From Vulcanimicrobiota bacterium (GTDB lineage: Bacteria; Vulcanimicrobiota; Vulcanimicrobiia; Vulcanimicrobiales; Vulcanimicrobiaceae), in assembly GCA_027307235.1 (NCBI GenBank), contig DAHUXH010000020.1, forward strand, positions 1 through 64,000: 64,000 nt of DNA, written 5' to 3'. Shown here in pieces: positions 1-64,000 of the stretch (position 1 is the first letter of the stretch; each line of letters starts with the position of its first letter). A model generated the notes under the pieces. The model was given only the letters and a program-made list of their open reading frames with translations, was not told the origin of the DNA and searched no databases. Both the position numbers and the translations under genes were made by a program.

Positions 1-96
1 TGGAAGGCGCATCCCGAGCGCTTCGTCCACGGTCGGCCACAACCGCCAAAGCTTACGCCGATCGTCTACATCAACCAGCCAGAGGCCGCAGCGTAA
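1..96 (+). CDS. IS3-family transposase (OrfB), C-terminal end only
   Basis: The first 31 codons of the window read in frame 1 as a transposase tail, containing the motif HPERFVHGRPQPPKL followed by IVYIN and a TAA at 94-96. This matches the C-terminus of IS3-family OrfB integrases, which typically end with a NPERFVRGxPxPP-like stretch and a short 'WIN' strand. The catalytic DDE core would lie upstream of the window, so activity cannot be judged. The family call rests on remembered motif similarity over a short stretch. Confidence 0.6.
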   Translation, partial: WKAHPERFVHGRPQPPKLTPIVYINQPEAAA

Positions 97-140
97 CATT
101 TTCCAAATGCCCGTGGCCTCAAACCTATTGACACATCCCG
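1..140 (+). mobile_element. Right end of an IS3-like insertion sequence
   Basis: The transposase tail ends at 96. A short spacer follows, with TTGACACATCCCG at about 128-140, which resembles the terminal inverted repeat of several IS3-type elements. The exact end is inferred: the left end and any target duplication lie outside the window. The next ORF stays open straight through this boundary in the same frame, which fits insertion of the element into an older gene. Confidence 0.35.
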
Positions 141-486
141 CTGGCCAAAAGCGGTAGATTGTTCCGCGATCGGCCATCCAATCATTCTGCATCCCGGTCT
201 AACGGAAAAATTCACGGCAAAGCACGATGTTGATCATGTGAGGTTTGCCGCCTATATTCAGAATGTCATCCTCTCGCCCATTGAGATTTGGGCAAGTCAC
301 GCTGGACGTGACTACTACAACATCCTCGGGTGCCTCGATGCGGCCGGCAAGCAATTCTTCATGAACGTCGTTGTCGAAGCCGACAGCCATATATGTGATA
401 CTGCCTATGTGGTGGATCGTGCGAGACGCATCGAGAACTACCGCAAAGAGAAACCGTTGCTACTCGCTTGGGCTCTGAAAATTTAA
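97..486 (+). pseudogene. 5'-truncated ORF, possible phage-type PBECR nuclease-like domain
   Basis: Right after the transposase stop the same frame stays open to a TAA at 484-486. It has no ATG; the only common internal start is GTG at 238, giving 82 residues. The readable product includes HPIILHPGLTEKFTAKH, then IEIWASHAGRDYY and AYVVDRARRIENYRK. This pattern (P-x-E-I-W followed by a beta-rich half and a Y-x-x-D-R end) recalls the barnase/EndoU/ColicinE5-RelE-like domains (PBECR) found on Mu-like phage head proteins. I propose the N-terminal part was removed by the adjacent IS. Base composition is lower in GC than in the housekeeping genes downstream. Family assignment is tentative; it could also be an unrelated accessory ORF expressed from GTG 238. 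Confidence 0.35.
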
Positions 487-811
487 TGGGCGGTCACGGT
501 TCCCCGTTCCGCCCATCTAACGCTGACAGCTAAGCTATCGCGGTCCCGGCTCACCTTTCAGGTGCCAGGGGGGAGCCCCGCGCTGCGGGGATCCAGGGTC
601 AGTATACTCGTCAGGAGTTTGCCTGTCCAGGACGGGGTCCTCGATGGACTCCTGGGATCGTGCTTGCCAGCCACTTTTAGTGGGCGCGGCCAGCGTGCCT
701 TGGGCGGCCCATGGGCCTTCGGCGTGATGAACTTTCAGGGTCGCGTCGTGATGGCGGGAATCGTCGTTCGGCGACGCTCTCTGTGAAAAACCGCGCTGCT
801 CCCGTCGCGCG
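487..811. other. Gene-free stretch with two small hairpins
   Basis: No convincing coding sequence is seen in these 325 bases. There are two hairpins: a 7-bp stem TGGGCGG/CCGCCCA (487-493 with 509-515) containing an inner 4-bp stem, and CCCCGC/GCGGGG (576-581 with 585-590). Neither has a T-run, so intrinsic termination is only possible, not shown. Reading frames crossing the region have atypical composition and no recognisable motifs. Confidence 0.5.
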
Positions 812-1150
812 TCATGAACCATCGAACACGATGCGGGGGGTGCTGCAGACGTCGACGTTACGCAGCAGACTGGCGTGGCCGTCGGGATAGGTGGCCTCCA
901 GGTCGTAGGCGCAGGTCGATTCGTCGATAGGCAGCGCAACCGTGCGCCCTGCGTGTACCCCGAGAACATCGGTCAAACCGAAGAGATCGTCGCTCCAGGT
1001 GCCGGTGTCGGCGTGGCCGATGCGCAGTGCGAAAATCGGCCGATCGGCGGCATTGATGACCAGCACGCTGCGCGTTACCGTCTGGGCAAGGGCCAAGCCG
1101 CAAACACTCACCGCGAACGCGGGTATAAGAAGAAGGCGAAGCGCCGGCAT
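812..1150 (-). CDS. Small secreted protein of unknown function
   Basis: The product is about 112 aa if it starts at the internal Met at 1150, or 122 aa from 1180. It opens with a clear signal peptide, [20 protein letters not shown], with likely cleavage after ALAQ. The mature part is a single small beta-type domain containing a W-S-D-D-L-F-G segment and two cysteines (ESTCAYD and DVCSTP), which could form a disulfide. It resembles small periplasmic proteins with a 'W-x-x-(D)-L-G ... C-x-Y-D' pattern that carry no assigned function. It is divergent from nadA, with overlapping 5' regions. I cannot assign a role. Confidence 0.55.
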
Positions 1151-1214
1151 CGGCGGATTCTGCGGCAGGCAAGGCCCCATGACCTCTTGCCGCCAACCTC
1201 GTCAGCAAGCAATC

Positions 1215-2243
1215 ATGACCGTTTCTGAGCTTACCTACACGCGCGAAATCGAAGAGGCCACGGCTCCCATTTTCGAGCGTGTCGCCAACGTCATTCCGCG
1301 CGTCGAATGGCCGCTGCACGCACCGTACGTCGCCGCGATCAACCGGCTCAAGCGCGAGCGCAACGCGGTCATCCTCGCGCACAACTACCAGGTTCCCGAG
1401 ATCTACCACACCGTCGCCGACATCGTCGGCGATTCGCTAGCGCTGGCAATCGAAGCGGCGAAAACCGATGCCGGGGTCATCGTGCTGTGCGGCGTTCACT
1501 TCATGGCCGAGACCGCGAAGCTCGTCAACCCGGAGAAAACGGTGCTCGTCCCGGATCTGCGAGCGGGGTGTTCGCTTGCGGAGTCGATCACCGCCGCCGA
1601 CGTTCGGCTGCTGCGCGAACGCTATCCGGGCGTGCCGGTCGTGACCTACGTGAATACCTCGGCCGAGGTAAAAGCCGAATCCGATGTTTGCGTGACCAGC
1701 GGCAACGCGGTGCGGATCGTCGAGGCGCTCGGTGCCGAGCGCGTCATCTTCCTTCCCGACGAGTATCTCGCGAAATACGTCGCTTCGAAGACAAGCGTCG
1801 AGATCATCGCGTGGAAAGGCCATTGCGAGGTTCACGAGCGCTTCACCGGCGCCGATCTTCGCCGGTTGCGCGTCGGCGATCCGACGCTGCGCATCATCGC
1901 GCATCCCGAGTGCCCGCCCGACGTGCTCGCCGAAGCCGATTACGTGGGATCGACGCACGGCATGATCGATTTCGTCTCGTCGCTCGACCGCCGGGAAACC
2001 ACACCGCGCGTCGTGCTGATCACTGAATGTTCGATGGCCGACAACGTTGCCGGAACATTCCACGACATCGAGTTCGTGCGGCCGTGCAACCTCTGTCCGC
2101 ACATGAAGCGCAACACGCTTGCGAAAGTGCTGCATTCGCTCGAAACGATGCGCTATGAGGTCACCGTTCCGCCGGAGATCGCGCAACGCGCGCGCGTTGC
2201 CGTCGACCGCATGATCGCGTACGGCCGGACGCCGCAGGCCTGA
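1215..2243 (+). CDS. nadA: Quinolinate synthase NadA
   Basis: This gene makes quinolinate from iminoaspartate and dihydroxyacetone phosphate in de novo NAD synthesis, using an oxygen-sensitive [4Fe-4S] cluster. The 342-aa product has the expected three cluster cysteines: C92 (LCGVHFM), C204 ([10 protein letters not shown]) and C294 ([10 protein letters not shown]). The conserved AHNYQ (55-59) and GSTHGM (245-250) motifs are also present. An upstream in-frame ATG at 1179 exists, but the start at 1215 (MTVSEL) fits the family length better. nadB begins 2 bases after the stop, so the genes are almost certainly co-transcribed and probably translationally coupled. Cytosolic. Confidence 0.95.
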
Positions 2244-2245
2244 CG

Positions 2246-3781
2246 ATGACCGCACGCAGATACGATGCCGTGGTGGTGGGAGCCGGGATCGCCGGGCTCA
2301 TGGCCGCCCTCAAACTCGCACCGATGCGCGTTGCATTGCTGTGCAAGACACCGCTCGGTGAAGGTTCGGCAACGGATTGGGCGCAGGGCGGCATCGCCGC
2401 CGCGCTCGGAATCGATGATTCACCGCAACTGCACGCGCGCGACACGCAACGCGCGGGCGCCGGCTTGAGCGACCAGCACGTCGTCGCGATTCTCACCGAC
2501 GACGCACCGGCACGCATCGAAGAATTGCTCGAACTCGGCGCGGCGTTCGACCGCGATCCAAGCGGCGCGCTCGCCCTCGGCCGCGAAGCGGCGCACGGAC
2601 GGCGGCGCATCGTCAAAGCCGGCGGCGACGCGACCGGGCACGAGATTCTCAAGACGCTGATCAGCGCCGTGCGCACTGCACACCACATCGACGTTTGGGA
2701 GAACGTCGTCGCCGACGATCTCATCCTCGACGACGGCCGCGTCTGCGGCGTGGCCGCGCATGCATCGGCCGACGGCAGGCCGTTGACGTTTCCGGCTGGG
2801 GCAACCGTGCTCGCGACCGGCGGCATCGGTCGCGTGTACCGCTACACCACCAATCCGGTTGAAGCGACCGGCGACGGTCTTGCCATGGCGGCGCGTGCCG
2901 GCGCGACGCTGGCCGATCTTGAATTCGTGCAGTTTCATCCGACGGCACTCGCGATCGCGCGCGATCCGATGCCGCTCGTGACCGAAGCGATTCGCGGAGA
3001 GGGCGCCATTCTGGTCAACGATCTCGGGGAACGATTCATGCCGCGTGTCCACCCCGACGCTGAACTGGCGCCGCGCGACGTGGTCGCGCGAGCCATCTTC
3101 GAAGAACAACGGCGCGGGCGCAGCGTCGGTCTCGATGCGCGCGCGTGCATCGGTGAACGCTTCCCGCATAAGTTTCCGACCGTCTTTCGCTTCTGCGTCG
3201 AGGCGAGAATCGATCCATGTGTGCAGACGATTCCGGTTTCGGCCGCCGCACACTATCACATGGGCGGCATCGCGGTCGACGAGTGGGGGCGCGCGTCGTT
3301 GCCTGGTTTATGGGCCTGCGGAGAGGTCAGCGCAACCGGCATTCACGGCGCCAACCGCCTCGCCAGCAACTCGCTGCTCGAAGCGCTCGTGTACGCGTCG
3401 CGCGTCGGCGAGAGCATTCGTGAGGACCACGGCGCGCTCGGCGCAGTCTCCGTCGTCGCGCGCGCAGGTGCGCGCGTTGCCACCGCCACCGCGGCCGACG
3501 AACAGGCCGTGCGCGATCTTCGCCATCTCATGTATGCCAACGTCGGACTCGTGCGCGACGAAGCCGGATTGCATGCGGCTCTGGTGCGCATCGACGAACT
3601 GGAGACCGCCATTCCGCATCGCGGCAGCGAACTGCGCAACCTGCTGGTCGTCGCACGCCTGATCGCGACAGCGGCACGCGCGCGCCGCGAAAGCCGCGGC
3701 AGTCATTCCCGCAGCGATTTTCCGGCGAGCGACGAAGCATTCGCCAAACGCACATTCACGAAACTGGAGTCTGTTGCTTAA
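2246..3781 (+). CDS. nadB: L-aspartate oxidase NadB
   Basis: FAD-dependent oxidation of L-aspartate to iminoaspartate, which NadA uses next. The 511-aa product begins with a dinucleotide-binding GAGIAGL motif and carries the succinate-dehydrogenase/fumarate-reductase flavoprotein hallmarks: ATGGIGRVYRYTTNP, EFVQFHPTAL, EAIRGEGAILVND, and HYHMGGI followed by GEVSATGIHGANRL near the C-terminus. The C-terminal helical domain is present and the length is normal for NadB. The last 8 bases overlap nadC, with nadC's Shine-Dalgarno inside the nadB coding sequence. Middle gene of the nadABC operon. Confidence 0.95.
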   Translation: MTARRYDAVVVGAGIAGLMAALKLAPMRVALLCKTPLGEGSATDWAQGGIAAALGIDDSPQLHARDTQRAGAGLSDQHVVAILTDDAPARIEELLELGAAFDRDPSGALALGREAAHGRRRIVKAGGDATGHEILKTLISAVRTAHHIDVWENVVADDLILDDGRVCGVAAHASADGRPLTFPAGATVLATGGIGRVYRYTTNPVEATGDGLAMAARAGATLADLEFVQFHPTALAIARDPMPLVTEAIRGEGAILVNDLGERFMPRVHPDAELAPRDVVARAIFEEQRRGRSVGLDARACIGERFPHKFPTVFRFCVEARIDPCVQTIPVSAAAHYHMGGIAVDEWGRASLPGLWACGEVSATGIHGANRLASNSLLEALVYASRVGESIREDHGALGAVSVVARAGARVATATAADEQAVRDLRHLMYANVGLVRDEAGLHAALVRIDELETAIPHRGSELRNLLVVARLIATAARARRESRGSHSRSDFPASDEAFAKRTFTKLESVA

Positions 3782-4619
3782 GCCCCAGCGTCTGCTCGTC
3801 GAGCCGATCATCCGGCGCGCCCTGCTCGAAGACATCGGTCACGGCGCCGACATCACCACCGATTCCATACTTTCCGAGCAGGCCGTGATGCGAGCGCGCC
3901 TGGTCGCGCGCAAGCCCGGCACACTCGCCGGTCTGGACGCCGCGCTCCTTGCCTTTTCACTGCTGCACGACGGCGTCAGCGTCGATGCGGCAGTCCATGA
4001 CGGTGAGCAGGTCGGCACGGGCACCGTCATCGCCGCCATCTCCGGCAACGCGCGCGCGATTCTCACCGGCGAGCGCACCGCGCTCAACGTGCTTTGCCGG
4101 CTGAGCGGCATCGCCACGGCGACGCGCCAACTGGTCGACCTGATCACGGGCACGCACGCGAAGATCGTCTGCACGCGCAAGACCACGCCGGGTTTGCGCG
4201 TTCTCGAAAAATACGCGGTGCGGTGCGGCGGCGGAAGCAATCATCGCTTCGGTCTCGACGACGCGGTGCTGATCAAAGACAATCACCTCGCGGTCGCGGG
4301 TTCGATCGCACGCGCCGTTGCGGCCGTGCGCGCCAACGTCGGCCATCTCGTGAAGATCGAAGTCGAGGTCGACACGCTCGAGCAAGTGCGCGACGCATTG
4401 GCGGAGTCGGTCGACGCCGTGCTGCTCGACAACATGCAGCCCGAGATGCTGCGCGAAGCCGTTGCCATCGTGGCCGGCCGCTGCATCACCGAGGCGAGCG
4501 GTACGATCGATGCGCAGCGCGTAGCCGCAGTAGCGCACAGCGGTGTCGATCTCATCTCGAGCGGCTGGATCACGCACAGCGCACCCACGCTTGACATTGG
4601 TCTGGACGGCGATGTCTAA
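3774..4619 (+). CDS. nadC: Nicotinate-nucleotide pyrophosphorylase NadC
   Basis: Converts quinolinate and PRPP to nicotinate mononucleotide with CO2 release, closing the three-step NAD route encoded here. The product is 281 aa from a TTG start at 3774, chosen because CTGGAG lies just upstream and the start LKPQRLLVEPIIRRALLEDI aligns with NadC N-termini (first residue formyl-Met). Conserved segments include LEDIGHGADIT, RKTTPGLR (phosphate and quinolinate contacts), GGGSNHRFGLDD and the late SSGWITHSAPTLDIGLD. It overlaps nadB by 8 bases and the next gene by 8 bases (ATG at 4612 inside its 3' end). Confidence 0.94.
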   Translation: MLKPQRLLVEPIIRRALLEDIGHGADITTDSILSEQAVMRARLVARKPGTLAGLDAALLAFSLLHDGVSVDAAVHDGEQVGTGTVIAAISGNARAILTGERTALNVLCRLSGIATATRQLVDLITGTHAKIVCTRKTTPGLRVLEKYAVRCGGGSNHRFGLDDAVLIKDNHLAVAGSIARAVAAVRANVGHLVKIEVEVDTLEQVRDALAESVDAVLLDNMQPEMLREAVAIVAGRCITEASGTIDAQRVAAVAHSGVDLISSGWITHSAPTLDIGLDGDV

Positions 4620-5583
4620 CACCATGCTGCCGACACTCGCACAGATCGAAGCGGCGGCGCATGTCGTCCACCGCATGATGCCGCCGACTCCTCACTATCG
4701 CTGGCCGCTCCTGGAGCAACGGCTCGGCCGCGAGGTCTGGACCAAGCATGAAAATCACGGACCCGTCGGCGCGTTCAAAGTGCGCGGCGGCATCGTGTAC
4801 TTCGACGAACTGGCGCGTGCCGACAAACTGCCGGATGGAGTGATCGCCGCGACGCGCGGCAATCACGGACAGTCGATCGCGTTCGCCGCGGCACGCAGCC
4901 GCGTCGCATCGACCATCGTCGTTCCGCACGGAAATTCGCCGGGCAAGAACGCCGCGATGACAGCGCTCGGCGCTCGCGTGATCGAACACGGCGATGATTT
5001 TCAGGAAGCGTTCGAATATGCGCGTTCGTTGGCGCGCGATGAGCATCTGCATTTTATCGAATCGTTTCATCCGGCGCTCGTGCGCGGGGTCGCGACCTAC
5101 GCGCTCGAGTTTCTTCGTGGTGCTCCGCCGCTGGATGCCGTCTACGTTCCGATAGGACTGGGCTCCGGCATCTGCGGCATGATCGCCGCACGCGATGCGT
5201 TGCAGTTGCCGACCGAGATCGTCGGCGTCGTCGCCGAGAACGCGCCCGCCATGGCCCAGTCGCTCGCGCAAGGACGCATCGTCGAAGCCCCGGCACACAC
5301 CATCGCTGATGGCATGGCGTGCCGCATCCCGAACGCCGATGCATTCGCGATCCTCCATGCGCGCCGGGTTCGCACGGTGCTCGTGAGCGAGTCGGAGATC
5401 GCCGGCGCGATGCGCACACTATTCGCCGACACGCACAATCTTGCCGAAGGCGCGGGTGCCGCCTCGCTCGCCGGCGCGATGCGCGACGCGCACGTTCGCG
5501 ACTTCACGCGCGTGGGGATCGTCGTTTCGGGCGGCAACGTCGATGCCGATACCTTCGCGCGCACGCTGACCGAACGCGCGTGA
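4612..5583 (+). CDS. PLP-dependent threonine dehydratase-like protein
   Basis: A fold-type II PLP enzyme of 323 aa. The Schiff-base lysine sits in GAFKVRGG, the substrate loop is ATRGNHGQSIAFAA, and the phosphate-binding glycine loop is GLGSGICG. These are the hallmarks of the threonine/serine dehydratase and serine racemase group. There is no C-terminal ACT regulatory domain, so it resembles the catabolic or unregulated form. ATG 4612 overlaps the nadC stop (ATGTCTAA); a second ATG at 4624 is also possible. Its place behind nadABC may mean only co-transcription; a link through amino-acid deamination is speculative. Substrate unknown: threonine, serine or hydroxyaspartate are all possible. 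Confidence 0.8.
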   Translation: MSNTMLPTLAQIEAAAHVVHRMMPPTPHYRWPLLEQRLGREVWTKHENHGPVGAFKVRGGIVYFDELARADKLPDGVIAATRGNHGQSIAFAAARSRVASTIVVPHGNSPGKNAAMTALGARVIEHGDDFQEAFEYARSLARDEHLHFIESFHPALVRGVATYALEFLRGAPPLDAVYVPIGLGSGICGMIAARDALQLPTEIVGVVAENAPAMAQSLAQGRIVEAPAHTIADGMACRIPNADAFAILHARRVRTVLVSESEIAGAMRTLFADTHNLAEGAGAASLAGAMRDAHVRDFTRVGIVVSGGNVDADTFARTLTERA

Positions 5584-5626
5584 GGTAGGAGCCGGGGACC
5601 GCCCCGCCGCCGTCGAACGGCCGCGT

Positions 5627-7069
5627 ATGGATACGCGCAAATCGGAAGAGACCAGACCGAAAGCCGCCAGTCACGACAGTGAAACGCCGCGCGCGCTCGT
5701 CGAGTTCATGCAAGGCGGCTGGATCGATCGACCGATCGCGGTCTCGGCAACGCCCCATCTCGACCGTTGCATCGAGCGCCGCGCCGCGCTCTCGCGCGCA
5801 TTCCCCGACGCGCACGTCATCGTGCCGGCCGGCGTTGAGCACGTCCGCGCCAACGACACGTTCTTCCGCTTTCGCCCGTCGAGTGATTTCGCGTATCTCA
5901 TGGGGCCGGGCGAGCCGGGATCGCTGCTCGTCCTGGAGCCGACCGGCGACGGGCACCGGACGCTGCTCTTCGTCGCGGCGCACAATCGCGGAACGCAGGC
6001 CTTCTTCACCGATCGCAACTACGGCGAGCTATGGGTCGGTCGCCATCGCGGCGTCGACGAGAGCCAGCTCTATTTCGGTGTCGATCGCTGTCGCGGACTC
6101 GACGATATCGAATCCTATCTCACCGACCTGTCGCGCTCGAAATCGCGGACCTGTGTGGTGCGCGGACATGACGCCAACGTCGATGCCTGGGTCTTGCCCA
6201 ACGACGACGACGCCGCGCTCGCGACGCATCTGGCCGAGATGCGCCTCTACAAGGACGATTCCGAGATCGCGGAATTGCGCAAAGCCGTCGAGATCACCAA
6301 GCGCGGATTCGAAGACGCGATTCGCGTGATGCGCTTCGGAACGAGCGAGCGGCATATCGAAGCCGCGTTTTGGGCGCGCGCCCGTATCGAAGCCAACGAC
6401 GTCGGCTATCTGACGATCGCGGCCGCCGGACACCATGCCTGTACGCTGCACTGGAACCGCAACAACGGCTCGTTGTCGCGCGATGCGATGCTCTTGCTCG
6501 ACGCGGGTGTCGAATGCGACTCGCTCTACACCGCCGACGTCACACGCACGCTGCCGATCGGCGGCACGTTCTCCACGCACGCGCGCGCCGTTCACGAGAT
6601 CGTGTGGGAAGCGCAACGCGCCGGTTTCGCCGCCGTCAAACCCGGCAACGATTTTCTCGAACCCAACCGCGCGGCGATGCGCGTCCTCACTGAAGGTCTG
6701 ATCGACCTGGGCGTGCTCACCTGCTCGCTCGACGAGGCGCTCGATCCGAGCAAGCAATACTACCGCCGCTACACGCTGCACAACGTCAGCCACATGCTCG
6801 GACTCGACGTTCACGATTGCGCTAAAGCGCGCAACGAGCACTATCGTTTCGGGCAGTTGCGCGAACGCATGGCGCTCACCGTCGAGCCGGGATTGTACTT
6901 CCAGCCCGATGACGCGACCGTCCCCGAGCACCTGCGCGGCATCGGCGTGCGCATCGAGGACGACGTCGTGGTCACCAATGACGGCTGCGACAACCTCTCC
7001 GCCATCCTCCCCTCGCGCGCGACCGACGTAGAACACTGGATCGCCGAAACCTGGGCGGGGAAGGGCTGA
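5627..7069 (+). CDS. Xaa-Pro aminopeptidase (M24B, PepP-like)
   Basis: A 480-aa metallo-aminopeptidase that removes N-terminal residues preceding proline. The N-terminal third is the AMP_N (creatinase N) domain (about 41-175); the C-terminal pita-bread domain carries the five metal ligands: D292 (LLLDAGVE), D304 (YTADVTRT), H389 (NVSHMLGLDVHD), E420 (LTVEPGLYF) and E444 (GVRIEDDVVV). Length and motif order are normal. The unusual feature is the 3' end: the last three codons and the TGA stop lie inside a 104-bp palindromic repeat (7057-7160), so the repeat has defined the C-terminus (AGKG). It may be read with the operon upstream, 43 bases away. Confidence 0.9.
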   Translation: MDTRKSEETRPKAASHDSETPRALVEFMQGGWIDRPIAVSATPHLDRCIERRAALSRAFPDAHVIVPAGVEHVRANDTFFRFRPSSDFAYLMGPGEPGSLLVLEPTGDGHRTLLFVAAHNRGTQAFFTDRNYGELWVGRHRGVDESQLYFGVDRCRGLDDIESYLTDLSRSKSRTCVVRGHDANVDAWVLPNDDDAALATHLAEMRLYKDDSEIAELRKAVEITKRGFEDAIRVMRFGTSERHIEAAFWARARIEANDVGYLTIAAAGHHACTLHWNRNNGSLSRDAMLLLDAGVECDSLYTADVTRTLPIGGTFSTHARAVHEIVWEAQRAGFAAVKPGNDFLEPNRAAMRVLTEGLIDLGVLTCSLDEALDPSKQYYRRYTLHNVSHMLGLDVHDCAKARNEHYRFGQLRERMALTVEPGLYFQPDDATVPEHLRGIGVRIEDDVVVTNDGCDNLSAILPSRATDVEHWIAETWAGKG

Positions 7070-7160
7070 TTTTCGCCAGGCCGAGGCGCGGAGCGGCGAA
7101 GTGTACTACCGTACACGAGCCACTCCGCAACGAAGGCATGGCGAAAATCAGCCCTTCCCC
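7057..7160. repeat. 104-bp palindromic repeat, copy 1
   Basis: The outer arms are perfect 22-bp inverted repeats (7057-7078 and 7139-7160). The inner 60 bases contain a second near-palindromic stem and an apical GTGTA/TACAC pair. The element covers the end of the Xaa-Pro peptidase gene, including its stop, and abuts the stop of the converging membrane-protein gene at 7161. Two further copies of identical length lie at 19015-19118 and 60175-60278. No T-run follows the outer stem. Confidence 0.9.
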
Positions 7161-7478
7161 CTATGTAGGCATGGGGGGGCCGCCGATGTTCGGGCCCGGT
7201 ATGGGGCCGGGGATGGGCGCGCGACCGGCGCGCAGCATCGCCAGTTCTTCCTCGATCGGCCAGGTTCCGAAGGCGAGGATCAGTAGACATATGAGCGACC
7301 CGAAGCCGGGGACGAGGTTGATAAAGGCCAACGCCCCATTGAACCCGGCTTTGGTGAAGATGCGCCAATAGATCCAAATCCCGACCGCGACGATGCACAG
7401 AACGACGATCGCGTAGACGAGGATCGCCCCCAGAAAGAGGCCCGCCGCTGCGGCTGAGGCATCGCTCGTATTTTGCAC
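7161..7478 (-). CDS. Small integral membrane protein, unknown function
   Basis: A 105-aa protein. I place the start at GTG 7478 because a clean GGAGG lies about 6 bases upstream; a longer reading to 7550 lacks this signal. Two hydrophobic segments are evident: GLFLGAILVYAIVVLCIVAV (about residues 12-31) and a second around GFGSLICLLILAF. Between them lies a charged turn, IFTKAGFNG. After the second segment comes WPIEEELAMLRAG and then a Pro/Gly-rich tail (PIPGPIPGP). Similar two-helix proteins with a 'KAGF ... LVP ... ILAF ... WP' pattern are widespread and uncharacterised. The stop codon touches the palindromic repeat. Confidence 0.7.
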   Translation of the reverse strand: MQNTSDASAAAAGLFLGAILVYAIVVLCIVAVGIWIYWRIFTKAGFNGALAFINLVPGFGSLICLLILAFGTWPIEEELAMLRAGRAPIPGPIPGPNIGGPPMPT

Positions 7479-7546
7479 TGAGGACCTCCAGTCGAGAAAG
7501 CTGTGTTCGTGATCTGGGGTCGCCGACCGGCGGCCTAATGAACGGT

Positions 7547-7807
7547 TCAACCTCGCGGGGGATCGCCCCAGCCTGACTGGATGTACACGCCGTCGGCGAC
7601 GATGGCGGGGACGGTCGGGTCGCCTTTCGTGTACGCGAGCATCCGCTCGCGGGCGCCGCGATCGGCCTGGGCGTTGTGCGCGGTGTACGGGGTGCCGGCG
7701 GCGTCGTAGTGAGCCATCGCCTTACGGCAGTACGGGCACGACGGGCTTATGTACAGTTCAAGTATAGTGCCCGGAGCGATGTGCTCGACGTCGAATCGTG
7801 CGCCCAT
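7547..7807 (-). CDS. Glutaredoxin-like protein, UXX-star-like (Cys form)
   Basis: An 86-aa thioredoxin-fold protein. The active site is SPSCPYCRK, followed by ARERMLAYTKGDPTVPAIV with the cis-proline (TVPAIV), and it ends GVYIQSGWGDPPRG. The ending, a glycine- and tryptophan-rich tail after the last strand, matches the 'UXX-star' glutaredoxin subfamily as I remember it; some members carry selenocysteine at the first active-site position, here Cys. The start ATG (7805-7807) overlaps the rsmI start on the other strand (shared CATG), so any rsmI promoter must lie inside this gene. Probable role: thiol-disulfide exchange. Confidence 0.65.
   Translation of the reverse strand: MGARFDVEHIAPGTILELYISPSCPYCRKAMAHYDAAGTPYTAHNAQADRGARERMLAYTKGDPTVPAIVADGVYIQSGWGDPPRG
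7763..7768 (+). promoter_or_regulatory. Possible -10 element for rsmI
   Basis: TATAGT lies 38 bases before the rsmI ATG at 7806. No good -35 hexamer is seen at the right distance. It falls inside the 5' part of the divergent glutaredoxin-like gene, where an rsmI promoter is expected because the two start codons overlap. Confidence 0.25.
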
Positions 7808-8669
7808 GCCCCTCGTCTTTGTGCCGACGCCGCTGGGAAACCTCCGCGACATCACGCTGCGCGCGCTCGACGTCCTGCGCGCCTGCGACGTGCTCGTCGC
7901 CGAAGACACGCGCGTTGCCCGCAGGCTGCTCTCGGCCCTCGACATCCCCGGCCGCGAATTGGTCAGCTACCGCGAGCAGAACGCGCAGCATGCGACCGCG
8001 TCGATCCTCGATCGCGCACGCACGCACCTCGTCGCGGTCGTGACCGATGCGGGCATGCCGGGCATCTCGGACCCAGGAAGCGCGCTGATCGCGGCCGCCC
8101 GCGCCGCCGGCGTCGCAGTCGAGGTCCTGCCCGGCCCGAGCGCGGCGCTCAGTGTCGCCCTCCTCTCCGGCTTTGACCTGCGGCGGATCGCCTTCGAAGG
8201 GTTTGCACCGCGCACGAGCGGCGCGCGCCGGGCCGCGTTCGCGCGCGCGCTCGCCGCAGGTTCGACCAGCATCTGGTTTGAGTCACCGCAGCGCATCGGC
8301 GCGACCCTCGCCGACATCGCCGCCGTCGCACCGGATGCGCGCGTGTTCCTTTTGCGTGAGTACACCAAACTGCACGAGCAACAGGTTCTCGGCACCGCGC
8401 GCGAGGTAGATGCCGCCCTGGAAACACCCATCCGCGGCGAGATCGCTTTCGCCTTGGAAGGAACCGGCACGCAGGCAATCGCGCCGGCAGTGCCGCGCGA
8501 CGAGCATGACGTCGACACGCGTATCGACGAGCTGCTGGCACAGGGACACCCTGCGGCGCACATCGCCCGGACGCTGGCGGCTACGGGCCTGGGCGAACGG
8601 CATGCGCTCTACGCCCGAGCCGGAGAACGCAAGCGATTGCGAAGGGTCGGCGGCGACGGGCGGCAATAA
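7806..8669 (+). CDS. rsmI: 16S rRNA (cytidine-2'-O)-methyltransferase RsmI
   Basis: SAM-dependent 2'-O-methylation of C1402 in 16S rRNA (known for the family). The 287-aa product opens with FVPTPLGNLRDITLRAL, the tetrapyrrole-methylase-fold start typical of RsmI. It continues with VLVAEDTRVARRLL, VVTDAGMPGISDPG, VLPGPSAALSVALLSG and the WFESPQRI segment. The C-terminal ~55 residues form a small helical extension. An in-frame ATG at 7779 would add nine residues but does not improve the alignment. metG follows after 9 bases. Confidence 0.93.
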   Translation: MPLVFVPTPLGNLRDITLRALDVLRACDVLVAEDTRVARRLLSALDIPGRELVSYREQNAQHATASILDRARTHLVAVVTDAGMPGISDPGSALIAAARAAGVAVEVLPGPSAALSVALLSGFDLRRIAFEGFAPRTSGARRAAFARALAAGSTSIWFESPQRIGATLADIAAVAPDARVFLLREYTKLHEQQVLGTAREVDAALETPIRGEIAFALEGTGTQAIAPAVPRDEHDVDTRIDELLAQGHPAAHIARTLAATGLGERHALYARAGERKRLRRVGGDGRQ

Positions 8670-8678
8670 GGCCGGAAC

Positions 8679-10202
8679 ATGAATCGCGCCTTTTACGTCA
8701 CGACGCCGATCTATTACATCAGCGGCAATCCGCATATCGGTCACGCCTACACGACTGTGGTTGCCGACGTTTTGGCGCGCACCGCTCGCACTTCCGGCCC
8801 CGCCTTTTTCCTCACCGGAACCGACGAACACGGGCAGAAAGTCGCCAATGCCGCGTCGGCCGCCGGAAAATCGCCGCAGCAATGGTGCGACGATCTGATT
8901 CCGCGCTGGCAAGGGTTGTTCGCCGCGTATCACGTGCGGTACGACGACTTCATTCGCACGACGCAACCGCGCCACGAGCGCGCCGTGCAAGCCGTCTTCG
9001 AACGCTTGCGCGACAATGGCGACGTCTACCTCGGCAAGTACGAAGGCTGGTATTGCGTCGCGGACGAGACCTTTTGGCTTGAATCCAAGCTGGTCGACGG
9101 CAAATGTCCGACCTGCGGGCGCGAGGTGCAGTGGTTGTCGGAGGACGATTGGTTCTTCCGGCTCTCAAAGTATCGCGATCGCTTGCTCGAACACTTCCGC
9201 AGCAATCCGGAATGGGTGCGGCCGCGCAGCGTCTACAACGAGATGATGGCGCTGCTCGAAGAAGGGCTTGAGGACTTCTCGATCTCCCGCACCAACTTCG
9301 ATTGGGGAATACCGATTCCGGGCGGCGGCGGCGTCATCTACGTGTGGTTCGACGCGTTGCTCAACTACATCACGGCGATCGGATGGTCGACCGACGACGC
9401 GCGCTTTCGCACGTACTGGCCGGCGTCGGTGCAGTTGATCGGCAAGGAGATCGCGCGCTTCCACACGATCATTTGGCCCTCGATCTTGTTTGCTCTGGGC
9501 GAAGAGGCGCCGCAGTTGGTGTTCGCGCACGGCTGGATCACCGTTGACGGGCAAAAGATCGGCAAGAGCTGGGGTAACGCGGTGGATCCGTTCGCGCTGG
9601 CCGAACGATTCGGCGCCGACTCGATGCGGTATTTCCTGTTGCGTGAAGCGCCGTTCGGCAGCGACTTCTCCTATTCGGAAGAGAAGATCGCGCAACGGCA
9701 TAACAGCGATCTGGGCAACGATCTGGGCAACTTGCTGCGCCGCTCGCTCGCGATGCTCGAAAAATATCGCGAGGGCATCGTTCCTCCCGCACCCGGCGAG
9801 TCTGCGTTCGCGCAGCGCTTCGCCGATCTGCCGCTCCGGGTGCGCGAGCAGATCCTCGATCTGCGCTTCCGTGAAGCTCTCGAAGACGTGTGGGAACTCG
9901 TCACCGCGCTCAATCGCCGCATCGACGACGAGAAGCCGTGGGTACTCGCAAAAAGCGCGGACGACGCGAGCGCGCGGCAACTCGATGGGCTGCTTTACGA
10001 TCTCTGTGAAGGCCTGCGCTGGTTGGCGGTGCTGCTGCATCCGGTCATGCCCGAGCGCACGCAGGAGATGTGGCGACAACTTGGTCTCGTCGACGGCATC
10101 GACCGCGACTGGTCAGTGTTACGTTGGGGAGAGCTTGCGCAGGGCACGCGCACGCTTCCGGGCGACGCGCTCTTTCCGCGAATAGAGTTTGTCTCGAGTT
10201 AA
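8679..10202 (+). CDS. metG: Methionyl-tRNA synthetase
   Basis: Charges tRNA-Met. The 507-aa class I enzyme has the nucleotide-binding HIGHAYT motif near the N-terminus, the connective-peptide domain with a CPTC half-knuckle (only one CxxC pair, so at most one zinc knuckle), and the ATP-binding loop KIGKSWGN in place of the usual KMSKS; this variant is tolerated in some bacterial MetRS. The anticodon-binding helical domain follows (about 370-500). The C-terminal tRNA-binding (EMAP-like) appendix found in longer MetRS is absent. Cytosolic; close behind rsmI and just ahead of the diguanylate cyclase gene. Confidence 0.95.
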   Translation: MNRAFYVTTPIYYISGNPHIGHAYTTVVADVLARTARTSGPAFFLTGTDEHGQKVANAASAAGKSPQQWCDDLIPRWQGLFAAYHVRYDDFIRTTQPRHERAVQAVFERLRDNGDVYLGKYEGWYCVADETFWLESKLVDGKCPTCGREVQWLSEDDWFFRLSKYRDRLLEHFRSNPEWVRPRSVYNEMMALLEEGLEDFSISRTNFDWGIPIPGGGGVIYVWFDALLNYITAIGWSTDDARFRTYWPASVQLIGKEIARFHTIIWPSILFALGEEAPQLVFAHGWITVDGQKIGKSWGNAVDPFALAERFGADSMRYFLLREAPFGSDFSYSEEKIAQRHNSDLGNDLGNLLRRSLAMLEKYREGIVPPAPGESAFAQRFADLPLRVREQILDLRFREALEDVWELVTALNRRIDDEKPWVLAKSADDASARQLDGLLYDLCEGLRWLAVLLHPVMPERTQEMWRQLGLVDGIDRDWSVLRWGELAQGTRTLPGDALFPRIEFVSS

Positions 10203-10209
10203 ACATGCG

Positions 10210-11883
10210 ATGCGGATAGGTTCGGGACGCCTCTATCACGCGGCGACGGCCGCGCTCGGAACGGTCGCCGCCATCGGCGTTGCGAGCGCGCTGTATTCCG
10301 AACGCACGCTGTTCACCGCAGCCGATGTGGTGCTCACGCTCGGCGCGACGACGGCGATCACGCTGGTCGCGCTCAACGCTATCTCGATTCGCGGCCTGCG
10401 CACGCGGCGCAGCGGCATCGCGGCCGAAGCGGTCTTCCTGGACGTACCGATCGCTGCGCCGCTGCTCAGCTTTGACGGTGCGGTCGGCAGCACGATGGCG
10501 GCGATCGCCTTTGCTCTCGGGTTCTTATGCGCCGCCTTGATTCGGCGCGGCGCGATCGGCGCCGAACTCCTGCGCCACGGCATCGCGCGCACGCTGATCT
10601 CGATCGGGTTCGTTCTCTTCGCCGCGCCGTTGAGCGGCGCGATGCCGGGCAGCGATCGTGACCTCGGACCCTTCGCCGTCGTCTTGCTGCTCGTCGTGGT
10701 CGCGTATACGTTCCTCATCTCGGCGCCGGTCGCGGCCCTGCGCAATCGGATGCCGCTTCGCCGCATCTGGCACCGTACGGCCACCGACCATCGCTTCTGG
10801 GGAATCATGCTGGGCGGCGTCGCGTGGTCGATCGTCGTGCGCCACGTCCTGTTGCGCGGAGACAGTGGGACCGCCATCGCACTGTGGTTTCCGGTCGTGA
10901 TCGTCGCCACGTTCATCCGCGCCCTCGAACGCGCGCGGATCGAGATTCACCGTCTCCGCCTTGTGCGCGACGCCGTGCAAGCCATGCTCGGCGCACGCGA
11001 TCCGGTTCCGCAGATCAAAGCCATCATCAACACGCTGCATCGGCCGCTCGTCGACGAAACGGTTTCGGTGCTTTCGGCAAACAACGCACGCGTCGAGCAC
11101 TGGCGCACGGTCGCCACGCTCGGAGCGGAACTGGGCCCGACCGGAGACGACTTGCGCATCCGCGTGCTAGCACGCATGAAGTTTAGCGGACGCGATCACA
11201 TTTCGCTGCGCGACGACGTCTACGTCGTGCACGGGTTCGCCGCACGACAGCCCGATACGGGTGAGTTGCTCGGCGCGCTCGTCGTCCACCGGCGTGAATC
11301 GATTCCGGCCAGCCAGCAACAACACTTTCTTCAAGCCGCGCACGAACTGCAACCGCTGCTGCGCGACATGCGCACGATCACCGCTACGCAAAGCGCCGCC
11401 TCGACCGACGCACTGACCGGCCTTGCCAACCGGCGCACCATTCTCGACTTTCTGCACGCGTCGATCGACGGTCTCGGCCCCGGGCGCACCGCATCCGTGC
11501 TGCTGCTCGATCTGGATCATTTCAAATCCGTCAACGACGAACTCGGACACCAAGCCGGCGACGATTGCCTGCGCACGGTCGCGTCCACCATCACCTCGAC
11601 GATACGCGCACGCGATCGCGCCGGACGCATCGGCGGCGAGGAATTTCTCGTCGTCATGCCCGATACCGGAAGCGATCAGGCGACGGTGCTCGCCGAACGG
11701 TTGCGGCAGAACGTCGAGGCCAGCGGATTCCGGTACGCGACCGGTCTGCCGCTGACGACCAGTATCGGCGTATCGTCGGCGCTTGCCGGTGACAGCGTCG
11801 AAGGCGTGCTCGAGCGCGCCGATCGCGCGATGTACAGCGCCAAAGAGCGCGGCCGCAATCGCGTCGTTGAAATTTCCGCATGA
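10210..11883 (+). CDS. Membrane-bound GGDEF diguanylate cyclase
   Basis: A 557-aa protein. The N-terminal ~230 residues are hydrophobic with about six to eight predicted membrane helices. A GAF-like stretch follows (about 255-385), and the C-terminal ~170 residues form a GGDEF domain: TDALTGLANRRT, the DLDHFKSVND metal site, and the signature RIGGEEF (GGEEF is active in family members). It is therefore likely to make c-di-GMP. No RxxD inhibitory site stands out upstream of the signature. A TTG start at 10189 would overlap metG; ATG 10210 leaves a 7-base gap. It overlaps tatD by 4 bases. The sensed signal is unknown. Confidence 0.88.
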   Translation: MRIGSGRLYHAATAALGTVAAIGVASALYSERTLFTAADVVLTLGATTAITLVALNAISIRGLRTRRSGIAAEAVFLDVPIAAPLLSFDGAVGSTMAAIAFALGFLCAALIRRGAIGAELLRHGIARTLISIGFVLFAAPLSGAMPGSDRDLGPFAVVLLLVVVAYTFLISAPVAALRNRMPLRRIWHRTATDHRFWGIMLGGVAWSIVVRHVLLRGDSGTAIALWFPVVIVATFIRALERARIEIHRLRLVRDAVQAMLGARDPVPQIKAIINTLHRPLVDETVSVLSANNARVEHWRTVATLGAELGPTGDDLRIRVLARMKFSGRDHISLRDDVYVVHGFAARQPDTGELLGALVVHRRESIPASQQQHFLQAAHELQPLLRDMRTITATQSAASTDALTGLANRRTILDFLHASIDGLGPGRTASVLLLDLDHFKSVNDELGHQAGDDCLRTVASTITSTIRARDRAGRIGGEEFLVVMPDTGSDQATVLAERLRQNVEASGFRYATGLPLTTSIGVSSALAGDSVEGVLERADRAMYSAKERGRNRVVEISA

Positions 11884-12644
11884 TCGACACGCACGCGCAC
11901 ATTCACGACAAGGCGTTTGACGATGATCGCGCGGCGGTCATCGCGCGCGCTCGCGATGCGGGAGTGACGCATATCGTGACCGTCGGGTGCGATCTTGCCG
12001 ACAGCGAGCGCGCGTTGGCTGCGGCGCGCGCCTACGACACGCTGGCCTCGGTCGGCATTCACCCGCATGAAGCCAAAGATGCACCGCAAGACGTCGCACG
12101 CGCGTTCGCGCCGTTTCTCCACGACCAGCGCATCGTCGCGATAGGCGAGACGGGACTCGACTACTACTACGATCACAGCCCGCGCGATGCCCAGCGCACG
12201 GTGTTCATCGCGCAACTGCGCGTGGCGCGCGCAGGCGCAAAGCCGGTCATCTTTCACGTGCGCGACGCATTCGACGACGTTGTGGCAATACTGCGCGAGG
12301 AGTTTGTGCCTCCGATGCGGGGCGTGATCCACTGCTTCACCGGTGATACCGCGCAGGCACGCATGTACGTCGACGGCTTCGGGTTGTTTCTGGGAATCGG
12401 CGGGGTGCTGACGTTCAAGAGCGCCGAGGCCTTGCGCGACGCGGTGCGTGCAGTCGGCATCGATCATCTGATCCTCGAAACGGATTGCCCCTACTTGGCG
12501 CCGGTGCCGATGCGCGGACAGCGCAATGAACCGGCATTCGTCACGCGCACCGCGCAGACGCTCGCCGGCCTGCTCGCCCTCTCCGTGGACGAGGTCACCG
12601 CCGCGACGACACGCAACGCGCGCGCATTATTCGGATTGCCCTAA
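11880..12644 (+). CDS. tatD: TatD-family metal-dependent DNase
   Basis: A 254-aa TIM-barrel hydrolase. Metal ligands are visible in order: IDTHAHIHD at the N-terminus, the Glu in GETGLDYYYD, His in IFHVRDAF, HCFTGD, and the late Asp in LETDCPYLAP. These are standard for TatD/YcfH-type 3'-5' DNases linked to DNA repair or turnover. It starts inside the end of the GGDEF gene (ATGA) and its 3' end overlaps the converging PLD-like gene by 18 bases. No link to the Tat translocase is implied, despite the name. Confidence 0.92.
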   Translation: MIDTHAHIHDKAFDDDRAAVIARARDAGVTHIVTVGCDLADSERALAAARAYDTLASVGIHPHEAKDAPQDVARAFAPFLHDQRIVAIGETGLDYYYDHSPRDAQRTVFIAQLRVARAGAKPVIFHVRDAFDDVVAILREEFVPPMRGVIHCFTGDTAQARMYVDGFGLFLGIGGVLTFKSAEALRDAVRAVGIDHLILETDCPYLAPVPMRGQRNEPAFVTRTAQTLAGLLALSVDEVTAATTRNARALFGLP

Positions 12645-13502
12645 CGGCGTCGCATCCGCCCAGCGCGACGCGAACGCGGCACGCAGATGCGCGACGACCG
12701 CCCTCGCGCCGGTGGACAAACCCCAGTCGCGTTCTCGTGCCGGCCACGACGTCGCGTTGGCTGAGCCCAGCCACGCATGGTGTGCCGCGACGGCGAACTT
12801 CTCGGCCGCGTTCGTCACACGAATCTCGACGCCGTCCTTCGCGAGGTCGCCGAGCGCCCGCGCCTCGCGCGGGTTGGATGCGAGTTCACGCGCGGCGACG
12901 AGGAGTTGCGGGTGCATGCCGCGCTTGCCGAGTTCGTCGAGCGCGGCGAACACCGTTGTGGCCGCACCGAAGGATTCGCTCTCGACCATGACGCGATCGC
13001 GGCCGCGCGCCGCACGCAGCCGGCGTGCTTCCTGCGCGAGCGCATCGCTCTTGTCCGTTGCGAAGGTCGCGCTCGGCTCACCGGATCGACCCACGAGGGC
13101 AGCGCGCACCGCGGACAGATCGCGTGGGCGGTCGTCGCGCACGATGGTCTGCCGGTCATCATCGGTGAAGTTACGATCGTCAAGAAAGAGCTCGCCGTCA
13201 GCGATAACGGCTTTCATGTGCAACGGCGGCTCGCCGGCGGCGTCATCGGCGTCGACCAGCCTCGCATCGGCCCCGAACGCGCGCAGCCGTGCCACGGCAT
13301 CGGCGTTCAACCGCGCGAGCGTGCCGCCGCGATCGGCGAACGGACGCGCTTCGACGCGAACTTCGACGAGCGCGCCGGAGCGGGCCGCAGTGAGGAGTTC
13401 GTTGAGCATGCGGCCCGGAGCCAGGACGTAGGCGCTCACCGTCACCCGCCGGGCGCGGCGCATCGCGTCGAGCATGTGACCGGTTGAAGCAAGAGCGATC
13501 AT
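12627..13502 (-). CDS. Phospholipase D-like protein with one degenerate HKD motif
   Basis: A 291-aa protein with two PLD-type halves. The first half has a good HxK(x4)D motif (H95, K97, D102 in PPLHMKAVIADG). In the second half the matching segment is NAAEKFAVAAHHAWLGSAN: the histidine is replaced by Glu234, although K235 and the GSAN signature remain. Canonical PLD chemistry needs both histidines, so it is either inactive, works as a homodimer through the first site, or is structural. No signal peptide is clear; the N-terminus (MIALASTGHML) is only weakly hydrophobic. It converges on tatD with an 18-base overlap. Confidence 0.7.
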   Translation of the reverse strand: MIALASTGHMLDAMRRARRVTVSAYVLAPGRMLNELLTAARSGALVEVRVEARPFADRGGTLARLNADAVARLRAFGADARLVDADDAAGEPPLHMKAVIADGELFLDDRNFTDDDRQTIVRDDRPRDLSAVRAALVGRSGEPSATFATDKSDALAQEARRLRAARGRDRVMVESESFGAATTVFAALDELGKRGMHPQLLVAARELASNPREARALGDLAKDGVEIRVTNAAEKFAVAAHHAWLGSANATSWPARERDWGLSTGARAVVAHLRAAFASRWADATPLGQSE

Positions 13503-13599
13503 CAGGACCCGATACCGACAAAGGTCGTCGGCGCCAAGTTCCCTCGTGACGCATCACTACAGGAAGGTCGGGACACCCCCGGAAAGTGCCGCCCACTCG

Positions 13600-14328
13600 A
13601 TGATGCCTATGCCGACCGCGCAGCGCCCGCCCGACAAAGGCGCCTTTGTCCGCGACATGTTCGCCACGATCGCTCCTCGGTACGATCGGGCCAATCGTGT
13701 TATCAGCGCGGGCATGGACGAAGCCTGGCGTAAACGCGCGATCGCGCTGCTGGCAGCCCCCGCCGGCGGCCGCATTGTGGACCTCTGCTGCGGCACCGGC
13801 GACGTCGCATTTCACCTGCTGCGCACCGACCCGTCATTGCATGTCGCCGGCGTCGACTTCTGCGAGCCGATGCTCGAAGGAGCGCGAGCGCGCGCACCGC
13901 GCGACGCGCGCGGCGGCGACGTCACCTTCACCCAAGGCGACGTCACGCGGCTGGCCTTCGACGATGCGTCGTTCGACGGCGCGATCATGGGGTTTTCGAT
14001 GCGAAACGTCGACATCGACGCGACGTTGCGTGAAGTGCGGCGCGTGCTGCGCCCGGGTGCTCGCTTCGTGAATCTCGACATGTCGAAAGCACCAAACGCA
14101 GTGTGGCGTACGCTGTTCAATCTCTATTTCTACCAGGTCGTTCCGATCATCGGCGGAATCGTCGGCGGCTCGCGCCAAGCCTACACGTACCTGCCGAACT
14201 CGTTGACCAACCATCCCGACGCGAACGCACTGCGCGACCGCTTCACGCGCGCCGGCTTCACGGATAGCGGGTTCGAGCGCCGTATGGGCGGCGCGATCGC
14301 CATTCACTACGGACGCGTGCCCGCATGA
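13600..14328 (+). CDS. menG: Demethylmenaquinone methyltransferase (UbiE/MenG family)
   Basis: SAM-dependent C-methylation in the last step of menaquinone synthesis. The 242-aa product shows FVRDMFATIAPRYDRANRV (the UbiE N-terminal signature), motif I VDLCCGTGDVAF, GVDFCEPML, and the late GSRQAYTYLPNSL segment (usual form S..AY.YLP.S). Several Met codons (13600, 13603, 13609) are possible starts with no strong Shine-Dalgarno; an upstream reading to 13546 is unlikely. It overlaps the polyprenyl diphosphate synthase gene (ATGA), so quinone head methylation and side-chain synthesis are encoded together. Menaquinone rather than ubiquinone is inferred from context. Confidence 0.88.
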   Translation: MMPMPTAQRPPDKGAFVRDMFATIAPRYDRANRVISAGMDEAWRKRAIALLAAPAGGRIVDLCCGTGDVAFHLLRTDPSLHVAGVDFCEPMLEGARARAPRDARGGDVTFTQGDVTRLAFDDASFDGAIMGFSMRNVDIDATLREVRRVLRPGARFVNLDMSKAPNAVWRTLFNLYFYQVVPIIGGIVGGSRQAYTYLPNSLTNHPDANALRDRFTRAGFTDSGFERRMGGAIAIHYGRVPA

Positions 14329-15281
14329 TCGACGCCGTGCGCGACGACGCCGATCTGTACGCGCTGGTCGAAGAGTTCTTCGCCTCGACCTTCTCAACGG
14401 ACAATCCGCTGATCACCGAAGCGGTGCGGCGCATGCTCGCCGCCGGCGGCAAGCGCTTGCGCCCGCGCGTGACGCTGCTTGCAACACAGGCGTGCGGCGG
14501 CGACGCGACCGCGCATCTCTACCTCGCGGCCTACATGGAACTGATCCACGTCGCGACGCTGATTCACGACGACGTCGTCGACAACGCGCAGACGCGGCGC
14601 GGCGTCAACGCCACCGCGGTCGACTTCGGCAACCGCGTGAGCGTGCTGGCCGGCGACTATCTCTTCGCGTGGATATTCAAGAATGTCACCGCCAGCTACC
14701 CCGCACCGGTGCCGCACATCCTCTCCGCGACGCTGGCCGACATCTGCGACGGCGAGGTGCTGCAACTGCGCGCGCTCGGCGACCTCGATCTCCCGATCGA
14801 ACAGTACGTCGAGATCGTCGAGAAGAAGACGGCGTCGCTCTTCGGCGCCTCGGCGGAGTGCGGCGCGATCATGGGCGGCGGCACGTCCGCCGAGGTCGCA
14901 GCGTTGCGCGGCTTCGGCCGCGAATACGGTATCGCGTTCCAAATGCGCGACGACTTGCTCGACATGACCGCCGACGAGCGCACGCTCGGTAAGCCGGTCG
15001 GCAACGATCTGCGCGAACGCAAGATGACGATTCCGCTCATTCACGCGCTCAACCGGGGGGAGGCCGCCTTCCGCGGCCGCATCGGGCGCTTCTACGACGG
15101 CCGCTCCGACGGCCCCGCAGCGGAGATTCTCGCCTCCATCGGGGACCTCGGCGGATTCGACGCGACGCGGGCGTCGATCGCGACCTACGTGCAGCGCGCA
15201 AAGGCAGCGCTCGCACCGATGGCGGAATCGCACGCGAAAAACGAACTACAGTCGCTCGCCGACGCGTTACTCGTCGAGTAG
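14325..15281 (+). CDS. All-trans polyprenyl diphosphate synthase
   Basis: A 318-aa chain elongation enzyme that makes the isoprenoid tail, probably for menaquinone. The first Asp-rich motif is HDDVVD (D82, D83, D86) followed by QTRRG, and the second is RDDLLD (D209, D210, D213). GGKRLRPR near the N-terminus is the IPP-binding segment. It is most like the hepta/octaprenyl class (IspB/HepT catalytic subunit) rather than geranylgeranyl synthases; the product length cannot be read with confidence. It lies between the menaquinone methyltransferase and tatA in one operon. Confidence 0.9.
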   Translation: MIDAVRDDADLYALVEEFFASTFSTDNPLITEAVRRMLAAGGKRLRPRVTLLATQACGGDATAHLYLAAYMELIHVATLIHDDVVDNAQTRRGVNATAVDFGNRVSVLAGDYLFAWIFKNVTASYPAPVPHILSATLADICDGEVLQLRALGDLDLPIEQYVEIVEKKTASLFGASAECGAIMGGGTSAEVAALRGFGREYGIAFQMRDDLLDMTADERTLGKPVGNDLRERKMTIPLIHALNRGEAAFRGRIGRFYDGRSDGPAAEILASIGDLGGFDATRASIATYVQRAKAALAPMAESHAKNELQSLADALLVE

Positions 15282-15298
15282 TGAGTTAGGAGAAGACA

Positions 15299-15571
15299 AT
15301 GGCAATCGTGCCGGTTTTTGCGATCATCGACGCACCGATCATCATCGGTCTGGTCGTGCTTGGAGCACTGCTCTTCGGCGCCGACAAGCTGCCGAAGCTC
15401 GCGCGCAGCGCGGGCCAGGCTAAGAAAGAGTTCATGGTGGGACAACTCGAGGCGGATGCCGCCGCCGCCAAGGCGCGCGAAGCCATGCAGGCGCAGGCGA
15501 ACGCACCGGCGCCGCCGTCCGCGGCGCCGGTCGAGCCCACGAACGGCGGAGAGCACCCCGCGTCTCACTGA
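15299..15571 (+). CDS. tatA: Sec-independent translocase subunit TatA/TatB
   Basis: A 90-aa protein with a short N-terminal membrane helix (PIIIGLVVLGALLFGADKLP), the Phe-Gly hinge (LFGADKLPKLARSAGQ) and an amphipathic helix, then an Ala/Pro-rich tail. This is the TatA/B architecture. A strong Shine-Dalgarno (TTAGGAGAAG) precedes the ATG. It is directly coupled to tatC (TGATG). Only one A/B-type gene is seen in this window, consistent with a minimal TatAC system or further copies elsewhere. Confidence 0.92.
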   Translation: MAIVPVFAIIDAPIIIGLVVLGALLFGADKLPKLARSAGQAKKEFMVGQLEADAAAAKAREAMQAQANAPAPPSAAPVEPTNGGEHPASH

Positions 15572-16335
15572 TGCTCACCGAGCAACCCGCGACGGTCCGC
15601 AACGAAGAGGCCGCGTGGGATCAAAAGGAGATGCCGTTCACCGAGCATCTCCGCGAGTTGCGTTCGCGCCTGCTGATCTCGATCTGCACCGTCGGCGGGA
15701 TCGCGGTCGTGATGTTCCTGCCCTCGCAGTTCGTCATTCGCTGGCTGATCGACGCCTATTTTCACGGCATTCAACTGCACGCGTTCGGTCCGGCCGACGT
15801 GATTTTCGCCGAACTCAAATTCAGCGTGCTGGCCGGCATCGTCGTCGGCCTGCCGGTGCTGCTGTATCAACTGTGGATGTTCGTCGTTCCGGCCATTCAC
15901 CCGAAGACGCGCCGTGCCGTCTACGGTTTTATCGTTCCGTCATTCTTGCTGGCGCTAACGGGATTGGCCTTCGCGCACTTCATCGTCATCCCGCGCGTCA
16001 TCAACGCACTGCTTGGCATCACGAACGCGGTCGCGCAGCCGACGTTCGGCGTCGGCGAGACGATGACGTTCGTCTTGATTCTGCTTGGGCTCTTCGCGTT
16101 GATTTTTCAGACCCCGATCGTGCTGGTCGCCCTCGCGCGTTTGGGGATCGTCGATGCGAACAAGCTTGCGACGTTGCGCCGTCAAGCGCTCTTCGGCTTC
16201 TTCGTCGCGGGCGGAATCGCGGCTCCCGACGGCAATCCGCTCACGATGGCGCTGCTCGCCGGTCCCATGTACATCTTGTATGAGGCGTCGATTTGGGTCG
16301 TGCGGGTGTTGGAGAAGACGTGGAAGACCGAGTGA
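15571..16335 (+). CDS. tatC: Twin-arginine translocase subunit TatC
   Basis: Receptor for twin-arginine signal peptides in the cytoplasmic membrane. The 254-aa product has six predicted helices. It carries the TatC motifs PFTEHLRELRSRL at the N-terminal cytoplasmic face, the conserved first periplasmic loop, a Glu in the FGVGETMTF region, and the AAPDGNPLTMALLAGPMYIL segment near the last helices (usually 'PD..(T/S)....P...LYE'), ending YEASIWVVRVLEK. Exported candidates nearby include the Rieske protein (SRRQF). The resB start lies inside its 3' end (16-base overlap). Confidence 0.95.
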   Translation: MLTEQPATVRNEEAAWDQKEMPFTEHLRELRSRLLISICTVGGIAVVMFLPSQFVIRWLIDAYFHGIQLHAFGPADVIFAELKFSVLAGIVVGLPVLLYQLWMFVVPAIHPKTRRAVYGFIVPSFLLALTGLAFAHFIVIPRVINALLGITNAVAQPTFGVGETMTFVLILLGLFALIFQTPIVLVALARLGIVDANKLATLRRQALFGFFVAGGIAAPDGNPLTMALLAGPMYILYEASIWVVRVLEKTWKTE

Positions 16336-17678
16336 GCGTGCGATCGTTGCGCGATTCGTTCGTGCGGACGTTCGGCAGCATTCCGTTCGGCGTCTCGTTG
16401 CTCGCAGTGTGGGCCGTCCTCACGCTGATCGGCGTCATCGTCGATCAAGGCAAGGAGAGCGCGGCGTATTTCGCCATGTTCCCCGCACCGCTCGCGCGCG
16501 CCATTCTTCGTTTGAGTTTTGACAACGTCTATCACAGCTGGTGGTATGTCGGAGCGATCGCATTGGTGCTCATCTCCATGACGACCGCCACCTTCACGCG
16601 CGTGATTCCACGCCGGCTGCCGCCGCTGCGGCCGGTGGCGATCGAGGCGATTCCGCTCAACGCGCGCATCGCGGTGACGATGGCGCCCGATGCGGCGCGC
16701 ACGTTCGTCGAGCAATTCTTTGCCAAGCGCGGTTGGAAAATTCGCAAGCGCGCGTTTGACGGAACCGAATGGACGTTCGCGGACAGGTTCGATTGGGCGC
16801 GCGCGGGCGTGCTGGTCAACCATCTGGCGATCGTCATCATCGCGGCCGGCACGACGCTCTACTGGTGGAAAGGCTTCTCAGGCGACGCTGTGGTGCTCAC
16901 CGGCGGTTCCACCGAGATTCCGCAGACGCATGCGATCTTGCACCTCGACGACTTCCGCTACAAGATTGCGCCGATCATCACCAAGAGCGGGATGGTCTAT
17001 CAGCCGATCGATTACGTCTCGAAGCTCACCGTCACCGGCAACGACGGCGTTGCGCGCGCGATGACGCTGCGCGTGAATCATCCGATCGACGTCGACGGCA
17101 CGCTGTACTATCAATCCAGCTACGGCTTCGGCATGCGCTTCGACGTGCTGCACAACGGCAAGCGTGTCGCAGGGTTCTTGAATCAGGTCCTCGGTGAAGG
17201 CGACACGCTCTCCATTCCAAACACGAATCTCAGCGTGCGCTACGAGCGATTCGTCCCGACGGTCGACAAGGCGAGCGGCCAACCCGCACCCGATCCGCGC
17301 GTGAACGATCCGGCGGTCGTGCTCAGCGCCTTCAACTCGGGCGCGCCGCTCGGCTCGGTGCTGGTTCCGCTGCACACCTGGATCGATTTGGGCGGCGGCT
17401 GGCGCGTGGTGCCGTCGCGCTACGTCCTCTTCAGCGGTATCCAGTACCGGTACGATCCGGGGATTCCGCTGGTCGCCGCCGGGGCGTTCACGCTGCTCGC
17501 TGGGCTCGTGATCACCTTCTATTTCCTTCCCGCGCGGCTGCACGTCCGGGTCGATCCCGCCGGTGCCGGCAGCACGGTCGGTGTGGCCGCGACCACCATC
17601 AAAGGCTATAGCATCTTCGAAACGCAATTCGGTGAACTCGTCGCCGAATTCGAAAAACACGTCACACGGGGAGGGTAG
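16320..17678 (+). CDS. resB: Cytochrome c biogenesis protein ResB (Ccs1)
   Basis: Part of the System II heme delivery and cytochrome c ligation complex with CcsA. I choose GTG 16320 because GGAG lies 5 bases upstream within tatC; this gives 452 aa. The N-terminal membrane helices include SLLAVWAVLTLIGVIVDQG and a second after WWYVGAIALVLISMTTATF. A third precedes a large periplasmic domain with the characteristic LHLDDFRYKI and NHPIDVDGTLYYQSSYG segments. A final helix follows (VAAGAFTLLAGLVITFYFLP). It is 6 bases upstream of ccsA. Confidence 0.93.
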   Translation: MEDRVSVRSLRDSFVRTFGSIPFGVSLLAVWAVLTLIGVIVDQGKESAAYFAMFPAPLARAILRLSFDNVYHSWWYVGAIALVLISMTTATFTRVIPRRLPPLRPVAIEAIPLNARIAVTMAPDAARTFVEQFFAKRGWKIRKRAFDGTEWTFADRFDWARAGVLVNHLAIVIIAAGTTLYWWKGFSGDAVVLTGGSTEIPQTHAILHLDDFRYKIAPIITKSGMVYQPIDYVSKLTVTGNDGVARAMTLRVNHPIDVDGTLYYQSSYGFGMRFDVLHNGKRVAGFLNQVLGEGDTLSIPNTNLSVRYERFVPTVDKASGQPAPDPRVNDPAVVLSAFNSGAPLGSVLVPLHTWIDLGGGWRVVPSRYVLFSGIQYRYDPGIPLVAAGAFTLLAGLVITFYFLPARLHVRVDPAGAGSTVGVAATTIKGYSIFETQFGELVAEFEKHVTRGG

Positions 17679-17684
17679 CAGCTC

Positions 17685-18626
17685 ATGCAACTCGACGAAG
17701 TCCTGCTCATCATCGCGGTCTTCTCGTACGCGATCGCGGCGATCGCGCTGATCCTCTACTTCTTCACACGCGAGGAGTGGCTCAAGCACCTGGGCATTCC
17801 GCTGACAATCGCCGGCTGCTTCGCGCAGTTCGGGCAGCTCGTCGCGCGCTACGAGATCACCCACATCTGGCCGCTGCTCAACCTCTACGGATCGCTCTCG
17901 CTCTTCGCCGCGATGTCGGTAGCGATTTTCGTGGTCTTCGCGTTTCGCTATAAAATTTGGTTCGCCGGCGGCTTCGTCGTCGCGCTGGCGGCGATCTTTC
18001 TCGCGTACGGCGTCACCTGGAACGAAGGCACGCTCCCGGCGGTCCCGTCGCTGCAATCCTACTGGGCGAAGATTCACGTGCCGCTGGTCGTGTCGTCATA
18101 CGGCGCGTTTTTGGTGTCGTTCGTCCTCTCGTGCATCTATCTGGTGAAGTATTACGGCGAGCGCAGCTACCAAATGCGCTTGGCCGCGGCGGTTGCGCCG
18201 GCGGGCGCCGCGGTGATGCCCGGCGCGATGAAGGTCTCGATCGGAAACGACACGCCGGCGCTCGACGCAGCCGCCGCTTCGGGCGACGCCGTCGCCGCTT
18301 GGTACACCTCGCTCCCCTCGCTCGCGCAACTCGACATTCTCGTGTATCGCGTGGTCGCAATCGGATTGCCGCTATTGACGCTCGGCATCATCACCGGCGC
18401 ATGGTGGGCGAAGGAGGCGTGGGGCGCTTACTGGCAGTTCGATCCCAAGGAGACCGCGGCGCTGTTTTCGTGGATCGTCTACGCCGCGTACATGCATCTG
18501 CATACGCGCAACCAATGGCGCGGCATGCGCACGAGCTGGGTCAGCGTGATCGGGTTTCTCTCGATCATCTTCTGCTATCTCGGCGTCAACATTTTCATCC
18601 ACGGGCTGCACAGCTACAAAGTCTGA
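17685..18626 (+). CDS. ccsA: Cytochrome c biogenesis protein CcsA (ResC)
   Basis: A 313-aa polytopic membrane protein that presents heme for cytochrome c maturation. The heme-handling WWD domain is clear: ITGAWWAKEAWGAYWQFDPK, followed by ETAALFSWIVYA. Conserved histidines flank it, in AKIHVPLVV before it and in MHLHTRNQW and NIFIHGLHSY after it. A hydrophilic Ala-rich insert lies between helices (about 170-210). The upstream GGGAGGGTAGCAG gives a good ribosome site. It overlaps the next small secreted-protein gene by one base (TGATG). Confidence 0.94.
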   Translation: MQLDEVLLIIAVFSYAIAAIALILYFFTREEWLKHLGIPLTIAGCFAQFGQLVARYEITHIWPLLNLYGSLSLFAAMSVAIFVVFAFRYKIWFAGGFVVALAAIFLAYGVTWNEGTLPAVPSLQSYWAKIHVPLVVSSYGAFLVSFVLSCIYLVKYYGERSYQMRLAAAVAPAGAAVMPGAMKVSIGNDTPALDAAAASGDAVAAWYTSLPSLAQLDILVYRVVAIGLPLLTLGIITGAWWAKEAWGAYWQFDPKETAALFSWIVYAAYMHLHTRNQWRGMRTSWVSVIGFLSIIFCYLGVNIFIHGLHSYKV

Positions 18627-18997
18627 TGCGTTCCGCTTTTGCCCTGGCGCTCGTGCTCGCGTGCGCTCTCGCCCCGGCGGCACGCGCGCAGACAATCGCT
18701 GCGTCGCCCTCGCCATCCCCCTCGCCATCCCCGTCGCCATCCCCGTCGGCCGCGCCCGGAAGCAGCTTTGCGACCGCCATCGTCGTGAACCAGCCCAACG
18801 AGATGGCCGGCATCACGTGGGAGAATGACTACGTCGTCCATCAGCCCTGCGGCAACGGCGGCCACTACCTTCCCGGCGAGCAAGACCTGTTGATGAACGA
18901 TGGCAAGCCCTACGATCTCATCCACGCCGTCTGCACCAACGGCGCCACCAAACGCGACTTCTTCTTCGACATCTCAAGCTTTTTCGGAAAATTCTAA
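18626..18997 (+). CDS. Secreted small protein with Ser-Pro repeat linker
   Basis: A 123-aa protein starting inside the ccsA stop (TGATG). It has a signal peptide (MRSAFALALVLACALAPAAR, cleavage after ARAQ), then a low-complexity (SP)n linker from a 12-bp tandem repeat, then a compact ~75-residue domain with two cysteines (HQPCGNGG and HAVCTNG). It contains WENDYVVHQPC and ends FFFDISSFFGKF. No heme-binding CxxCH is present. Its place between ccsA and the Rieske gene suggests a periplasmic role near cytochrome maturation, but that is only context. No family is recognised. Confidence 0.7.
   Translation: MRSAFALALVLACALAPAARAQTIAASPSPSPSPSPSPSPSAAPGSSFATAIVVNQPNEMAGITWENDYVVHQPCGNGGHYLPGEQDLLMNDGKPYDLIHAVCTNGATKRDFFFDISSFFGKF
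18710..18745 (+). repeat. 12-bp tandem repeat encoding Ser-Pro units
   Basis: Three copies of TCGCCATCCCC(C/G) in a row encode the core of the (SP)n linker of the surrounding secreted protein. Such in-frame repeats can change copy number without breaking the frame, altering linker length only. Confidence 0.75.
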
Positions 18998-19014
18998 AAG
19001 ACCGGCATTGCGCC

Positions 19015-19118
19015 AGGGAAGCCCTGATTTGCGCCAGACCGAGGCGCGAAGAGCCGAAGTGTACTACGGTAAACGAGGCCCTTCGCAACGAAGGTATGGC
19101 GTAAATCAGGGCTTCCTT
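19015..19118. repeat. 104-bp palindromic repeat, copy 2
   Basis: It has the same length and plan as copies 1 and 3. The 22-bp arms (19015-19036 and 19097-19118) match at 20 of 22 positions. The inner stem is GAAGAGCC/GGCCCTTC with GTGTACTACGG at the centre. It starts 17 bases after the stop of the secreted-protein gene and lies ahead of the Rieske gene on the same strand. Arm bases 8-10 are CCC paired with GGG, unlike copy 1 (GGC/GCC) or copy 3 (CTG/CAG). Confidence 0.9.
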
Positions 19119-19224
19119 GGCGGATTAGTCGGGGCGGGGGGCCAATAATCCGCCTACAATTAGGGTGAAGCTCGTCCCGGCCATACGCAGGCCGGCGCGC
19201 TATTCTGTTTGCCGGAGAGAAGCC

Positions 19225-19881
19225 TTGTCGAAAGAACATCACGGGCCGAGCGCCTACGACGACCCCGGGACGCCGGAAGAAATCTCGCGCCGTCAGTTCA
19301 TGGCGAACGCAACGCTGACGTTGAGCGGCATCATCGGCGTCACGCTGGCGATTCCGATTGTCGGCTCGCTGCTTCCCCAGGCCGGCGCGGGCGCCGGGAC
19401 GTGGTCGCCGCTCGATGCCAACGAGTGGAAGCAGCTGCAAAGCTCGACCGACAAGCCGGTCAAGATCGAATTCACGCTCACGTACAAGGACGCGTATCTG
19501 CCCAAGGGCCAAACCGCGGAATCCGTCTGGGGCATCAAGGTCAAGGATCTCGAGGCCTTCAAGAAGGCGCGCCCCGACATCTACTTGCCGAACGGAACCG
19601 TCAAGGCGTTCGGGCCCGACATCGTGACGATGGGCTTCGTCGTCTTCAGTCCGATCTGCCCCCATCTCGGCTGCCGGTTCAACTACGACGACTCGGCCGG
19701 CAAGTTCATGTGCCCGTGTCACGGCTCGCAGTTTGACGGCCAAGGCGCGCACCTCGCGGGACCGGCGCCGCGTGGACTCGATCCGCTGCCGCTGCGCGAA
19801 CAGAACGGGCAAGCGGAAGTCACGTGGATTCGGTATCAGTCCACGACGCCCGACCGCATCGTCATCTCGTACACGAGCTAA
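19225..19881 (+). CDS. petC: Rieske iron-sulfur protein of a cytochrome bc complex
   Basis: A 218-aa [2Fe-2S] protein transferring electrons from quinol to cytochrome c. The start is TTG 19225, supported by GGAGAG five bases upstream; an upstream frame extension has no ribosome site. The N-terminus carries a Tat-type anchor, SRRQFMANATLTLSGIIGV, consistent with tatAC in the same block. Cluster ligands are C145 and H147 (CPHLGC) and C163 and H166 (CPCHGSQF). A ~45-residue insertion precedes the first cluster loop (around KDAYLPKGQTAESVWG). Cytochrome b follows 24 bases downstream. Confidence 0.94.
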   Translation: MSKEHHGPSAYDDPGTPEEISRRQFMANATLTLSGIIGVTLAIPIVGSLLPQAGAGAGTWSPLDANEWKQLQSSTDKPVKIEFTLTYKDAYLPKGQTAESVWGIKVKDLEAFKKARPDIYLPNGTVKAFGPDIVTMGFVVFSPICPHLGCRFNYDDSAGKFMCPCHGSQFDGQGAHLAGPAPRGLDPLPLREQNGQAEVTWIRYQSTTPDRIVISYTS

Positions 19882-19905
19882 CGCCGAGGAATAAGGATTA
19901 CCGTC

Positions 19906-21339
19906 ATGCTCAATTGGATCGAGTCGCGCACCGGCTTCATTTCGATGGCGAAAGACTTCCTCACGGAAGACATTCCCGGCGGCGCGAGTTATTGGTACGT
20001 CTTCGGCAGCGCGACCATCTTCGCGATGGTCATTCAGATCGTCACCGGCATCTTCTTGACGTTCTTCTACGCTCCATCCGCCGACACGGCGTGGGAATCG
20101 ACGAAGGCCATCTACGACAACGGCTTCCAGCACTTCGTGCTCTCGGTTCACTACTGGGGCGCGTCGGTGATGATCGGGCTCGTGTTCCTGCATCTCTTGC
20201 AAGTCGTGATCTGGGGCGCGTATAAGTCGCCGCGCGAACTGCAATGGATCGTCGGCGTCCTGCTGCTGCTGGTAACGATGGTGCTCGGCCTCTCCGGCTA
20301 CCTGTTGCCGTGGGACATGAATGCGTACTTTGCGTCGCAAGTCGCGATCAACCTGACGCAGCAAGCGCCGCTCCTCGGCGGCTTCCTGTTGAATTTCGCG
20401 CAGGACGGCGCGACCATGGGCACGCTCACGATCAATCGCTTCTTCGGCCTCCACGTCTGGCTGATGCCGGCCGCGCTCGTCGGTCTGGTCGGCGCGCACC
20501 TCGCGATCTTCCGCTGGAACGGACCGGCCGGTCCGCCGGTCGAGGACCCGCGCCCGCTCAAGCCCGGACGCTTCTGGCCGGATCAGATGTTCATGGACAC
20601 GGTCTTCTCGTTCGGCTGCTTCCTGCTCATCGTGTTTCTCGCGTGGTTCTTTCCGCCGTTCCTCGACGCGAAAGCCGACCCGACCAATAGCTTATTCGTC
20701 CCGTATCCGGCCTGGTATTTCCTCGATCTGTTCGGCCTGTTGAATCTGGTGCCGGGCGATCTCGAGGTCGTGGGCGCGATCATCATCCCCGGCATCGCGA
20801 CCGCCATCCTCTTCCTATTGCCGTGGATCGACCGCTCGACGACGCGCGCGCTCGGGTCGCGCAAGTTCGTCCTCGGGTTGACCTTCGTGTCACTGGCGAT
20901 TATGTGGTCGCTGACGCTGTGGAGCCAGTTGTCGATTATGGACAAACAGGCCGCCGCGGGACCGCCGGCGCCACCGCCCCAGGCTGCCGCTCCGAGCACG
21001 ACAAGCGCGTCGACCGGAAACGCCAATGGCGCGAAAGTCTTTCAGACCAACTGCTCCTCGTGTCACGGTGCGCAAGGCCAGGGCACACCCGGCGCGTTCC
21101 CGCCGCTCGCGGACAATCCGGTTGTCACCGGCGACGCGAAGAAGGTCATCGGCATCGTCGTCGGCGGCTTGCACGGTCAGATCAGCGTCAACGGCGCCAG
21201 CTACAACGGCATGATGCCCGCGTGGAAAGGCACGCTCTCCAACAAAGACATCGCTGACGTGATCACCTACATCCGCACTGGCCTCGGCAAGAACAGCGCA
21301 TCGGCCGTCACCGTGAAAGACGTCGCCGCCGTTCACTGA
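19906..21339 (+). CDS. Cytochrome b fused to a C-terminal cytochrome c domain
   Basis: A 477-aa membrane subunit of the bc complex. Residues 1-~340 cover cytochrome b: bis-histidine helices in HFVLSVHYWGASVMIGLVFL and FFGLHVWLMPAALVGLVGAH, and the quinol-site sequence PYPAWYFLDL in place of the usual PEWY. An Ala/Pro linker (about 345-365) then leads to a mono-heme cytochrome c domain with CSSCH (C383, C386, H387) and a late methionine candidate in NGMMPAWKG. This removes the need for a separate cytochrome c1 gene, and none is present next door. The gene ends 12 bases before a converging gene. Confidence 0.92.
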   Translation: MLNWIESRTGFISMAKDFLTEDIPGGASYWYVFGSATIFAMVIQIVTGIFLTFFYAPSADTAWESTKAIYDNGFQHFVLSVHYWGASVMIGLVFLHLLQVVIWGAYKSPRELQWIVGVLLLLVTMVLGLSGYLLPWDMNAYFASQVAINLTQQAPLLGGFLLNFAQDGATMGTLTINRFFGLHVWLMPAALVGLVGAHLAIFRWNGPAGPPVEDPRPLKPGRFWPDQMFMDTVFSFGCFLLIVFLAWFFPPFLDAKADPTNSLFVPYPAWYFLDLFGLLNLVPGDLEVVGAIIIPGIATAILFLLPWIDRSTTRALGSRKFVLGLTFVSLAIMWSLTLWSQLSIMDKQAAAGPPAPPPQAAAPSTTSASTGNANGAKVFQTNCSSCHGAQGQGTPGAFPPLADNPVVTGDAKKVIGIVVGGLHGQISVNGASYNGMMPAWKGTLSNKDIADVITYIRTGLGKNSASAVTVKDVAAVH

Positions 21340-21351
21340 TCGAGAAGAGTC

Positions 21352-22992
21352 TTACCGGCAGGCGGGACCGTCGTAGAGATAGAGCGCGGCTTTCCCTGAC
21401 GTTTGAACGATGCGGCGGTTTCGGCCGAAGGTCGGGTCGGTGTGTTCGCGGTCGCGTGAGGCGACCAGCCACACGCGCTGTGCACCGCAGATGATGCTGC
21501 GCGCATCGCGCGCGCTGCGCTCGCGATCGTCAGGTTGCGCGATGACGTCGACCGGAGGCATCGTGTAAAACAGCAACGCGTTGCCGCCCGGCATCCCTTC
21601 GATCGCCACCGTGTCACTCGCATGCCGCTCGCTTTGAATGGTCGCGGCCAGAGGCGGCACCGGTTTGAAATTATCGGCCTGCGGCAAACCCAAGACGATC
21701 AGCGCGTCGAGCGCGAGAAATGCCGCAATGGCCAGCGGATACGGGGCATAGTCCAGCGTGTCGCGGCGTGCGAGCAAGACGGCGCAGACGACCGAACCGA
21801 TCGCGAGCACCAGCCCCGCCGCGATCAACGCGGGCAAGAACGTCGGGAGCGCCGCCGCTACGTGATTGTCACGCGAGAACAACTGCACGGCGATCGCGAC
21901 GAAGACGATCGTGACCGGAACGGCGAGCGCACTCAGGATCGCGCCGCGGCGTCGCGCGCTCTTCGCCAGCGCATCGAAATACAACCCGACGAGCAATGCG
22001 AAGGCCGGGAATTCGAGCGCAATGTAATTCGGCAGCTTGGTGCGCGCGAAGGTGAAGAAGACGAACGGGACGACCGCCCACACGACGCCCAAACGCAGCA
22101 GACGAAACGTCGTGGGATCGCCGGTGCCGCGCAGCGCCGTGAACGCATACACGATCGACATCGGCAAGAATGCCGACCAGGGGAAGAACCCCAAGAGCAC
22201 AACCGGGACGTAGTACCACAGTGGCCCCGACTGATTTTCGATGACGCCGGTGTAGCGGCCGATCGTGTAATGACCGATCAATTCCATGACGCCGTGCGGA
22301 CCGCCGTGAGCGGACAGCGCGAGCAACCACGGTGCCACGACCAGCACGAATGCGGCGCCCCCGATCAGCCAGCCGCGCAACGACGGCATCGGCGTCGGCT
22401 CATGACGCAGGTTCCACAGCCAATACGGCACGATCACGAGCGCGCAAATGACCGGCGCGACCGGCCCCTTCGCGAGAAAACCGAACGCCGCGGCGATGCA
22501 CCCGAAGGCAAAATACGAGGAACGCCCGGTCTGCAGCGCGCGGAACCACCAGAAGATCGTGAGCGCCACCGCGAGATCGAGCAGCGCGTCCATGATGGCA
22601 AGCCGCCCGACGATCGCTTGCATCAAACAGGTCGAGAGCACCAGGCTCGCGATCACGCCGGCGCGCGTGCCGGCCTGCCGCGTGACCGCGTAGCCGGTCA
22701 TCGCGCCCATCGCGATGGTCGCAAGCGCCGACGGAAGTCGCAACGCGAGGGTCCCGACACCGAACGCTTTGGCGAACAGCGCGGCGATCCAGAAATACAG
22801 CGGCGGCTGAATGAACCAAGGCGCCCCGTTGAGGTGCATCACGACCCAATCGTGTGAGAGCAATATCTCGCGAGCGACTTCGCCGTACGCCGTCTCGCTG
22901 TTATCCCACAGCGTTCCGACCGGCAGACCGGGCAGCGTCGCAAGCGCGGCAGCAAGAGCGCCGATAAGCGCGGCTCGAACTGGCTTTTCCAT
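21352..22992 (-). CDS. GT-C fold glycosyltransferase (ArnT/PMT-like)
   Basis: A 546-aa integral membrane protein with about 11-12 helices. It starts at ATG 22992; a very long upstream extension in this frame is antisense to the heme operon and is rejected. The first periplasmic loop carries the acidic motif LWDNSETAYGEVAREIL, with the D-x-x-E expected for GT-C enzymes that use polyprenyl-phosphate sugars. NGAPWFIQPPLYFW and ARTKLPNYIALEFPAFALL are typical of ArnT-like transferases. The C-terminal ~120 residues form a soluble periplasmic domain. Probable role: sugar transfer to lipid or protein at the outer membrane face. It is divergent from the heme operon with only 33 bases between starts. 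Confidence 0.85.
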   Translation of the reverse strand: MEKPVRAALIGALAAALATLPGLPVGTLWDNSETAYGEVAREILLSHDWVVMHLNGAPWFIQPPLYFWIAALFAKAFGVGTLALRLPSALATIAMGAMTGYAVTRQAGTRAGVIASLVLSTCLMQAIVGRLAIMDALLDLAVALTIFWWFRALQTGRSSYFAFGCIAAAFGFLAKGPVAPVICALVIVPYWLWNLRHEPTPMPSLRGWLIGGAAFVLVVAPWLLALSAHGGPHGVMELIGHYTIGRYTGVIENQSGPLWYYVPVVLLGFFPWSAFLPMSIVYAFTALRGTGDPTTFRLLRLGVVWAVVPFVFFTFARTKLPNYIALEFPAFALLVGLYFDALAKSARRRGAILSALAVPVTIVFVAIAVQLFSRDNHVAAALPTFLPALIAAGLVLAIGSVVCAVLLARRDTLDYAPYPLAIAAFLALDALIVLGLPQADNFKPVPPLAATIQSERHASDTVAIEGMPGGNALLFYTMPPVDVIAQPDDRERSARDARSIICGAQRVWLVASRDREHTDPTFGRNRRIVQTSGKAALYLYDGPACR

Positions 22993-23025
22993 CGCGGACG
23001 GTATTTGCGCCGCCGCGCGGAAGTC

Positions 23026-24960
23026 ATGCGCAACGCCATGTCCGTTCCTCTCCTCATGCGTCTCGACGGCCGCCTCGTGGCAATCGTCGGCGGCGGCCCG
23101 GTCGCGCTGCGAAAAGCCCGTTCGCTGACGGAGTCGAACGCGCGTCTGCGCGTGGTCGCGCCGACGATTGTCGACGAGTTGCGAGCGCTCGCGCAGACGC
23201 ACGGCGAGTTTTTCGAGCGGGCTTACGCGGCCGGTGATCTCGACGGTGCCGCTCTGGCGATCGCCGCCACCGATGACGATGCCCTCAACGAACGCGTCGT
23301 CGCTGACGCCCGCGCTGCCAACATCCTCGTCAACGACGCGAGTCAACCGTCGCGCGGCGACGCGACAATGCTTGCAACGCACCGCATCGGCGACGTGACG
23401 ATCGCCGTCGACAGCGGCGGCGGCACGCCGGCATTTTCCAAGCGCATCATCCGCGAGATCGCCGAGCACCTCGGTCCGGACTATGGACCGGCGAGCAAAA
23501 CGCTCGCACGCATGCGCACGTACGCTCTCGCAACGCTTTCTTCCGATGAACGCGCGGCGGCACTGCGCACGCTCGCGGAGTATCCGCTTGCAGAGCTGGC
23601 GCGCATGAATCCGGGCGACGCGGAGCACGCGGTCGACGCCTGCGTACGCTCGCTGCGCAACACCACTAACCTGTCGCCCAGCGGCGCAACCTGCGCCACG
23701 CGCGCGAGCGCGCTTGCGATCGCGCAGTCGCGCTGGATCGCGGCGCGGCTGGCCGAACACGGCGTTGCGACGCGCCTCCTGCCGGTGACGACGACCGGCG
23801 ATGCGGTGCAGGACCGGCCGCTGCACGACATCGGCACCGACAACGTCTTCGTCACTGAGATAGAGGTCGCGCTGCGCGACGGGCGCGCACACTACGCGGT
23901 GCACTCGGCCAAAGATTTGCCGAGCACGCTGCCGGCCGACATGTGTCTGGCCGCGATCTCCGCGCGCGAGGATGCGCGTGACGCGTTTTGCAGCGAGCGC
24001 TACCCGTCGTTTGCAAGCCTTCCCGCCGGCGCATTGGTCGGAACGTCGAGCCCGCGGCGCCGCGCGCAACTGCAGGCGCTGCGCGACGATCTGCGCTATG
24101 AAGACATACGCGGAAACATCGACACGCGTTTGCGCAAACTTCGCGAAGGAACGTACGACGCGATCGTGCTCGCGATGGCCGGACTGCGCCGGCTGGGAAT
24201 CGCGGCCACGCACACCGTCCCGTTCGAACTGGACACGCTCGTTCCGGCGGTCGCGCAAGGCGCGCTCGCGATCGAAACGCGCAGCGACGCCGCGCCGGCA
24301 TTCCTGCACGCCGTGCGCGCGGCGGTAAACGACGCGCAAGCCGAACGTTGCGTGACTTGCGAGCGTGCCGCGCTGCGAACCCTGCGCGGCGGCTGCAAGG
24401 CGCCGATCGGCATTCATGCCGGCGGCGACGGCGCGCGCCTGACCGTGCGCGGCACCGTCGCGGCGCTCGACGGCAGCCGCGTCGTGAGCGCGCGGCTGGA
24501 CCGGCCGGTGAGCACCCTCGAAGAGGCCGACGCACTCGGCGTTGCCCTGGCGGAGGTCTTGCTGACACAGGGGGCGGGCGAGCTGCTCGAGCGGCCGGCA
24601 CCGCTGGCCGGGCGGTTTCTCGTCCTGCCGCGCACGCAGGACCGGCCCAGCCGCATCGCCGGGGCGCTGCGCGAGCGGGGAGCGGAGGTCGCGGAGATTC
24701 GCGACGGCGAGCCGACCGAAGCGCTTGCGCGACGGGTTCCGGATATGGTCCTGTTACCTTCGAGCGGGTCGGTCGGAGTTGCGGCCGCGTGGCTCGAACG
24801 ATGGAAGACGTCCCCACGGCGTCCATCGGTCGCCGCCATGGGTCCACAGAGCCGATCGGCTGCCGAGGCCGCGGGATGGGTGCCTGACATCGTCCCGGCC
24901 GAAGCGACCATCGACGCATTCGTCGCCGCCGTCGAAGAATTTCTGAGCGCACAAGCATGA
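23026..24960 (+). CDS. hemC: Fused precorrin-2 dehydrogenase, HemC and partial HemD
   Basis: A 644-aa three-part protein. Residues 1-210 form a siroheme-synthase N-terminal domain with [17 protein letters not shown] and [14 protein letters not shown] (NAD-dependent precorrin-2 oxidation). Residues 216-522 are porphobilinogen deaminase, with [36 protein letters not shown] and the dipyrromethane cysteine C457 ([10 protein letters not shown]). Residues 528-644 resemble a shortened uroporphyrinogen-III synthase: [13 protein letters not shown] at the start and [20 protein letters not shown] at the end, about half normal length. A full HemD exists downstream in the CobA fusion, so this half-domain may be vestigial. 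Starts at 23026 or 23038 are both possible. First gene of the tetrapyrrole operon. Confidence 0.88.
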
Positions 24961-25931
24961 TCTACCGCCCGCGCCGTTTGCGGCGCACCGAAACGCTGCG
25001 TTCTCTCGTGCGCGAACACCGCACGAGCATCGAGCATTTGGTGCAGCCGCTGTTCGTCGTCGAACGGCAAGCCGATGCCGGCGCAATCGTGTCGATGCCG
25101 GGAATCGAGCGCTTCTCGGTTGAGGGTGTCGTCGACGAAGTCCGCGCACTGGACGCGCTCGGCATCAAGAGCGTGCTGCTCTTCGGCATTCCGGCGCACA
25201 AGGACGCAGTCGCGTCCAGCAACTACGACGATAACGGGGTCGTGCAGCGCGCGATCCGCGCGATCAAGACGGCCGCGCCGCAGGTCGCCGTCATCGCCGA
25301 CCTGTGCAACTGCGAATACACCGATCACGGGCACTGCGGCATCCTCGACGATCGCGGAAACGTCGACAACGACGCGACGGTCGCGCTCTTGGTACGCACC
25401 GCGCTGACCTATGCGAAGGCCGGCGTCGACGTCATCGCGCCGTCGGACATGATGGACGGACGGGTCGGCGCGATCCGCAGCGCGCTGGATGCACACGGCC
25501 ACACGGACACCGCGATCATGGCGTACAGCGCCAAATATGCGTCGGCATTCTACGGTCCGTTTCGCGATGCGGCCGGTTCGGTGCCGCAGTTCGGCGACCG
25601 CCGCTCGTATCAGATGGACCCTGCCAACGCAAATGAAGCATTGCGCGAGATCGCGCTCGACCTCGAAGAAGGCGCGGACATCGTCATGGTCAAGCCCGGC
25701 CTGCCGTATCTCGACATCGTACGCGCGGCGCGCGACGCTTTCGACGTGCCGATCGCCGTCTACAACGTGAGCGGCGAATACGCCATGCTCAAAGCCGCCG
25801 CCGCCAACGGTTGGATCGACGAACATCGCGCGGTCGACGAAACGCTGATCGCGTTTGGGCGCGCGGGCGCCGACATCATCATCACGTACTTCGCCAAGGA
25901 CTACGCGCAGCGCAAAGCGATGGGCGCATGA
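24957..25931 (+). CDS. hemB: Delta-aminolevulinic acid dehydratase
   Basis: Condenses two 5-aminolevulinate molecules to porphobilinogen. The 324-aa product has the two active-site lysines in MAYSAKYAS and [11 protein letters not shown]. The metal loop is [14 protein letters not shown], which holds three cysteines (C-x-C ... C), the zinc-type arrangement rather than the Asp-rich magnesium type. [14 protein letters not shown] and [10 protein letters not shown] are conserved. It starts in the stop of the preceding fusion gene (ATGA) and overlaps the mobA-like gene by 4 bases. Confidence 0.95.
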
Positions 25932-26485
25932 CGCAAGCCGATACCGTGGTGCTGATTCTCGCCGGCGGCGAGGCGACGCGTTTTCCTGGGAAGCTCGGGC
26001 ATGAGATCGATGGCGTGCCGATGCTGGTGCGCACCTATCGCAACGTGCGCGGACGCTGGCCGGTCGCCCTCTCCGTGAAAGAGCCGCTCGCGCCGGTGTT
26101 GGCTGCGCAGATCGACGCCGCGCTCGTCGTCGACCGCGTCGCGCGGCGCGGCCCGCTCGCCGGCATCGTGCGCGCGTTCGAAGTACTCGAATCGCGGCGC
26201 TCGTTCGTCGTCGCAGGCGATGCGCCCAACGTGACGCTGGACGAACTCGACGCGCTCGATGCGGCATGGAGCGCGGATGTCGATGCCGTGCTCGCGCGCA
26301 ACGCCTCCGACATCGAGCCACTGGTCGCGCTCTATGATCGCGTCGCGATGCTCGAAGCGGGACGGGACGTGCTCGCAACCGGCAGCGGTGCGGTGCGCGA
26401 TGCGGTTGCACGCTTGCGCACGACGACCGTTCGGCTTTCGGATCGAGCACTGGTCAACGTGAATACACAGGCCGATCTCCCATGA
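25928..26485 (+). CDS. MobA-like molybdenum cofactor nucleotidyltransferase
   Basis: A 185-aa nucleotidyltransferase of the MobA type, which adds GMP to molybdopterin. The nucleotide-binding loop is [16 protein letters not shown] (expected LAGGxSxRxGxxK). The metal-binding Asp lies in [10 protein letters not shown], where classical MobA has 'GDMP'. [12 protein letters not shown] fits the conserved G-P-L-x-G segment. It sits inside the heme operon with 4-base overlaps on both sides. The formate dehydrogenase 20 kb away would need a bis-MGD cofactor, so a functional link is plausible. Other small NTP transferases are possible alternatives. Confidence 0.75.
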
Positions 26486-27780
26486 GCGTCGAGCGTTCGA
26501 TCTCCGCCTACACGCGCGCGCGCAGCGTGATCGCGGGCGGCGTCAACTCTTCGGTGCGCGCGTTCAAAGCCGTCGGCGGCAACCCGGTCTTCATGAAGAG
26601 CGGTGCGGGCGCGATAATTCGCGACCTCGACGACAACGAGTACATCGATTACGTGCTCTCCTGGGGGCCGCTCTTGCTCGGGCACGCGCATCCCGCGGTC
26701 GTCAAAGCCGTGCAGCACGCGGCCGCGCGCGGCAGTTCCTTCGGCGCACCGACCGAAGCCGAGAGTGAACTCGCCGAACTTATCGTCAGCATGGTGCCAA
26801 GCGTCGAGCGCGTGCGTTTTACGTCGAGCGGCACCGAAGCGACGATGAGCGCGATACGTCTCGCGCGCGGTTACACGCACCGCGAGAAGATCGTCAAATT
26901 CGCCGGATGTTACCACGGTTCGTCCGACACGTTTCTCATCTCGGCAGGTTCGAGCGCGCTGACGCTCGGCATCCCGAATTCGCCCGGCGTCACGCAGGGA
27001 ACGGCCCGCGACACGCTGGTGGTCCCGTTCAACGACGCCGCTGCCGTCGCGCACGCCTTCGAACGGCATCCCGAGGAGATTGCCGCCGTCATCGTCGAGC
27101 CGTATGCGGGCAACATGGGATTGGTCTTGCCCGCACCCCGATTCTTGCACACGCTGCGCGACCTGTGCAACGAATACGGCGCGGTGCTCATCTTCGACGA
27201 AGTGATGACCGGCTTTCGCGTGGCGCGCGGCGGCGTGCAAGAACGTGACGGCGTGCTGCCCGATCTCACCACGCTTGGAAAAGTCATCGGCGGCGGATTG
27301 CCGGTCGGTGCGTTCGGCGGGCGCGGCGAGATCATGGACCGGCTCACACCCGACGGCACGATCTTTCATGCGGGCACGCTCTCCGGCAACCCGCTCGCGA
27401 TGGCCGCGGGCATTGCGACACTCAAGGCGATTCGCGACGACGCGACGCTCTACGAACGCCTGAGCGTGCTCACCGCGTTGTTGATCGACGGCCTGCACGA
27501 AGTCTTCGAAAAGCACGGCGTCGCGCATGTCGGCACACACGCCGGATCGATGTTCACAGCTTTTTTCACACCCGACCCGGTCGTCGATCTGACCACCGCG
27601 ATGAAGGCGGATACGGCATTCTACGGCAGGTTCTTCCACGCCATGCTCGACCGGGGCGTCTACCTCGCGCCCTCGCAATTCGAAGCCGGCTTCATCTCGA
27701 CCGCGCATACGGTGCGCGACATCCGCACGACGCTCGACGCCGCCGACGCCGCGCTCGCGGAGATCGTTTCATCATCATGA
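26482..27780 (+). CDS. hemL: Glutamate-1-semialdehyde 2,1-aminomutase
   Basis: Makes 5-aminolevulinate from glutamate-1-semialdehyde, the second step of the C5 route started by HemA in the same operon. The 432-aa class III PLP enzyme shows VIAGGVNSSVRAFKAVGG, the LLLGHAHPAV segment, SSGTEATMSAIRLARG, the PLP Asp in IFDEVMTGFR and the Schiff-base lysine in LGKVIGGGLPVGAFGG. The [17 protein letters not shown]-terminus is standard. Overlaps by 4 bases on both sides show tight operon packing. Confidence 0.95.
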   Translation: MSVERSISAYTRARSVIAGGVNSSVRAFKAVGGNPVFMKSGAGAIIRDLDDNEYIDYVLSWGPLLLGHAHPAVVKAVQHAAARGSSFGAPTEAESELAELIVSMVPSVERVRFTSSGTEATMSAIRLARGYTHREKIVKFAGCYHGSSDTFLISAGSSALTLGIPNSPGVTQGTARDTLVVPFNDAAAVAHAFERHPEEIAAVIVEPYAGNMGLVLPAPRFLHTLRDLCNEYGAVLIFDEVMTGFRVARGGVQERDGVLPDLTTLGKVIGGGLPVGAFGGRGEIMDRLTPDGTIFHAGTLSGNPLAMAAGIATLKAIRDDATLYERLSVLTALLIDGLHEVFEKHGVAHVGTHAGSMFTAFFTPDPVVDLTTAMKADTAFYGRFFHAMLDRGVYLAPSQFEAGFISTAHTVRDIRTTLDAADAALAEIVSSS

Positions 27781-28454
27781 TCGACCCGATCCATCAACCG
27801 CTGCGCCTGGACGGCATCGGCCTCAACGAGGTCTCGATTCCGCGTCTGTACGCCTATCATCGCGTGCTGGTGCAAGCCCACGCCGCCGGCAAGACGACGA
27901 TCACCTCGCACGGCCTGGCCGCCCTGCTCGGCCACACGATCGCAAGCCCGCAGATTCGTAAGGATCTTTCGGCGCTCGGCACGCTTGGGCATCGCGGGCG
28001 CGGGTACACGATCGAACCGCTCGTCGAACGTCTCGCGCACGTCCTCGGGCTCGAACACGACTGGCACGTTGCGGTCGTCGGATTCGGTTACCTCGGACAC
28101 GCCTTCACCACGTTCATCGCGGGGCGCGAGCGCCGCTTCCACGTCGCGGCCATCTTCGATGCGTCACCGGCGATCGTCGGTCAACGCTGGCAGGACGTGA
28201 CGGTTGCCGACGTCACGCAGATGGAACGCGTGCTCTCGCACGTGAACTGCAACATCGGCGTCATCGCGGTTCCAGCGAGCGCGGCGCAGAGCATCGCCGA
28301 TCGCTTGGCGGCTTTGGGCATCCGCGCGCTGCTGAACTTCGCGCCGACGCCGCTGCATCTGCGCGCTCCGGTCTTCGTGCGGAATATCGATCTCGCGGGC
28401 GAACTCTCCATACTCACCCATCGGCTGAGCGCCGAGCCGAACGTGGGGGAATAA
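27777..28454 (+). CDS. rex: Redox-sensing transcriptional repressor Rex
   Basis: A 225-aa repressor that senses the NADH/NAD+ ratio. The N-terminal winged helix runs about 20-80 (SIPRLYAYHRVL ... IASPQIRKDLSALGTLG, where the Q-I-R-K-D-L segment is the recognition helix). The Rossmann fold begins VAVVGFGYLGHAF (GxGxxG) and continues with FDASPAIVG and the IGVIAVPASAAQSIAD segment. In Streptomyces, Rex controls a rex-hemACD operon by autorepression; the same neighbour (hemA) directly follows here. No palindromic Rex operator (TGTGAA...TTCACA) was found ahead of the operon, so regulation of this cluster by Rex is inferred. Confidence 0.9.
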   Translation: MIDPIHQPLRLDGIGLNEVSIPRLYAYHRVLVQAHAAGKTTITSHGLAALLGHTIASPQIRKDLSALGTLGHRGRGYTIEPLVERLAHVLGLEHDWHVAVVGFGYLGHAFTTFIAGRERRFHVAAIFDASPAIVGQRWQDVTVADVTQMERVLSHVNCNIGVIAVPASAAQSIADRLAALGIRALLNFAPTPLHLRAPVFVRNIDLAGELSILTHRLSAEPNVGE

Positions 28455-29750
28455 GTGCCGGTCGTCTGCCTCGGACTTTCGCATCACACCGCACCGGTCG
28501 ACGTGCGCGAACGCCATGCGTTCCCGGCGTCGCGCATGGCCGAAGCGCTCACGGCGCTGCGCGACTACCCGTCGGTCGTGGAAGCGGCGATGCTGCAAAC
28601 CTGCGGCCGCCTCGAAATTTACGCCGAACTCGAAGAGTACGAGGCCGGCATCGAGCAACTCAAAGCCTTCCTCGCGAACTTCCGTCATGGCGCCACCGGG
28701 TACGATCTGGAATCCTACCTCTACACGCTGCTCGGGCGGGATGCCGTGCATCATCTTATGCGCGTCTGCACCGGCTTGGACTCGATGCTGATCGGTGAAG
28801 CCGAGATTCTCGGCCAAGTCAAGGACGCTTACGTGCAGGCGCACCACGCGAACGCCATCGGCTCAACGCTGCACCGGCTCTTCCGCGATGCGCTCAACGC
28901 CGGAAAGACCGCGCGTACGCGCACACGCATCGGCGATGAATCCACCAGCATCGCCACTGCGGCGATCGACCTTGCGACCACGCGTCTGGGCTCCCTGCAC
29001 GATGCATCGGTCCTCGTGATCGGCACCGGCAAGATGGGTCGCACCGCCGCGCGGCGGTTGCGCAGCGCGGGTGCGAAGCGCTTGATCCTCACGAATCGCA
29101 CGATGCAGCGCGCACAGGAATTGATCGCGGAGATCGGCTTCGGCGATGCGATCGAGATGCCGCATCTGCCGGATGCGCTCGCTGCCGCCGACGTCGTCGT
29201 CACTTCGACCGGGTCATCGGAATTCGTGGTCGAGCCCGACACCGTGCGCGCAGCGATGAGCCGCCGCCCGGAGCGGCCGCTCTTCATCGTCGACATCGCG
29301 GTGCCGCGCGACGTCGATCCGGATGTCGGACAGATCGACAACGTCACGTTGATCGACGTCGACGGTCTCAAAACGGTCGTCGATGAAAAACTTGAAGTAC
29401 GGCGCGAGGCGATTCCGCACGTCGAAGCGATCATCGCCGACTATGTGGAGAACTTCGCGCGCTGGTACCGCTCGCGCGCGGCCGTTCCCGTGATCGCATC
29501 GCTCACGCAGAAGGCGGAGGCGATTCGCGAAGGCGAAATCGAGAAGCTGCTGGCGCGGCTCCCCGATCTGAGCGAGCGCGAAAAGCAACTGATTGTCGGT
29601 TCGTCGATGACGATCGTGTCAAAATTACTGCATTCGGCGATCACACGCATGCGCGACAAAGCCGAGCGCAACCAGTCCGAAGCGATCGAGCACGCGCGCG
29701 TGCTCGACGATCTCTTCGAACTCAACGTCGTCGCGGACGGCGACGAGTGA
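28455..29750 (+). CDS. hemA: Glutamyl-tRNA reductase
   Basis: NADPH-dependent reduction of glutamyl-tRNA to glutamate-1-semialdehyde, the first committed step of the C5 tetrapyrrole path. The 431-aa product starts with GTG immediately after the rex stop. GLSHHTAPVDVRERHAF and the catalytic-cysteine segment LQTCGRLEIYAE are at the N-terminus. Then come GLDSMLIGEAEILGQVK, the Rossmann motif VLVIGTGKMGRTAAR, and the C-terminal dimerisation helices. It overlaps cobA-hemD by 4 bases (GTGA). Confidence 0.95.
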   Translation: MPVVCLGLSHHTAPVDVRERHAFPASRMAEALTALRDYPSVVEAAMLQTCGRLEIYAELEEYEAGIEQLKAFLANFRHGATGYDLESYLYTLLGRDAVHHLMRVCTGLDSMLIGEAEILGQVKDAYVQAHHANAIGSTLHRLFRDALNAGKTARTRTRIGDESTSIATAAIDLATTRLGSLHDASVLVIGTGKMGRTAARRLRSAGAKRLILTNRTMQRAQELIAEIGFGDAIEMPHLPDALAAADVVVTSTGSSEFVVEPDTVRAAMSRRPERPLFIVDIAVPRDVDPDVGQIDNVTLIDVDGLKTVVDEKLEVRREAIPHVEAIIADYVENFARWYRSRAAVPVIASLTQKAEAIREGEIEKLLARLPDLSEREKQLIVGSSMTIVSKLLHSAITRMRDKAERNQSEAIEHARVLDDLFELNVVADGDE

Positions 29751-31270
29751 GCACCGGAAAAGTTTTTCTCGTCGGTGCCGGACCGGGCGATCCCGGCTTG
29801 CTGACCGTCCGCGCGGCCAATCTGCTGCGCAGCGCCGGCGTAGTGTTGTACGACGCGCTGGCATCGGATTGGGTGGTCGCGCTCGCGCCGCCGTCGTGCG
29901 AGAAGATCTTCGTCGGCAAGCGCGGCGGCAACCATGCGATGACGCAAGACGCGATCGAAGCGTTGATGGTGCGCAAAGCACGCGAGCACGCCATCGTCGT
30001 TCGCTTGAAGGGCGGCGATCCGTTCGTCTTCGGCCGCGGCGGCGAAGAGGCACAGACGCTTGCGGCGCACGGTATCCCATTCGAGATCGTTCCCGGCATC
30101 ACGTCGGTTATTGCAGCACCGGCGTACGCCGGGATTCCGCTGACGCACCGCGATCACAATCCGGCCTTCACGGTCGCGACCGGACACGAAGACCCGACCA
30201 AGCCGTCCTCGACGCTCGAGTTTCGCCGCCTCGCCGACCCGCATCGCACGCTCGTCTTTTTGATGGCGATGGGGAATCTGCGCGAGATCGCACGGACGCT
30301 CGTCGTCGAGGGCCTGGCTGCCGCGACGCCGGTCGCGGTCATTCAAGACGGAACGCGACCGACGCAGCGCACCGTAACCGGCACGCTCACGACCATCGCC
30401 GACGACGTCGAGCACAGCGGCATCGGCGCGCCTGCGATCGTCGTCGTCGGCAGCGTCGTGCGTCTTCGCAACGAGATCGCCTGGTTCGACCGCACGCCGC
30501 TCTTCGGCAAGCGCGTGTTGATCACACGCCCCGAGCGGCAGGCGCACGACTTCGCCAACGCGCTGATCGAACGCGGCGTGGAACCGATACTCGCGCCGGC
30601 TATCGTCATCGGGCCGCCCGACGATCCACGAGCCGCTCGTCGAGCAGTCGACGACATAGGCTCGTTCGCCTGGGTCGTGTTCACGTCGCAAAACGGCGTC
30701 GATGCGTTTTTCGCGCGTCTGCACGAGAGCGATCGCGATGCGCGCGCGCTCGCCGGCGTCAAGATCGCCGCCATCGGAAGCAGCACGGCAAGCCGGCTGC
30801 AGCACTACGGCCTGCGCGCCGACCTCGTTCCGGCGACGTTCGTCAGTGAAGCGGTCGGCGACGCACTGATCGCGGCAACCGCGTCGGGTGATCGCGTGCT
30901 GATCTACCGCGCACAAGAAGCGCGCGACGTGCTCCCGGCGATGCTCGAACGCGCGCAACGCGCGCCCACTGTCGTCGCCGCCTACAAGACGGCGTTCGCG
31001 CGCGACCCGGACTTTTCAGAGAAGGTTGCGCGCGCCGACGTGCTGACGTTCACCAGCGCATCGACCGTCCACGGTTTTGCCGCCTTGCTCGGCGGCAACG
31101 ACGCGGCGGTGAACGCGGCACGCGGTAAGTGCATCGCCTGCATCGGTCCGATCACGCGCGATGCGGCGCAGGCGATCGGCCTGCATGTTGACGTGCTGGC
31201 CGACGTATTCACTGCCGACGGTCTGCTCGCAGCGCTCGCGGGACACTACGCATCGACGCCGCATTCCTGA
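29747..31270 (+). CDS. Uroporphyrinogen-III C-methyltransferase/synthase fusion (CobA-HemD)
   Basis: A 507-aa bifunctional protein. The N-terminal ~250 residues are SUMT (CobA): FLVGAGPGDPGLLTVRA, LKGGDPFVFGRGGEE, VPGITSVIAAPAYAGIPLTH and the NLREIARTL segment. These make precorrin-2, the substrate of the SirC-like domain in the first gene of this operon. The C-terminal ~245 residues are uroporphyrinogen-III synthase (HemD): LITRPERQAHDFA, VVFTSQNGVDAFF, KIAAIGSSTASRL and TFTSASTVHGFAALL. GTG start overlapping hemA. The pairing of the two steps suggests channelling of uroporphyrinogen III toward siroheme or other branches. Confidence 0.93.
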   Translation: MSTGKVFLVGAGPGDPGLLTVRAANLLRSAGVVLYDALASDWVVALAPPSCEKIFVGKRGGNHAMTQDAIEALMVRKAREHAIVVRLKGGDPFVFGRGGEEAQTLAAHGIPFEIVPGITSVIAAPAYAGIPLTHRDHNPAFTVATGHEDPTKPSSTLEFRRLADPHRTLVFLMAMGNLREIARTLVVEGLAAATPVAVIQDGTRPTQRTVTGTLTTIADDVEHSGIGAPAIVVVGSVVRLRNEIAWFDRTPLFGKRVLITRPERQAHDFANALIERGVEPILAPAIVIGPPDDPRAARRAVDDIGSFAWVVFTSQNGVDAFFARLHESDRDARALAGVKIAAIGSSTASRLQHYGLRADLVPATFVSEAVGDALIAATASGDRVLIYRAQEARDVLPAMLERAQRAPTVVAAYKTAFARDPDFSEKVARADVLTFTSASTVHGFAALLGGNDAAVNAARGKCIACIGPITRDAAQAIGLHVDVLADVFTADGLLAALAGHYASTPHS

Positions 31271-31290
31271 CGCGCGCCTGCGCCGGCATC

Positions 31291-32037
31291 GTGGCCGCGG
31301 CGGCGGTCGCGGTCCTCGCATGTCGCGCGCGGGCACTGACGCGCGGAGGCGGTTGGGCCGCATTCACTGTCGGCGCGATCACCTACACCGCCGGTGGGTG
31401 GCCTGCGGCCGCCGTGCTCTTCTCGTTCTTTCTTCCATCGCTCGCGCTCTCGCGGCTGGGGCGCGCACGCAAGCGCGATCTGCTCGACATCGGCAAACAT
31501 GGTCCGCGCAACGCCCTGCAAGTGTTCGCCAACGGCGGCGTCGCCGCGCTCTGCGTATTCGCGGCAGGCATCGCGCACCGCGACCTGTGGATGGTCGCGT
31601 TCTCGGGCGCGTTCGCGGCCGCGTGCGCCGATACATGGGGCACGGAGATCGGCACGCTGGTTCGCGCGCTGCCACGTTCTATCGTCACGCTCAAGCCGCT
31701 TGCGACGGGATTGTCGGGCGGCATCACGCCGCTCGGCACGCTTGCTGAAATAGCCGGCGCGCTATCGGTGGCGGGAATCGCGTGGTTGGTGCGGATCGCG
31801 CCGTTTGCGCCGGTTGCCGCAGCCGGATTCGCCGGCGCCGTGATCGATTCGCTGCTCGGCGACACGCTACAAGAACGGCGCTGGTGCGAGCGCTGCGCGC
31901 GCGAATGTGAAACGAATCCGCATCATTGCGGACAGGCGACCCGCCGCGCACGCGGATACGCCTGGATGAACAACGACACCGTCAACGCCTGCGCGACGCT
32001 GTGCGGCGCGCTCGTCGCGCTCGTGCTGATGCGCTAG
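31291..32037 (+). CDS. DUF92-family integral membrane protein
   Basis: A 248-aa membrane protein with about five to six helices. It has the DUF92/TMEM19 hallmarks GGWAAFTVGAI, KHGPRNALQVFANGGVAALC, ACADTWGTEIG and GITPLGTLAEIAGA. The C-terminus is cysteine-rich (RRWCERCARECETNPHHCGQ) before the last helix. GTG 31291 is the first normal start in the open frame; readable protein continues upstream (RIDAAFLTRACAGI), so an atypical start such as CTG 31267 is possible. Some homologues have been linked to phytyl-phosphate kinase activity in phototrophs, but the function here is unknown. Its TAG stop is shared with the converging glutaredoxin stop (CTAG). Confidence 0.8.
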   Translation: MAAAAVAVLACRARALTRGGGWAAFTVGAITYTAGGWPAAAVLFSFFLPSLALSRLGRARKRDLLDIGKHGPRNALQVFANGGVAALCVFAAGIAHRDLWMVAFSGAFAAACADTWGTEIGTLVRALPRSIVTLKPLATGLSGGITPLGTLAEIAGALSVAGIAWLVRIAPFAPVAAAGFAGAVIDSLLGDTLQERRWCERCARECETNPHHCGQATRRARGYAWMNNDTVNACATLCGALVALVLMR

Positions 32038-32303
32038 GAGCGGCGCGAGCGAACGAACTCCGCGAATTTCTCCTCGAGATAGGCGATGATCGCGTCATCG
32101 TCGTCGGCAATTTTGACGCCGCCGTCGATCAGGGACGGAATGCCGGTCGCACCAAACAGTTCCTTCACCACCGTTCGGTCGGCATGGTCGCGAGGGACGT
32201 TGACGATCTTGTAGTTCAAGAGCATTTCGGTCATCTTCGCACGGACACGAGCGCAATACGGGCACCACTCGGCTTGGTAGAGGACGATGTCAGTTTCGAT
32301 CAT
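32034..32303 (-). CDS. Glutaredoxin-like protein
   Basis: An 89-aa thioredoxin-fold protein. The active site is YQAEWCPYCARVRAKM, the cis-Pro segment is TGIPSLIDGG, and the C-terminal helix is IIAYLEEKFAEFV. It resembles the N-terminal domain of glutathione transferases and small glutaredoxins. No signal peptide, so cytoplasmic. Start ATG 32303; a longer reading into the 5' region lacks support because it runs antisense to the TonB-like gene. It converges on the DUF92 gene with a shared 4-bp stop. Confidence 0.8.
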   Translation of the reverse strand: MIETDIVLYQAEWCPYCARVRAKMTEMLLNYKIVNVPRDHADRTVVKELFGATGIPSLIDGGVKIADDDDAIIAYLEEKFAEFVRSRRS

Positions 32304-32363
32304 GGAAAGCGGCTCTTGTGCCAAACATTGCGCGATCCTGCGGTCGTGGGCTATGCTGATGTG

Positions 32364-33086
32364 ATGACCGCCATCGGCTGGTGGAAACGAGACCCGAATC
32401 TGCGGCGCGGGTTCGCCGCCTCGATTGCACTGCACATACTCGGGGCACTCGCGATCCCGCTGGCCGTCGTCCAAGTCGCCAATCAAGGCGCCGACGCGTC
32501 GCTTGTCTCGATCGTGCGCATCACGCGCGTTGTGATGGTTGCCCCGCAGCAGGCCGTCGTCGCGAAGCCGCAGCCCAAACGTGCGCCGCAGCCGCACCGG
32601 CTCGCGCAACCCACAATGACCGGCAAGCAAGACGAGCGAGCCAAGATCCCACCGAGCGCCGACGCGTCACGGTCGCGAGCCAAACCGGCGACGCTGGTCG
32701 CGGTGGATGCGCCGACGGCCGCGCCGCAGAGCGCCCCGACGACCGCTCCCGTCGACACGACCACGCCCGCCCCGGCCGCGACCACCGTCGCCGCGAACGT
32801 CGGGATGCGCCGCCGCGACATCGGAGGCACGTTGCCGTTCGGCGCACAGGAGCATGACGCGGTCCTCGATCCCGCCGTCCAGAAGCAGCTCGCGGCGCTC
32901 GGCGTTCACGTCACACTCACCGTCACCATCGGCGACGACGGCGTCACCAAGGACGTCGTCTTTCAACCCGACGTCGACCCCGCGATCGAGAGCCAGATCA
33001 GACAACTGCTGGCCGACGCGAATTGGGATCCGGCCGTGTGCGGCGGCGGCATCCCGTGCGCCGGCACAGCGATCATCCGGCTTTAA
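32364..33086 (+). CDS. TonB-like protein
   Basis: A 240-aa protein with TonB architecture. It has a short cytoplasmic start, one N-terminal membrane helix (GFAASIALHILGALAIPLAV), a long Pro/Ala/Lys-rich periplasmic stretch (about 65-150), and a C-terminal ~80-residue domain with GVHVTLTVTIGDDGVTKDVV and a closing beta-strand containing two cysteines (PAVCGGGIPCAG). The C-terminal pattern, 'V.V.I...G.V.....' followed by a short helix and a final strand, fits the TonB/TolA fold. No ExbB or ExbD gene is nearby. The function could be energy transduction to outer-membrane receptors. Its stop overlaps the arginase stop. Confidence 0.65.
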   Translation: MTAIGWWKRDPNLRRGFAASIALHILGALAIPLAVVQVANQGADASLVSIVRITRVVMVAPQQAVVAKPQPKRAPQPHRLAQPTMTGKQDERAKIPPSADASRSRAKPATLVAVDAPTAAPQSAPTTAPVDTTTPAPAATTVAANVGMRRRDIGGTLPFGAQEHDAVLDPAVQKQLAALGVHVTLTVTIGDDGVTKDVVFQPDVDPAIESQIRQLLADANWDPAVCGGGIPCAGTAIIRL

Positions 33087-33976
33087 AGAATCGACTGCCC
33101 GAGCGCCGAGCAGATCAGCCCGACGGCCAGCGCCGCGGTTTGATTGCGGTGATCGAGGATCGGATTGATTTCAACTGCCTCGATCGAGCCGAGCTGTTTG
33201 CTCTCCGCCAGCATCTCCATGATGAGATGCGCCTCGCGATAGCTCAATCCGCCTTTGACCGGCGTGCCGGTCCCCGGTGCTTCGCTCGGGTCGATGCCGT
33301 CCATGTCGAACGAAACGTGTATCCGGCGACCGCCGGCGCCCGCGATGCGAATCGCTTCTTCCATGACGCGCGGCATGCCGAGTTTGTCCACGTCGCTCAT
33401 GGTGAATGCGCGCACACCCATCTCCCGCAAGATGCGTTTCTCGCTCGGATCGACGTCACGTAACCCGATCTGGACGGTATGTTCGCGCAACGCGTTGCCG
33501 TGTGTCAGCGCGAAGTAGAGCGGCATGCCGTGCACGTTCCCCGACGGCGACGACTGCGGCGAGTTGATGTCGCAGTGCGCGTCGACCCAAATCACGCCGG
33601 GTGCTTGACCGCGCGCGCGCGCCAAGCCCGCGAGCGTTCCCATGACGATCGAATGATCGCCGCCGAGAACGATCGGAAAGCCGCCGCCGCGCACGATACC
33701 GGCAACCATCTCCGCGAGCTCTCCGCACACCGCCTCGATGACGTCGAGATACCGGGCGTGGCGATCGGGCGCGGGCAGCGACTCGCGAATCGGCACCGCG
33801 AGATTGCCGAAGTCGTTGATCGTCGAGATGCCGAGCGCCGCGAGTCGCTCGTGCAGCTTCGCATAGCGGACGGCGGAGGGCCCCATGTCGACGCCGCGGC
33901 GGCTCGCGCCCAAGTCCATGGGCACGCCGATGATGTCGACGCGATCCACGGCGACGAGCGGATAATCAGGATTCAT
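33083..33976 (-). CDS. rocF: Arginase
   Basis: Hydrolyses arginine to ornithine and urea with a binuclear manganese site. The 297-aa product carries the ureohydrolase motifs LGGDHSIVMG, WVDAHCDINSP and SFDMDGIDPSEAPG, and the arginase-like SPSGNVHGMPL segment, which separates arginases from agmatinases. The N-terminus DRVDIIGVPMDLGASRRGVD is typical of bacterial RocF. The start ATG (33976) overlaps the stop of the DUF5069 gene upstream (ATGA), so the two form an operon. It converges on the TonB-like gene with a TTAA stop overlap. Confidence 0.93.
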   Translation of the reverse strand: MNPDYPLVAVDRVDIIGVPMDLGASRRGVDMGPSAVRYAKLHERLAALGISTINDFGNLAVPIRESLPAPDRHARYLDVIEAVCGELAEMVAGIVRGGGFPIVLGGDHSIVMGTLAGLARARGQAPGVIWVDAHCDINSPQSSPSGNVHGMPLYFALTHGNALREHTVQIGLRDVDPSEKRILREMGVRAFTMSDVDKLGMPRVMEEAIRIAGAGGRRIHVSFDMDGIDPSEAPGTGTPVKGGLSYREAHLIMEMLAESKQLGSIEAVEINPILDHRNQTAALAVGLICSALGQSIL

Positions 33977-34407
33977 GTGCGTGAGGGCCAGAGCCGCTTG
34001 ATCGAGTTGGCCATCGCCCAGCTCACGGCGTTCATCGCCGGCTTGAGAAACGGTGCTATGTATCCCTCGTCCAAGTCGAGGAAGAAGAGATAGTAACCCT
34101 GGCGCTGCGGCAGCGTGCTGCTCCATTCGCGCGCGCGAGCGACGCCCTGCGGATCGCGCGCTTCTAACGCGGCGAGCACCGCCGCATCATCGGGCGCTTG
34201 CCGGACGATCTCGATGAACGAGCGGTATCCCAAGCCCAGCGCCTGAAGCAGCCACGCATCCATCGGACTTTGGCCGAAGAGATAGTCGCCGAGGGTTCCA
34301 TGGAGCGCAGCGCGCGTCTTGTCGATCAGGCGCGGCAACCAGCGGATGCCGCCGAGTTCCTCGGTCCAGTGGCGGGGCAGCTCAGTACGAAGATCGCGTA
34401 TCGGCAT
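33973..34407 (-). CDS. DUF5069 domain protein
   Basis: A 144-aa soluble protein with the DUF5069 pattern. The N-terminus is DLRTELPRHWTEELGGIRWL, followed by PRLIDKTRAALHGTLGDYLFG, then LGLGYRSFIEIV and a tail rich in aromatic residues (YYLFFLDLDEGY). The biochemical role is unknown. No signal peptide or membrane helix. It is the upstream member of a two-gene unit with arginase (4-base overlap). The divergent neighbour encodes the nucleoside-binding lipoprotein. Confidence 0.75.
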   Translation of the reverse strand: MPIRDLRTELPRHWTEELGGIRWLPRLIDKTRAALHGTLGDYLFGQSPMDAWLLQALGLGYRSFIEIVRQAPDDAAVLAALEARDPQGVARAREWSSTLPQRQGYYLFFLDLDEGYIAPFLKPAMNAVSWAMANSIKRLWPSRT

Positions 34408-34463
34408 ACTCGGCCATTCGCGGCACAGGCTTCTTCCTCCGGTTGTGCGTAGATTCGGCGAAC

Positions 34464-35483
34464 ATGCTCAGAGCGCGCACGTTCGCGGCGACGGCCATGC
34501 TGTCGTTTCTGATGGCCGCTTGCGGTCATCACGTTGGTCCGCGCCCCGGTCAACTGTCGCTCGGGATGGTGACCGACGTCGGCGGCTTGGGCGATCGATC
34601 GTTCAACGACTCGGCCTATCGCGGATTGCTTCGCGCACGCGATCAGCTCGGCGCCTACGTCGAAGTGCTGCAATCACGCTCGGCTGCGGACTATCAGCCG
34701 AACATCGAGGCGCTCACCAATCAGCGCGTCGACATGACCTTCGCGATCGGGTTCTTGATGAGCACCGATCTCGATCAGATCGCACGCAATCATCCCGACC
34801 GCCACTATGCCATCATCGATGCGGTCGTCGACGATCCCAACGTGGTGTCGGTGACCTTTCGCGAGCAGGACGGCTCGTTTCTCGCGGGCGCTCTCGCCGC
34901 GATGATGAGCACGACCAAACACATCGCGTTTCTCGGTGGTGAAGATGTTCCGCTCTTGCGAAAATTTGAAGCCGGGTACACGGCCGGCGCGCACGAAGTC
35001 GACCCGTCCGTCACGGTGGACGTGAAATACGTGGGGAGCTTCGACGACGTTGCCGCCGGACAAGAACTCGGTAACGTGCTCTACAACGGCGGCGCCGACA
35101 TCATCTTCGCGGCGGCCGGCACCGCCGGACTGGGTGCGATCAACGCGGCCAAGAGCCGAAGCGGCGCGTACGTCATCGGCGTGGACTCCGATCAGGACGC
35201 GCTCGCGCCCGGCAAGATTCTGACCTCGATGGTCAAGCACGTCGACGTCGCCGTCTTCGACGTGGCGCGGGGGATGCAGCAGCATCGGCCGATCGCCGGT
35301 CACCTGACGCTTGGACTAAGCGACGACGCGATCGGTTTGACGAATTTCACCTTCACACGCACGGCGATCGGCGCAGCGCGGCTGCGCCGCTTGAGCGCGA
35401 TCCGCCGCGCCATCATCGCAGGCAAGATCGTTCCGCCCGATACGCGAGAGGCGCTGGCCGCATGGAAACCGGTCGCGCTATGA
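34464..35483 (+). CDS. BMP-family substrate-binding lipoprotein (nucleoside type)
   Basis: A 339-aa periplasmic-binding lipoprotein of the BMP/Med family. The N-terminus MLRARTFAATAMLSFLMAAC ends in a lipobox (LMAAC), so it should be lipid-anchored. LGMVTDVGGLGDRSFNDSAYRG is the standard BMP opening. DYQPNIEALTNQRVDM and the GADIIFAAAGTAGLGAI segment follow. It captures purine nucleosides for the ABC importer encoded by the next three genes. ATG 34464 is preferred over the in-frame start at 34443 because the signal begins there. It overlaps the ATPase gene by 4 bases. Confidence 0.88.
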   Translation: MLRARTFAATAMLSFLMAACGHHVGPRPGQLSLGMVTDVGGLGDRSFNDSAYRGLLRARDQLGAYVEVLQSRSAADYQPNIEALTNQRVDMTFAIGFLMSTDLDQIARNHPDRHYAIIDAVVDDPNVVSVTFREQDGSFLAGALAAMMSTTKHIAFLGGEDVPLLRKFEAGYTAGAHEVDPSVTVDVKYVGSFDDVAAGQELGNVLYNGGADIIFAAAGTAGLGAINAAKSRSGAYVIGVDSDQDALAPGKILTSMVKHVDVAVFDVARGMQQHRPIAGHLTLGLSDDAIGLTNFTFTRTAIGAARLRRLSAIRRAIIAGKIVPPDTREALAAWKPVAL

Positions 35484-36895
35484 GCGTCGCACTCGCGTTG
35501 CGCGGCATTCGCAAGACATTTCCGGGCGTCGTTGCGGTCGATGGCGTCGATCTCGACGTGCGTCGCGGTGAAATTCATGCGCTGGTCGGCGAGAACGGCG
35601 CCGGAAAATCGACGCTGGCCCGCATCGCCTTCGGCGAACTGCATGCCGATGCCGGGAGCGTCGAGGCCCACGGCACCGTCGGCTTGGTCCATCAGCATTT
35701 CGAACTCGTCGGCCGCTTGCGCGTGTGGCAAAACGTGCTGCTTGGCCGCGAGCCGCGGACGGGCTGGCGGATCGACACGCGCGCTGCCCGCGCGCGGGTC
35801 ACTCACCTCGCGCAACGCAACGGTCTATCGATCGACCCCGACGCACTGGTCGAAGACCTACCGGTCGGCATGCGTCAACGTGTCGAACTGCTTCGCGAGT
35901 TGGAACGTGATCCCGCGGTGCTGCTGCTCGACGAACCGACTGCCGCACTTGCACCGGGCGAGATCGATGCATTCTTCGCGACCATCGAGCAATTGGCGCA
36001 CAACGGCACTGCGGTTCTCGTCGTGACGCACAAACTGAACGAGGTGATGGAACATGCGCAGCGCGTGACCGTCATGCGCCACGGAAAGATCGTCGAACAA
36101 ACACAGATCGCTCGCACCAGCGCACGCGAGATTGCACAGGCGATGGTCGGCGGCGAACTTCCGGCAATCGCACAGCGTGCCGCAACGGTGCTCGCGCCGT
36201 GCCTTTCGATACGCGATCTGCGCACGGCGGGGGCCGCTGGGCTGCGCGGCGTCGATCTGGACGTGCGGCGCGGCGAGATCGTCGGTATCGCCGGCGTGGA
36301 GGGCAACGGACAATCCGCGCTCGCCGACGCGATCGCGGGGATGATCACCCATGCGGGCACCGTCGCATTCGCATCACCGCACACGACCGTCGGCATTGTT
36401 CCGCAAGATCGTGCGCGCGAGGCGCTGGTGCTCGGATGGTCGCTGGTCGAGAACGTCGCGTTTAGCCGATTCCAAAACGCACGCATGCACGCGGGTCCAT
36501 TCGTGAACTTCGCCAACGCGCGGACTGACGCGCAGACGATCGCGCAGCGCTTCGACGTGCGTGCGGCGACACTCGACGTGCCGGTCGCAACGCTATCCGG
36601 CGGCAATCAACAGAAGATCGTGGTAGGCCGCGCGCTCGTTGACCATCCCGAATTTCTTCTCGCCTACAATCCGACCCGCGGCATCGACGTCGGTGCCGCG
36701 GCGCTCGTGCAATCGCGCTTGGTGCAAGCGCGCAACGACGGCGCGGCGATCCTGCTGATCTCGTTTGAACTCGACGAGATTCTGGCGCTCGCCGATCGCG
36801 TGCTCGTTCTGTTCAACGGCAGCATCGCGGGCGCGTTCGACGGCGCGAGTGCCGATCGCGGAGAACTTGGACGGCTCATGGCGGGCGGCGCATGA
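35480..36895 (+). CDS. Nucleoside ABC transporter ATP-binding protein (two domains)
   Basis: A 471-aa protein with two fused ABC domains, as in YufO/RbsA types. Domain 1 (about 1-220) has Walker A GENGAGKST, a Q-loop VHQHFE, signature-like LPVGMRQRVELLRELE and Walker B LLLDEPTAALAPGE. Domain 2 has the variant P-loop GVEGNGQSALADAIAG, signature LSGGNQQKIVVGRAL and a Walker B region YNPTRGIDVGA without the usual glutamate, so only the first site is likely to hydrolyse ATP. The paired half-active design is usual for this family. Genes upstream and downstream overlap by 4 bases. Confidence 0.93.
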   Translation: MSVALALRGIRKTFPGVVAVDGVDLDVRRGEIHALVGENGAGKSTLARIAFGELHADAGSVEAHGTVGLVHQHFELVGRLRVWQNVLLGREPRTGWRIDTRAARARVTHLAQRNGLSIDPDALVEDLPVGMRQRVELLRELERDPAVLLLDEPTAALAPGEIDAFFATIEQLAHNGTAVLVVTHKLNEVMEHAQRVTVMRHGKIVEQTQIARTSAREIAQAMVGGELPAIAQRAATVLAPCLSIRDLRTAGAAGLRGVDLDVRRGEIVGIAGVEGNGQSALADAIAGMITHAGTVAFASPHTTVGIVPQDRAREALVLGWSLVENVAFSRFQNARMHAGPFVNFANARTDAQTIAQRFDVRAATLDVPVATLSGGNQQKIVVGRALVDHPEFLLAYNPTRGIDVGAAALVQSRLVQARNDGAAILLISFELDEILALADRVLVLFNGSIAGAFDGASADRGELGRLMAGGA

Positions 36896-37923
36896 AGAGC
36901 CTGATGGATCGCGCGCGCGGCGCGCGCGGCGCACTCGGCGCGCTCGCGATCGCACTCGTGTTGATCACCGCGGCGATGCTAGTGGCCGGCGCGAGTCCGA
37001 TCGACGGCTTCGCGGCGCTCTTCGCGGGCGCGCTCGGCGGGACGCATCAACTCGGTGAAACGCTGGTGCAAGCGACGGCATTGCTCTTCCCGGCGCTCGG
37101 CATCGCGCTTGCATTTCGCGCCGGTCTGTTCAATATCGGTGCCGAGGGGCAACTGCTCGTGGGAGGTCTGGCCGCGGGCGCACTCGGTGCGAACGTGCAT
37201 CTCGCGCCGGCGCTCGCCGCCGTCATCATGCTCGGCGGCGGTGCGCTCGCGGGCGGCGTGTGGGGCGGGATCGCGGGCTGGCTGAAAGCGCGGTTCGGCG
37301 CCAACGAGATCATCGCGACGCTGATGCTGAATTTCATCGCCGCGAGTCTCACCGGGTATCTCGTCGCCGGACCGCTCAAGAGCAGCCCGGCCGGCGGCCC
37401 GGAAACGGCGCCGCTTGCGCATGCGTACTGGTTGCCGGTTTTGCTGCCGTACACGCGGCTTTCGATCGCACTGCTCATCGCGCTCGCGATCGCAGCGCTG
37501 CTGCACGTCGTGTTGACGCGCACGGTGTTCGGCTACGAGTTGCGCGCGATCGGTGAAGCACCCGAAGCGGCGCGGCGCGCTGGGATATCACTGCAACGCA
37601 TGGCCTTGCTCGCACTGGCCTCTTCGGGCGCGATCGCCGGGTTGGGCGGCGCATCCATTGTGGCCGGGGAACTGCACCGCTTCAACACGCAGCTATCGCC
37701 CGGATATGGGTACACCGCGATCGCGGTCGCGCTCGTCGGCGATCTCGATGCGCGCTGGATCTGCGTGGCAGCATTCGCGTTCGGCATCTTGGAGACCGGA
37801 GGACTCGCCATGCAAGCTGTCGCGAACATTCCTAAAGACGCCATTCATGTGATCGAAGGAGTGATCGTCGTACTCTTGGCGGCGCGGCGCTATGTGGCGG
37901 CCCGGGCGGCGATCGCATCATGA
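36892..37923 (+). CDS. Nucleoside ABC transporter permease 1
   Basis: A 343-aa integral membrane permease of the branched-chain-type BPD_transp_2 family (YufP-like). About ten hydrophobic segments are seen. The motifs FRAGLFNIGAEGQLLVGGLA (substrate-path helix), FGANEIIATLMLNFIAASLTGYL and GYGYTAIAVALVGDLDA match the family. The EAA-like turn is represented by ELRAIGEAPEAARRAGIS. It pairs with permease 2 to form the heteromeric channel. Overlaps of 4 bases on both sides. Confidence 0.9.
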   Translation: MKSLMDRARGARGALGALAIALVLITAAMLVAGASPIDGFAALFAGALGGTHQLGETLVQATALLFPALGIALAFRAGLFNIGAEGQLLVGGLAAGALGANVHLAPALAAVIMLGGGALAGGVWGGIAGWLKARFGANEIIATLMLNFIAASLTGYLVAGPLKSSPAGGPETAPLAHAYWLPVLLPYTRLSIALLIALAIAALLHVVLTRTVFGYELRAIGEAPEAARRAGISLQRMALLALASSGAIAGLGGASIVAGELHRFNTQLSPGYGYTAIAVALVGDLDARWICVAAFAFGILETGGLAMQAVANIPKDAIHVIEGVIVVLLAARRYVAARAAIAS

Positions 37924-38783
37924 CGCTCGCGCTGCTCGTCACGCTCCTCACGTTGACCGTGCTCAAAGCGACCCCGATCATCTTCGCGGCGCTCGGCGGC
38001 ACGATCTCGGAGCGCTCCGGCGTCGTGAACATCGGCTTGGAGGGCATGATGGCGGCCGGCGCGTTCGGTGCCGTCTACGCGACCTCGGCGACCGGCAATC
38101 CGGTCGTCGGCGTGATCGCCGGCATCCTGGCCGGAGCATTCTTCGGATTCGTGTTGGGAGTGGCCGCGACGCGCCTGAAGGTCGATCAGATCGTCGCGGG
38201 CACCGGCATCAACTTGCTGTGCATCGGCGGCGCCGCCTACGCGCTCGTCGTGCTCTTTCATCAGCAGGGCTCAAGCCCGCAGGTCGCCTCACTCGGAACC
38301 GCCGACGTGTGGCTGATCGTGCTGGCGTTCGCCCTCGCGATCGCGTTGCACGCATTCTTGTGGTTAACGCCGTGGGGGCTGCGCCTGCGCGCGATCGGCG
38401 AAAACCCGCGCGCAGTTCTGGCTGCGGGCATCGATCCGTTGCGCGTGCGGATGCTGGCGGTCACGATCAGCGGTGCGCTCGCGGGATTGGGCGGTGCGTT
38501 TCTCTCGGTCGGCGAGTTGAACATCTACTCGGACGGCATGACCGCGGGCCGTGGCTTCATCGCGCTCGCCGCGGTCATCTTCGGGCGCTGGACGCCGCTC
38601 GGGGCGACGCTCGCGGCGCTCTGCTTCGGCTTCTTCGAAGCGCTGCAATTCATCTTGCAAGGCCGCGTCGCGTGGCTCCCGTCAGATGCCATGCAAGCGC
38701 TGCCATACGTCGCCGCCGTGATCGCGCTCGCCGGCGCGACCGGCCGCGTACGCGCACCCGAATCCGACGGCGTTCCTTTCTAG
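37920..38783 (+). CDS. Nucleoside ABC transporter permease 2
   Basis: A 287-aa permease (YufQ-like), the partner of permease 1. It has the expected opening ATPIIFAALGGTISERSGVV and NIGLEGMMAAGAFGAVYATS, then LKVDQIVAGTGINLLCIGGA, LRAIGENPRAVLAAGIDPLR and GRGFIALAAVIFGRWTPLGA. About eight membrane helices. It ends the importer operon; the spacer of about 130 bases downstream leads to the AT-richer two-gene cassette. No terminator hairpin with a T-run is seen after it. Confidence 0.9.
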   Translation: MTLALLVTLLTLTVLKATPIIFAALGGTISERSGVVNIGLEGMMAAGAFGAVYATSATGNPVVGVIAGILAGAFFGFVLGVAATRLKVDQIVAGTGINLLCIGGAAYALVVLFHQQGSSPQVASLGTADVWLIVLAFALAIALHAFLWLTPWGLRLRAIGENPRAVLAAGIDPLRVRMLAVTISGALAGLGGAFLSVGELNIYSDGMTAGRGFIALAAVIFGRWTPLGATLAALCFGFFEALQFILQGRVAWLPSDAMQALPYVAAVIALAGATGRVRAPESDGVPF

Positions 38784-38913
38784 TAGCCTCACACCAACTG
38801 CCGATTTGTCGGCCCTGGGGTTGCCAAGGGAGGTCTTGACGGTAAAGGGGAAACGACAAGGAGCACGGCTTGGGCAAATGACTTCCAAGAGGAGGTCGCC
38901 CGCAAGGTGCGCT

Positions 38914-39105
38914 ATGGCGAGCAAGACTAAGAAAGAGACGGAGATCGTGCCCGAATTCAGCGATAAAATCGCTTTGGCGCGCTTCAGGAAAGCCGCCGAG
39001 GACTACATAAAGAAGGCAACGGCGTCCCGCGAATCCGCGCGCGAGACGTTGGTTCGTCTTGGTATCGCGACGAAGTCCGGAAACCTCACCTCCAAATACA
39101 AATAG
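38914..39105 (+). CDS. Small antitoxin-like protein of an ART-type cassette
   Basis: A 63-aa soluble, lysine-rich protein (MASKTKKETEIVPEFSDKIA at the N-terminus). The C-terminal half, SARETLVRLGIATKSGNLTS followed by KYK, forms two short helices and a 'G-I-x-T-x-x-G-N-L' ending. I recall similar small proteins directly upstream of the YHGCD-type protein in many genomes; this is memory, not a search result. AAGGTG precedes ATG 38914 by 5 bases; an ATG at 38878 would add 12 residues. The stop is 2 bases before the next gene, so both are surely co-translated. Base composition is less GC-rich than its neighbours. Antitoxin or regulator role is inferred. Confidence 0.6.
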   Translation: MASKTKKETEIVPEFSDKIALARFRKAAEDYIKKATASRESARETLVRLGIATKSGNLTSKYK

Positions 39106-39107
39106 GC

Positions 39108-39686
39108 TTGAACCGCCTAGCCTCGTCGTTCGTACTCGGCTATCACGGGTGTGACGAAGACAAAGCCGACAAATTCCTCAAAGACCATACTACGATGAAC
39201 CCGAGCACCAACAAGTACGATTGGCTCGGCTCTGGCATCTATTTTTGGGAGGGTAATCCCCTTCGCGGGCTGCAATGGGCGGAAGAACGCTCACGCGACA
39301 CTGGCTCGACAATCAAAAGGCCGTACGTCGTCGGCGCCGTCATCGATTTGGGCTTGTGCCTCGACCTGACGACTTCGGATGCGATCAAATGGATCGAGAC
39401 AGCGCACGTGTCGCTTGTCGATACATTCCGCATAGCCAGCATGCCGCTCCCCAAGAACACGAAGAATCTTCAAAACAATTTGGATTGCGCCGTCGTCGAG
39501 ATGCTTCACGATATTCGAAAAAGCGAGGGCAAGCCCGAAATCCAAACCGTGCGCGGCGTCTTCACCGAAGGCGCCCCGATCTATCCGACGTCCGCCTTTC
39601 GCGCCAAAACCCACGTCCAGATCGCCGTTCGCGACCATGCGTGCATTAAGGGACTGTTCAGGGTTCCGAAAGAACACTTGGCCTAG
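39108..39686 (+). CDS. Putative ADP-ribosyltransferase-like toxin (YHGCD family)
   Basis: A 192-aa protein starting at TTG 39108, two bases after the upstream gene. The opening SFVLGYHGCDEDKADKFL and then YDWLGSGIYFWEGNPLRGL resemble the first two catalytic segments of PARP/diphtheria-type ADP-ribosyltransferases (H13 and Y45 would be the His and Tyr of the H-Y-E triad). The third residue is not certain: E154 (VFTEGAPIYP) or a residue in the strand KTHVQIAVRD are candidates. A conserved family with this layout exists without a clear assigned role. Composition is AT-richer than its neighbours, suggesting acquisition. The paired small upstream gene argues for a toxin-antitoxin or defence module; NAD consumption is a hypothesis. 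Confidence 0.65.
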   Translation: MNRLASSFVLGYHGCDEDKADKFLKDHTTMNPSTNKYDWLGSGIYFWEGNPLRGLQWAEERSRDTGSTIKRPYVVGAVIDLGLCLDLTTSDAIKWIETAHVSLVDTFRIASMPLPKNTKNLQNNLDCAVVEMLHDIRKSEGKPEIQTVRGVFTEGAPIYPTSAFRAKTHVQIAVRDHACIKGLFRVPKEHLA

Positions 39687-39717
39687 AATCTAAGGGAAGC
39701 GACGGGTTCTGCCGACA

Positions 39718-40704
39718 ATGAACGCAATCATGCGCCGCATCATCGTCTCGTGTCTGTGTGCGATCATCGCCGTGACGCTCGCGTGCGCGCGCGGATCGGC
39801 GTTTGAGCCGGCTCCGTTTCAAAGCTTGCAACACGACATTCGCTCGCTTGCACGGCAAGCACCCGGACGTGTCGCGCTCGCGATCGAGGATCTCGCGACC
39901 GGCTTCACCGTCGGATACGACGCGGGCGCGGCGATGCCGGCCGCATCGACGATCAAGGTTCCGGTGATGGTCGAGGTCTTTCAACAAGTCGAGGATGGGC
40001 GCTTCACGCTCAACCGCCCGGTCACGCTGCTGGCTCGCGACAAGGATTGGGGCTCGGGCGAACTCTGCGACGCCGCCGCCGGCACGACGTTCACGGTCTC
40101 CGCACTGCTGCACAAGATGATCGACATCAGCGACAACACCGCCACGAACATGCTCATCCGCCTCATCGGGCGGCAGAACGTCAATCGCGAGATGTGGTCG
40201 CTCGGGCTGCGCCGCACCTATCTCGCGAACGACATCCGGACCGATCATTGGGCGGTGCGCACCGATCTGCGCTCGTCACCAGGCGACATGGTCGCTTTGC
40301 TCTCGCAGATCGCGCAACGCCGTCTCATCGACGGCTGGGCATCCGAACAGATGCTCGCGATTCTCTCCGAGCAAGAGTACAACACGCTGCTGCCGGCGTT
40401 GCTGCCGCCGTATGTGCAAGTCGCGCACAAGACCGGTTCGCTCGACGATACGCTCAACGACGTCGGCGTCGTCTTCGCGCCCGATGCGAGCTATGCCATC
40501 GCGGTGATGACGACGCAACTCGGCGATCTCGACGCGGGCCGTCACTTCATCCGTATGATCTCGCGCAGCGCATTCAACCGCGCCATTGCGCTCGCTCGCT
40601 GGCGTGAAGCTGCCGGCATCGACGCCACCGTCGGCGCCTCATCCGCCGACGTCCCCGTCGCCTCCCCCGACGTTACGACCTGGCTCAGTCGCGGGGACAA
40701 TTAG
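39718..40704 (+). CDS. Class A beta-lactamase-fold serine hydrolase
   Basis: A 328-aa exported protein with a signal peptide (IIVSCLCAIIAVTLACARG). The three penicillin-recognising motifs are S77-T-I-K80 (PAASTIKV), S138-D-N140 (ISDNTATN) and K238-T-G240 (VAHKTGSLDD). The omega-loop E-x-x-x-N element that supplies Glu166 in class A enzymes is not recognisable; the matching region reads RTDHWAVRTDLRSSPG. It may therefore be a DD-peptidase-like hydrolase or a poor beta-lactamase rather than an efficient resistance enzyme. It ends sharing a 4-bp stop overlap with ilvE. Confidence 0.75.
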   Translation: MNAIMRRIIVSCLCAIIAVTLACARGSAFEPAPFQSLQHDIRSLARQAPGRVALAIEDLATGFTVGYDAGAAMPAASTIKVPVMVEVFQQVEDGRFTLNRPVTLLARDKDWGSGELCDAAAGTTFTVSALLHKMIDISDNTATNMLIRLIGRQNVNREMWSLGLRRTYLANDIRTDHWAVRTDLRSSPGDMVALLSQIAQRRLIDGWASEQMLAILSEQEYNTLLPALLPPYVQVAHKTGSLDDTLNDVGVVFAPDASYAIAVMTTQLGDLDAGRHFIRMISRSAFNRAIALARWREAAGIDATVGASSADVPVASPDVTTWLSRGDN

Positions 40705-41639
40705 TCGCGACCTACGTAAGCGCGGGTAAGCCATTCGAGATAGTTTGGTTCTTGACCGCGGACGGCGCGTTCGTAGAAGGCGGCCAGACGCGCGGCGAGC
40801 GGACCGGCCTCACCATTGCCGACGATGCGCTGATCGACGGAACGCACGTGGACGACGCCGGCGGCCGTCCCGGTGAAGAAAATTTCGTCGGCCGCGTAGA
40901 GTTCGCTGCGATCGATCGAGCGTTCGACGATCTCGACACCTAATTCGCGCTTGGCAATCTCCATCACCGCGCGGCGCGTGCAGCCTTCGAGAATGTTCTG
41001 CGAGGCATCGGGCGTGTACAGTACGCCGCGGCGCAAGAGAAAGACATTCATCGCCGAGCCTTCGGCCACATGGCCGTCCTGTGACAAGAGAATCGCTTCG
41101 TCGTATCCGTTGAGAACCGCCTCGCTCTTGGCGAGCGCCGAGTTCACGTACAACCCGGTGATCTTGGAGCGCGGCGGCGCCATCGAATCGTCGGCACGCC
41201 GCCACGAACTCAAACACACGTTCAGTCCTCGGCTCGCGTCGCCGTGATACCCCGCATAGGCTACCGGCACGATCGCGAACTCATCGGGCACGTTATGCAA
41301 ACGCACGCCGACGTCTTCGGCCGCCTTGTAGATGAACGGGCGAATGTACACGTCGCCTGCGATGGCGTTGCGCCGGCACAGTTCCACCGTCAGCTCGATC
41401 AACTCGTCAACCGAGTGCGGCAGCTTCATCAGCAGAATCTTGGCCGACGTGTGCAACCGCGCAAAATGTTCGCGCAACAGCACCAGGTACAACTCGCGGT
41501 CTTCAGGCACCCAATATCCGCGAATGCCCTCGAAACAACCGGTGCCGTACTGCAGGCCGTGCGTCATCAACCCGACTTTCGCCTCGTCGTACCGGCGAAA
41601 ACCGCCCTGCGCATACACAATCGTCGACGACAAATCCAC
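40701..41639 (-). CDS. ilvE: Branched-chain amino acid aminotransferase
   Basis: Reversible transamination of Leu, Ile and Val keto acids with glutamate. The 312-aa class IV PLP enzyme shows LMTHGLQYGTGCFEGIRGYW, IRPFIYKAAEDVGV, the PLP lysine in PPRSKITGLYVNSALAK, GYDEAILLSQDGHVAEGSAM and the EIFFTGTAAGVVHV segment. The start is GTG 41639 with AGGAG about 9 bases upstream. Cytosolic. It is divergent from chrA and converges on the beta-lactamase-fold gene. Confidence 0.93.
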   Translation of the reverse strand: MDLSSTIVYAQGGFRRYDEAKVGLMTHGLQYGTGCFEGIRGYWVPEDRELYLVLLREHFARLHTSAKILLMKLPHSVDELIELTVELCRRNAIAGDVYIRPFIYKAAEDVGVRLHNVPDEFAIVPVAYAGYHGDASRGLNVCLSSWRRADDSMAPPRSKITGLYVNSALAKSEAVLNGYDEAILLSQDGHVAEGSAMNVFLLRRGVLYTPDASQNILEGCTRRAVMEIAKRELGVEIVERSIDRSELYAADEIFFTGTAAGVVHVRSVDQRIVGNGEAGPLAARLAAFYERAVRGQEPNYLEWLTRAYVGRD

Positions 41640-41713
41640 TCTACCGCTCCTTCGAAGTTAGCCGTGCGAGATTCAGGAAGGCGCAATTCGCTCCTGTGGA
41701 CCATACTACCGCC

Positions 41714-42880
41714 ATGCGCGACGCGCTCACGGTGTTCACGGTCTTCCTTCGTCTGGGATGCTACGCATTCGGCGGTCCGGTCGCGCATCTGAGCTATTTC
41801 CGGCGTGAATGCGTTCAACGGCGGCGCTGGCTCGACGAGCCGACCTTCGCCGCATGCATCGCGCTGACGCAGATGCTCCCGGGGCCCGGCAGTTCCCAAG
41901 TCGGGATGCTGATCGGCTGGGCGCGCGCCGGATTTCGCGGCGCCGTCGCGGCGTGGGTGGGGTTCACGCTGCCGGCCGCCGTGCTGATGACCGCCATCGC
42001 GGAACTTTCCGCGATATCACCGTTCTCCATCCGTTGGACGCATGGACTGCTCGCGGTCGCGGCCGCGGTGGTCGCAAGCGCGATCGTCTCGATGCGGCGT
42101 TCGCTCGTCACCGACGTGCCGCGCGCGCTGCTCGCGTTCGGCGTCTTGCTCGCAAGTCTGTTCTTCCCAAGTCCTTGGACGCCGCCGCTCTGCATCGTCC
42201 TAGCTGCACTGCTCGGCACGGCGTTCGTCCGAACCACAAGCGGCGCGACGGCGCGCATCGGCATCGTAGTGCCGCCGGTCGTGGCACGCATCGCAGCGAT
42301 GCTCTTCCTCGTCTCGCTCGTGATCGCGCCGCTGATCGCCGCGCACGCGCGCGCGTCGCTGCTCGGACTCACCGGACAATTGTACGTCATTGGGAGTTTG
42401 GTTTTTGGTGGTGGACACGTCGTCTTACCGTTGCTGCAGAGCAGCGTGGTCAGCAGCGGAGCCGCCACCTCGTCGCAAGTGCTCACTGGGTACGCAGCCG
42501 TCCAGGCGATGCCCGGTCCGCTCTTTTCGATCGCCGCGTATGTCGGCGCGGTCGCACACGGCGGACGCTTCGGCGCGATCGGAGCGCTCGCCGGAATCTG
42601 CGCGATCTACGCCCCGTCATTTCTGCTCTTGCTGGCGACGCTGCCGCTCTATTCACGCATGGCCTCCGACGTGCGTTTTCGCAGCGCGATTGCGGGCGCG
42701 AATGCCGGCGTGGTCGGACTCCTTGCCGCGACGTTCATCACGCCGATCGCGAGCAGCGCGCTGCGCACACCGGTCGATCTCGCGCTCGCGGTCGCTGCAT
42801 TCGTCGCGTTGCACGTCGGGCGCGTGCCGCCGTGGGCGGTCGTCGCGGGCGGCGCACTTGCGGGCTTTATCATTCGTTAA
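41714..42880 (+). CDS. chrA: Chromate transporter family protein ChrA
   Basis: A 388-aa membrane protein formed of two homologous CHR halves. The first half has LRLGCYAFGGPVAHLSYFRR, LTQMLPGPGSSQVGMLIGW and WVGFTLPAAVLMT. The second half has GSLVFGGGHVVLPLLQS and GYAAVQAMPGPLFSIAAYVG. These are the paired 'FGG.....L' and 'Q..PGP' motifs of ChrA. It could export chromate or transport a related oxyanion such as sulfate. GTG 41696 would add six residues; ATG 41714 fits the family start. Standing alone, without chrB, suggests no dedicated chromate regulator here. Confidence 0.9.
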   Translation: MRDALTVFTVFLRLGCYAFGGPVAHLSYFRRECVQRRRWLDEPTFAACIALTQMLPGPGSSQVGMLIGWARAGFRGAVAAWVGFTLPAAVLMTAIAELSAISPFSIRWTHGLLAVAAAVVASAIVSMRRSLVTDVPRALLAFGVLLASLFFPSPWTPPLCIVLAALLGTAFVRTTSGATARIGIVVPPVVARIAAMLFLVSLVIAPLIAAHARASLLGLTGQLYVIGSLVFGGGHVVLPLLQSSVVSSGAATSSQVLTGYAAVQAMPGPLFSIAAYVGAVAHGGRFGAIGALAGICAIYAPSFLLLLATLPLYSRMASDVRFRSAIAGANAGVVGLLAATFITPIASSALRTPVDLALAVAAFVALHVGRVPPWAVVAGGALAGFIIR

Positions 42881-42923
42881 TACAACGCAGGGGTTGAGCG
42901 GCCGGTGAAAATACAGGTGCTCC

Positions 42924-45197
42924 ATGAAGCACCGCCACGCGCTTGCCGCCCTTTCACTCATCGTCGCACTCGGCGCCGCTGCAGTTGCGCAACGAACGAT
43001 CACTCTTCCGACCAGCTGGCGCATCGATGCGCCCGATGGTCCGGCCGCCATCGTCGGAACGATGCCGCAGGGCATCGCGCTCTCGCCCGACGGCACGCAG
43101 CTTGCCGTCGTCGATGCCGGTGTGAACGCACCGGATATACGCATTCTCGACGCGTCGACGTTGCAGACCGTGAAACGTCTGGACGTGAAGGACGCCTTCG
43201 GCGCACCCGTGTGGAGCGACGCAACGCACGTCGTCGTAGCCGGAGCGGGTCTTGACGGCGTGCTTGTCGCCGATGCCGCCACCGGGTCGGTCTCAGTGAC
43301 GAGCACCGGCGCGAAGTGGCCGGTGGCGGTCGCTCTCTCACGCGACCGCGCGCATATCGCGATCGCCAACGACGGTGACGGCACGATCACGCTTGCGGAT
43401 TTTCCGGCGCTCGCGCAACGTCAGAACATTGCGGTGGGCGCGCACCCGGGGCCGCTGGCGTTCTCTGCCGATGGATCGACGGTGTACGTGACCCTGCACC
43501 CCGATCGCACGCTGGTGGCAATCGACGTCGCGACGCACAACCGGCGAACGCTCGACGTCGGCTTGCATCCAAGCGCGCTCGCGCTGTCGCCCGACGGTGC
43601 GACGCTCGCCGTCGCGGCAGCCGACGACGATCGCGTCACGCTGGTCGACACGCGCTCGTTGAGCGTACGCTCCGGAATCGACGTCGGCCTGGACGCCGGA
43701 CGCACGTCCGGGAGCGGCGCTTCACCCAACGCGCTGGCATTCTCAGAAGACGGCGCGACGCTGTACGCATCGCTCGGCGCCGAGAACGCCGTCGCGGTGA
43801 TGAACACCACATCGGTGCTCGCGCGCATTCCCGTCGGCTGGTATCCCGACGGCCTCGCACTGTCGTCGCATGGAACGCTCTTCGTCTCCGACGGCAAGGG
43901 CGAGCACAGTCAGCCCAATCCCGAGTTCAATCCGTTCGGCCGGCGTTCTCCCGGCTACGTGGGCGCGACGCGGTACGGCTCGGTGCGCGCCGTCGATCTC
44001 GCCGCCGTTCGCCGTGACGATCAGGCGAGCACGCAGGCGGTCATCGCGAATGCCGCGCCGCAGTGGAGCGCGCCGAACGCCGGGCAGACCATCATCAGGC
44101 CGAACGGTCCGATCAAGCACGTCATCTACGTCATCAAGGAAAATCGCTCGTACGATCAAGTGCTCGGCGATATTCCCGGCGCGAACGGCGACCCGAAACT
44201 CACCGCCTTCGGCGAGCGTATCACGCCGAATCAACACGCGATCGCGCGGCGTTTCGGCATCTTCGACAACGCCTATGCAAACTCGCAGGTGAGCGCGGAC
44301 GGACACAACTGGACCGATGAAGCGTTCGCCAACGACTACGTCGAGCGCAACTGGCCGCCCAACTACGGAGGCCGGCGTGCGCTCTACGATTTTCAGGATA
44401 CGCAAGGTGCGCCGGTTCCCCACAACGGCTTCCTCTGGGATGCCGCCGCGCGAGCGGGCATCTCGTTCCGCGATTACGGCGAGGACATCGAGTTCCCCGA
44501 CGTCAACCCGACGACCGGAACGGCGCACGATCCCACTCTCGCGGGTCATTTCAATCCTCGCTACGTGACCTTTAATCTCACCATCCCCGACCAAGCGCGC
44601 TTCACCCATTGGGCCGCTGACTTTGCCGATTTCGTACACAACGGCGACCTGCCGGCGCTCGAAATCGTATACCTGCCGAGCGACCATACCGCGGGAACGC
44701 GTCCGGGGGCGCGCACCCCGTTTGCGTATGTGGCGGAAAACGACTACGTCTTCGGCCAGCTCGTCGATGCCGTCTCGCATTCGCCGTTCTGGAAAGACAC
44801 GGTCATCTTTTCGGTCGAAGACGATGCGCAAAACGGGCCCGATCACGTCGACGCGCAGCGGACGACGTTCTACGTCGCAAGCCCCTATGCGCGCGGCGGC
44901 GTGACCAGCGTCCACTACACGCAAGCGGGCGTCCTACATACGATCGAACTGTTGCTTGGCCTCAAACCGCTCTCGATCTATGACGCGACCGCCGAGCCGA
45001 TGTACGCCGCGTTCTCGAATACCCCGGATCTGTCGCCCTTTCGCGCACTTCCTCCGAACATCGACACGAACGCGAAGAACACGGCGGACTCCTACGGCGC
45101 AGCCATGAGCGCGAAACTCGACTTCTCCCACGCCGACGCGGCCGATCCGCGCGTCCTGACCAATATCCTGGAGCACCTGCCCCAGCCCGCTCGATAA
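42924..45197 (+). CDS. Secreted beta-propeller plus phosphoesterase protein
   Basis: A 757-aa exported protein (signal MKHRHALAALSLIVALGAAA). Residues ~30-345 form a YVTN/NHL-type beta-propeller with repeated 'PDGT.L.V....' blades (GIALSPDGTQLAVVD, SALALSPDGATLAVAAAD, ALAFSEDGATLYASLG). Residues ~390-750 form a phosphoesterase of the phospholipase C/acid phosphatase type within the alkaline-phosphatase superfamily: HVIYVIKENRSYDQVLGD, ANSQVSADGHNWTDEAFAND, YLPSDHTAGT and SVEDDAQNGPDHVDA. The layout matches proteins annotated 'bifunctional YncE family/alkaline phosphatase family'. The substrate is unknown. A strong terminator follows. Confidence 0.85.
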   Translation: MKHRHALAALSLIVALGAAAVAQRTITLPTSWRIDAPDGPAAIVGTMPQGIALSPDGTQLAVVDAGVNAPDIRILDASTLQTVKRLDVKDAFGAPVWSDATHVVVAGAGLDGVLVADAATGSVSVTSTGAKWPVAVALSRDRAHIAIANDGDGTITLADFPALAQRQNIAVGAHPGPLAFSADGSTVYVTLHPDRTLVAIDVATHNRRTLDVGLHPSALALSPDGATLAVAAADDDRVTLVDTRSLSVRSGIDVGLDAGRTSGSGASPNALAFSEDGATLYASLGAENAVAVMNTTSVLARIPVGWYPDGLALSSHGTLFVSDGKGEHSQPNPEFNPFGRRSPGYVGATRYGSVRAVDLAAVRRDDQASTQAVIANAAPQWSAPNAGQTIIRPNGPIKHVIYVIKENRSYDQVLGDIPGANGDPKLTAFGERITPNQHAIARRFGIFDNAYANSQVSADGHNWTDEAFANDYVERNWPPNYGGRRALYDFQDTQGAPVPHNGFLWDAAARAGISFRDYGEDIEFPDVNPTTGTAHDPTLAGHFNPRYVTFNLTIPDQARFTHWAADFADFVHNGDLPALEIVYLPSDHTAGTRPGARTPFAYVAENDYVFGQLVDAVSHSPFWKDTVIFSVEDDAQNGPDHVDAQRTTFYVASPYARGGVTSVHYTQAGVLHTIELLLGLKPLSIYDATAEPMYAAFSNTPDLSPFRALPPNIDTNAKNTADSYGAAMSAKLDFSHADAADPRVLTNILEHLPQPAR

Positions 45198-45219
45198 GCG
45201 AACGCCGCTTCCGGTCGCG

Positions 45220-45244
45220 ACGAGCCCCCTCCGGGGGCTCGTTT
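45220..45244 (+). terminator. Intrinsic terminator after the phosphoesterase gene
   Basis: A perfect 10-bp stem ACGAGCCCCC / GGGGGCTCGT with a 3-base loop (TCC) is followed by a short T-run (TTTGG). It begins 22 bases after the stop at 45197. It separates the phosphoesterase gene from the formate module and is the best terminator-like hairpin I found in the window. Confidence 0.85.
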
Positions 45245-45383
45245 GGCTTCCGCACAGCAACCGCGCAGGCGCAGCCCGGCGTGAATCGGAATCTCCTTCG
45301 ATGGTGGTCCATTCGGCATCGAGGCCGATCCCTGGTTCGTGTTTGAACCGCGTTGCGCGGTATCTGTGGAAGGAGACACGTAC

Positions 45384-46721
45384 ATGGTAGCTACCCCATC
45401 ATCGACCGGTAACCGCTGGGGCATCGCGTTCGCGGGCGTGATCGTCATGATCACCCTGGGCACGGTGTATGCGTGGTCGTTGTTTTCAAAATCATTGATC
45501 GCCGGCTTGCATGCATCGAGCACCCAGGCGACGCTCCCGTTCGAACTCGCAATTTTCTTTCTCGGCATCGGCGCCTGGATCGGCGGTCGCTGGCAAGATC
45601 GTACGAGCCCGCGCACGGTCACGATCGCGGGCGTGCTCATGTGGGGCGTGGGCAACTTGCTCGCCGGCCTCTTCACGCAACAACTCGGCATGTGGTGGAT
45701 GGACGTGACCTACGGCGTGCTCGGCGGGCTTGGCCTGGGATTCGGGTACATCACGCCGGTCGCCATGGTCACGAAATGGTTTCCGGATCGCCGCGGGCTC
45801 GCAAGCGGCATGGTCGTGATGGGATTCGGATTGGGCGCATTCTTCTACACGCAAGTCATCAACCGCATTCCGTCGTTCGCCGCCGCCGCGAAAGCCGCGA
45901 CCGCGTACTCGGGGGCGCGCGACGCGGCCATCAAGGCCGGCACCACGTTTGATCCGACGCAATACGCATTGACGCCCGAAGCCGTCGGCGCGGTGATGGC
46001 CGCGTTCATTTGGTCAGGCGTCGTGTTCATTGTCATCGGCACGCTCTGTGCGATGGTTCTGCGCAATCCGCCCGAGGGATACACGGTTCCGGGCGCCGTC
46101 GCCGCTGTGGCCCAATCCGGCTACTCGTTCTCACCGGCACAGACGTTCCGGATGCCGCAGCTGTATCTGCTGTGGCTGATCCTATTCTTGAACGTGACCG
46201 CCGGTATTCTCGTCATCTCGAATGCCGTGCCGATCTACAGCGAATTAACCGGCGCGACGGCCGCGGCAGCGGGATTCATCTACGGATTTCTCTCGATCTG
46301 CAACGGGTTAGGCCGCTTCTTCTGGGGTGCCGTCTCGGATCGCCTGGGCCGCAACATGACGTACACCGTCATGTATCTCATTCAAGCCGTCATCTTCTTC
46401 GTCATGGCCGGCTTGCATGATTTCACGCTGGTCGGCGTCGCGTTTGCGATCGTGCTCTTGTGCTACGGCGGAGGATTCGGCGTGATGCCGTCATTCAACG
46501 CTGATTTCTTCGGCACCAAGTACATGGGCGCGAACTACGGCTTCATTCTCACGGCGTGGGGCGTGGCCGGTATCGTCGGCCCGTCGATCGCGACATTCAC
46601 GAAAGATCGTACCGGAACGTTCGCCGGAGCGTTGCTTCCGGTGGCGATCATGCTGCTGATCGCAGCGATTATTCCGTTCCTGGCTCGCAAACCAACGCCA
46701 GCGGCAGCAACGGCCGCATAG
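45384..46721 (+). CDS. OFA-type (oxalate/formate) MFS transporter
   Basis: A 445-aa major facilitator with 12 predicted helices. The start MVATPSST is chosen at 45384 because AAGGAGACACGTAC precedes it. Family-like segments include TLGTVYAWSLFSKSL in helix 1, LGLGFGYITPVAMVTKWFPD followed by RRGLASGMVVMGFGLGA, NGLGRFFWGAVSDRLGRNMT and YGGGFGVMPSF. This layout is typical of oxalate/formate antiporters. It lies 23 bases ahead of the formate dehydrogenase gene, so uptake of formate (or of oxalate with formate release) is the natural reading, although specificity cannot be read from sequence alone. Confidence 0.85.
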   Translation: MVATPSSTGNRWGIAFAGVIVMITLGTVYAWSLFSKSLIAGLHASSTQATLPFELAIFFLGIGAWIGGRWQDRTSPRTVTIAGVLMWGVGNLLAGLFTQQLGMWWMDVTYGVLGGLGLGFGYITPVAMVTKWFPDRRGLASGMVVMGFGLGAFFYTQVINRIPSFAAAAKAATAYSGARDAAIKAGTTFDPTQYALTPEAVGAVMAAFIWSGVVFIVIGTLCAMVLRNPPEGYTVPGAVAAVAQSGYSFSPAQTFRMPQLYLLWLILFLNVTAGILVISNAVPIYSELTGATAAAAGFIYGFLSICNGLGRFFWGAVSDRLGRNMTYTVMYLIQAVIFFVMAGLHDFTLVGVAFAIVLLCYGGGFGVMPSFNADFFGTKYMGANYGFILTAWGVAGIVGPSIATFTKDRTGTFAGALLPVAIMLLIAAIIPFLARKPTPAAATAA

Positions 46722-46744
46722 GACGAATCAACGAGGAGCCTCTC

Positions 46745-49700
46745 ATGGCCAAGACCACCATCGACCTCACTCGCATCCTCGGCACCGCGACCGGCTCGCT
46801 CGGCATGAGCGAGCGGGCCGGCGCGGTTCCCGACGTTCGTTCACAGCGTACACGCGAACTCAAGGGACGCATCGCCGGCGCGAAGCCGGTCGTCAGCATC
46901 TGCGCCTACTGTGCCGTCGGCTGCAGCCTGCATGCCTACGTCAGCGACGACGGAAAGCTGCTCGACGTCGAGGGAAACCCGGACAGCCCGATCTCCGGCG
47001 GACATCTCTGTCCGAAGGGCGCGGCGATCTTCGGCATGACGGTCAACACGCAGCGGTGGACGACCGTGAAATACCGCGCGCCCTACAGCGATCGCTGGGA
47101 AGAACGTCCGCTTGAATGGGCGATGGATCGCATTGCACATTTGGTAAAAGCGACCCGTGATGCCACCTTCGTGCGCGAGCGCGAGGTTCCGCAGGGCTCC
47201 GGCAAGACCAAACGGGTGAACCATACGCTCGGAATCGCGTCGCTTGGCGGCGCGACCTTCGGCGTCGAAGAAAATTACTTGCTCGGCAAGTTGATGCACT
47301 CGCTCGGCGTGGTCTCGATCGAAAACCAAGCTCGAATATGACACTCCTCGACGGTGCCCGGTCTGGGCACCTCGATGGGACGCGGCGGCGCGACGATGTG
47401 GGTTCCGGATCTCCAGAACTCAGACTGCATATTGATTCAAGGCTCGAACTTCGCGGAGAACCATCCGGTCGCGTTTCGCTTCGTGATGAAAGCGAAGGAA
47501 CGTGGCGCTACCATCATTCACGTCGATCCGCGCTTCACGCGAACGTCGGCGCTGGCCGACCTGTACGCGCCGCTGCGCAGCGGCACGGATATCGCGTTTC
47601 TCGGCGGCATTATCAATGACGTACTCTCGAACGAGCGCTACTTCAAAGAATACGCCGTTGCCTACACCAACGCGTCCTTCATCGTGAACGCGGACTTCAA
47701 AGACACCGAGGACCTCAATGGTCTCTTCTCGGGATACGACGAGGAGACGCGCGCCTACGATGCGTCGAGTTGGACGTTTGAGCGCAACGACGACGGAACG
47801 GTGAAATCCGATCCGTCGCTGCAGCACGAGCGGTGCGTCCTCAACATCCTGCGCCGCCACTACGCGCGGTACACGCCGGAGATGGTGGAGCGCATTTGCG
47901 GCACGCCGCGCGCGCAATTTCTACAGATCGCCGAACTGATCGCGCGCAACAGCGGACGTGAACGCACGACCGCTTTTGCGTATGCGCTCGGCTGGACGCA
48001 GCACTCCGCCGGCGTGCAGTTCATCCGCACCGCCGCGGTGCTGCAACTGCTGCTCGGCAACATGGGTCGCCCGGGCGGCGGCATCATGGCACTGCGCGGC
48101 CACGCGAACATCCAGGGCGCGACCGACATCGCGACGCTCTTCGACTTGCTGCCCGGCTATCTGCCGATGCCCTCGGCTCTGCGCGACGAACAAACGCTCG
48201 CGGCCTATCTCAAGACGAACACGAAGCCGACCGGCTGGTGGGCCAATACGCCGAAGTACATGGTCAGCTTGCTCAAAGCATTTTATGGCCAGGCGGCAAC
48301 AGCGCAGAACGATTATTGCTATGACTACTTGCCGCAGCTCATTGGAGACCACTCGACCCTGCCGACGCAGATCGCGATGAAGGACGGCGTCGTCAAAGGC
48401 TACTTCGTGCTGGGCCAAAACCCGGGCGCGTCGGCGCAGAACAAAGAACTAGCAATGGCCGGGCTCGACCGATTGGAATGGTTCGTCAACATCGACTCCT
48501 TCGAGACCGACACGTGCGCGTTTTGGAAACGCGAGGGCGTCGATCCGCGCACGATCGCGACCGAATGCTTCTGCTTGCCGGCGGCAACGATTCTCGAAAA
48601 AGAAGGCACGATGGTGCAGACCAGCCGCATGCTGCAATGGCACGACAAGGCGATTGAGCCAGCCGGCGACGCAAAGAGCGACCTGTGGTATTTCTGGCAG
48701 CTCGGGAAACAGTTGCAGGCGCTCTACGAGCATTCGACCGACCCCAAAGACCGGCCGATTCTCGACATGACCTGGGACTACGAGCACGAGGACGAACACG
48801 AGCGCCGGCGCGGCGAACCATCCGCGCTCAAAGTGCTGCAAGAGATCAACGGCTACTACACGCACCCCGAAGAGGGCGCCCGCCAAGTCAAGACGTTCGG
48901 CGATTTGAAAGATGACGGTTCGACCGCATCCGGCGGTTGGATCTACACCGGCGTCTGTCCCGACAAACGCACCAACAACGCCCGCAATCGCGAACCGAAC
49001 GATACGACGTCGCTCGGTTGGGGATGGGCGTGGCCGGCCAACCGGCGCACGCTCTACAATCGCGCGTCGGCCGATCCCGACGGCAACCCGTGGAGCGAGC
49101 GAAAGAAATATGTGTGGTGGGATCAAGCGGACGGCCGATGGACGGGGTACGACGTTCCCGACTTTCCGCTCACCAAGGCTCCCAACACGCCGGCGAAGCC
49201 CGGAGCGGGCGGACTCGACGCGCATAGCGGCTCCGATCCGTTCATCATGATGGCGGAAGGACGCGGCCAGCTCTTCGTTCCCGGCGGTGCGCTCAAGGAC
49301 GGTCCGCTGCCCGCGCACTACGAGCCTCTGCAATCGGTCGTCGAAAATCAGCTCTATTCACAGCAAAGCAATCCCGTGATGCGCGAATGGCATCGCCCCG
49401 ACAACCGCTACAACGATCCGGTCGATGAAGCGTTTCCGCACGTGATGACGACCTACCGCGTCACCGAGATGTCGGGCATCATGACACGCTACATTCCGTG
49501 GCTGGCCGAACTGCAGCCCAGTGCGTTCTGCGAAATCGATCCCGATTTGGCCGTGCGGCACGAGATTCGCAGCGGCGATTGGGTCGTCGTCTCGACGGCC
49601 CTCGGCGAGATGGAAGCGCGCGCGCTCGTCAGCGGCCGCTTGCGCCCGCTGCGCGTCGCTTCAGGGCAGCGCGTGCATCAAATCGGCATTCCCTACAACT

Positions 49701-49897
49701 ATGGTAAGGTCGGTTTCGCAACCGGTGATTCACCGGGTGCATTGATTCCGCTCTCGATGGACCCAAATTCTTCGATTCACGAAGCGAAAACCATGACGTG
49801 CAACATCCGCAAGGGACGCAGGACGGCGTATCGCGCGGGAGTCGTCGACGCAGACGTTCCCGTGTCGATGCGAACGGGCCATGGGGAGTGGGACTGA
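46745..49897 (+). CDS. Formate dehydrogenase alpha subunit (selenoprotein)
   Basis: A 1050-aa molybdopterin oxidoreductase oxidising formate to CO2. It has an N-terminal [4Fe-4S] site (C53, C56, C60, C89: ICAYCAVGC ... HLCPKG). The TGA at 47339-47341 falls at residue 199 in the context NQARI-U-HSSTVPGLG, the exact place of selenocysteine in E. coli FdnG (NQARV-U-HGPT). Both halves are in one frame and homologous across the TGA, and a SECIS hairpin follows. GAGGAG precedes the ATG. No twin-arginine signal is visible, unlike FdnG. The Mo-bis-MGD domains and the C-terminal dinucleotide-binding domain (EMEARALVSGRLRPL, GQRVHQIGIPYNYGKVG) are complete. It overlaps the FeS subunit by one base. Gene callers would split this into two ORFs. 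Confidence 0.93.
47339..47374 (+). other. Selenocysteine UGA codon and bacterial SECIS hairpin
   Basis: The TGA (47339-47341) is followed 18 bases later by the loop GGTCT (47360-47364), closed by the perfect 7-bp stem GGTGCCC/GGGCACC (353-359 with 365-371). A lower CGA/TCG stem (349-351 with 372-374) is separated by one bulged C (352). E. coli fdhF has the same loop GGUCU at the same 18-base distance from its UGA. Function: recruits SelB and Sec-tRNA. The selA, selB, selC and selD genes must lie elsewhere. Confidence 0.9.
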
Positions 49898-50742
49898 TGG
49901 CAACCGGGTTCTTCACCGACGCGACGCTGTGCATCGGCTGCAAAGCCTGTGAGGTCGCGTGCAAGCAATGGAACGAACTGCCCTCGGACGGCTTCGTATT
50001 CTCCGGCAACTCCTACGACAACACGAGCGAACTGTCGGGAACGACGTGGCGTCACGTCGCTTTTGTCGAAGAGCGCGCGGTTGCCGAGGACACGGTCGTC
50101 AGCGCGTGGTCGATGGTCAGCGATGTGTGCAAGCATTGCACCAACGCAGCCTGTCATGAGGCGTGTCCCACCGGCGCGATCATCCGCAACGAGTTCGGCA
50201 ACATCTTCATCCAGCCGGATGTCTGCAATGGGTGCGGCTACTGCGTCGTCGCTTGCCCGTTCGGCGTGGTGGATCTGATCGGGCACGTCGATCCGGACGG
50301 CGTGCTGTACAATCTCGCGACGCTGCATGACGACCGGCGTGAAGCAGAGCAGACTGCGCTGCAAGGCAGCGGCGGCGTGGCGGGCAAGTGCACGCTGTGC
50401 TATGACCGGCAGCGCTCGGGTTTCGTACCGGCCTGCGCGAAGGCGTGCCCGACCGAATCGATTCAATTCGGCGACGTTGACGAATTGCGCGAACGCGCAC
50501 GCGTGCGTGTCGAAACACTGCAAGCGCGCGGTGTCGATGCGTCGCTCTACGGCGCCGACGACGTCGGCGGCGGCATCGGTCCACTCAACGCCTTCTTCCT
50601 GTTGACCGGCGAGCCCGAGTCGTATAATCTGCCGTCGCAGCCGGTCTTGCCGTCGACGCGACAGGCGCACGGATATGCGGCCGGCGCGCTCGCAGCGCTC
50701 GCGTTGGCAGCGGTCGGCTTCACGATCTTCCGGGGACGCTAA
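49897..50742 (+). CDS. Formate dehydrogenase iron-sulfur subunit
   Basis: A 281-aa ferredoxin-type electron carrier (FdnH/FdhB class). Four cysteine groups for [4Fe-4S] clusters are visible: CIGCKACEVAC, CKHCTNAACHEACPTGA, CNGCGYCVVACPFG, and CTLCYDRQRSGFVPACAKAC followed by PTES. A single C-terminal membrane helix (GYAAGALAALALAAVGFTIF) anchors it, as in FdnH. ATG 49897 shares a base with the fdhA stop. Electrons pass from the alpha subunit through these clusters toward the NrfD-like membrane subunit downstream. Confidence 0.93.
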   Translation: MATGFFTDATLCIGCKACEVACKQWNELPSDGFVFSGNSYDNTSELSGTTWRHVAFVEERAVAEDTVVSAWSMVSDVCKHCTNAACHEACPTGAIIRNEFGNIFIQPDVCNGCGYCVVACPFGVVDLIGHVDPDGVLYNLATLHDDRREAEQTALQGSGGVAGKCTLCYDRQRSGFVPACAKACPTESIQFGDVDELRERARVRVETLQARGVDASLYGADDVGGGIGPLNAFFLLTGEPESYNLPSQPVLPSTRQAHGYAAGALAALALAAVGFTIFRGR

Positions 50743-50746
50743 CGCC

Positions 50747-51670
50747 ATGAACGACACGTACTACGACCGGCCGCTGCTCAAAGGACCGCATTGGGGCAGC
50801 AACGTCGTCACGTATTTGTTCCTCGGCGGCATCATGGGCGGGCTCGGTCTAATTCAAACGATCGCGGGCTCGGAGAAGACACCGGAAGCGATTCGCTTGC
50901 GTCGCGATGCGCGCTACGCGTCGTTCGCCCTGGCCGTCGTCTGCCCGCCGATCTTGATCTCGCATCTGGGGCGTCCCGAGCGATTCTTGAACATGCTGCG
51001 CATCCTCAAGTGGCGTTCGCCGATGTCGCTCGGCGTATGGGGACTCGTCGCCTACACCGGAGCCGCGGGTGCGAACGTGATGCGTGAACTCGCCGACGAG
51101 GGCACGCTGCCGCGATGGATGCGCCATCTCGCACCGAAGGTGCTCAATCCCGTGCAGGCGCTGCTCGGTGCGTTTATCGCCGGGTACACCGGCGTGCTGA
51201 TCAGCGCGACCGCGATTCCGCTCTGGGGTAAAGGGAAGACGCATATCCCGGCGGCGTCGGTCTGCTCGTCGGCATCAGGCGCATGCGCGCTCTCGTCGCT
51301 GCTTTCGACGCTCGGCGGCAATCACACCGTCACGCGAAAGCTCGAGCGCCTGGAAATGGTTGCCGCCCTCGGCGAACTTGCGATCCTGCGCCACTTCCGC
51401 ACGCACGCAGGTCCCGTGGGCGCGCCACTCTTCGAGGGTGAACGCGGCGAGCGCTTCGAGAACTATACCGTCGTCGCCGGCATCATCGCACCAACGATCT
51501 TGAATCTGATCGGCCAGGTCGTCAACCTTCCCAAACCGGTCGATGCCGTGCGCACCATCCTGGCCTCGACACTGACACTGGCCGGCGCATACGTGTTTCG
51601 CGAATCGTTGATCGAAGCCGGGAAACTTTCGGCGAACGATCCCAAAGCAGCGCATCGCCAACCACAATGA
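50747..51670 (+). CDS. NrfD/PsrC-type membrane subunit of formate dehydrogenase
   Basis: A 307-aa membrane protein with about eight helices and no heme-binding histidine pairs typical of FdnI. Motifs such as TYLFLGGIMGGLGLIQTIAG, CPPILISHLGRPERFLNMLR (conserved L-I-x-D/H-L-G-R-P) and WRSPMSLGVWGLVAY identify the NrfD/PsrC quinone-reactive family. The module therefore links formate oxidation to (mena)quinone through NrfD rather than through cytochrome b556. It overlaps fdhD by 4 bases. Confidence 0.88.
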   Translation: MNDTYYDRPLLKGPHWGSNVVTYLFLGGIMGGLGLIQTIAGSEKTPEAIRLRRDARYASFALAVVCPPILISHLGRPERFLNMLRILKWRSPMSLGVWGLVAYTGAAGANVMRELADEGTLPRWMRHLAPKVLNPVQALLGAFIAGYTGVLISATAIPLWGKGKTHIPAASVCSSASGACALSSLLSTLGGNHTVTRKLERLEMVAALGELAILRHFRTHAGPVGAPLFEGERGERFENYTVVAGIIAPTILNLIGQVVNLPKPVDAVRTILASTLTLAGAYVFRESLIEAGKLSANDPKAAHRQPQ

Positions 51671-52527
51671 ATCTCGACCGCGGCTCCGGCGCGCGGCCGG
51701 GACGCACCAGCAACGTCCCCATCGCCGCGTTCACCGAGCGCGCGATCACGCGCACGTATGACGACATCGTCACCGAGGAGCCGCTCGAGATTCGGCTCGT
51801 CGCCGGCGCGACCACGCAGACGCTCGCCATCACGATGCGAACGCCCGGTCACGATTTTGAACTCGCCGCCGGATTCGTATGCACGGAGGGAATCGTCGGT
51901 GCGCGTGACGACATCGCGGGCATCTCGTACTGCGTGGACCCGGCCATCGATGCCGAGCAGCGCTACAACATCGTCAACATCGAACTACGCACCGCGCACC
52001 TGCCGAACCTCGATCGATTCGAACGTCATTTCACGATGAACAGTTCGTGCGGCATCTGCGGCCGCGCGAACCTCGACGCCCTGCGCGATCGCGGCGTTTC
52101 TCCGATCGAGGACGATGTCACGATTCCGGTCGATCTGCTCTACGAACTCCCGGCGAAGATGCGCGATGCGCAGCGGATCTTCAGCGCGACCGGCGGCTTG
52201 CACGCAACCGCGCTTTTCACGTCCGGCGGCGAACTGATGACGCTCCGGGAAGACGTCGGGCGTCACAATGCGCTCGACAAGGCCATCGGATGGGCGTTCC
52301 TCAACAACCGCCTTCCGCTCGCGGGCACGATCGCGTTCGTGAGCGGCCGGTCCAGTTACGAGATCGTGCAGAAGTGCGCCGTCGCCCGCATTGCGATCGT
52401 CGCAGCTGTCTCCGCGCCGAGCAACCTCGCCGTCGACGTCGCGCGAGAGTTCGGTATTACCCTCGCCGGCTTCGTCCGCGATCACCGCTGCAACGTCTAC
52501 AGCCGCGAAGACCGCATCCGCGCCTAA
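51667..52527 (+). CDS. fdhD: Formate dehydrogenase accessory sulfurtransferase FdhD
   Basis: Delivers sulfur to the molybdenum cofactor before insertion into formate dehydrogenase. The 286-aa protein has the conserved TEEPLEIRL opening, MRTPGHDFELAAGFVCTEGI, the CxxC loop SSCGICGRA, GGLHATALFTSGGELMTLRE, and DVGRHNALDKAIGWAF. The ending GFVRDHRCNVYS is typical. Last gene of the formate operon; its TAA stop is shared with the converging kinase gene. Together with the transporter and three subunits this makes a self-contained five-gene module, except for selenium genes. Confidence 0.95.
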   Translation: MNLDRGSGARPGRTSNVPIAAFTERAITRTYDDIVTEEPLEIRLVAGATTQTLAITMRTPGHDFELAAGFVCTEGIVGARDDIAGISYCVDPAIDAEQRYNIVNIELRTAHLPNLDRFERHFTMNSSCGICGRANLDALRDRGVSPIEDDVTIPVDLLYELPAKMRDAQRIFSATGGLHATALFTSGGELMTLREDVGRHNALDKAIGWAFLNNRLPLAGTIAFVSGRSSYEIVQKCAVARIAIVAAVSAPSNLAVDVAREFGITLAGFVRDHRCNVYSREDRIRA

Positions 52528-54461
52528 GAACCTGTCGCGGTATGCGGAACCACGAGCGATGCCAGTGCGGCGACGAGATCGCCGATGAGCACCGGGCGTT
52601 CGATCACGGCGGAGGGGACCAGGCGGCGCGAGTCTTCGTTGGTGAGAACGATCAGCGGGACGTTGTGTTCCGCGCGAAGTGCGCGTAATCGTCCGACGTT
52701 CTGCGTGCTCAGCGCCGAAGGATCGACGTTGATCACGATCGCGTCGTGCGCAAGATCCTCGATCATCGCCAGCAATTCGGCGGCGTCGACCGCGACCGAG
52801 ACGCGATACCCCGCATCGCGCAGCGAATGGGCGAGTACCGAATTCGCGTCGGACACCGGATCCAGAAGTGCGATCAACGCGACGTCGCCGCGACCGGTGA
52901 CGCGACGGGGAAGCGTGACGGTGAACGTGCTGCCCTTGCCTTCGCGGCTCTCGACCTCAATCGTGCCGCCGTGCAGGGCCACCAGTTGTTTGCTTAAGAA
53001 CAGTCCGAAGCCGGTTCCGCCGATACCGAGTTTACGCGCATTCGAACCCCGCTGAAAGCGCTCGAAAATGCGCTGCAGGTCGCCGGCTGGGATGCCGATG
53101 CCGCGATCTTGCACACGCACGACGACGTGATCGGTCTGACCGTCGATCTCGACACTCACCGCGGTCGATCCAGGTGAATACTTGATGCCGTTTTCGACGA
53201 GATTGTAGAACACCTGACGCAAGCGCGGCACGTCGCCGATCACCGTCGCATCTCCGTTCACGCTGATGTCGAGAACGCTGCGATCCGCGAAGTCGTACGC
53301 AAGATCGCGTACGAGCACCGCCAGATCGACCGTCTCTCTTTGTAGCGAAACTTCATTGCGTTCCAGGCGCGAGAGCGTCAGCGTGTCCACCGCCAATTCA
53401 TTGAGCTGCAGCGCGGTGCGTTTGATGGTGGCGATGAATTCCCGCTGATCGTCATTGACGTCGCCGACCTCTCCTACCAAGTCCGCAAATCCGACGATAG
53501 AGGTCAGCGGCGTGCGAAAATCGTGCGCGAGCATCGCAATCAGATCGGTCTTGGTCTGGTTCAGTTCCAGCACCACCGAGCGGCGCACTTCGAGTTCCCG
53601 GTAGAGCGACACGTTATGAGCGGCGACGGAAAAATACTCGGCAAGCAAATCGAGGGCGAACAGATCGGTCTCGCGCAATTGACGGCCGTTGCGCGCCTGG
53701 ACCACGACGGCATAGGATGTCGAGCCGTGCTTTCCGGCGGCCACCGCCGCTCGAACGTGCCGGTCGTCGACAACGTGCCCACGCGTGCGCAGTGCATGCT
53801 CGATCAATGGATCGACGATCGTCTTCGCGTCATCGAGAGCGTCGAAGTCGTCGATCGCGCGGCCCCGGCCGTCGCTGCTAATGCCATACACCTCGATACG
53901 CGCATGCAGAATCTCCTCGGCGCTCTTACGAAAGGTATCGATGAGACTGCGCGAGTCCAGCGAAGCAAAGAGGCTGCGCGCGGTTTGCGTGAGCGAAAAG
54001 AGCCGGCGATGCTCGTCTTCCATCGCCGCTTCGTACTCGACGAGGGTCGTCACGTCGCGCTCGACCGAGATCCAATGAGTGATGTGCTGATCGTCGTCGG
54101 CGACCGGATAGAGCGTCACGTCGTTCCAAAAGCTCGTGCCGTCTTTTCGGTACGAGACGATCTGAACGTGCAGCGGCCGTCCGGCGGCAAGCGCGGCACG
54201 CACTTCGCGCATGCCCTGGTCGTCGGGCATGTTTTGGCGGAAAAACTTCACCGGGCGCCCGATGGCTTCGTCCCGCGAGTAGCCGGTTTGTCGCGTGTAC
54301 GCGTCGTTCATGTACGCAACACGTAAATCGCCGTCCGATGGATCGACCCGATAGACGAGGATCACGTCGCCCGCGACGTTGATCGCTCGCATCATTAGGT
54401 CGCGCTCGAGGTCCAATCCGGGACGCACCGTATCGCTATGCGTTCGCTTTTGAGCCGCCAC
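52524..54461 (-). CDS. PAS-GAF-histidine kinase with degenerate receiver
   Basis: A 645-aa cytosolic sensor kinase. The PAS domain (about 25-140) is LOV-like (YTRQTGYSRDEAIGRPVKFF) but lacks the flavin-binding cysteine of true LOV domains (GRPVKFF in place of GRNCRFL). A GAF-like segment (about 155-285) is followed by HisKA with H313 (MLAHDFRTPLTSIVGFADL), then HATPase_c with the N box FYNLVENGIKYS, the G1 box DRGIGIP, and GTGFGLFLSKQLV. The C-terminal ~110 residues look like a receiver but have Asn where the phospho-Asp should be (AIVINVDPSAL). No partner response regulator is adjacent. It lies downstream of the alpha/beta hydrolase gene (26-base overlap). Confidence 0.85.
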   Translation of the reverse strand: MAAQKRTHSDTVRPGLDLERDLMMRAINVAGDVILVYRVDPSDGDLRVAYMNDAYTRQTGYSRDEAIGRPVKFFRQNMPDDQGMREVRAALAAGRPLHVQIVSYRKDGTSFWNDVTLYPVADDDQHITHWISVERDVTTLVEYEAAMEDEHRRLFSLTQTARSLFASLDSRSLIDTFRKSAEEILHARIEVYGISSDGRGRAIDDFDALDDAKTIVDPLIEHALRTRGHVVDDRHVRAAVAAGKHGSTSYAVVVQARNGRQLRETDLFALDLLAEYFSVAAHNVSLYRELEVRRSVVLELNQTKTDLIAMLAHDFRTPLTSIVGFADLVGEVGDVNDDQREFIATIKRTALQLNELAVDTLTLSRLERNEVSLQRETVDLAVLVRDLAYDFADRSVLDISVNGDATVIGDVPRLRQVFYNLVENGIKYSPGSTAVSVEIDGQTDHVVVRVQDRGIGIPAGDLQRIFERFQRGSNARKLGIGGTGFGLFLSKQLVALHGGTIEVESREGKGSTFTVTLPRRVTGRGDVALIALLDPVSDANSVLAHSLRDAGYRVSVAVDAAELLAMIEDLAHDAIVINVDPSALSTQNVGRLRALRAEHNVPLIVLTNEDSRRLVPSAVIERPVLIGDLVAALASLVVPHTATGS

Positions 54462-55254
54462 GCGAACGCTCTCTTAGAAATGAGTCGAGAATGGAGTTGA
54501 AGGTTTGCGGCGCGTCTGCATTGCAGACGTGGCCCGCGTCCGCGACGACGTCGAGTCGAGCATCGGGAATGCCGGTTGCGATTTCCTGCGAGAGGATCAA
54601 CGGCGCGATCGTGTCATGCTCACCGCAAAGCACCAACACCGGCACGTCGATCGAAGGCAGCAGGTCGCGGTAGTCGCCCGCCCACGTGGCATGCGTCGCC
54701 GCCACGTACGCATCGACGGACTTGCATGCCATCTGCGTGAGCGTCTCGGCAACGCGGTGCGCGGGCAATCCGAGCTGCATGACACGTTCTTCGGCGAACG
54801 TGCGCATCGAACCGGCTACGCGTACGGCGTCGACAACGCGCTCGATGTACGCCCGCGCATTGGGATAGTGGGCAAAACTGCCGACGAAGGTCATCGATGC
54901 AATGCGTGAACGCACCCGCTGCCAGAGTTCGAACGCGACCACTCCGCCCAAGCTGCAGCCGACGATGTCGAAACGAGCGATCCCGGCGGCATCGGCGACC
55001 GCTAGGACGTCGCGTGCATAGCCTTCCCGAGAAATGGCGCGGAGATCGGCCGGATCGGTCATCGTTCCGTTCCCGCGCAATTCAACCGCATAGCAGCGCC
55101 GCCGCTCGGAGAACGCACGAAGCTGATCGTCCCAGACGGCTGCCGTCGAGCCTACACCATGAATAAACAGCACCGGGTCGCCGTCCTCACCGGCAAACCT
55201 TGCCCCGGTCTCCACGCCGTCGCTGGCGACGGCCCTCATGGTGCCGATGATCAT
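54436..55254 (-). CDS. Alpha/beta hydrolase
   Basis: A 272-aa hydrolase. The oxyanion strand is FIHGVGSTAAVWDDQLRAF, the nucleophile elbow is VGCSLGG (Ser), the acid is in LCGEHDTIAP and the base in ADAGHVCNADAP. This triad and spacing fit the esterase/3-oxoadipate enol-lactonase-like group (PcaD-like), although substrate cannot be assigned. The start ATG 55254 has AAGGA about 9 bases upstream. No signal peptide. It is divergent from the degenerate ABC pair and upstream of the histidine kinase gene. Confidence 0.85.
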   Translation of the reverse strand: MIIGTMRAVASDGVETGARFAGEDGDPVLFIHGVGSTAAVWDDQLRAFSERRRCYAVELRGNGTMTDPADLRAISREGYARDVLAVADAAGIARFDIVGCSLGGVVAFELWQRVRSRIASMTFVGSFAHYPNARAYIERVVDAVRVAGSMRTFAEERVMQLGLPAHRVAETLTQMACKSVDAYVAATHATWAGDYRDLLPSIDVPVLVLCGEHDTIAPLILSQEIATGIPDARLDVVADAGHVCNADAPQTFNSILDSFLRERSRGGSKANA

Positions 55255-55353
55255 TTCAGAATCCTTACAGGAGTCCGAGCATCCCGCCACGAGTTGATTC
55301 ATCGTCGTGGACGAATCACCCCGCACCCGCCCAATCCGGCGCTCCCCCGGTCG

Positions 55354-55926
55354 ATGACGATGCTTCGCATGCGCGACGCGACGTTCGCGCGCGGCGGCGA
55401 GTTCATCGTCCGCGCGACGTCGCTCGATCTTCTGTGCGGCGAACACCGCGCCGTCGTGTGCGCGCGCGCGAACGAAGCCCGCGTTCTGGCGCTCATGGCG
55501 TGCGCGCAAGTGAAACCGACGACCGGACACGTCTCCATCGGCGCATTTGACCCGCGCGTGCAACCGGTGCATTGCAAGCGATTGGTTGCGCACGTCGCAC
55601 ATGACGTGCAGCCGTTTGATTTTACATCGTTTGACGCATACGTTGATTTCCGCGCAACGTTGTGCGGCATTGACGCGATGTCCGCTCGTCTGCGCGCGCA
55701 TGCCGTGCTCGAACGCTTGAGCGGCGTCCATGAAGCGTTTGCCTATCCACTTGCGGCCGTGCTAGCCATGCAACCAAGGCTGCTCGTGATCGATCGCCCG
55801 CAACGCGCGTTCTTTGGTGCGATTCGCACCGTGACGGAGAACGTAACGCTGCTTTCGACACATTTGACCCACGATGATGCACAGGCGTTCACGCCGAGCG
55901 CACGCGTCGAAGAGGTGTCACGATGA
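55354..55926 (+). CDS. Degenerate ABC-type ATPase homologue
   Basis: A 190-aa protein aligning by position with an ABC ATPase domain but with the catalytic parts lost. The Walker A region reads CARANEARVLALMACAQVKP, lacking GxxGxGK(S/T), while the following PTTGHVSIGAFDP matches the usual 'PTxGxVxIxG.D'. The signature position (RLSGVHEAFAYPLAAVLAMQ) lacks LSGGQ, and Walker B is LLVIDRPQ without the catalytic Glu. The H-loop His may survive (LLSTHLTHDDAQAF). It overlaps a membrane-protein gene by 4 bases, as ATPase-permease pairs do. It cannot be a normal ATPase; it may be a regulatory or structural remnant that is still maintained as an open frame. Confidence 0.6.
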   Translation: MTMLRMRDATFARGGEFIVRATSLDLLCGEHRAVVCARANEARVLALMACAQVKPTTGHVSIGAFDPRVQPVHCKRLVAHVAHDVQPFDFTSFDAYVDFRATLCGIDAMSARLRAHAVLERLSGVHEAFAYPLAAVLAMQPRLLVIDRPQRAFFGAIRTVTENVTLLSTHLTHDDAQAFTPSARVEEVSR

Positions 55927-56519
55927 TCCGCGTTGCGGCCACCATGGCGATCGTGCGCGAGCGGTTACGCCGCGAACGTGCCATCCTGCTCTTCACCGTC
56001 GCCGGTGCGGGATTGATCGGATATATCAGCGCCGACGATGGTGCTGCTCGCTTCGGCATGCTCGGGTTTGCCGCGCTGATCGCGATAACAGCCGCTCTCG
56101 CCCAACGCCCCGGCCGTATGCGCGCGCTCGACGCAATCGAACGCGCCGCTCCGCTCTTCGGGCGCGAGCTGGCGCGCGCACGCGCATTGGTACCGGCCGC
56201 CGTCGGCATCGTGGCGACGCTGGCGGCGTGGCTGGGGAGCGCGCTCGCGCATCGACCCGCGAGCGGCACCGACTGGCTGATCGCATCGGCGGCGGCGGTA
56301 GTATCGGCGCTGATTGCACTGTCGGCGACGCTGCGCGAGGGTATCGCGCTCGCCGCGTATGTCGGCCTTGCAATGACATGCGCCGCAGTCGTCTTTGCGA
56401 CGGCTGCGGCGCACGTACGTTTCGCGCCTGCGATCGCGCTCTTCATGTGTGCGATCGCGGGGTATGTTGCCCTTCGGCAATACGGTGAGTTATTGGCTCG
56501 CCACGACGACGTCGGTTAG
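55923..56519 (+). CDS. Membrane protein, possible ABC-2-type permease partner
   Basis: A 198-aa integral membrane protein with about six hydrophobic segments (for example RAILLFTVAGAGLIGYISAD, ALIAITAALAQ and VGIVATLAAWLGSALAH). An amphipathic loop follows the second helix (RPGRMRALDAIERAAPLFGR). No family motif is certain. Position and the 4-base overlap with the degenerate ATPase gene suggest it was, or still is, the permease half of an ABC exporter. Its stop is shared with the converging DJ-1-like gene. Confidence 0.5.
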   Translation: MIRVAATMAIVRERLRRERAILLFTVAGAGLIGYISADDGAARFGMLGFAALIAITAALAQRPGRMRALDAIERAAPLFGRELARARALVPAAVGIVATLAAWLGSALAHRPASGTDWLIASAAAVVSALIALSATLREGIALAAYVGLAMTCAAVVFATAAAHVRFAPAIALFMCAIAGYVALRQYGELLARHDDVG

Positions 56520-57079
56520 GCGACGGGAGCGGTTCCGGATGCCGCGAGTTTTTCCAGCATCGCACGGTTGAATTGAACGATGTCTTCGCCGCCGCGCGTC
56601 GAGATCAAGTTCGAGTCTTGGACGGTCGGCTGATCGCGGTACAGACCGCCGGCGTTGCGAATATCGTCGGCGATCGCGTGCGCGCCGGTCACTTGCCGTC
56701 CGCGGGCCAACCGCGCCGAGATCAAGACCTGCGCGCCGTGACCAATTGAAAACACCGGTTTCTTCGCGTCGTCAAACTCCTTGACGAAGCGCAGCACGTC
56801 GGCGTTGGTGCGCAGACGATCCGGTGACGTTCCGCCCGGAATCAGCAGCGCATCAAAATCCTCGGCCGTGCAGTCGGCGACCAACTCCTCGGCTTTGGTC
56901 GTCATACCATCGTCCAAGCCACGCTTTCCGCGAATTCGCGTTAGGCTGCGCTGATCGAGACCGACAATGGTCACGACCGCACCCGCCTCTTCGAGCGCGC
57001 GCTGCGGCTCGGCTACATCCATCTCCTCGAAGCCGTCCCCGATGAGGGCGGCTATACGTTTTCCATCGACACCTTGCAT
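56516..57079 (-). CDS. DJ-1/PfpI-family protein lacking the nucleophile cysteine
   Basis: A 187-aa DJ-1/PfpI homologue. The fold is clear: IAALIGDGFEEMDVAEPQRA with the conserved Glu, ALLIPGGTSPDRLR, then the nucleophile elbow and TGAHAIADDIRNAGG. At the elbow the usual 'AICHGPQ' reads FSIGHGAQ: residue 113 is Gly where the catalytic Cys should be, with His114 present. Codon GGT encodes the Gly unambiguously. Classical protease/deglycase chemistry is therefore not expected; chaperone-like or other roles are possible. It converges on the membrane-protein gene with a shared stop. Confidence 0.82.
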   Translation of the reverse strand: MQGVDGKRIAALIGDGFEEMDVAEPQRALEEAGAVVTIVGLDQRSLTRIRGKRGLDDGMTTKAEELVADCTAEDFDALLIPGGTSPDRLRTNADVLRFVKEFDDAKKPVFSIGHGAQVLISARLARGRQVTGAHAIADDIRNAGGLYRDQPTVQDSNLISTRGGEDIVQFNRAMLEKLAASGTAPVA

Positions 57080-57114
57080 CCGGCGCGATTTCGCGCGCCC
57101 CCGGCGGCGGGCCT

Positions 57115-57618
57115 TTACGCGAGTTCGTCGCCCACCTGCTGCACCGCCGCGCGCAAGAGATAGGCAAACTCGAGTTCGAGCTTGCCGAGGGCGTCAAGAA
57201 GGTCGTCCTCTGCAATCGCCTTGAGCGTGAGATTTCGCCGCGTCATGTCGTGTTCGGGAACCTGATGGCGCGGGTTGATCTCGCGCATATAGATGCGCGC
57301 GTCATAGCGGATCGGCCCCTCGGGCAAGAAGTACAATGGGTCCAAGCCGAATGCGTACGTCGAGAGCGACAGGATGCCGGTGCGCTGCATGAACTCGACG
57401 GGCCGAACGCGCAGCGCGTGCGCGAAGCGAGCCAGCGCGGCGATGCCTACACGCCGCTCCCCGCGGAGCACGGCTTCACATTCGTCGTTCGAGAGGCCGG
57501 TGCTCGCAGCGAGTTTTTGCACCTCGACACCACGTTCGGACGCGAATTCCCGCAATGCCGAGCCGAACGCGGCCCCGCCTGCGGTCCCGTCACGTCCGTT
57601 CCACGCCGGTGCATTCAT
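57115..57618 (-). CDS. XRE-type helix-turn-helix protein, unknown target
   Basis: A 167-aa protein with an N-terminal Cro/CI-like helix-turn-helix (about 20-85): FASERGVEVQKLAASTGLSN, then DECEAVLRGERRVGIAALAR and FAHALRVRPVEFM. The C-terminal half has no recognised domain (charged, with DLLDALGKLELEFAYLLRAA as a helical end). It is co-transcribed behind the Rieske ferredoxin gene (4-base overlap of start and stop), so it may regulate this redox operon. DNA binding is inferred from the helix-turn-helix alone. Confidence 0.65.
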   Translation of the reverse strand: MNAPAWNGRDGTAGGAAFGSALREFASERGVEVQKLAASTGLSNDECEAVLRGERRVGIAALARFAHALRVRPVEFMQRTGILSLSTYAFGLDPLYFLPEGPIRYDARIYMREINPRHQVPEHDMTRRNLTLKAIAEDDLLDALGKLELEFAYLLRAAVQQVGDELA

Positions 57619-57944
57619 ACGAGCGGTTCCTTGCTGAGAGCGAGCAGATCGCCGTCGATGTGCACGGCGAATCGAGGGATAAATGCGAAGTCGCCGAGCG
57701 TCATCTTACCGGTTCGCACGTCGAAGCGCCACGCATGCCACGGGCACGTCACCATGTTGGCTTCGAGCTGCCCATCGGCGATCGGACTGCCCTGATGCGG
57801 GCAGCAGTTTTCGAGCGCATACAGTTCGCCGTTGACATTGAAGACCGCGACGTCGTAGTTTCCGACGGCGAATGCACGCGCCCCGCCGCGCGGAACATCC
57901 GATACGCGCCCGACGACGACGAATTCATGGTGCGGTGCGTTCAC
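57615..57944 (-). CDS. Rieske-type [2Fe-2S] ferredoxin
   Basis: A 109-aa soluble Rieske protein. The two ligand pairs are CCPHQGSP (C48 and H50) and TCPWHAWRFD (C67 and H70). The N-terminus HEFVVVGRVSDVPRGGARAF resembles the ferredoxin components of aromatic-ring dioxygenases and of NirD-like proteins. No signal peptide or membrane anchor, so it works in the cytosol. It lies one base after the short-chain dehydrogenase gene on this strand, in an operon with the FMN reductase; a shared redox pathway is plausible but its substrate is unknown. Confidence 0.88.
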   Translation of the reverse strand: MNAPHHEFVVVGRVSDVPRGGARAFAVGNYDVAVFNVNGELYALENCCPHQGSPIADGQLEANMVTCPWHAWRFDVRTGKMTLGDFAFIPRFAVHIDGDLLALSKEPLV

Positions 57945-57945
57945 G

Positions 57946-58716
57946 CTAACCGAACAATCCGCGGATCAAGCCGCCGTCGATGCCGATCGTCTGGCCGGTC
58001 ACGTAGCGCGCCGGCTCGCCGCACAAAAATGCGACCAGCGGCGCGAACTCTTGCGGGGTCGCGACGCGCCCAATCGGAATCTCGCTCTCCGCCGCACGAT
58101 GCAGCGCAGCTTCGTCGGGATAGAGTTCGCGCAAGCGATCGGTGATGACGCGTCCGGTGGCGATGCTGTTGACGGTGATGCCGTCGCGCGCGACCTCGTT
58201 CGAGAGCGTCTTGAGCGCCGCGACCAACGCCACGCGAAAACTATTTGAGAGTGCGAGATTGGCGATCGGTTGTTTCACCGTGGATGACGTCAGCGCGACG
58301 ATGCGCCCCCACTGCGCCGCGCGCATCCGCGGCAATACGCCTTCAACGATCTGCAGCATGCAGCGCAGGGTGACGCGATAGCCGTTGTCCCAATCATCAA
58401 GCGACAGCGACGTGCACGTGCCCGGTTTCGGGCCGCCGCCGTTGAGGATCGCGATGTCGACGCCGCCAAATGCGTCGCGAACGCCGTCGAGCATCGCCGC
58501 CACCGATGCCGCGTCCGATAAGTCGAGCGCGAAGGCACGTGCCTTCGGCGCGCCCGCCGCGTGAGCTTCGCGCACGAGCGTTTCGAGTTCAGCCTGCCGC
58601 CGTGCCGCCACCGCGAGCGTCGCGCCCTCGGCTGCAAGCGCGAGCGCAACCGCGCGGCCAAGCCCGCTGCTCGCGCCGGTGACGAGCGCAATGCGACCGG
58701 CGATGCCTACATCCAT
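57946..58716 (-). CDS. Short-chain dehydrogenase/reductase without canonical YxxxK
   Basis: A 256-aa Rossmann-fold oxidoreductase. The nucleotide loop is VTGASSGLGRAVALALAAEG, and the ILNGGGPKPG segment (NNAG position) and the C-terminal YVTGQTIGIDGGLIRGLFG are SDR-like. The active-site region reads SSTVKQPIANLALSNSFRVA, so the usual Tyr-x-x-x-Lys is replaced by a 'LSNxxR' form. I recall a subgroup of bacterial SDRs with this LSNxxR pattern; activity and substrate are unknown. The FMN reductase gene ends directly before its start. Confidence 0.82.
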   Translation of the reverse strand: MDVGIAGRIALVTGASSGLGRAVALALAAEGATLAVAARRQAELETLVREAHAAGAPKARAFALDLSDAASVAAMLDGVRDAFGGVDIAILNGGGPKPGTCTSLSLDDWDNGYRVTLRCMLQIVEGVLPRMRAAQWGRIVALTSSTVKQPIANLALSNSFRVALVAALKTLSNEVARDGITVNSIATGRVITDRLRELYPDEAALHRAAESEIPIGRVATPQEFAPLVAFLCGEPARYVTGQTIGIDGGLIRGLFG

Positions 58717-59298
58717 CTAGTACGGAACTCCCTTTTCACGTTGCCCGCGCAACGCTTCGATGTACCACGCGAACTCCTCGAAGAACTCCTCGTGCCGCGC
58801 CTCGAACCCATCATCGGTCGGATTGCCGGCATCGTCGAAGGCTTTTCCGACATACGGAACCGGCAGCAGCGACGGAATCGTCACCATGCCCATCTCGGCC
58901 AGCGACATGCGCAGTTGCATTGCCGCCCGCACGCCGCCGAAATATCCGCCTGAGTAACAGATGATTCCGGCCGGCCGCCAAAAGTATTCTTCCAGAAAGT
59001 GGTCGAGCAGATTCTTGAGGGCCGGCGGAATGCCGTGGTTGTACTCGCCGCTCACGATCGCGAAGCCGTCCGCGCGCCGATAGATTTCGGCGAGTTGTTC
59101 CATCACCGCCGGCGCCTGCCCGCGCGGAAATTCTTTGTACATGCGATCGAGCAGCGGTAAACGATACTCGAGCGGATCGATCAACATGGCTTCCCAGCCG
59201 CGCCGCTCGATCGCTTTGACGACGTAGCGCGCCGCTTTGATGCCCTGGCGCTCGGCGCGCACCGAGCCGAAGATCACCGGTACGAACGGCTGTGCCAT
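58717..59298 (-). CDS. NADPH-dependent FMN reductase-like flavoprotein
   Basis: A 193-aa flavodoxin-fold reductase. VPVIFGSVRAERQGIKAARY at the N-terminus is the FMN phosphate loop; FAIVSGEYNHGIPPALKNLL is the conserved flavin-binding stretch; and ICYSGGYFGGVRAAMQLRMS follows. It matches the NADPH-dependent FMN reductase family (SsuE/azoreductase-like). First gene of the minus-strand redox operon (FMN reductase, SDR, Rieske ferredoxin, XRE regulator), divergent from the thioesterase gene. Probable role: supplying reduced flavin or quinone reduction. Confidence 0.88.
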   Translation of the reverse strand: MAQPFVPVIFGSVRAERQGIKAARYVVKAIERRGWEAMLIDPLEYRLPLLDRMYKEFPRGQAPAVMEQLAEIYRRADGFAIVSGEYNHGIPPALKNLLDHFLEEYFWRPAGIICYSGGYFGGVRAAMQLRMSLAEMGMVTIPSLLPVPYVGKAFDDAGNPTDDGFEARHEEFFEEFAWYIEALRGQREKGVPY

Positions 59299-59392
59299 AA
59301 CGATCTCGATTGTCGCTGCGGCGGCAAAAACCTACGGCGTCACGCGATCGGGAACAAGGCGCGCCGCCTCGGCGCTCGAATGTGCGGCGCGT

Positions 59393-59776
59393 ATGGAAGA
59401 GCACATCGTCGAGCGTCGCACGGAGATCGTCTTTCCGCACGAGACCAACCATTACGGCACGCTCTTCGGCGGCAAGGCCCTCGCCTTGATGGACGTCGTA
59501 GCGTCGATCGCGGCGATGCGCGCATGCCGCAAACCGGTCGTGACCGCCTCCATCGACCGCATCGACTTCAAACAGCCGATTCACGTCGGTGAATTCGTCG
59601 AAGTCGTGGCGACGGTCGTGAACGTCGGTCGCACGTCGATCGCGGTTGAAGTCGAACTCTGGGCCGAGCATCCCCTCACGCGCGAGCGCCGGCTCTCGAC
59701 CGTGGGCAAGCTGGTGATGGTCGCGATCGGCCCGGACGGACGCCCGACGCCCGTGCGCGACGAGGCCGAGGTCTAG
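59393..59776 (+). CDS. Acyl-CoA thioesterase (hotdog fold)
   Basis: A 127-aa hotdog-fold hydrolase. PHETNHYGTLFGGKALALMD is the signature of the YciA/BFIT acyl-CoA hydrolases (N-x-x-G-x-x-x-G-G), followed by VVTASIDRIDFKQPIHVGEF. No cysteines or membrane segments in the catalytic region. ATG 59393 fits the family start; longer readings upstream overlap the divergent FMN reductase gene. Its stop sits at the edge of a perfect 12-bp palindrome (CTAGGCGCCTAG, 59773-59784). Confidence 0.88.
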   Translation: MEEHIVERRTEIVFPHETNHYGTLFGGKALALMDVVASIAAMRACRKPVVTASIDRIDFKQPIHVGEFVEVVATVVNVGRTSIAVEVELWAEHPLTRERRLSTVGKLVMVAIGPDGRPTPVRDEAEV

Positions 59777-59797
59777 GCGCCTAGCTCCGCAAAGCGC

Positions 59798-59827
59798 TTG
59801 CGCGGGCGGTGTGCCATTTGGTATGCT
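59798..59827 (+). promoter_or_regulatory. Probable sigma-70-type promoter of rpsO
   Basis: TTGCGC (59798-59803) and TATGCT (59822-59827) are separated by 18 bases, close to the -35/-10 consensus. Transcription would start about 70 bases before the rpsO ATG, leaving a leader that could hold an S15 autoregulatory structure, as is known in other bacteria; I did not resolve one. Downstream, TAAGGAG (59886-59892) provides a ribosome site for rpsO. Confidence 0.45.
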
Positions 59828-59901
59828 GCGTCGGTCGCCGGGACGGACTCCACGAGCCTGTACCCCGAGCGAGCCTATCCTGTTGTAAGGAGCCCTCTTC
59901 G

Positions 59902-60171
59902 ATGCCGCTCACCAAGGAACAAAAGGCGGAGCTTGCCGCCAAGTATGGCCGTTCGGCCAACGATACCGGTTCGGCTGAAGTGCAGGTCGCGGTTCTGACG
60001 ACCTCGATCAACCAGCTTACCGAGCACCTCAAGATTCACAAGAAGGATCATCACAGCCGCCGCGGCTTGCTGCTGCAAGTCGGCCAGCGCCGCCGCCTGC
60101 TGAACTATCTCCAGAAGTGCGACATCGAACGCTACCGTACATTAATTAGCGACCTCGGCCTCCGCCGCTAA
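59902..60171 (+). CDS. rpsO: Ribosomal protein S15
   Basis: An 89-aa small-subunit primary rRNA-binding protein. It shows [40 protein letters not shown] and [20 protein letters not shown], the core S15 signatures. Length 89 is normal. The 104-bp palindromic repeat begins 3 bases after the stop. In many bacteria rpsO is followed by pnp; here pnp lies 2.2 kb away with the two transketolase genes inserted on the other strand. Confidence 0.97.
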
Positions 60172-60174
60172 GGC

Positions 60175-60278
60175 AAGGAAGCTGTGATTTCCGCCAGGCC
60201 TTCGTTGCGGAGAGGCTAGTGTACCGTAGTACACTTCGCCTCTCCGCGCCTCGGCCTGACGAGAATCACAGCTTCCTT
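60175..60278. repeat. 104-bp palindromic repeat, copy 3 (inverted)
   Basis: Same length and plan as copies 1 and 2 but in the opposite orientation: its inner 60 bases match the reverse complement of copy 1 closely. The arms share AAGGAAGCTGTGATT / AATCACAGCTTCCTT (60175-60189 with 60264-60278). The inner stem GGAGAGGC/GCCTCTCC is perfect, and the centre has GTACCGTAGTAC. It sits between rpsO (3 bases upstream) and the converging transketolase gene. Confidence 0.9.
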
Positions 60279-60313
60279 AGTTATGCGATAAGCTTCTTTA
60301 GCGCTGCGCTTTC

Positions 60314-61330
60314 TTAGCGGGGTTTTCTTGCGTAGGCGCGGCGTGCGGCTTCTTTGATTGATTTGGTGCCCATGCCGTAGAACTCGATGAGTTCTACCGG
60401 GTCGCCGGATTGGCCGAACGTGTCGTCGACGCCGATGAACTCCATCGGCACCGGATGTTCTTGCACGAGGATCTCGGCGACGCGCGAGCCCATGCCGGCG
60501 TGCTTCTGGTGCTCTTCGACGGTCACGACCGCGCCGCACTCGCGCGCGGCGGTGAGGATGGCCGGCGCATCCATCGGTTTGATCGTGTGATTGTTGATCA
60601 CTCGGCACTCGATGCCGTCTTCGCGGGCGAGTTCGTCGGCGGCGATCAGCGCGTTATAGACGAGGATGCCGCATGCGACGATTGCAACGTCGCCGCCGTC
60701 GCGAAACGTCTGCGCCTTGCCGATCTCGAACGGCGTTTGATCGGTGGTGACGATCGCTGACTTGTCGCGCGCGAAGCGCAAGTACGCCGGGCCGAATTTT
60801 TCAGAGAGCGCGAGCGTGGCTTTTTTCGTCTGCACCGAGTCGCACGGCACCACGACCATCATGTGCGGAATCACGCGCATGATCGCGATGTCTTCGATCG
60901 CCTGATGGGTTGCGCCGTCGGGACCCACCGAAACGCCGGCGTGCGCGCCCGCGATCTTCACGTTGGTCTCGTTGAGCGCCATGATCGTGCGCACTTGTTC
61001 CCACGAGCGTCCCGGGTTGAACATCGCGTAACTCGCGATCCACGGAATTTTTCCGGCTGCGGCGAGGCCGCCGGCCATCGCGACGAGCATCTGCTCGGCG
61101 ACGCCGATCTCGAAATACTGGCTCGGATGCGCTTTCTTGAAGCCTTCCATGCGCGTCGACTCCGCGAGGTCGGCGCAGATCGCGATAACGTTGGCGTTGC
61201 GCGTGCCGGCCTCGATCAGCCCTTCGCCGAAGCCGTTGCGTGTCGGCACCTGCTTGAGCGACGCCGCATCGCGGTAATCGACGAGGTGCATCGAGTGGGC
61301 TTCCCCTTCCAAAACAGACGTGTCAGACAT
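60314..61330 (-). CDS. Transketolase, C-terminal subunit
   Basis: A 338-aa protein corresponding to the pyrimidine-binding and C-terminal halves of transketolase. The active-site glutamate segment is PSQYFEIGVAEQMLVAMAGG, followed by GKIPWIASYAMF, AHAGVSVGPDGATHQAIEDI, LRFARDKSAIV and TVEEHQKHAGMGSRVAEIL. It pairs with the N-terminal subunit gene upstream, with which it overlaps by 8 bases. Two-gene transketolases occur in archaea and several bacterial phyla. Role: pentose-phosphate carbon exchange with thiamine diphosphate. Confidence 0.93.
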   Translation of the reverse strand: MSDTSVLEGEAHSMHLVDYRDAASLKQVPTRNGFGEGLIEAGTRNANVIAICADLAESTRMEGFKKAHPSQYFEIGVAEQMLVAMAGGLAAAGKIPWIASYAMFNPGRSWEQVRTIMALNETNVKIAGAHAGVSVGPDGATHQAIEDIAIMRVIPHMMVVVPCDSVQTKKATLALSEKFGPAYLRFARDKSAIVTTDQTPFEIGKAQTFRDGGDVAIVACGILVYNALIAADELAREDGIECRVINNHTIKPMDAPAILTAARECGAVVTVEEHQKHAGMGSRVAEILVQEHPVPMEFIGVDDTFGQSGDPVELIEFYGMGTKSIKEAARRAYARKPR

Positions 61331-62180
61331 GGGCGAGGATCTTCTCCCGTTCGGCTTCGAGTTCGCGCAGTGCGGCGTCGGCTTGCTCTTTATTCGGCGG
61401 CTTGCCGTGCCACGTGTAGTCGCCTTCCATGTAGGAGATGCCCTTGCCCGGCACGGTGTTCGCGATAATCACCGTCGGTTTGCCGGTTACCGTCTTCGCG
61501 CGCTCCACCGTCTCGATGAACGCGCCGATGTCGTTGCCGTCGCACTCGGCGACGTTCCAGTTGAACGAGCGGTACTTGCCGGCGAGCGGTTCGAGCGGCA
61601 TGACGTCTTCGGTGCTGCCGTCGATCTGAATGAAGTTCCGATCGATGATGCACATGAGATTGTCGAGCTTGAATTTCGCGGCCGTCATCACCGCTTCCCA
61701 ATGCAACCCGCACTGGTGTTCGGCGTCGGACGTCACCACGTAGACGCGCCACGACTGCTGGTCCGCCTTCGCCGCCAGCGCCATGCCTGTGCCTTGCGCG
61801 AGCCCTTCGCCGAGCGGTCCGGAGGTCGTCTCCAGCGCGGCCATACGCGTGCGCTCGGGGTGCCCTTGCAGACGCGTTCCGAATTTGCGCAGCGTCAGCA
61901 GTTCGTCGACTGGGAAGTACCCAGCATACGCCATCGCGGAGTAGCGCACCGGCGCGATGTGTCCGCACGAGAGCAGCAACCGATCGCGATCGGGCATCTC
62001 GGGATGCTTGGGATCGTGATGCAGAATGTGCCCGTAGAGCGCGGTGAAGATGTCCGCCATGTCGAGCGAACCGGCCGAATGACCGGAGCCGGCCGACAAG
62101 AGCGAACGGATGATGCCTTGGCGCACCAAATTCGCCTGCTCACGGAGTTCGCGCAGGCGCTGCGGGGAGAGAGAAGCCAT
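61323..62180 (-). CDS. Transketolase, N-terminal subunit
   Basis: A 285-aa thiamine-diphosphate-binding half. It shows SLLSAGSGHSAGSLDMADIF, the GPLGEGLAQGTGMALAAK segment, SDAEHQCGLHWEAVMTAA (the GDG-like cofactor motif; here S-D-A-E-H-Q-C-G) and IIDRNFIQIDGST. The start ATG 62180 (MASLSPQRLREL) is preferred; the reading to 62282 has an implausible Pro/Ala extension. It forms an operon with the C-terminal subunit, and is divergent from pnp. Confidence 0.92.
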   Translation of the reverse strand: MASLSPQRLRELREQANLVRQGIIRSLLSAGSGHSAGSLDMADIFTALYGHILHHDPKHPEMPDRDRLLLSCGHIAPVRYSAMAYAGYFPVDELLTLRKFGTRLQGHPERTRMAALETTSGPLGEGLAQGTGMALAAKADQQSWRVYVVTSDAEHQCGLHWEAVMTAAKFKLDNLMCIIDRNFIQIDGSTEDVMPLEPLAGKYRSFNWNVAECDGNDIGAFIETVERAKTVTGKPTVIIANTVPGKGISYMEGDYTWHGKPPNKEQADAALRELEAEREKILAHV

Positions 62181-62323
62181 ATGGCCGGTTATACCAGCCT
62201 TTGGGGCTTTGGACCTCGGAGAAACGTCACTGGGGCGCGCGGGCAGACCAGGTTCTGGTGCCGCCGGACCCGAACCGGGCACGGTTCACAAAAAAGCAAT
62301 ACACAATAGAACTAGGAGAAAAC

Positions 62324-64000
62324 GTGCCCGAATCCGTGACCTTAGAGGTCGGCGGGCGCACGATGGTCATCGAGACCGGTGAGCTTGCCAAGCAAGCCAA
62401 CGGTTCCGCGCTCATTCGCTACGGCGACCAAAATGTCGTGCTCTGCGCCGTCACCGCCTCCGCCAAACCGCGCGAAGGCATCGACTTCTTCCCCCTGACC
62501 TGCGACTTCGAAGAGAAGATGTACGCCGCCGGAAAGATTCCGGGCGGCTACCTGAAGCGTGAAGGACGTCCGTCCGAACACGGAACGCTCTCGTCGCGCC
62601 AGATCGATCGCCCGATCCGCCCGCTCTTTCCCGATGGTTTCCGCAACGACGTGCAGATCATCGCGACGGTCCTCTCGATCGACCCCGAGCTCGACGCCGA
62701 CGTCATCGGCGTCTGCGCCGCCGGAGCGGCGCTGGCCGTCTCCGACATTCCATTCGAGAAGAGCGTCGCCGCCGTCCGCGTCGGCCGCGACGAGAAGGGC
62801 AAGTACATCTGCAATCCCACGCTTCCTCAGTATGAGGCCGGCGGCATGGACATCGTCGTCGCCGGCACAGCCGACGGCGTGATGATGGTCGAGGGCGGCG
62901 CGCACGAGTGCAGCGAGGAAGACTTCCTCGGCGCCGTCGAGTTCGCGCACGGCGAGATCAAGAAGATCGTTGCCGCGATCGACAAGCTGGCGAAGAAAGC
63001 CGGCAAGGACAAACGCGACTTCCCCGTTCAGAAAGTCCACGCCGACCTTGAGAAGTGGGTGCGCAAGACGTTCGCCAAGGACGTCGCCAAAGCGATGCGC
63101 ATCGTCGAGAAGCAAGCCCGCGAAGAGGCTTTCGCCGAACTCAAGCGGGATGCCGCGATCGAGCGCTGCGGCAAAAAAGACGACGCCATCCGCGCGCTGC
63201 TGGAAGATCCCTCGAACAAAGATTTCGAGAAGATCATCAAGGCAATGGAAGAAGACGAACTGCGCACGATGGTCGTCGAAGAGGGCATGCGCCCCGACGG
63301 ACGCCGTCCCGACGAGATTCGCCCGATCTGGAGCAAGGTGCATTACGTGCCGCGCGTCCACGGTTCCGGCGTCTTCACGCGCGGTCAAACGCAGGCGTTC
63401 ACCGCCGCGACGCTCGGCTCGACCAGCGACGCGCAACGCCTCGACGGCATCGTCGCGCTCGAAGACAAACGCTACATGCACTACTACAACTTCCCGCCGT
63501 ACTCGACCGGCGAGACGCGCCCGATGCGCGCACCCGGACGGCGCGAGATCGGTCACGGTCACTTGGCCGAGCGCGCTCTCGTGCCGGTGCTTCCGAAGAA
63601 GGAAGATTTCCCGTATACGATTCGCGTGATCAGCGAAGTGCTGGAATCGAACGGTTCGTCGTCGATGGCGTCGGTGTGCGGCAGCTCACTTGCGCTCATG
63701 GACGCGGGCGTTCCGATCAAGGAACACGTCGCCGGCGTCGCGATGGGTTTGGTTATCAAAGACCGCAGCTACGCGATCCTCACCGACATTCAAGGCCTTG
63801 AAGATGCGCTCGGCGAGATGGACTTCAAGGTCGCCGGAACGACCAAGGGCATCACCGCCGTGCAGATGGACATCAAGGTGACCGGCATCACCATCGACAT
63901 CATGCGGGAAGCGATGGAAGAGGCGCGCAAGTCGCGTCTGTTCATCATCGGCAAGCTCAAAGAGACGATCGCGCAGCCGCGCACGGAACTTTCGAAGTAC
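62324..64000 (+). CDS. pnp: Polyribonucleotide nucleotidyltransferase (PNPase), 3' end beyond window
   Basis: The first 559 codons of a phosphorolytic exoribonuclease of the degradosome type. GTG 62324 is the start, with AGGAG five bases upstream. The first RNase PH domain is seen in LIRYGDQNVVLCAVTASAKP, PREGIDFFPLTCDFEEKMYA and LKREGRPSEHGTLSSRQIDR. The helical domain spans about 215-300. The second RNase PH domain is catalytic: RPDGRRPDEIRPIWSKV, GSGVFTRGQTQAF, FPPYSTGETRPMRAPGRREI and SNGSSSMASVCGSSLALMDA. The C-terminal KH and S1 domains lie past the window edge. The proximal spacer (62181-62323) has no other gene. Confidence 0.97.
   Translation, partial: MPESVTLEVGGRTMVIETGELAKQANGSALIRYGDQNVVLCAVTASAKPREGIDFFPLTCDFEEKMYAAGKIPGGYLKREGRPSEHGTLSSRQIDRPIRPLFPDGFRNDVQIIATVLSIDPELDADVIGVCAAGAALAVSDIPFEKSVAAVRVGRDEKGKYICNPTLPQYEAGGMDIVVAGTADGVMMVEGGAHECSEEDFLGAVEFAHGEIKKIVAAIDKLAKKAGKDKRDFPVQKVHADLEKWVRKTFAKDVAKAMRIVEKQAREEAFAELKRDAAIERCGKKDDAIRALLEDPSNKDFEKIIKAMEEDELRTMVVEEGMRPDGRRPDEIRPIWSKVHYVPRVHGSGVFTRGQTQAFTAATLGSTSDAQRLDGIVALEDKRYMHYYNFPPYSTGETRPMRAPGRREIGHGHLAERALVPVLPKKEDFPYTIRVISEVLESNGSSSMASVCGSSLALMDAGVPIKEHVAGVAMGLVIKDRSYAILTDIQGLEDALGEMDFKVAGTTKGITAVQMDIKVTGITIDIMREAMEEARKSRLFIIGKLKETIAQPRTELSKY

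Follow-up and report, generated by a model that had tools for sequence, protein, structure and literature searches.

The window (the whole 64-kb stretch of DNA analysed here) carries a gene, fdhA, for what is very probably (probability about 0.97) a Mo- or W-dependent formate dehydrogenase with an active-site selenocysteine (Sec) at residue 199, the UGA codon being read through by means of a standard hairpin and the products of the sel genes. The enzyme, the hairpin and the machinery are those of the well-known, textbook bacterial system; what appears to be new is their occurrence in the little-studied phylum Vulcanimicrobiota (Eremiobacterota).

The formate dehydrogenase reading frame

The catalytic subunit and its internal stop codon lie as follows:

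46745-49897, + strand: fdhA, formate dehydrogenase catalytic subunit, predicted Sec at residue 199 (read-through translation, TIGR01553, FdnG alignment)
47339-47341, + strand: UGA, predicted selenocysteine codon (opposite the Sec of FdnG; a stop codon in 52 of 52 readable relatives)

In read-through translation the frame has 1050 codons and the TGA at 47339-47341 is its only interruption; a second TGA is the terminal stop. The internal TGA is residue 199, in the context NQARI-U-H, and the 851 codons 3′ of it are otherwise intact and conserved. An earlier note on this DNA had pointed to two coding stretches separated by one TGA, and this is what we find. The split-frame pattern is by itself uninformative, since in the GC-rich window chance alone often yields long frames split by a TGA (24 cases with >140 codons on each side), and it was dropped as evidence.

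The product matches TIGR01553 over its full length (residues 26-1023 on profile positions 22-1009) scoring 1029.9 bits (cut-off 814.2), and it is the only formate dehydrogenase above that cut-off in the genome. It has the N-terminal [4Fe-4S] cysteine motif and the molybdopterin domains (PF04879, PF00384 and PF01568), and U199 is followed by His, as expected of the active-site Sec/Cys position of the family. Among solved structures the best relatives are FdnG of E. coli and another set of formate dehydrogenase alpha subunits that contain Sec, in each case with Sec opposite the TGA. The alignment with FdnG (1kqf; 41% identity over 1041 aligned columns) runs unbroken across the TGA, which stands opposite Sec196; the homology across the stop codon that the earlier note had described is thus real. 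The same Sec position, full-length homology and a bSECIS after the UGA are shared with TIGR01553 enzymes such as E. coli FdnG and Desulfovibrio FdhA.

Gene cluster and predicted direction of the reaction

Four further genes accompany fdhA:

45399-46721, + strand: MFS transporter, oxalate/formate antiporter and lactate transporter group (NF049980, 348.1 bits, cut-off 320)
49897-50742, + strand: fdhB, iron-sulphur subunit, hydrophobic stretch at the C-terminus (TIGR01582, 148.6 bits, below the cut-off of 334.7; Fer4 domains)
50747-51670, + strand: NrfD-type membrane subunit (PF03916, 75.9 bits)
51667-52527, + strand: fdhD, sulphurtransferase for formate dehydrogenase maturation (NF001943, 292.9 bits, cut-off 269; PF02634)

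The start of fdhB overlaps the stop of fdhA (TGATG), and the order transporter-fdhA-fdhB-NrfD-type-fdhD recurs in the closest relatives. The transporter start at 45399 is assumed, the longest ORF running from 45339. Its score against TIGR00890 (210.2 bits) is under the cut-off for that family, and the gene is putatively assigned at the level of the group, that is, as an oxalate/formate or lactate type. Further upstream are a chromate efflux transporter (41696-42880; TIGR00937, 267.2 bits, over the cut-off) and a gene at 42924-45197 which, from weak matches, may encode a beta-propeller protein with a phosphatase/phospholipase-like C-terminal part. The latter gene is kept upstream of the formate dehydrogenase cluster in several relatives.

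FdhA would oxidize formate to CO2 and pass the electrons to the iron-sulphur subunit FdhB, and from there to the NrfD-type membrane subunit, which is likely to be the quinone site, and into the quinone pool. FdhD would assist in maturation of the catalytic subunit. The FdnG-type enzyme has a cytochrome b, FdnI, as its membrane subunit, in contrast to the NrfD-type subunit of the window's cluster. A second difference from FdnG is at the N-terminus: periplasmic FDH-N of the FdnG type is recognized by a twin-arginine signal on the catalytic subunit, whereas inspection by eye of the N-terminus of the window's FdhA revealed no Tat signal or motif of the RRxFL or RRxFLK type. From this we infer a cytoplasmic location, and FdhA, unlike FdnG, probably faces the cytoplasm. 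An RR motif is present in three relatives (L027, L028 and L030; Geomonas and two deltaproteobacterial-type MAGs).

Metal-dependent formate dehydrogenases can be reversible, which, together with the lack of a visible Tat signal, could be taken to indicate a Sec enzyme that is mainly a CO2 reductase, or that acts on another substrate, rather than a respiratory formate oxidase. However, the NrfD-type partner, the iron-sulphur subunit and the nearby transporter of the formate/oxalate group fit formate oxidation linked to the quinone pool, and we consider a mainly reductive role, or another substrate, unlikely. Selenium-dependent formate oxidation in the window's organism, as put forward in the earlier note, is our prediction too.

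Conservation of the stop codon and of the hairpin

The codon at the Sec position could be read in 52 relatives: 51 have TGA, one has TAG and none has a cysteine codon. Because some genomes were present in both of two collections and so contribute two loci (L029 and L060 are such a pair), slightly fewer than 52 cases are independent. The TGA occurs at the same codon in independent assemblies and in isolates (Caulobacter, Arthrobacter, Geomonas and many MAGs). The single TAG is in a Blastococcus sp. MAG (L025:4481-4483; JAODNN010000160.1), where the hairpin is unchanged; UAG-coded Sec in Blastococcus and relatives has been described previously (Mukai 2016, as cited in PMC5330540).

The hairpin follows the codon directly:

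47353-47371, + strand: bSECIS apical hairpin, 7-bp stem and GGUCU loop, the loop 18 nt after the UGA (fold, covariation, E. coli comparison, covariance model R1)

Its sequence is GGUGCCC-GGUCU-GGGCACC, with 47353-47359 paired to 47365-47371. In bacteria, a SECIS element is a stem-loop directly 3′ of the UGA whose loop contains a guanine and lies within a short, limited distance of the codon, and the fdhA hairpin, with its GGUCU loop at 18 nt and its covarying stem, conforms to this description. The earlier note had likened the loop and spacing to those of E. coli fdhF; reading both sequences (the latter from MG1655) confirms that the GGUCU loop begins 18 nt after the UGA in each, the hairpin being directly 3′. 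E. coli fdnG has AGUCU at this place. The 7-bp stem in the window is perfect and GC-rich, whereas for E. coli a shorter, interrupted stem is predicted and the fold is weaker (-14.9 kcal/mol compared with -22.5 kcal/mol).

Folding of the RNA from the UGA onward gave the value of -22.5 kcal/mol, which corresponds to z = -3.06 relative to dinucleotide-shuffled controls. We also used a codon-preserving null in which the protein was kept and codons were redrawn from fdhA itself. Under this null an equally good fold was seen in 70 of 5000 controls (p about 0.014), and all 7 stem pairs were retained in 352 of 5000, so that the hairpin in one sequence is weak evidence. By itself, then, the folding energy is only moderately unusual, and the case rests on covariation. 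A search of the 64-kb window with Rfam at gathering thresholds gave no match and hence no independent support. A covariance model (R1) of formate dehydrogenase hairpins gave one strong match in the whole genome, 66.2 bits at fdhA, with the next at 16.2. Since the fdhA hairpin was included in building R1, the 66.2 bits are by construction; the informative result is that there was no further strong site, and thus no sign of a second selenoprotein within the reach of the model, which is FDH-like hairpins.

In the 35 distinct hairpins, 98.4% of cells pair. The stem covariation is 0.348, compared with 0.124 after shuffling (0 of 500 shuffles were as high), and the signal is lost when the partner is shifted by 1-3 bases. 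Compensatory states are found at stem pair 18-30 (GC 23, CG 7, UA 4) and at stem pair 21-27 (CG 26, UA 6, GC 3). Both pairs are at third codon positions, so that the matched changes are not forced by the protein; the compensatory changes in the stem are mostly synonymous. A stop codon in all 52 relatives combined with stem covariation rules out chance.

These comparisons also bear on whether the TGA arose through faulty sequencing or assembly, or marks a decaying pseudogene. The assembly that contains the window is in 20 contigs, and one base change would give a cysteine codon, TGC or TGT. An error, which the earlier note had itself named as one result that would overturn its reading, is excluded by the same TGA in independent relatives and is refuted for the family. 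The intact and conserved downstream codons and the covarying hairpin argue against both error and decay, and we regard either as very improbable.

Selenocysteine machinery

The earlier note had predicted that selA, selB, selC and selD would be present at other places in the genome, and all four were found, making the bacterial Sec-decoding trait complete in this assembly (2.41 Mb, 20 contigs, 96.6% complete). On contig C9, selA (243950-245257, 518.9 bits) is adjacent to selB (242067-243902, 324.5 bits), whose product has the C-terminal SelB winged-helix domain, and the tRNA-Sec gene, selC, is at C9:230055-230144 (72.7 bits, anticodon UCA). selD, which has no internal stop, is at C17:17451-18377 (382.1 bits). 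The three protein genes score over their family cut-offs.

By the standard scheme, SelA would convert Ser-tRNA-Sec to Sec-tRNA-Sec with selenophosphate from SelD. The SelB encoded in the genome, with its wing domain, is predicted to bind the fdhA hairpin just 3′ of the UGA and would deliver Sec-tRNA-Sec (anticodon UCA), so that the ribosome would read through rather than stop. Decoding of the UGA by an ordinary tRNA (as tryptophan, or by general suppression), which is possible at a low level at any in-frame UGA, is hardly credible here, where the codon sits at a Sec/Cys active site, the genome encodes all of the Sec machinery, including a tRNA-Sec with anticodon UCA, and TGA is the normal terminator elsewhere, including at the end of fdhA itself.

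Distribution in the Vulcanimicrobiota

On balance we favour the view that Sec is widespread in the Vulcanimicrobiota and unreported, that its Sec formate dehydrogenases face the cytoplasm and form two lineages, of which one is restricted to the phylum and the other allied with Actinomycetota, that some members have UGSC proteins as a second selenoprotein family, and that oxidation of trace formate is part of the lifestyle. The nearest named relatives of the window's enzyme are Candidatus Eremiobacterota/Vulcanimicrobiota MAGs. In a survey of 149 genomes of the phylum, selA was present in 121 and a formate dehydrogenase of the window's type (E <= 1e-200) in 64. selA accompanied the enzyme in 62 of these 64 genomes, compared with 59 of the 85 others (Fisher p = 1e-5, uncorrected for kinship); the two exceptions (G085 and G120) are 70% and 83% complete. 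The 59 selA-positive genomes of the latter set have no formate dehydrogenase match at that threshold. An internal TGA reported in one selA (that of G134) proved to be the terminal stop of the gene.

The actinobacterial-type Sec formate dehydrogenases (NF041513, formate_DH_Act) have the same Sec site and the same fdhA-fdhB-nrfD layout as the window's cluster. Against this model the window's FdhA scores 1393.3 bits, just below the cut-off of 1400, and it also differs in its position in the tree, a quick one with insecure deep branches: it falls in a distinct clade (22 sequences, support 99), whose members are from named Vulcanimicrobiota, from other genomes of the window's phylum, or from 'bacterium' MAGs that share 72-76% identity with it. 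A further 17 Vulcanimicrobiota sequences form another group, which adjoins Actinomycetota, and the phylum contains both the NF041513 kind and the window's kind. The two groups suggest two histories of the enzyme in the phylum, at least one of them via transfer between phyla.

Among bacterial selenoproteins, FdhA has been described as the one with the widest distribution (PMC13188914; PMC5029168). We found no paper with both Eremiobacterota and selenocysteine, and the earlier suggestion that such a system may not be documented in this lineage holds for the literature searched; subscription papers and database annotations lay outside the search, so the absence of a prior report is unproven. The two papers matching both Eremiobacterota and formate dehydrogenase concern other organisms, and there is no mention of formate or of selenium in the main text of the paper describing the Vulcanimicrobium isolate (PMC9758169).

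The understanding of Sec insertion is unchanged by these results; their value is one of annotation, and unsurprising. A largely uncultivated phylum joins the map of selenium users and gains a predicted selenium-requiring, formate-oxidizing respiratory enzyme, which is relevant to the supply of selenite, Mo or W, and formate in cultivation media. A pipeline that terminates genes at UGA would split the catalytic subunit and overlook the Sec trait. The earlier note's statement that the gene would come out broken from standard gene calling was too strong, since the curated NCBI families TIGR01553 and NF041513 already cover such proteins.

The window's genome has no member of the UGSC family. Elsewhere in the phylum, UGSC-family proteins are found in 18 of the 149 genomes (L087-L092 and others), nearly all with an in-frame TGA, and they may represent a second selenoprotein family in the Vulcanimicrobiota.
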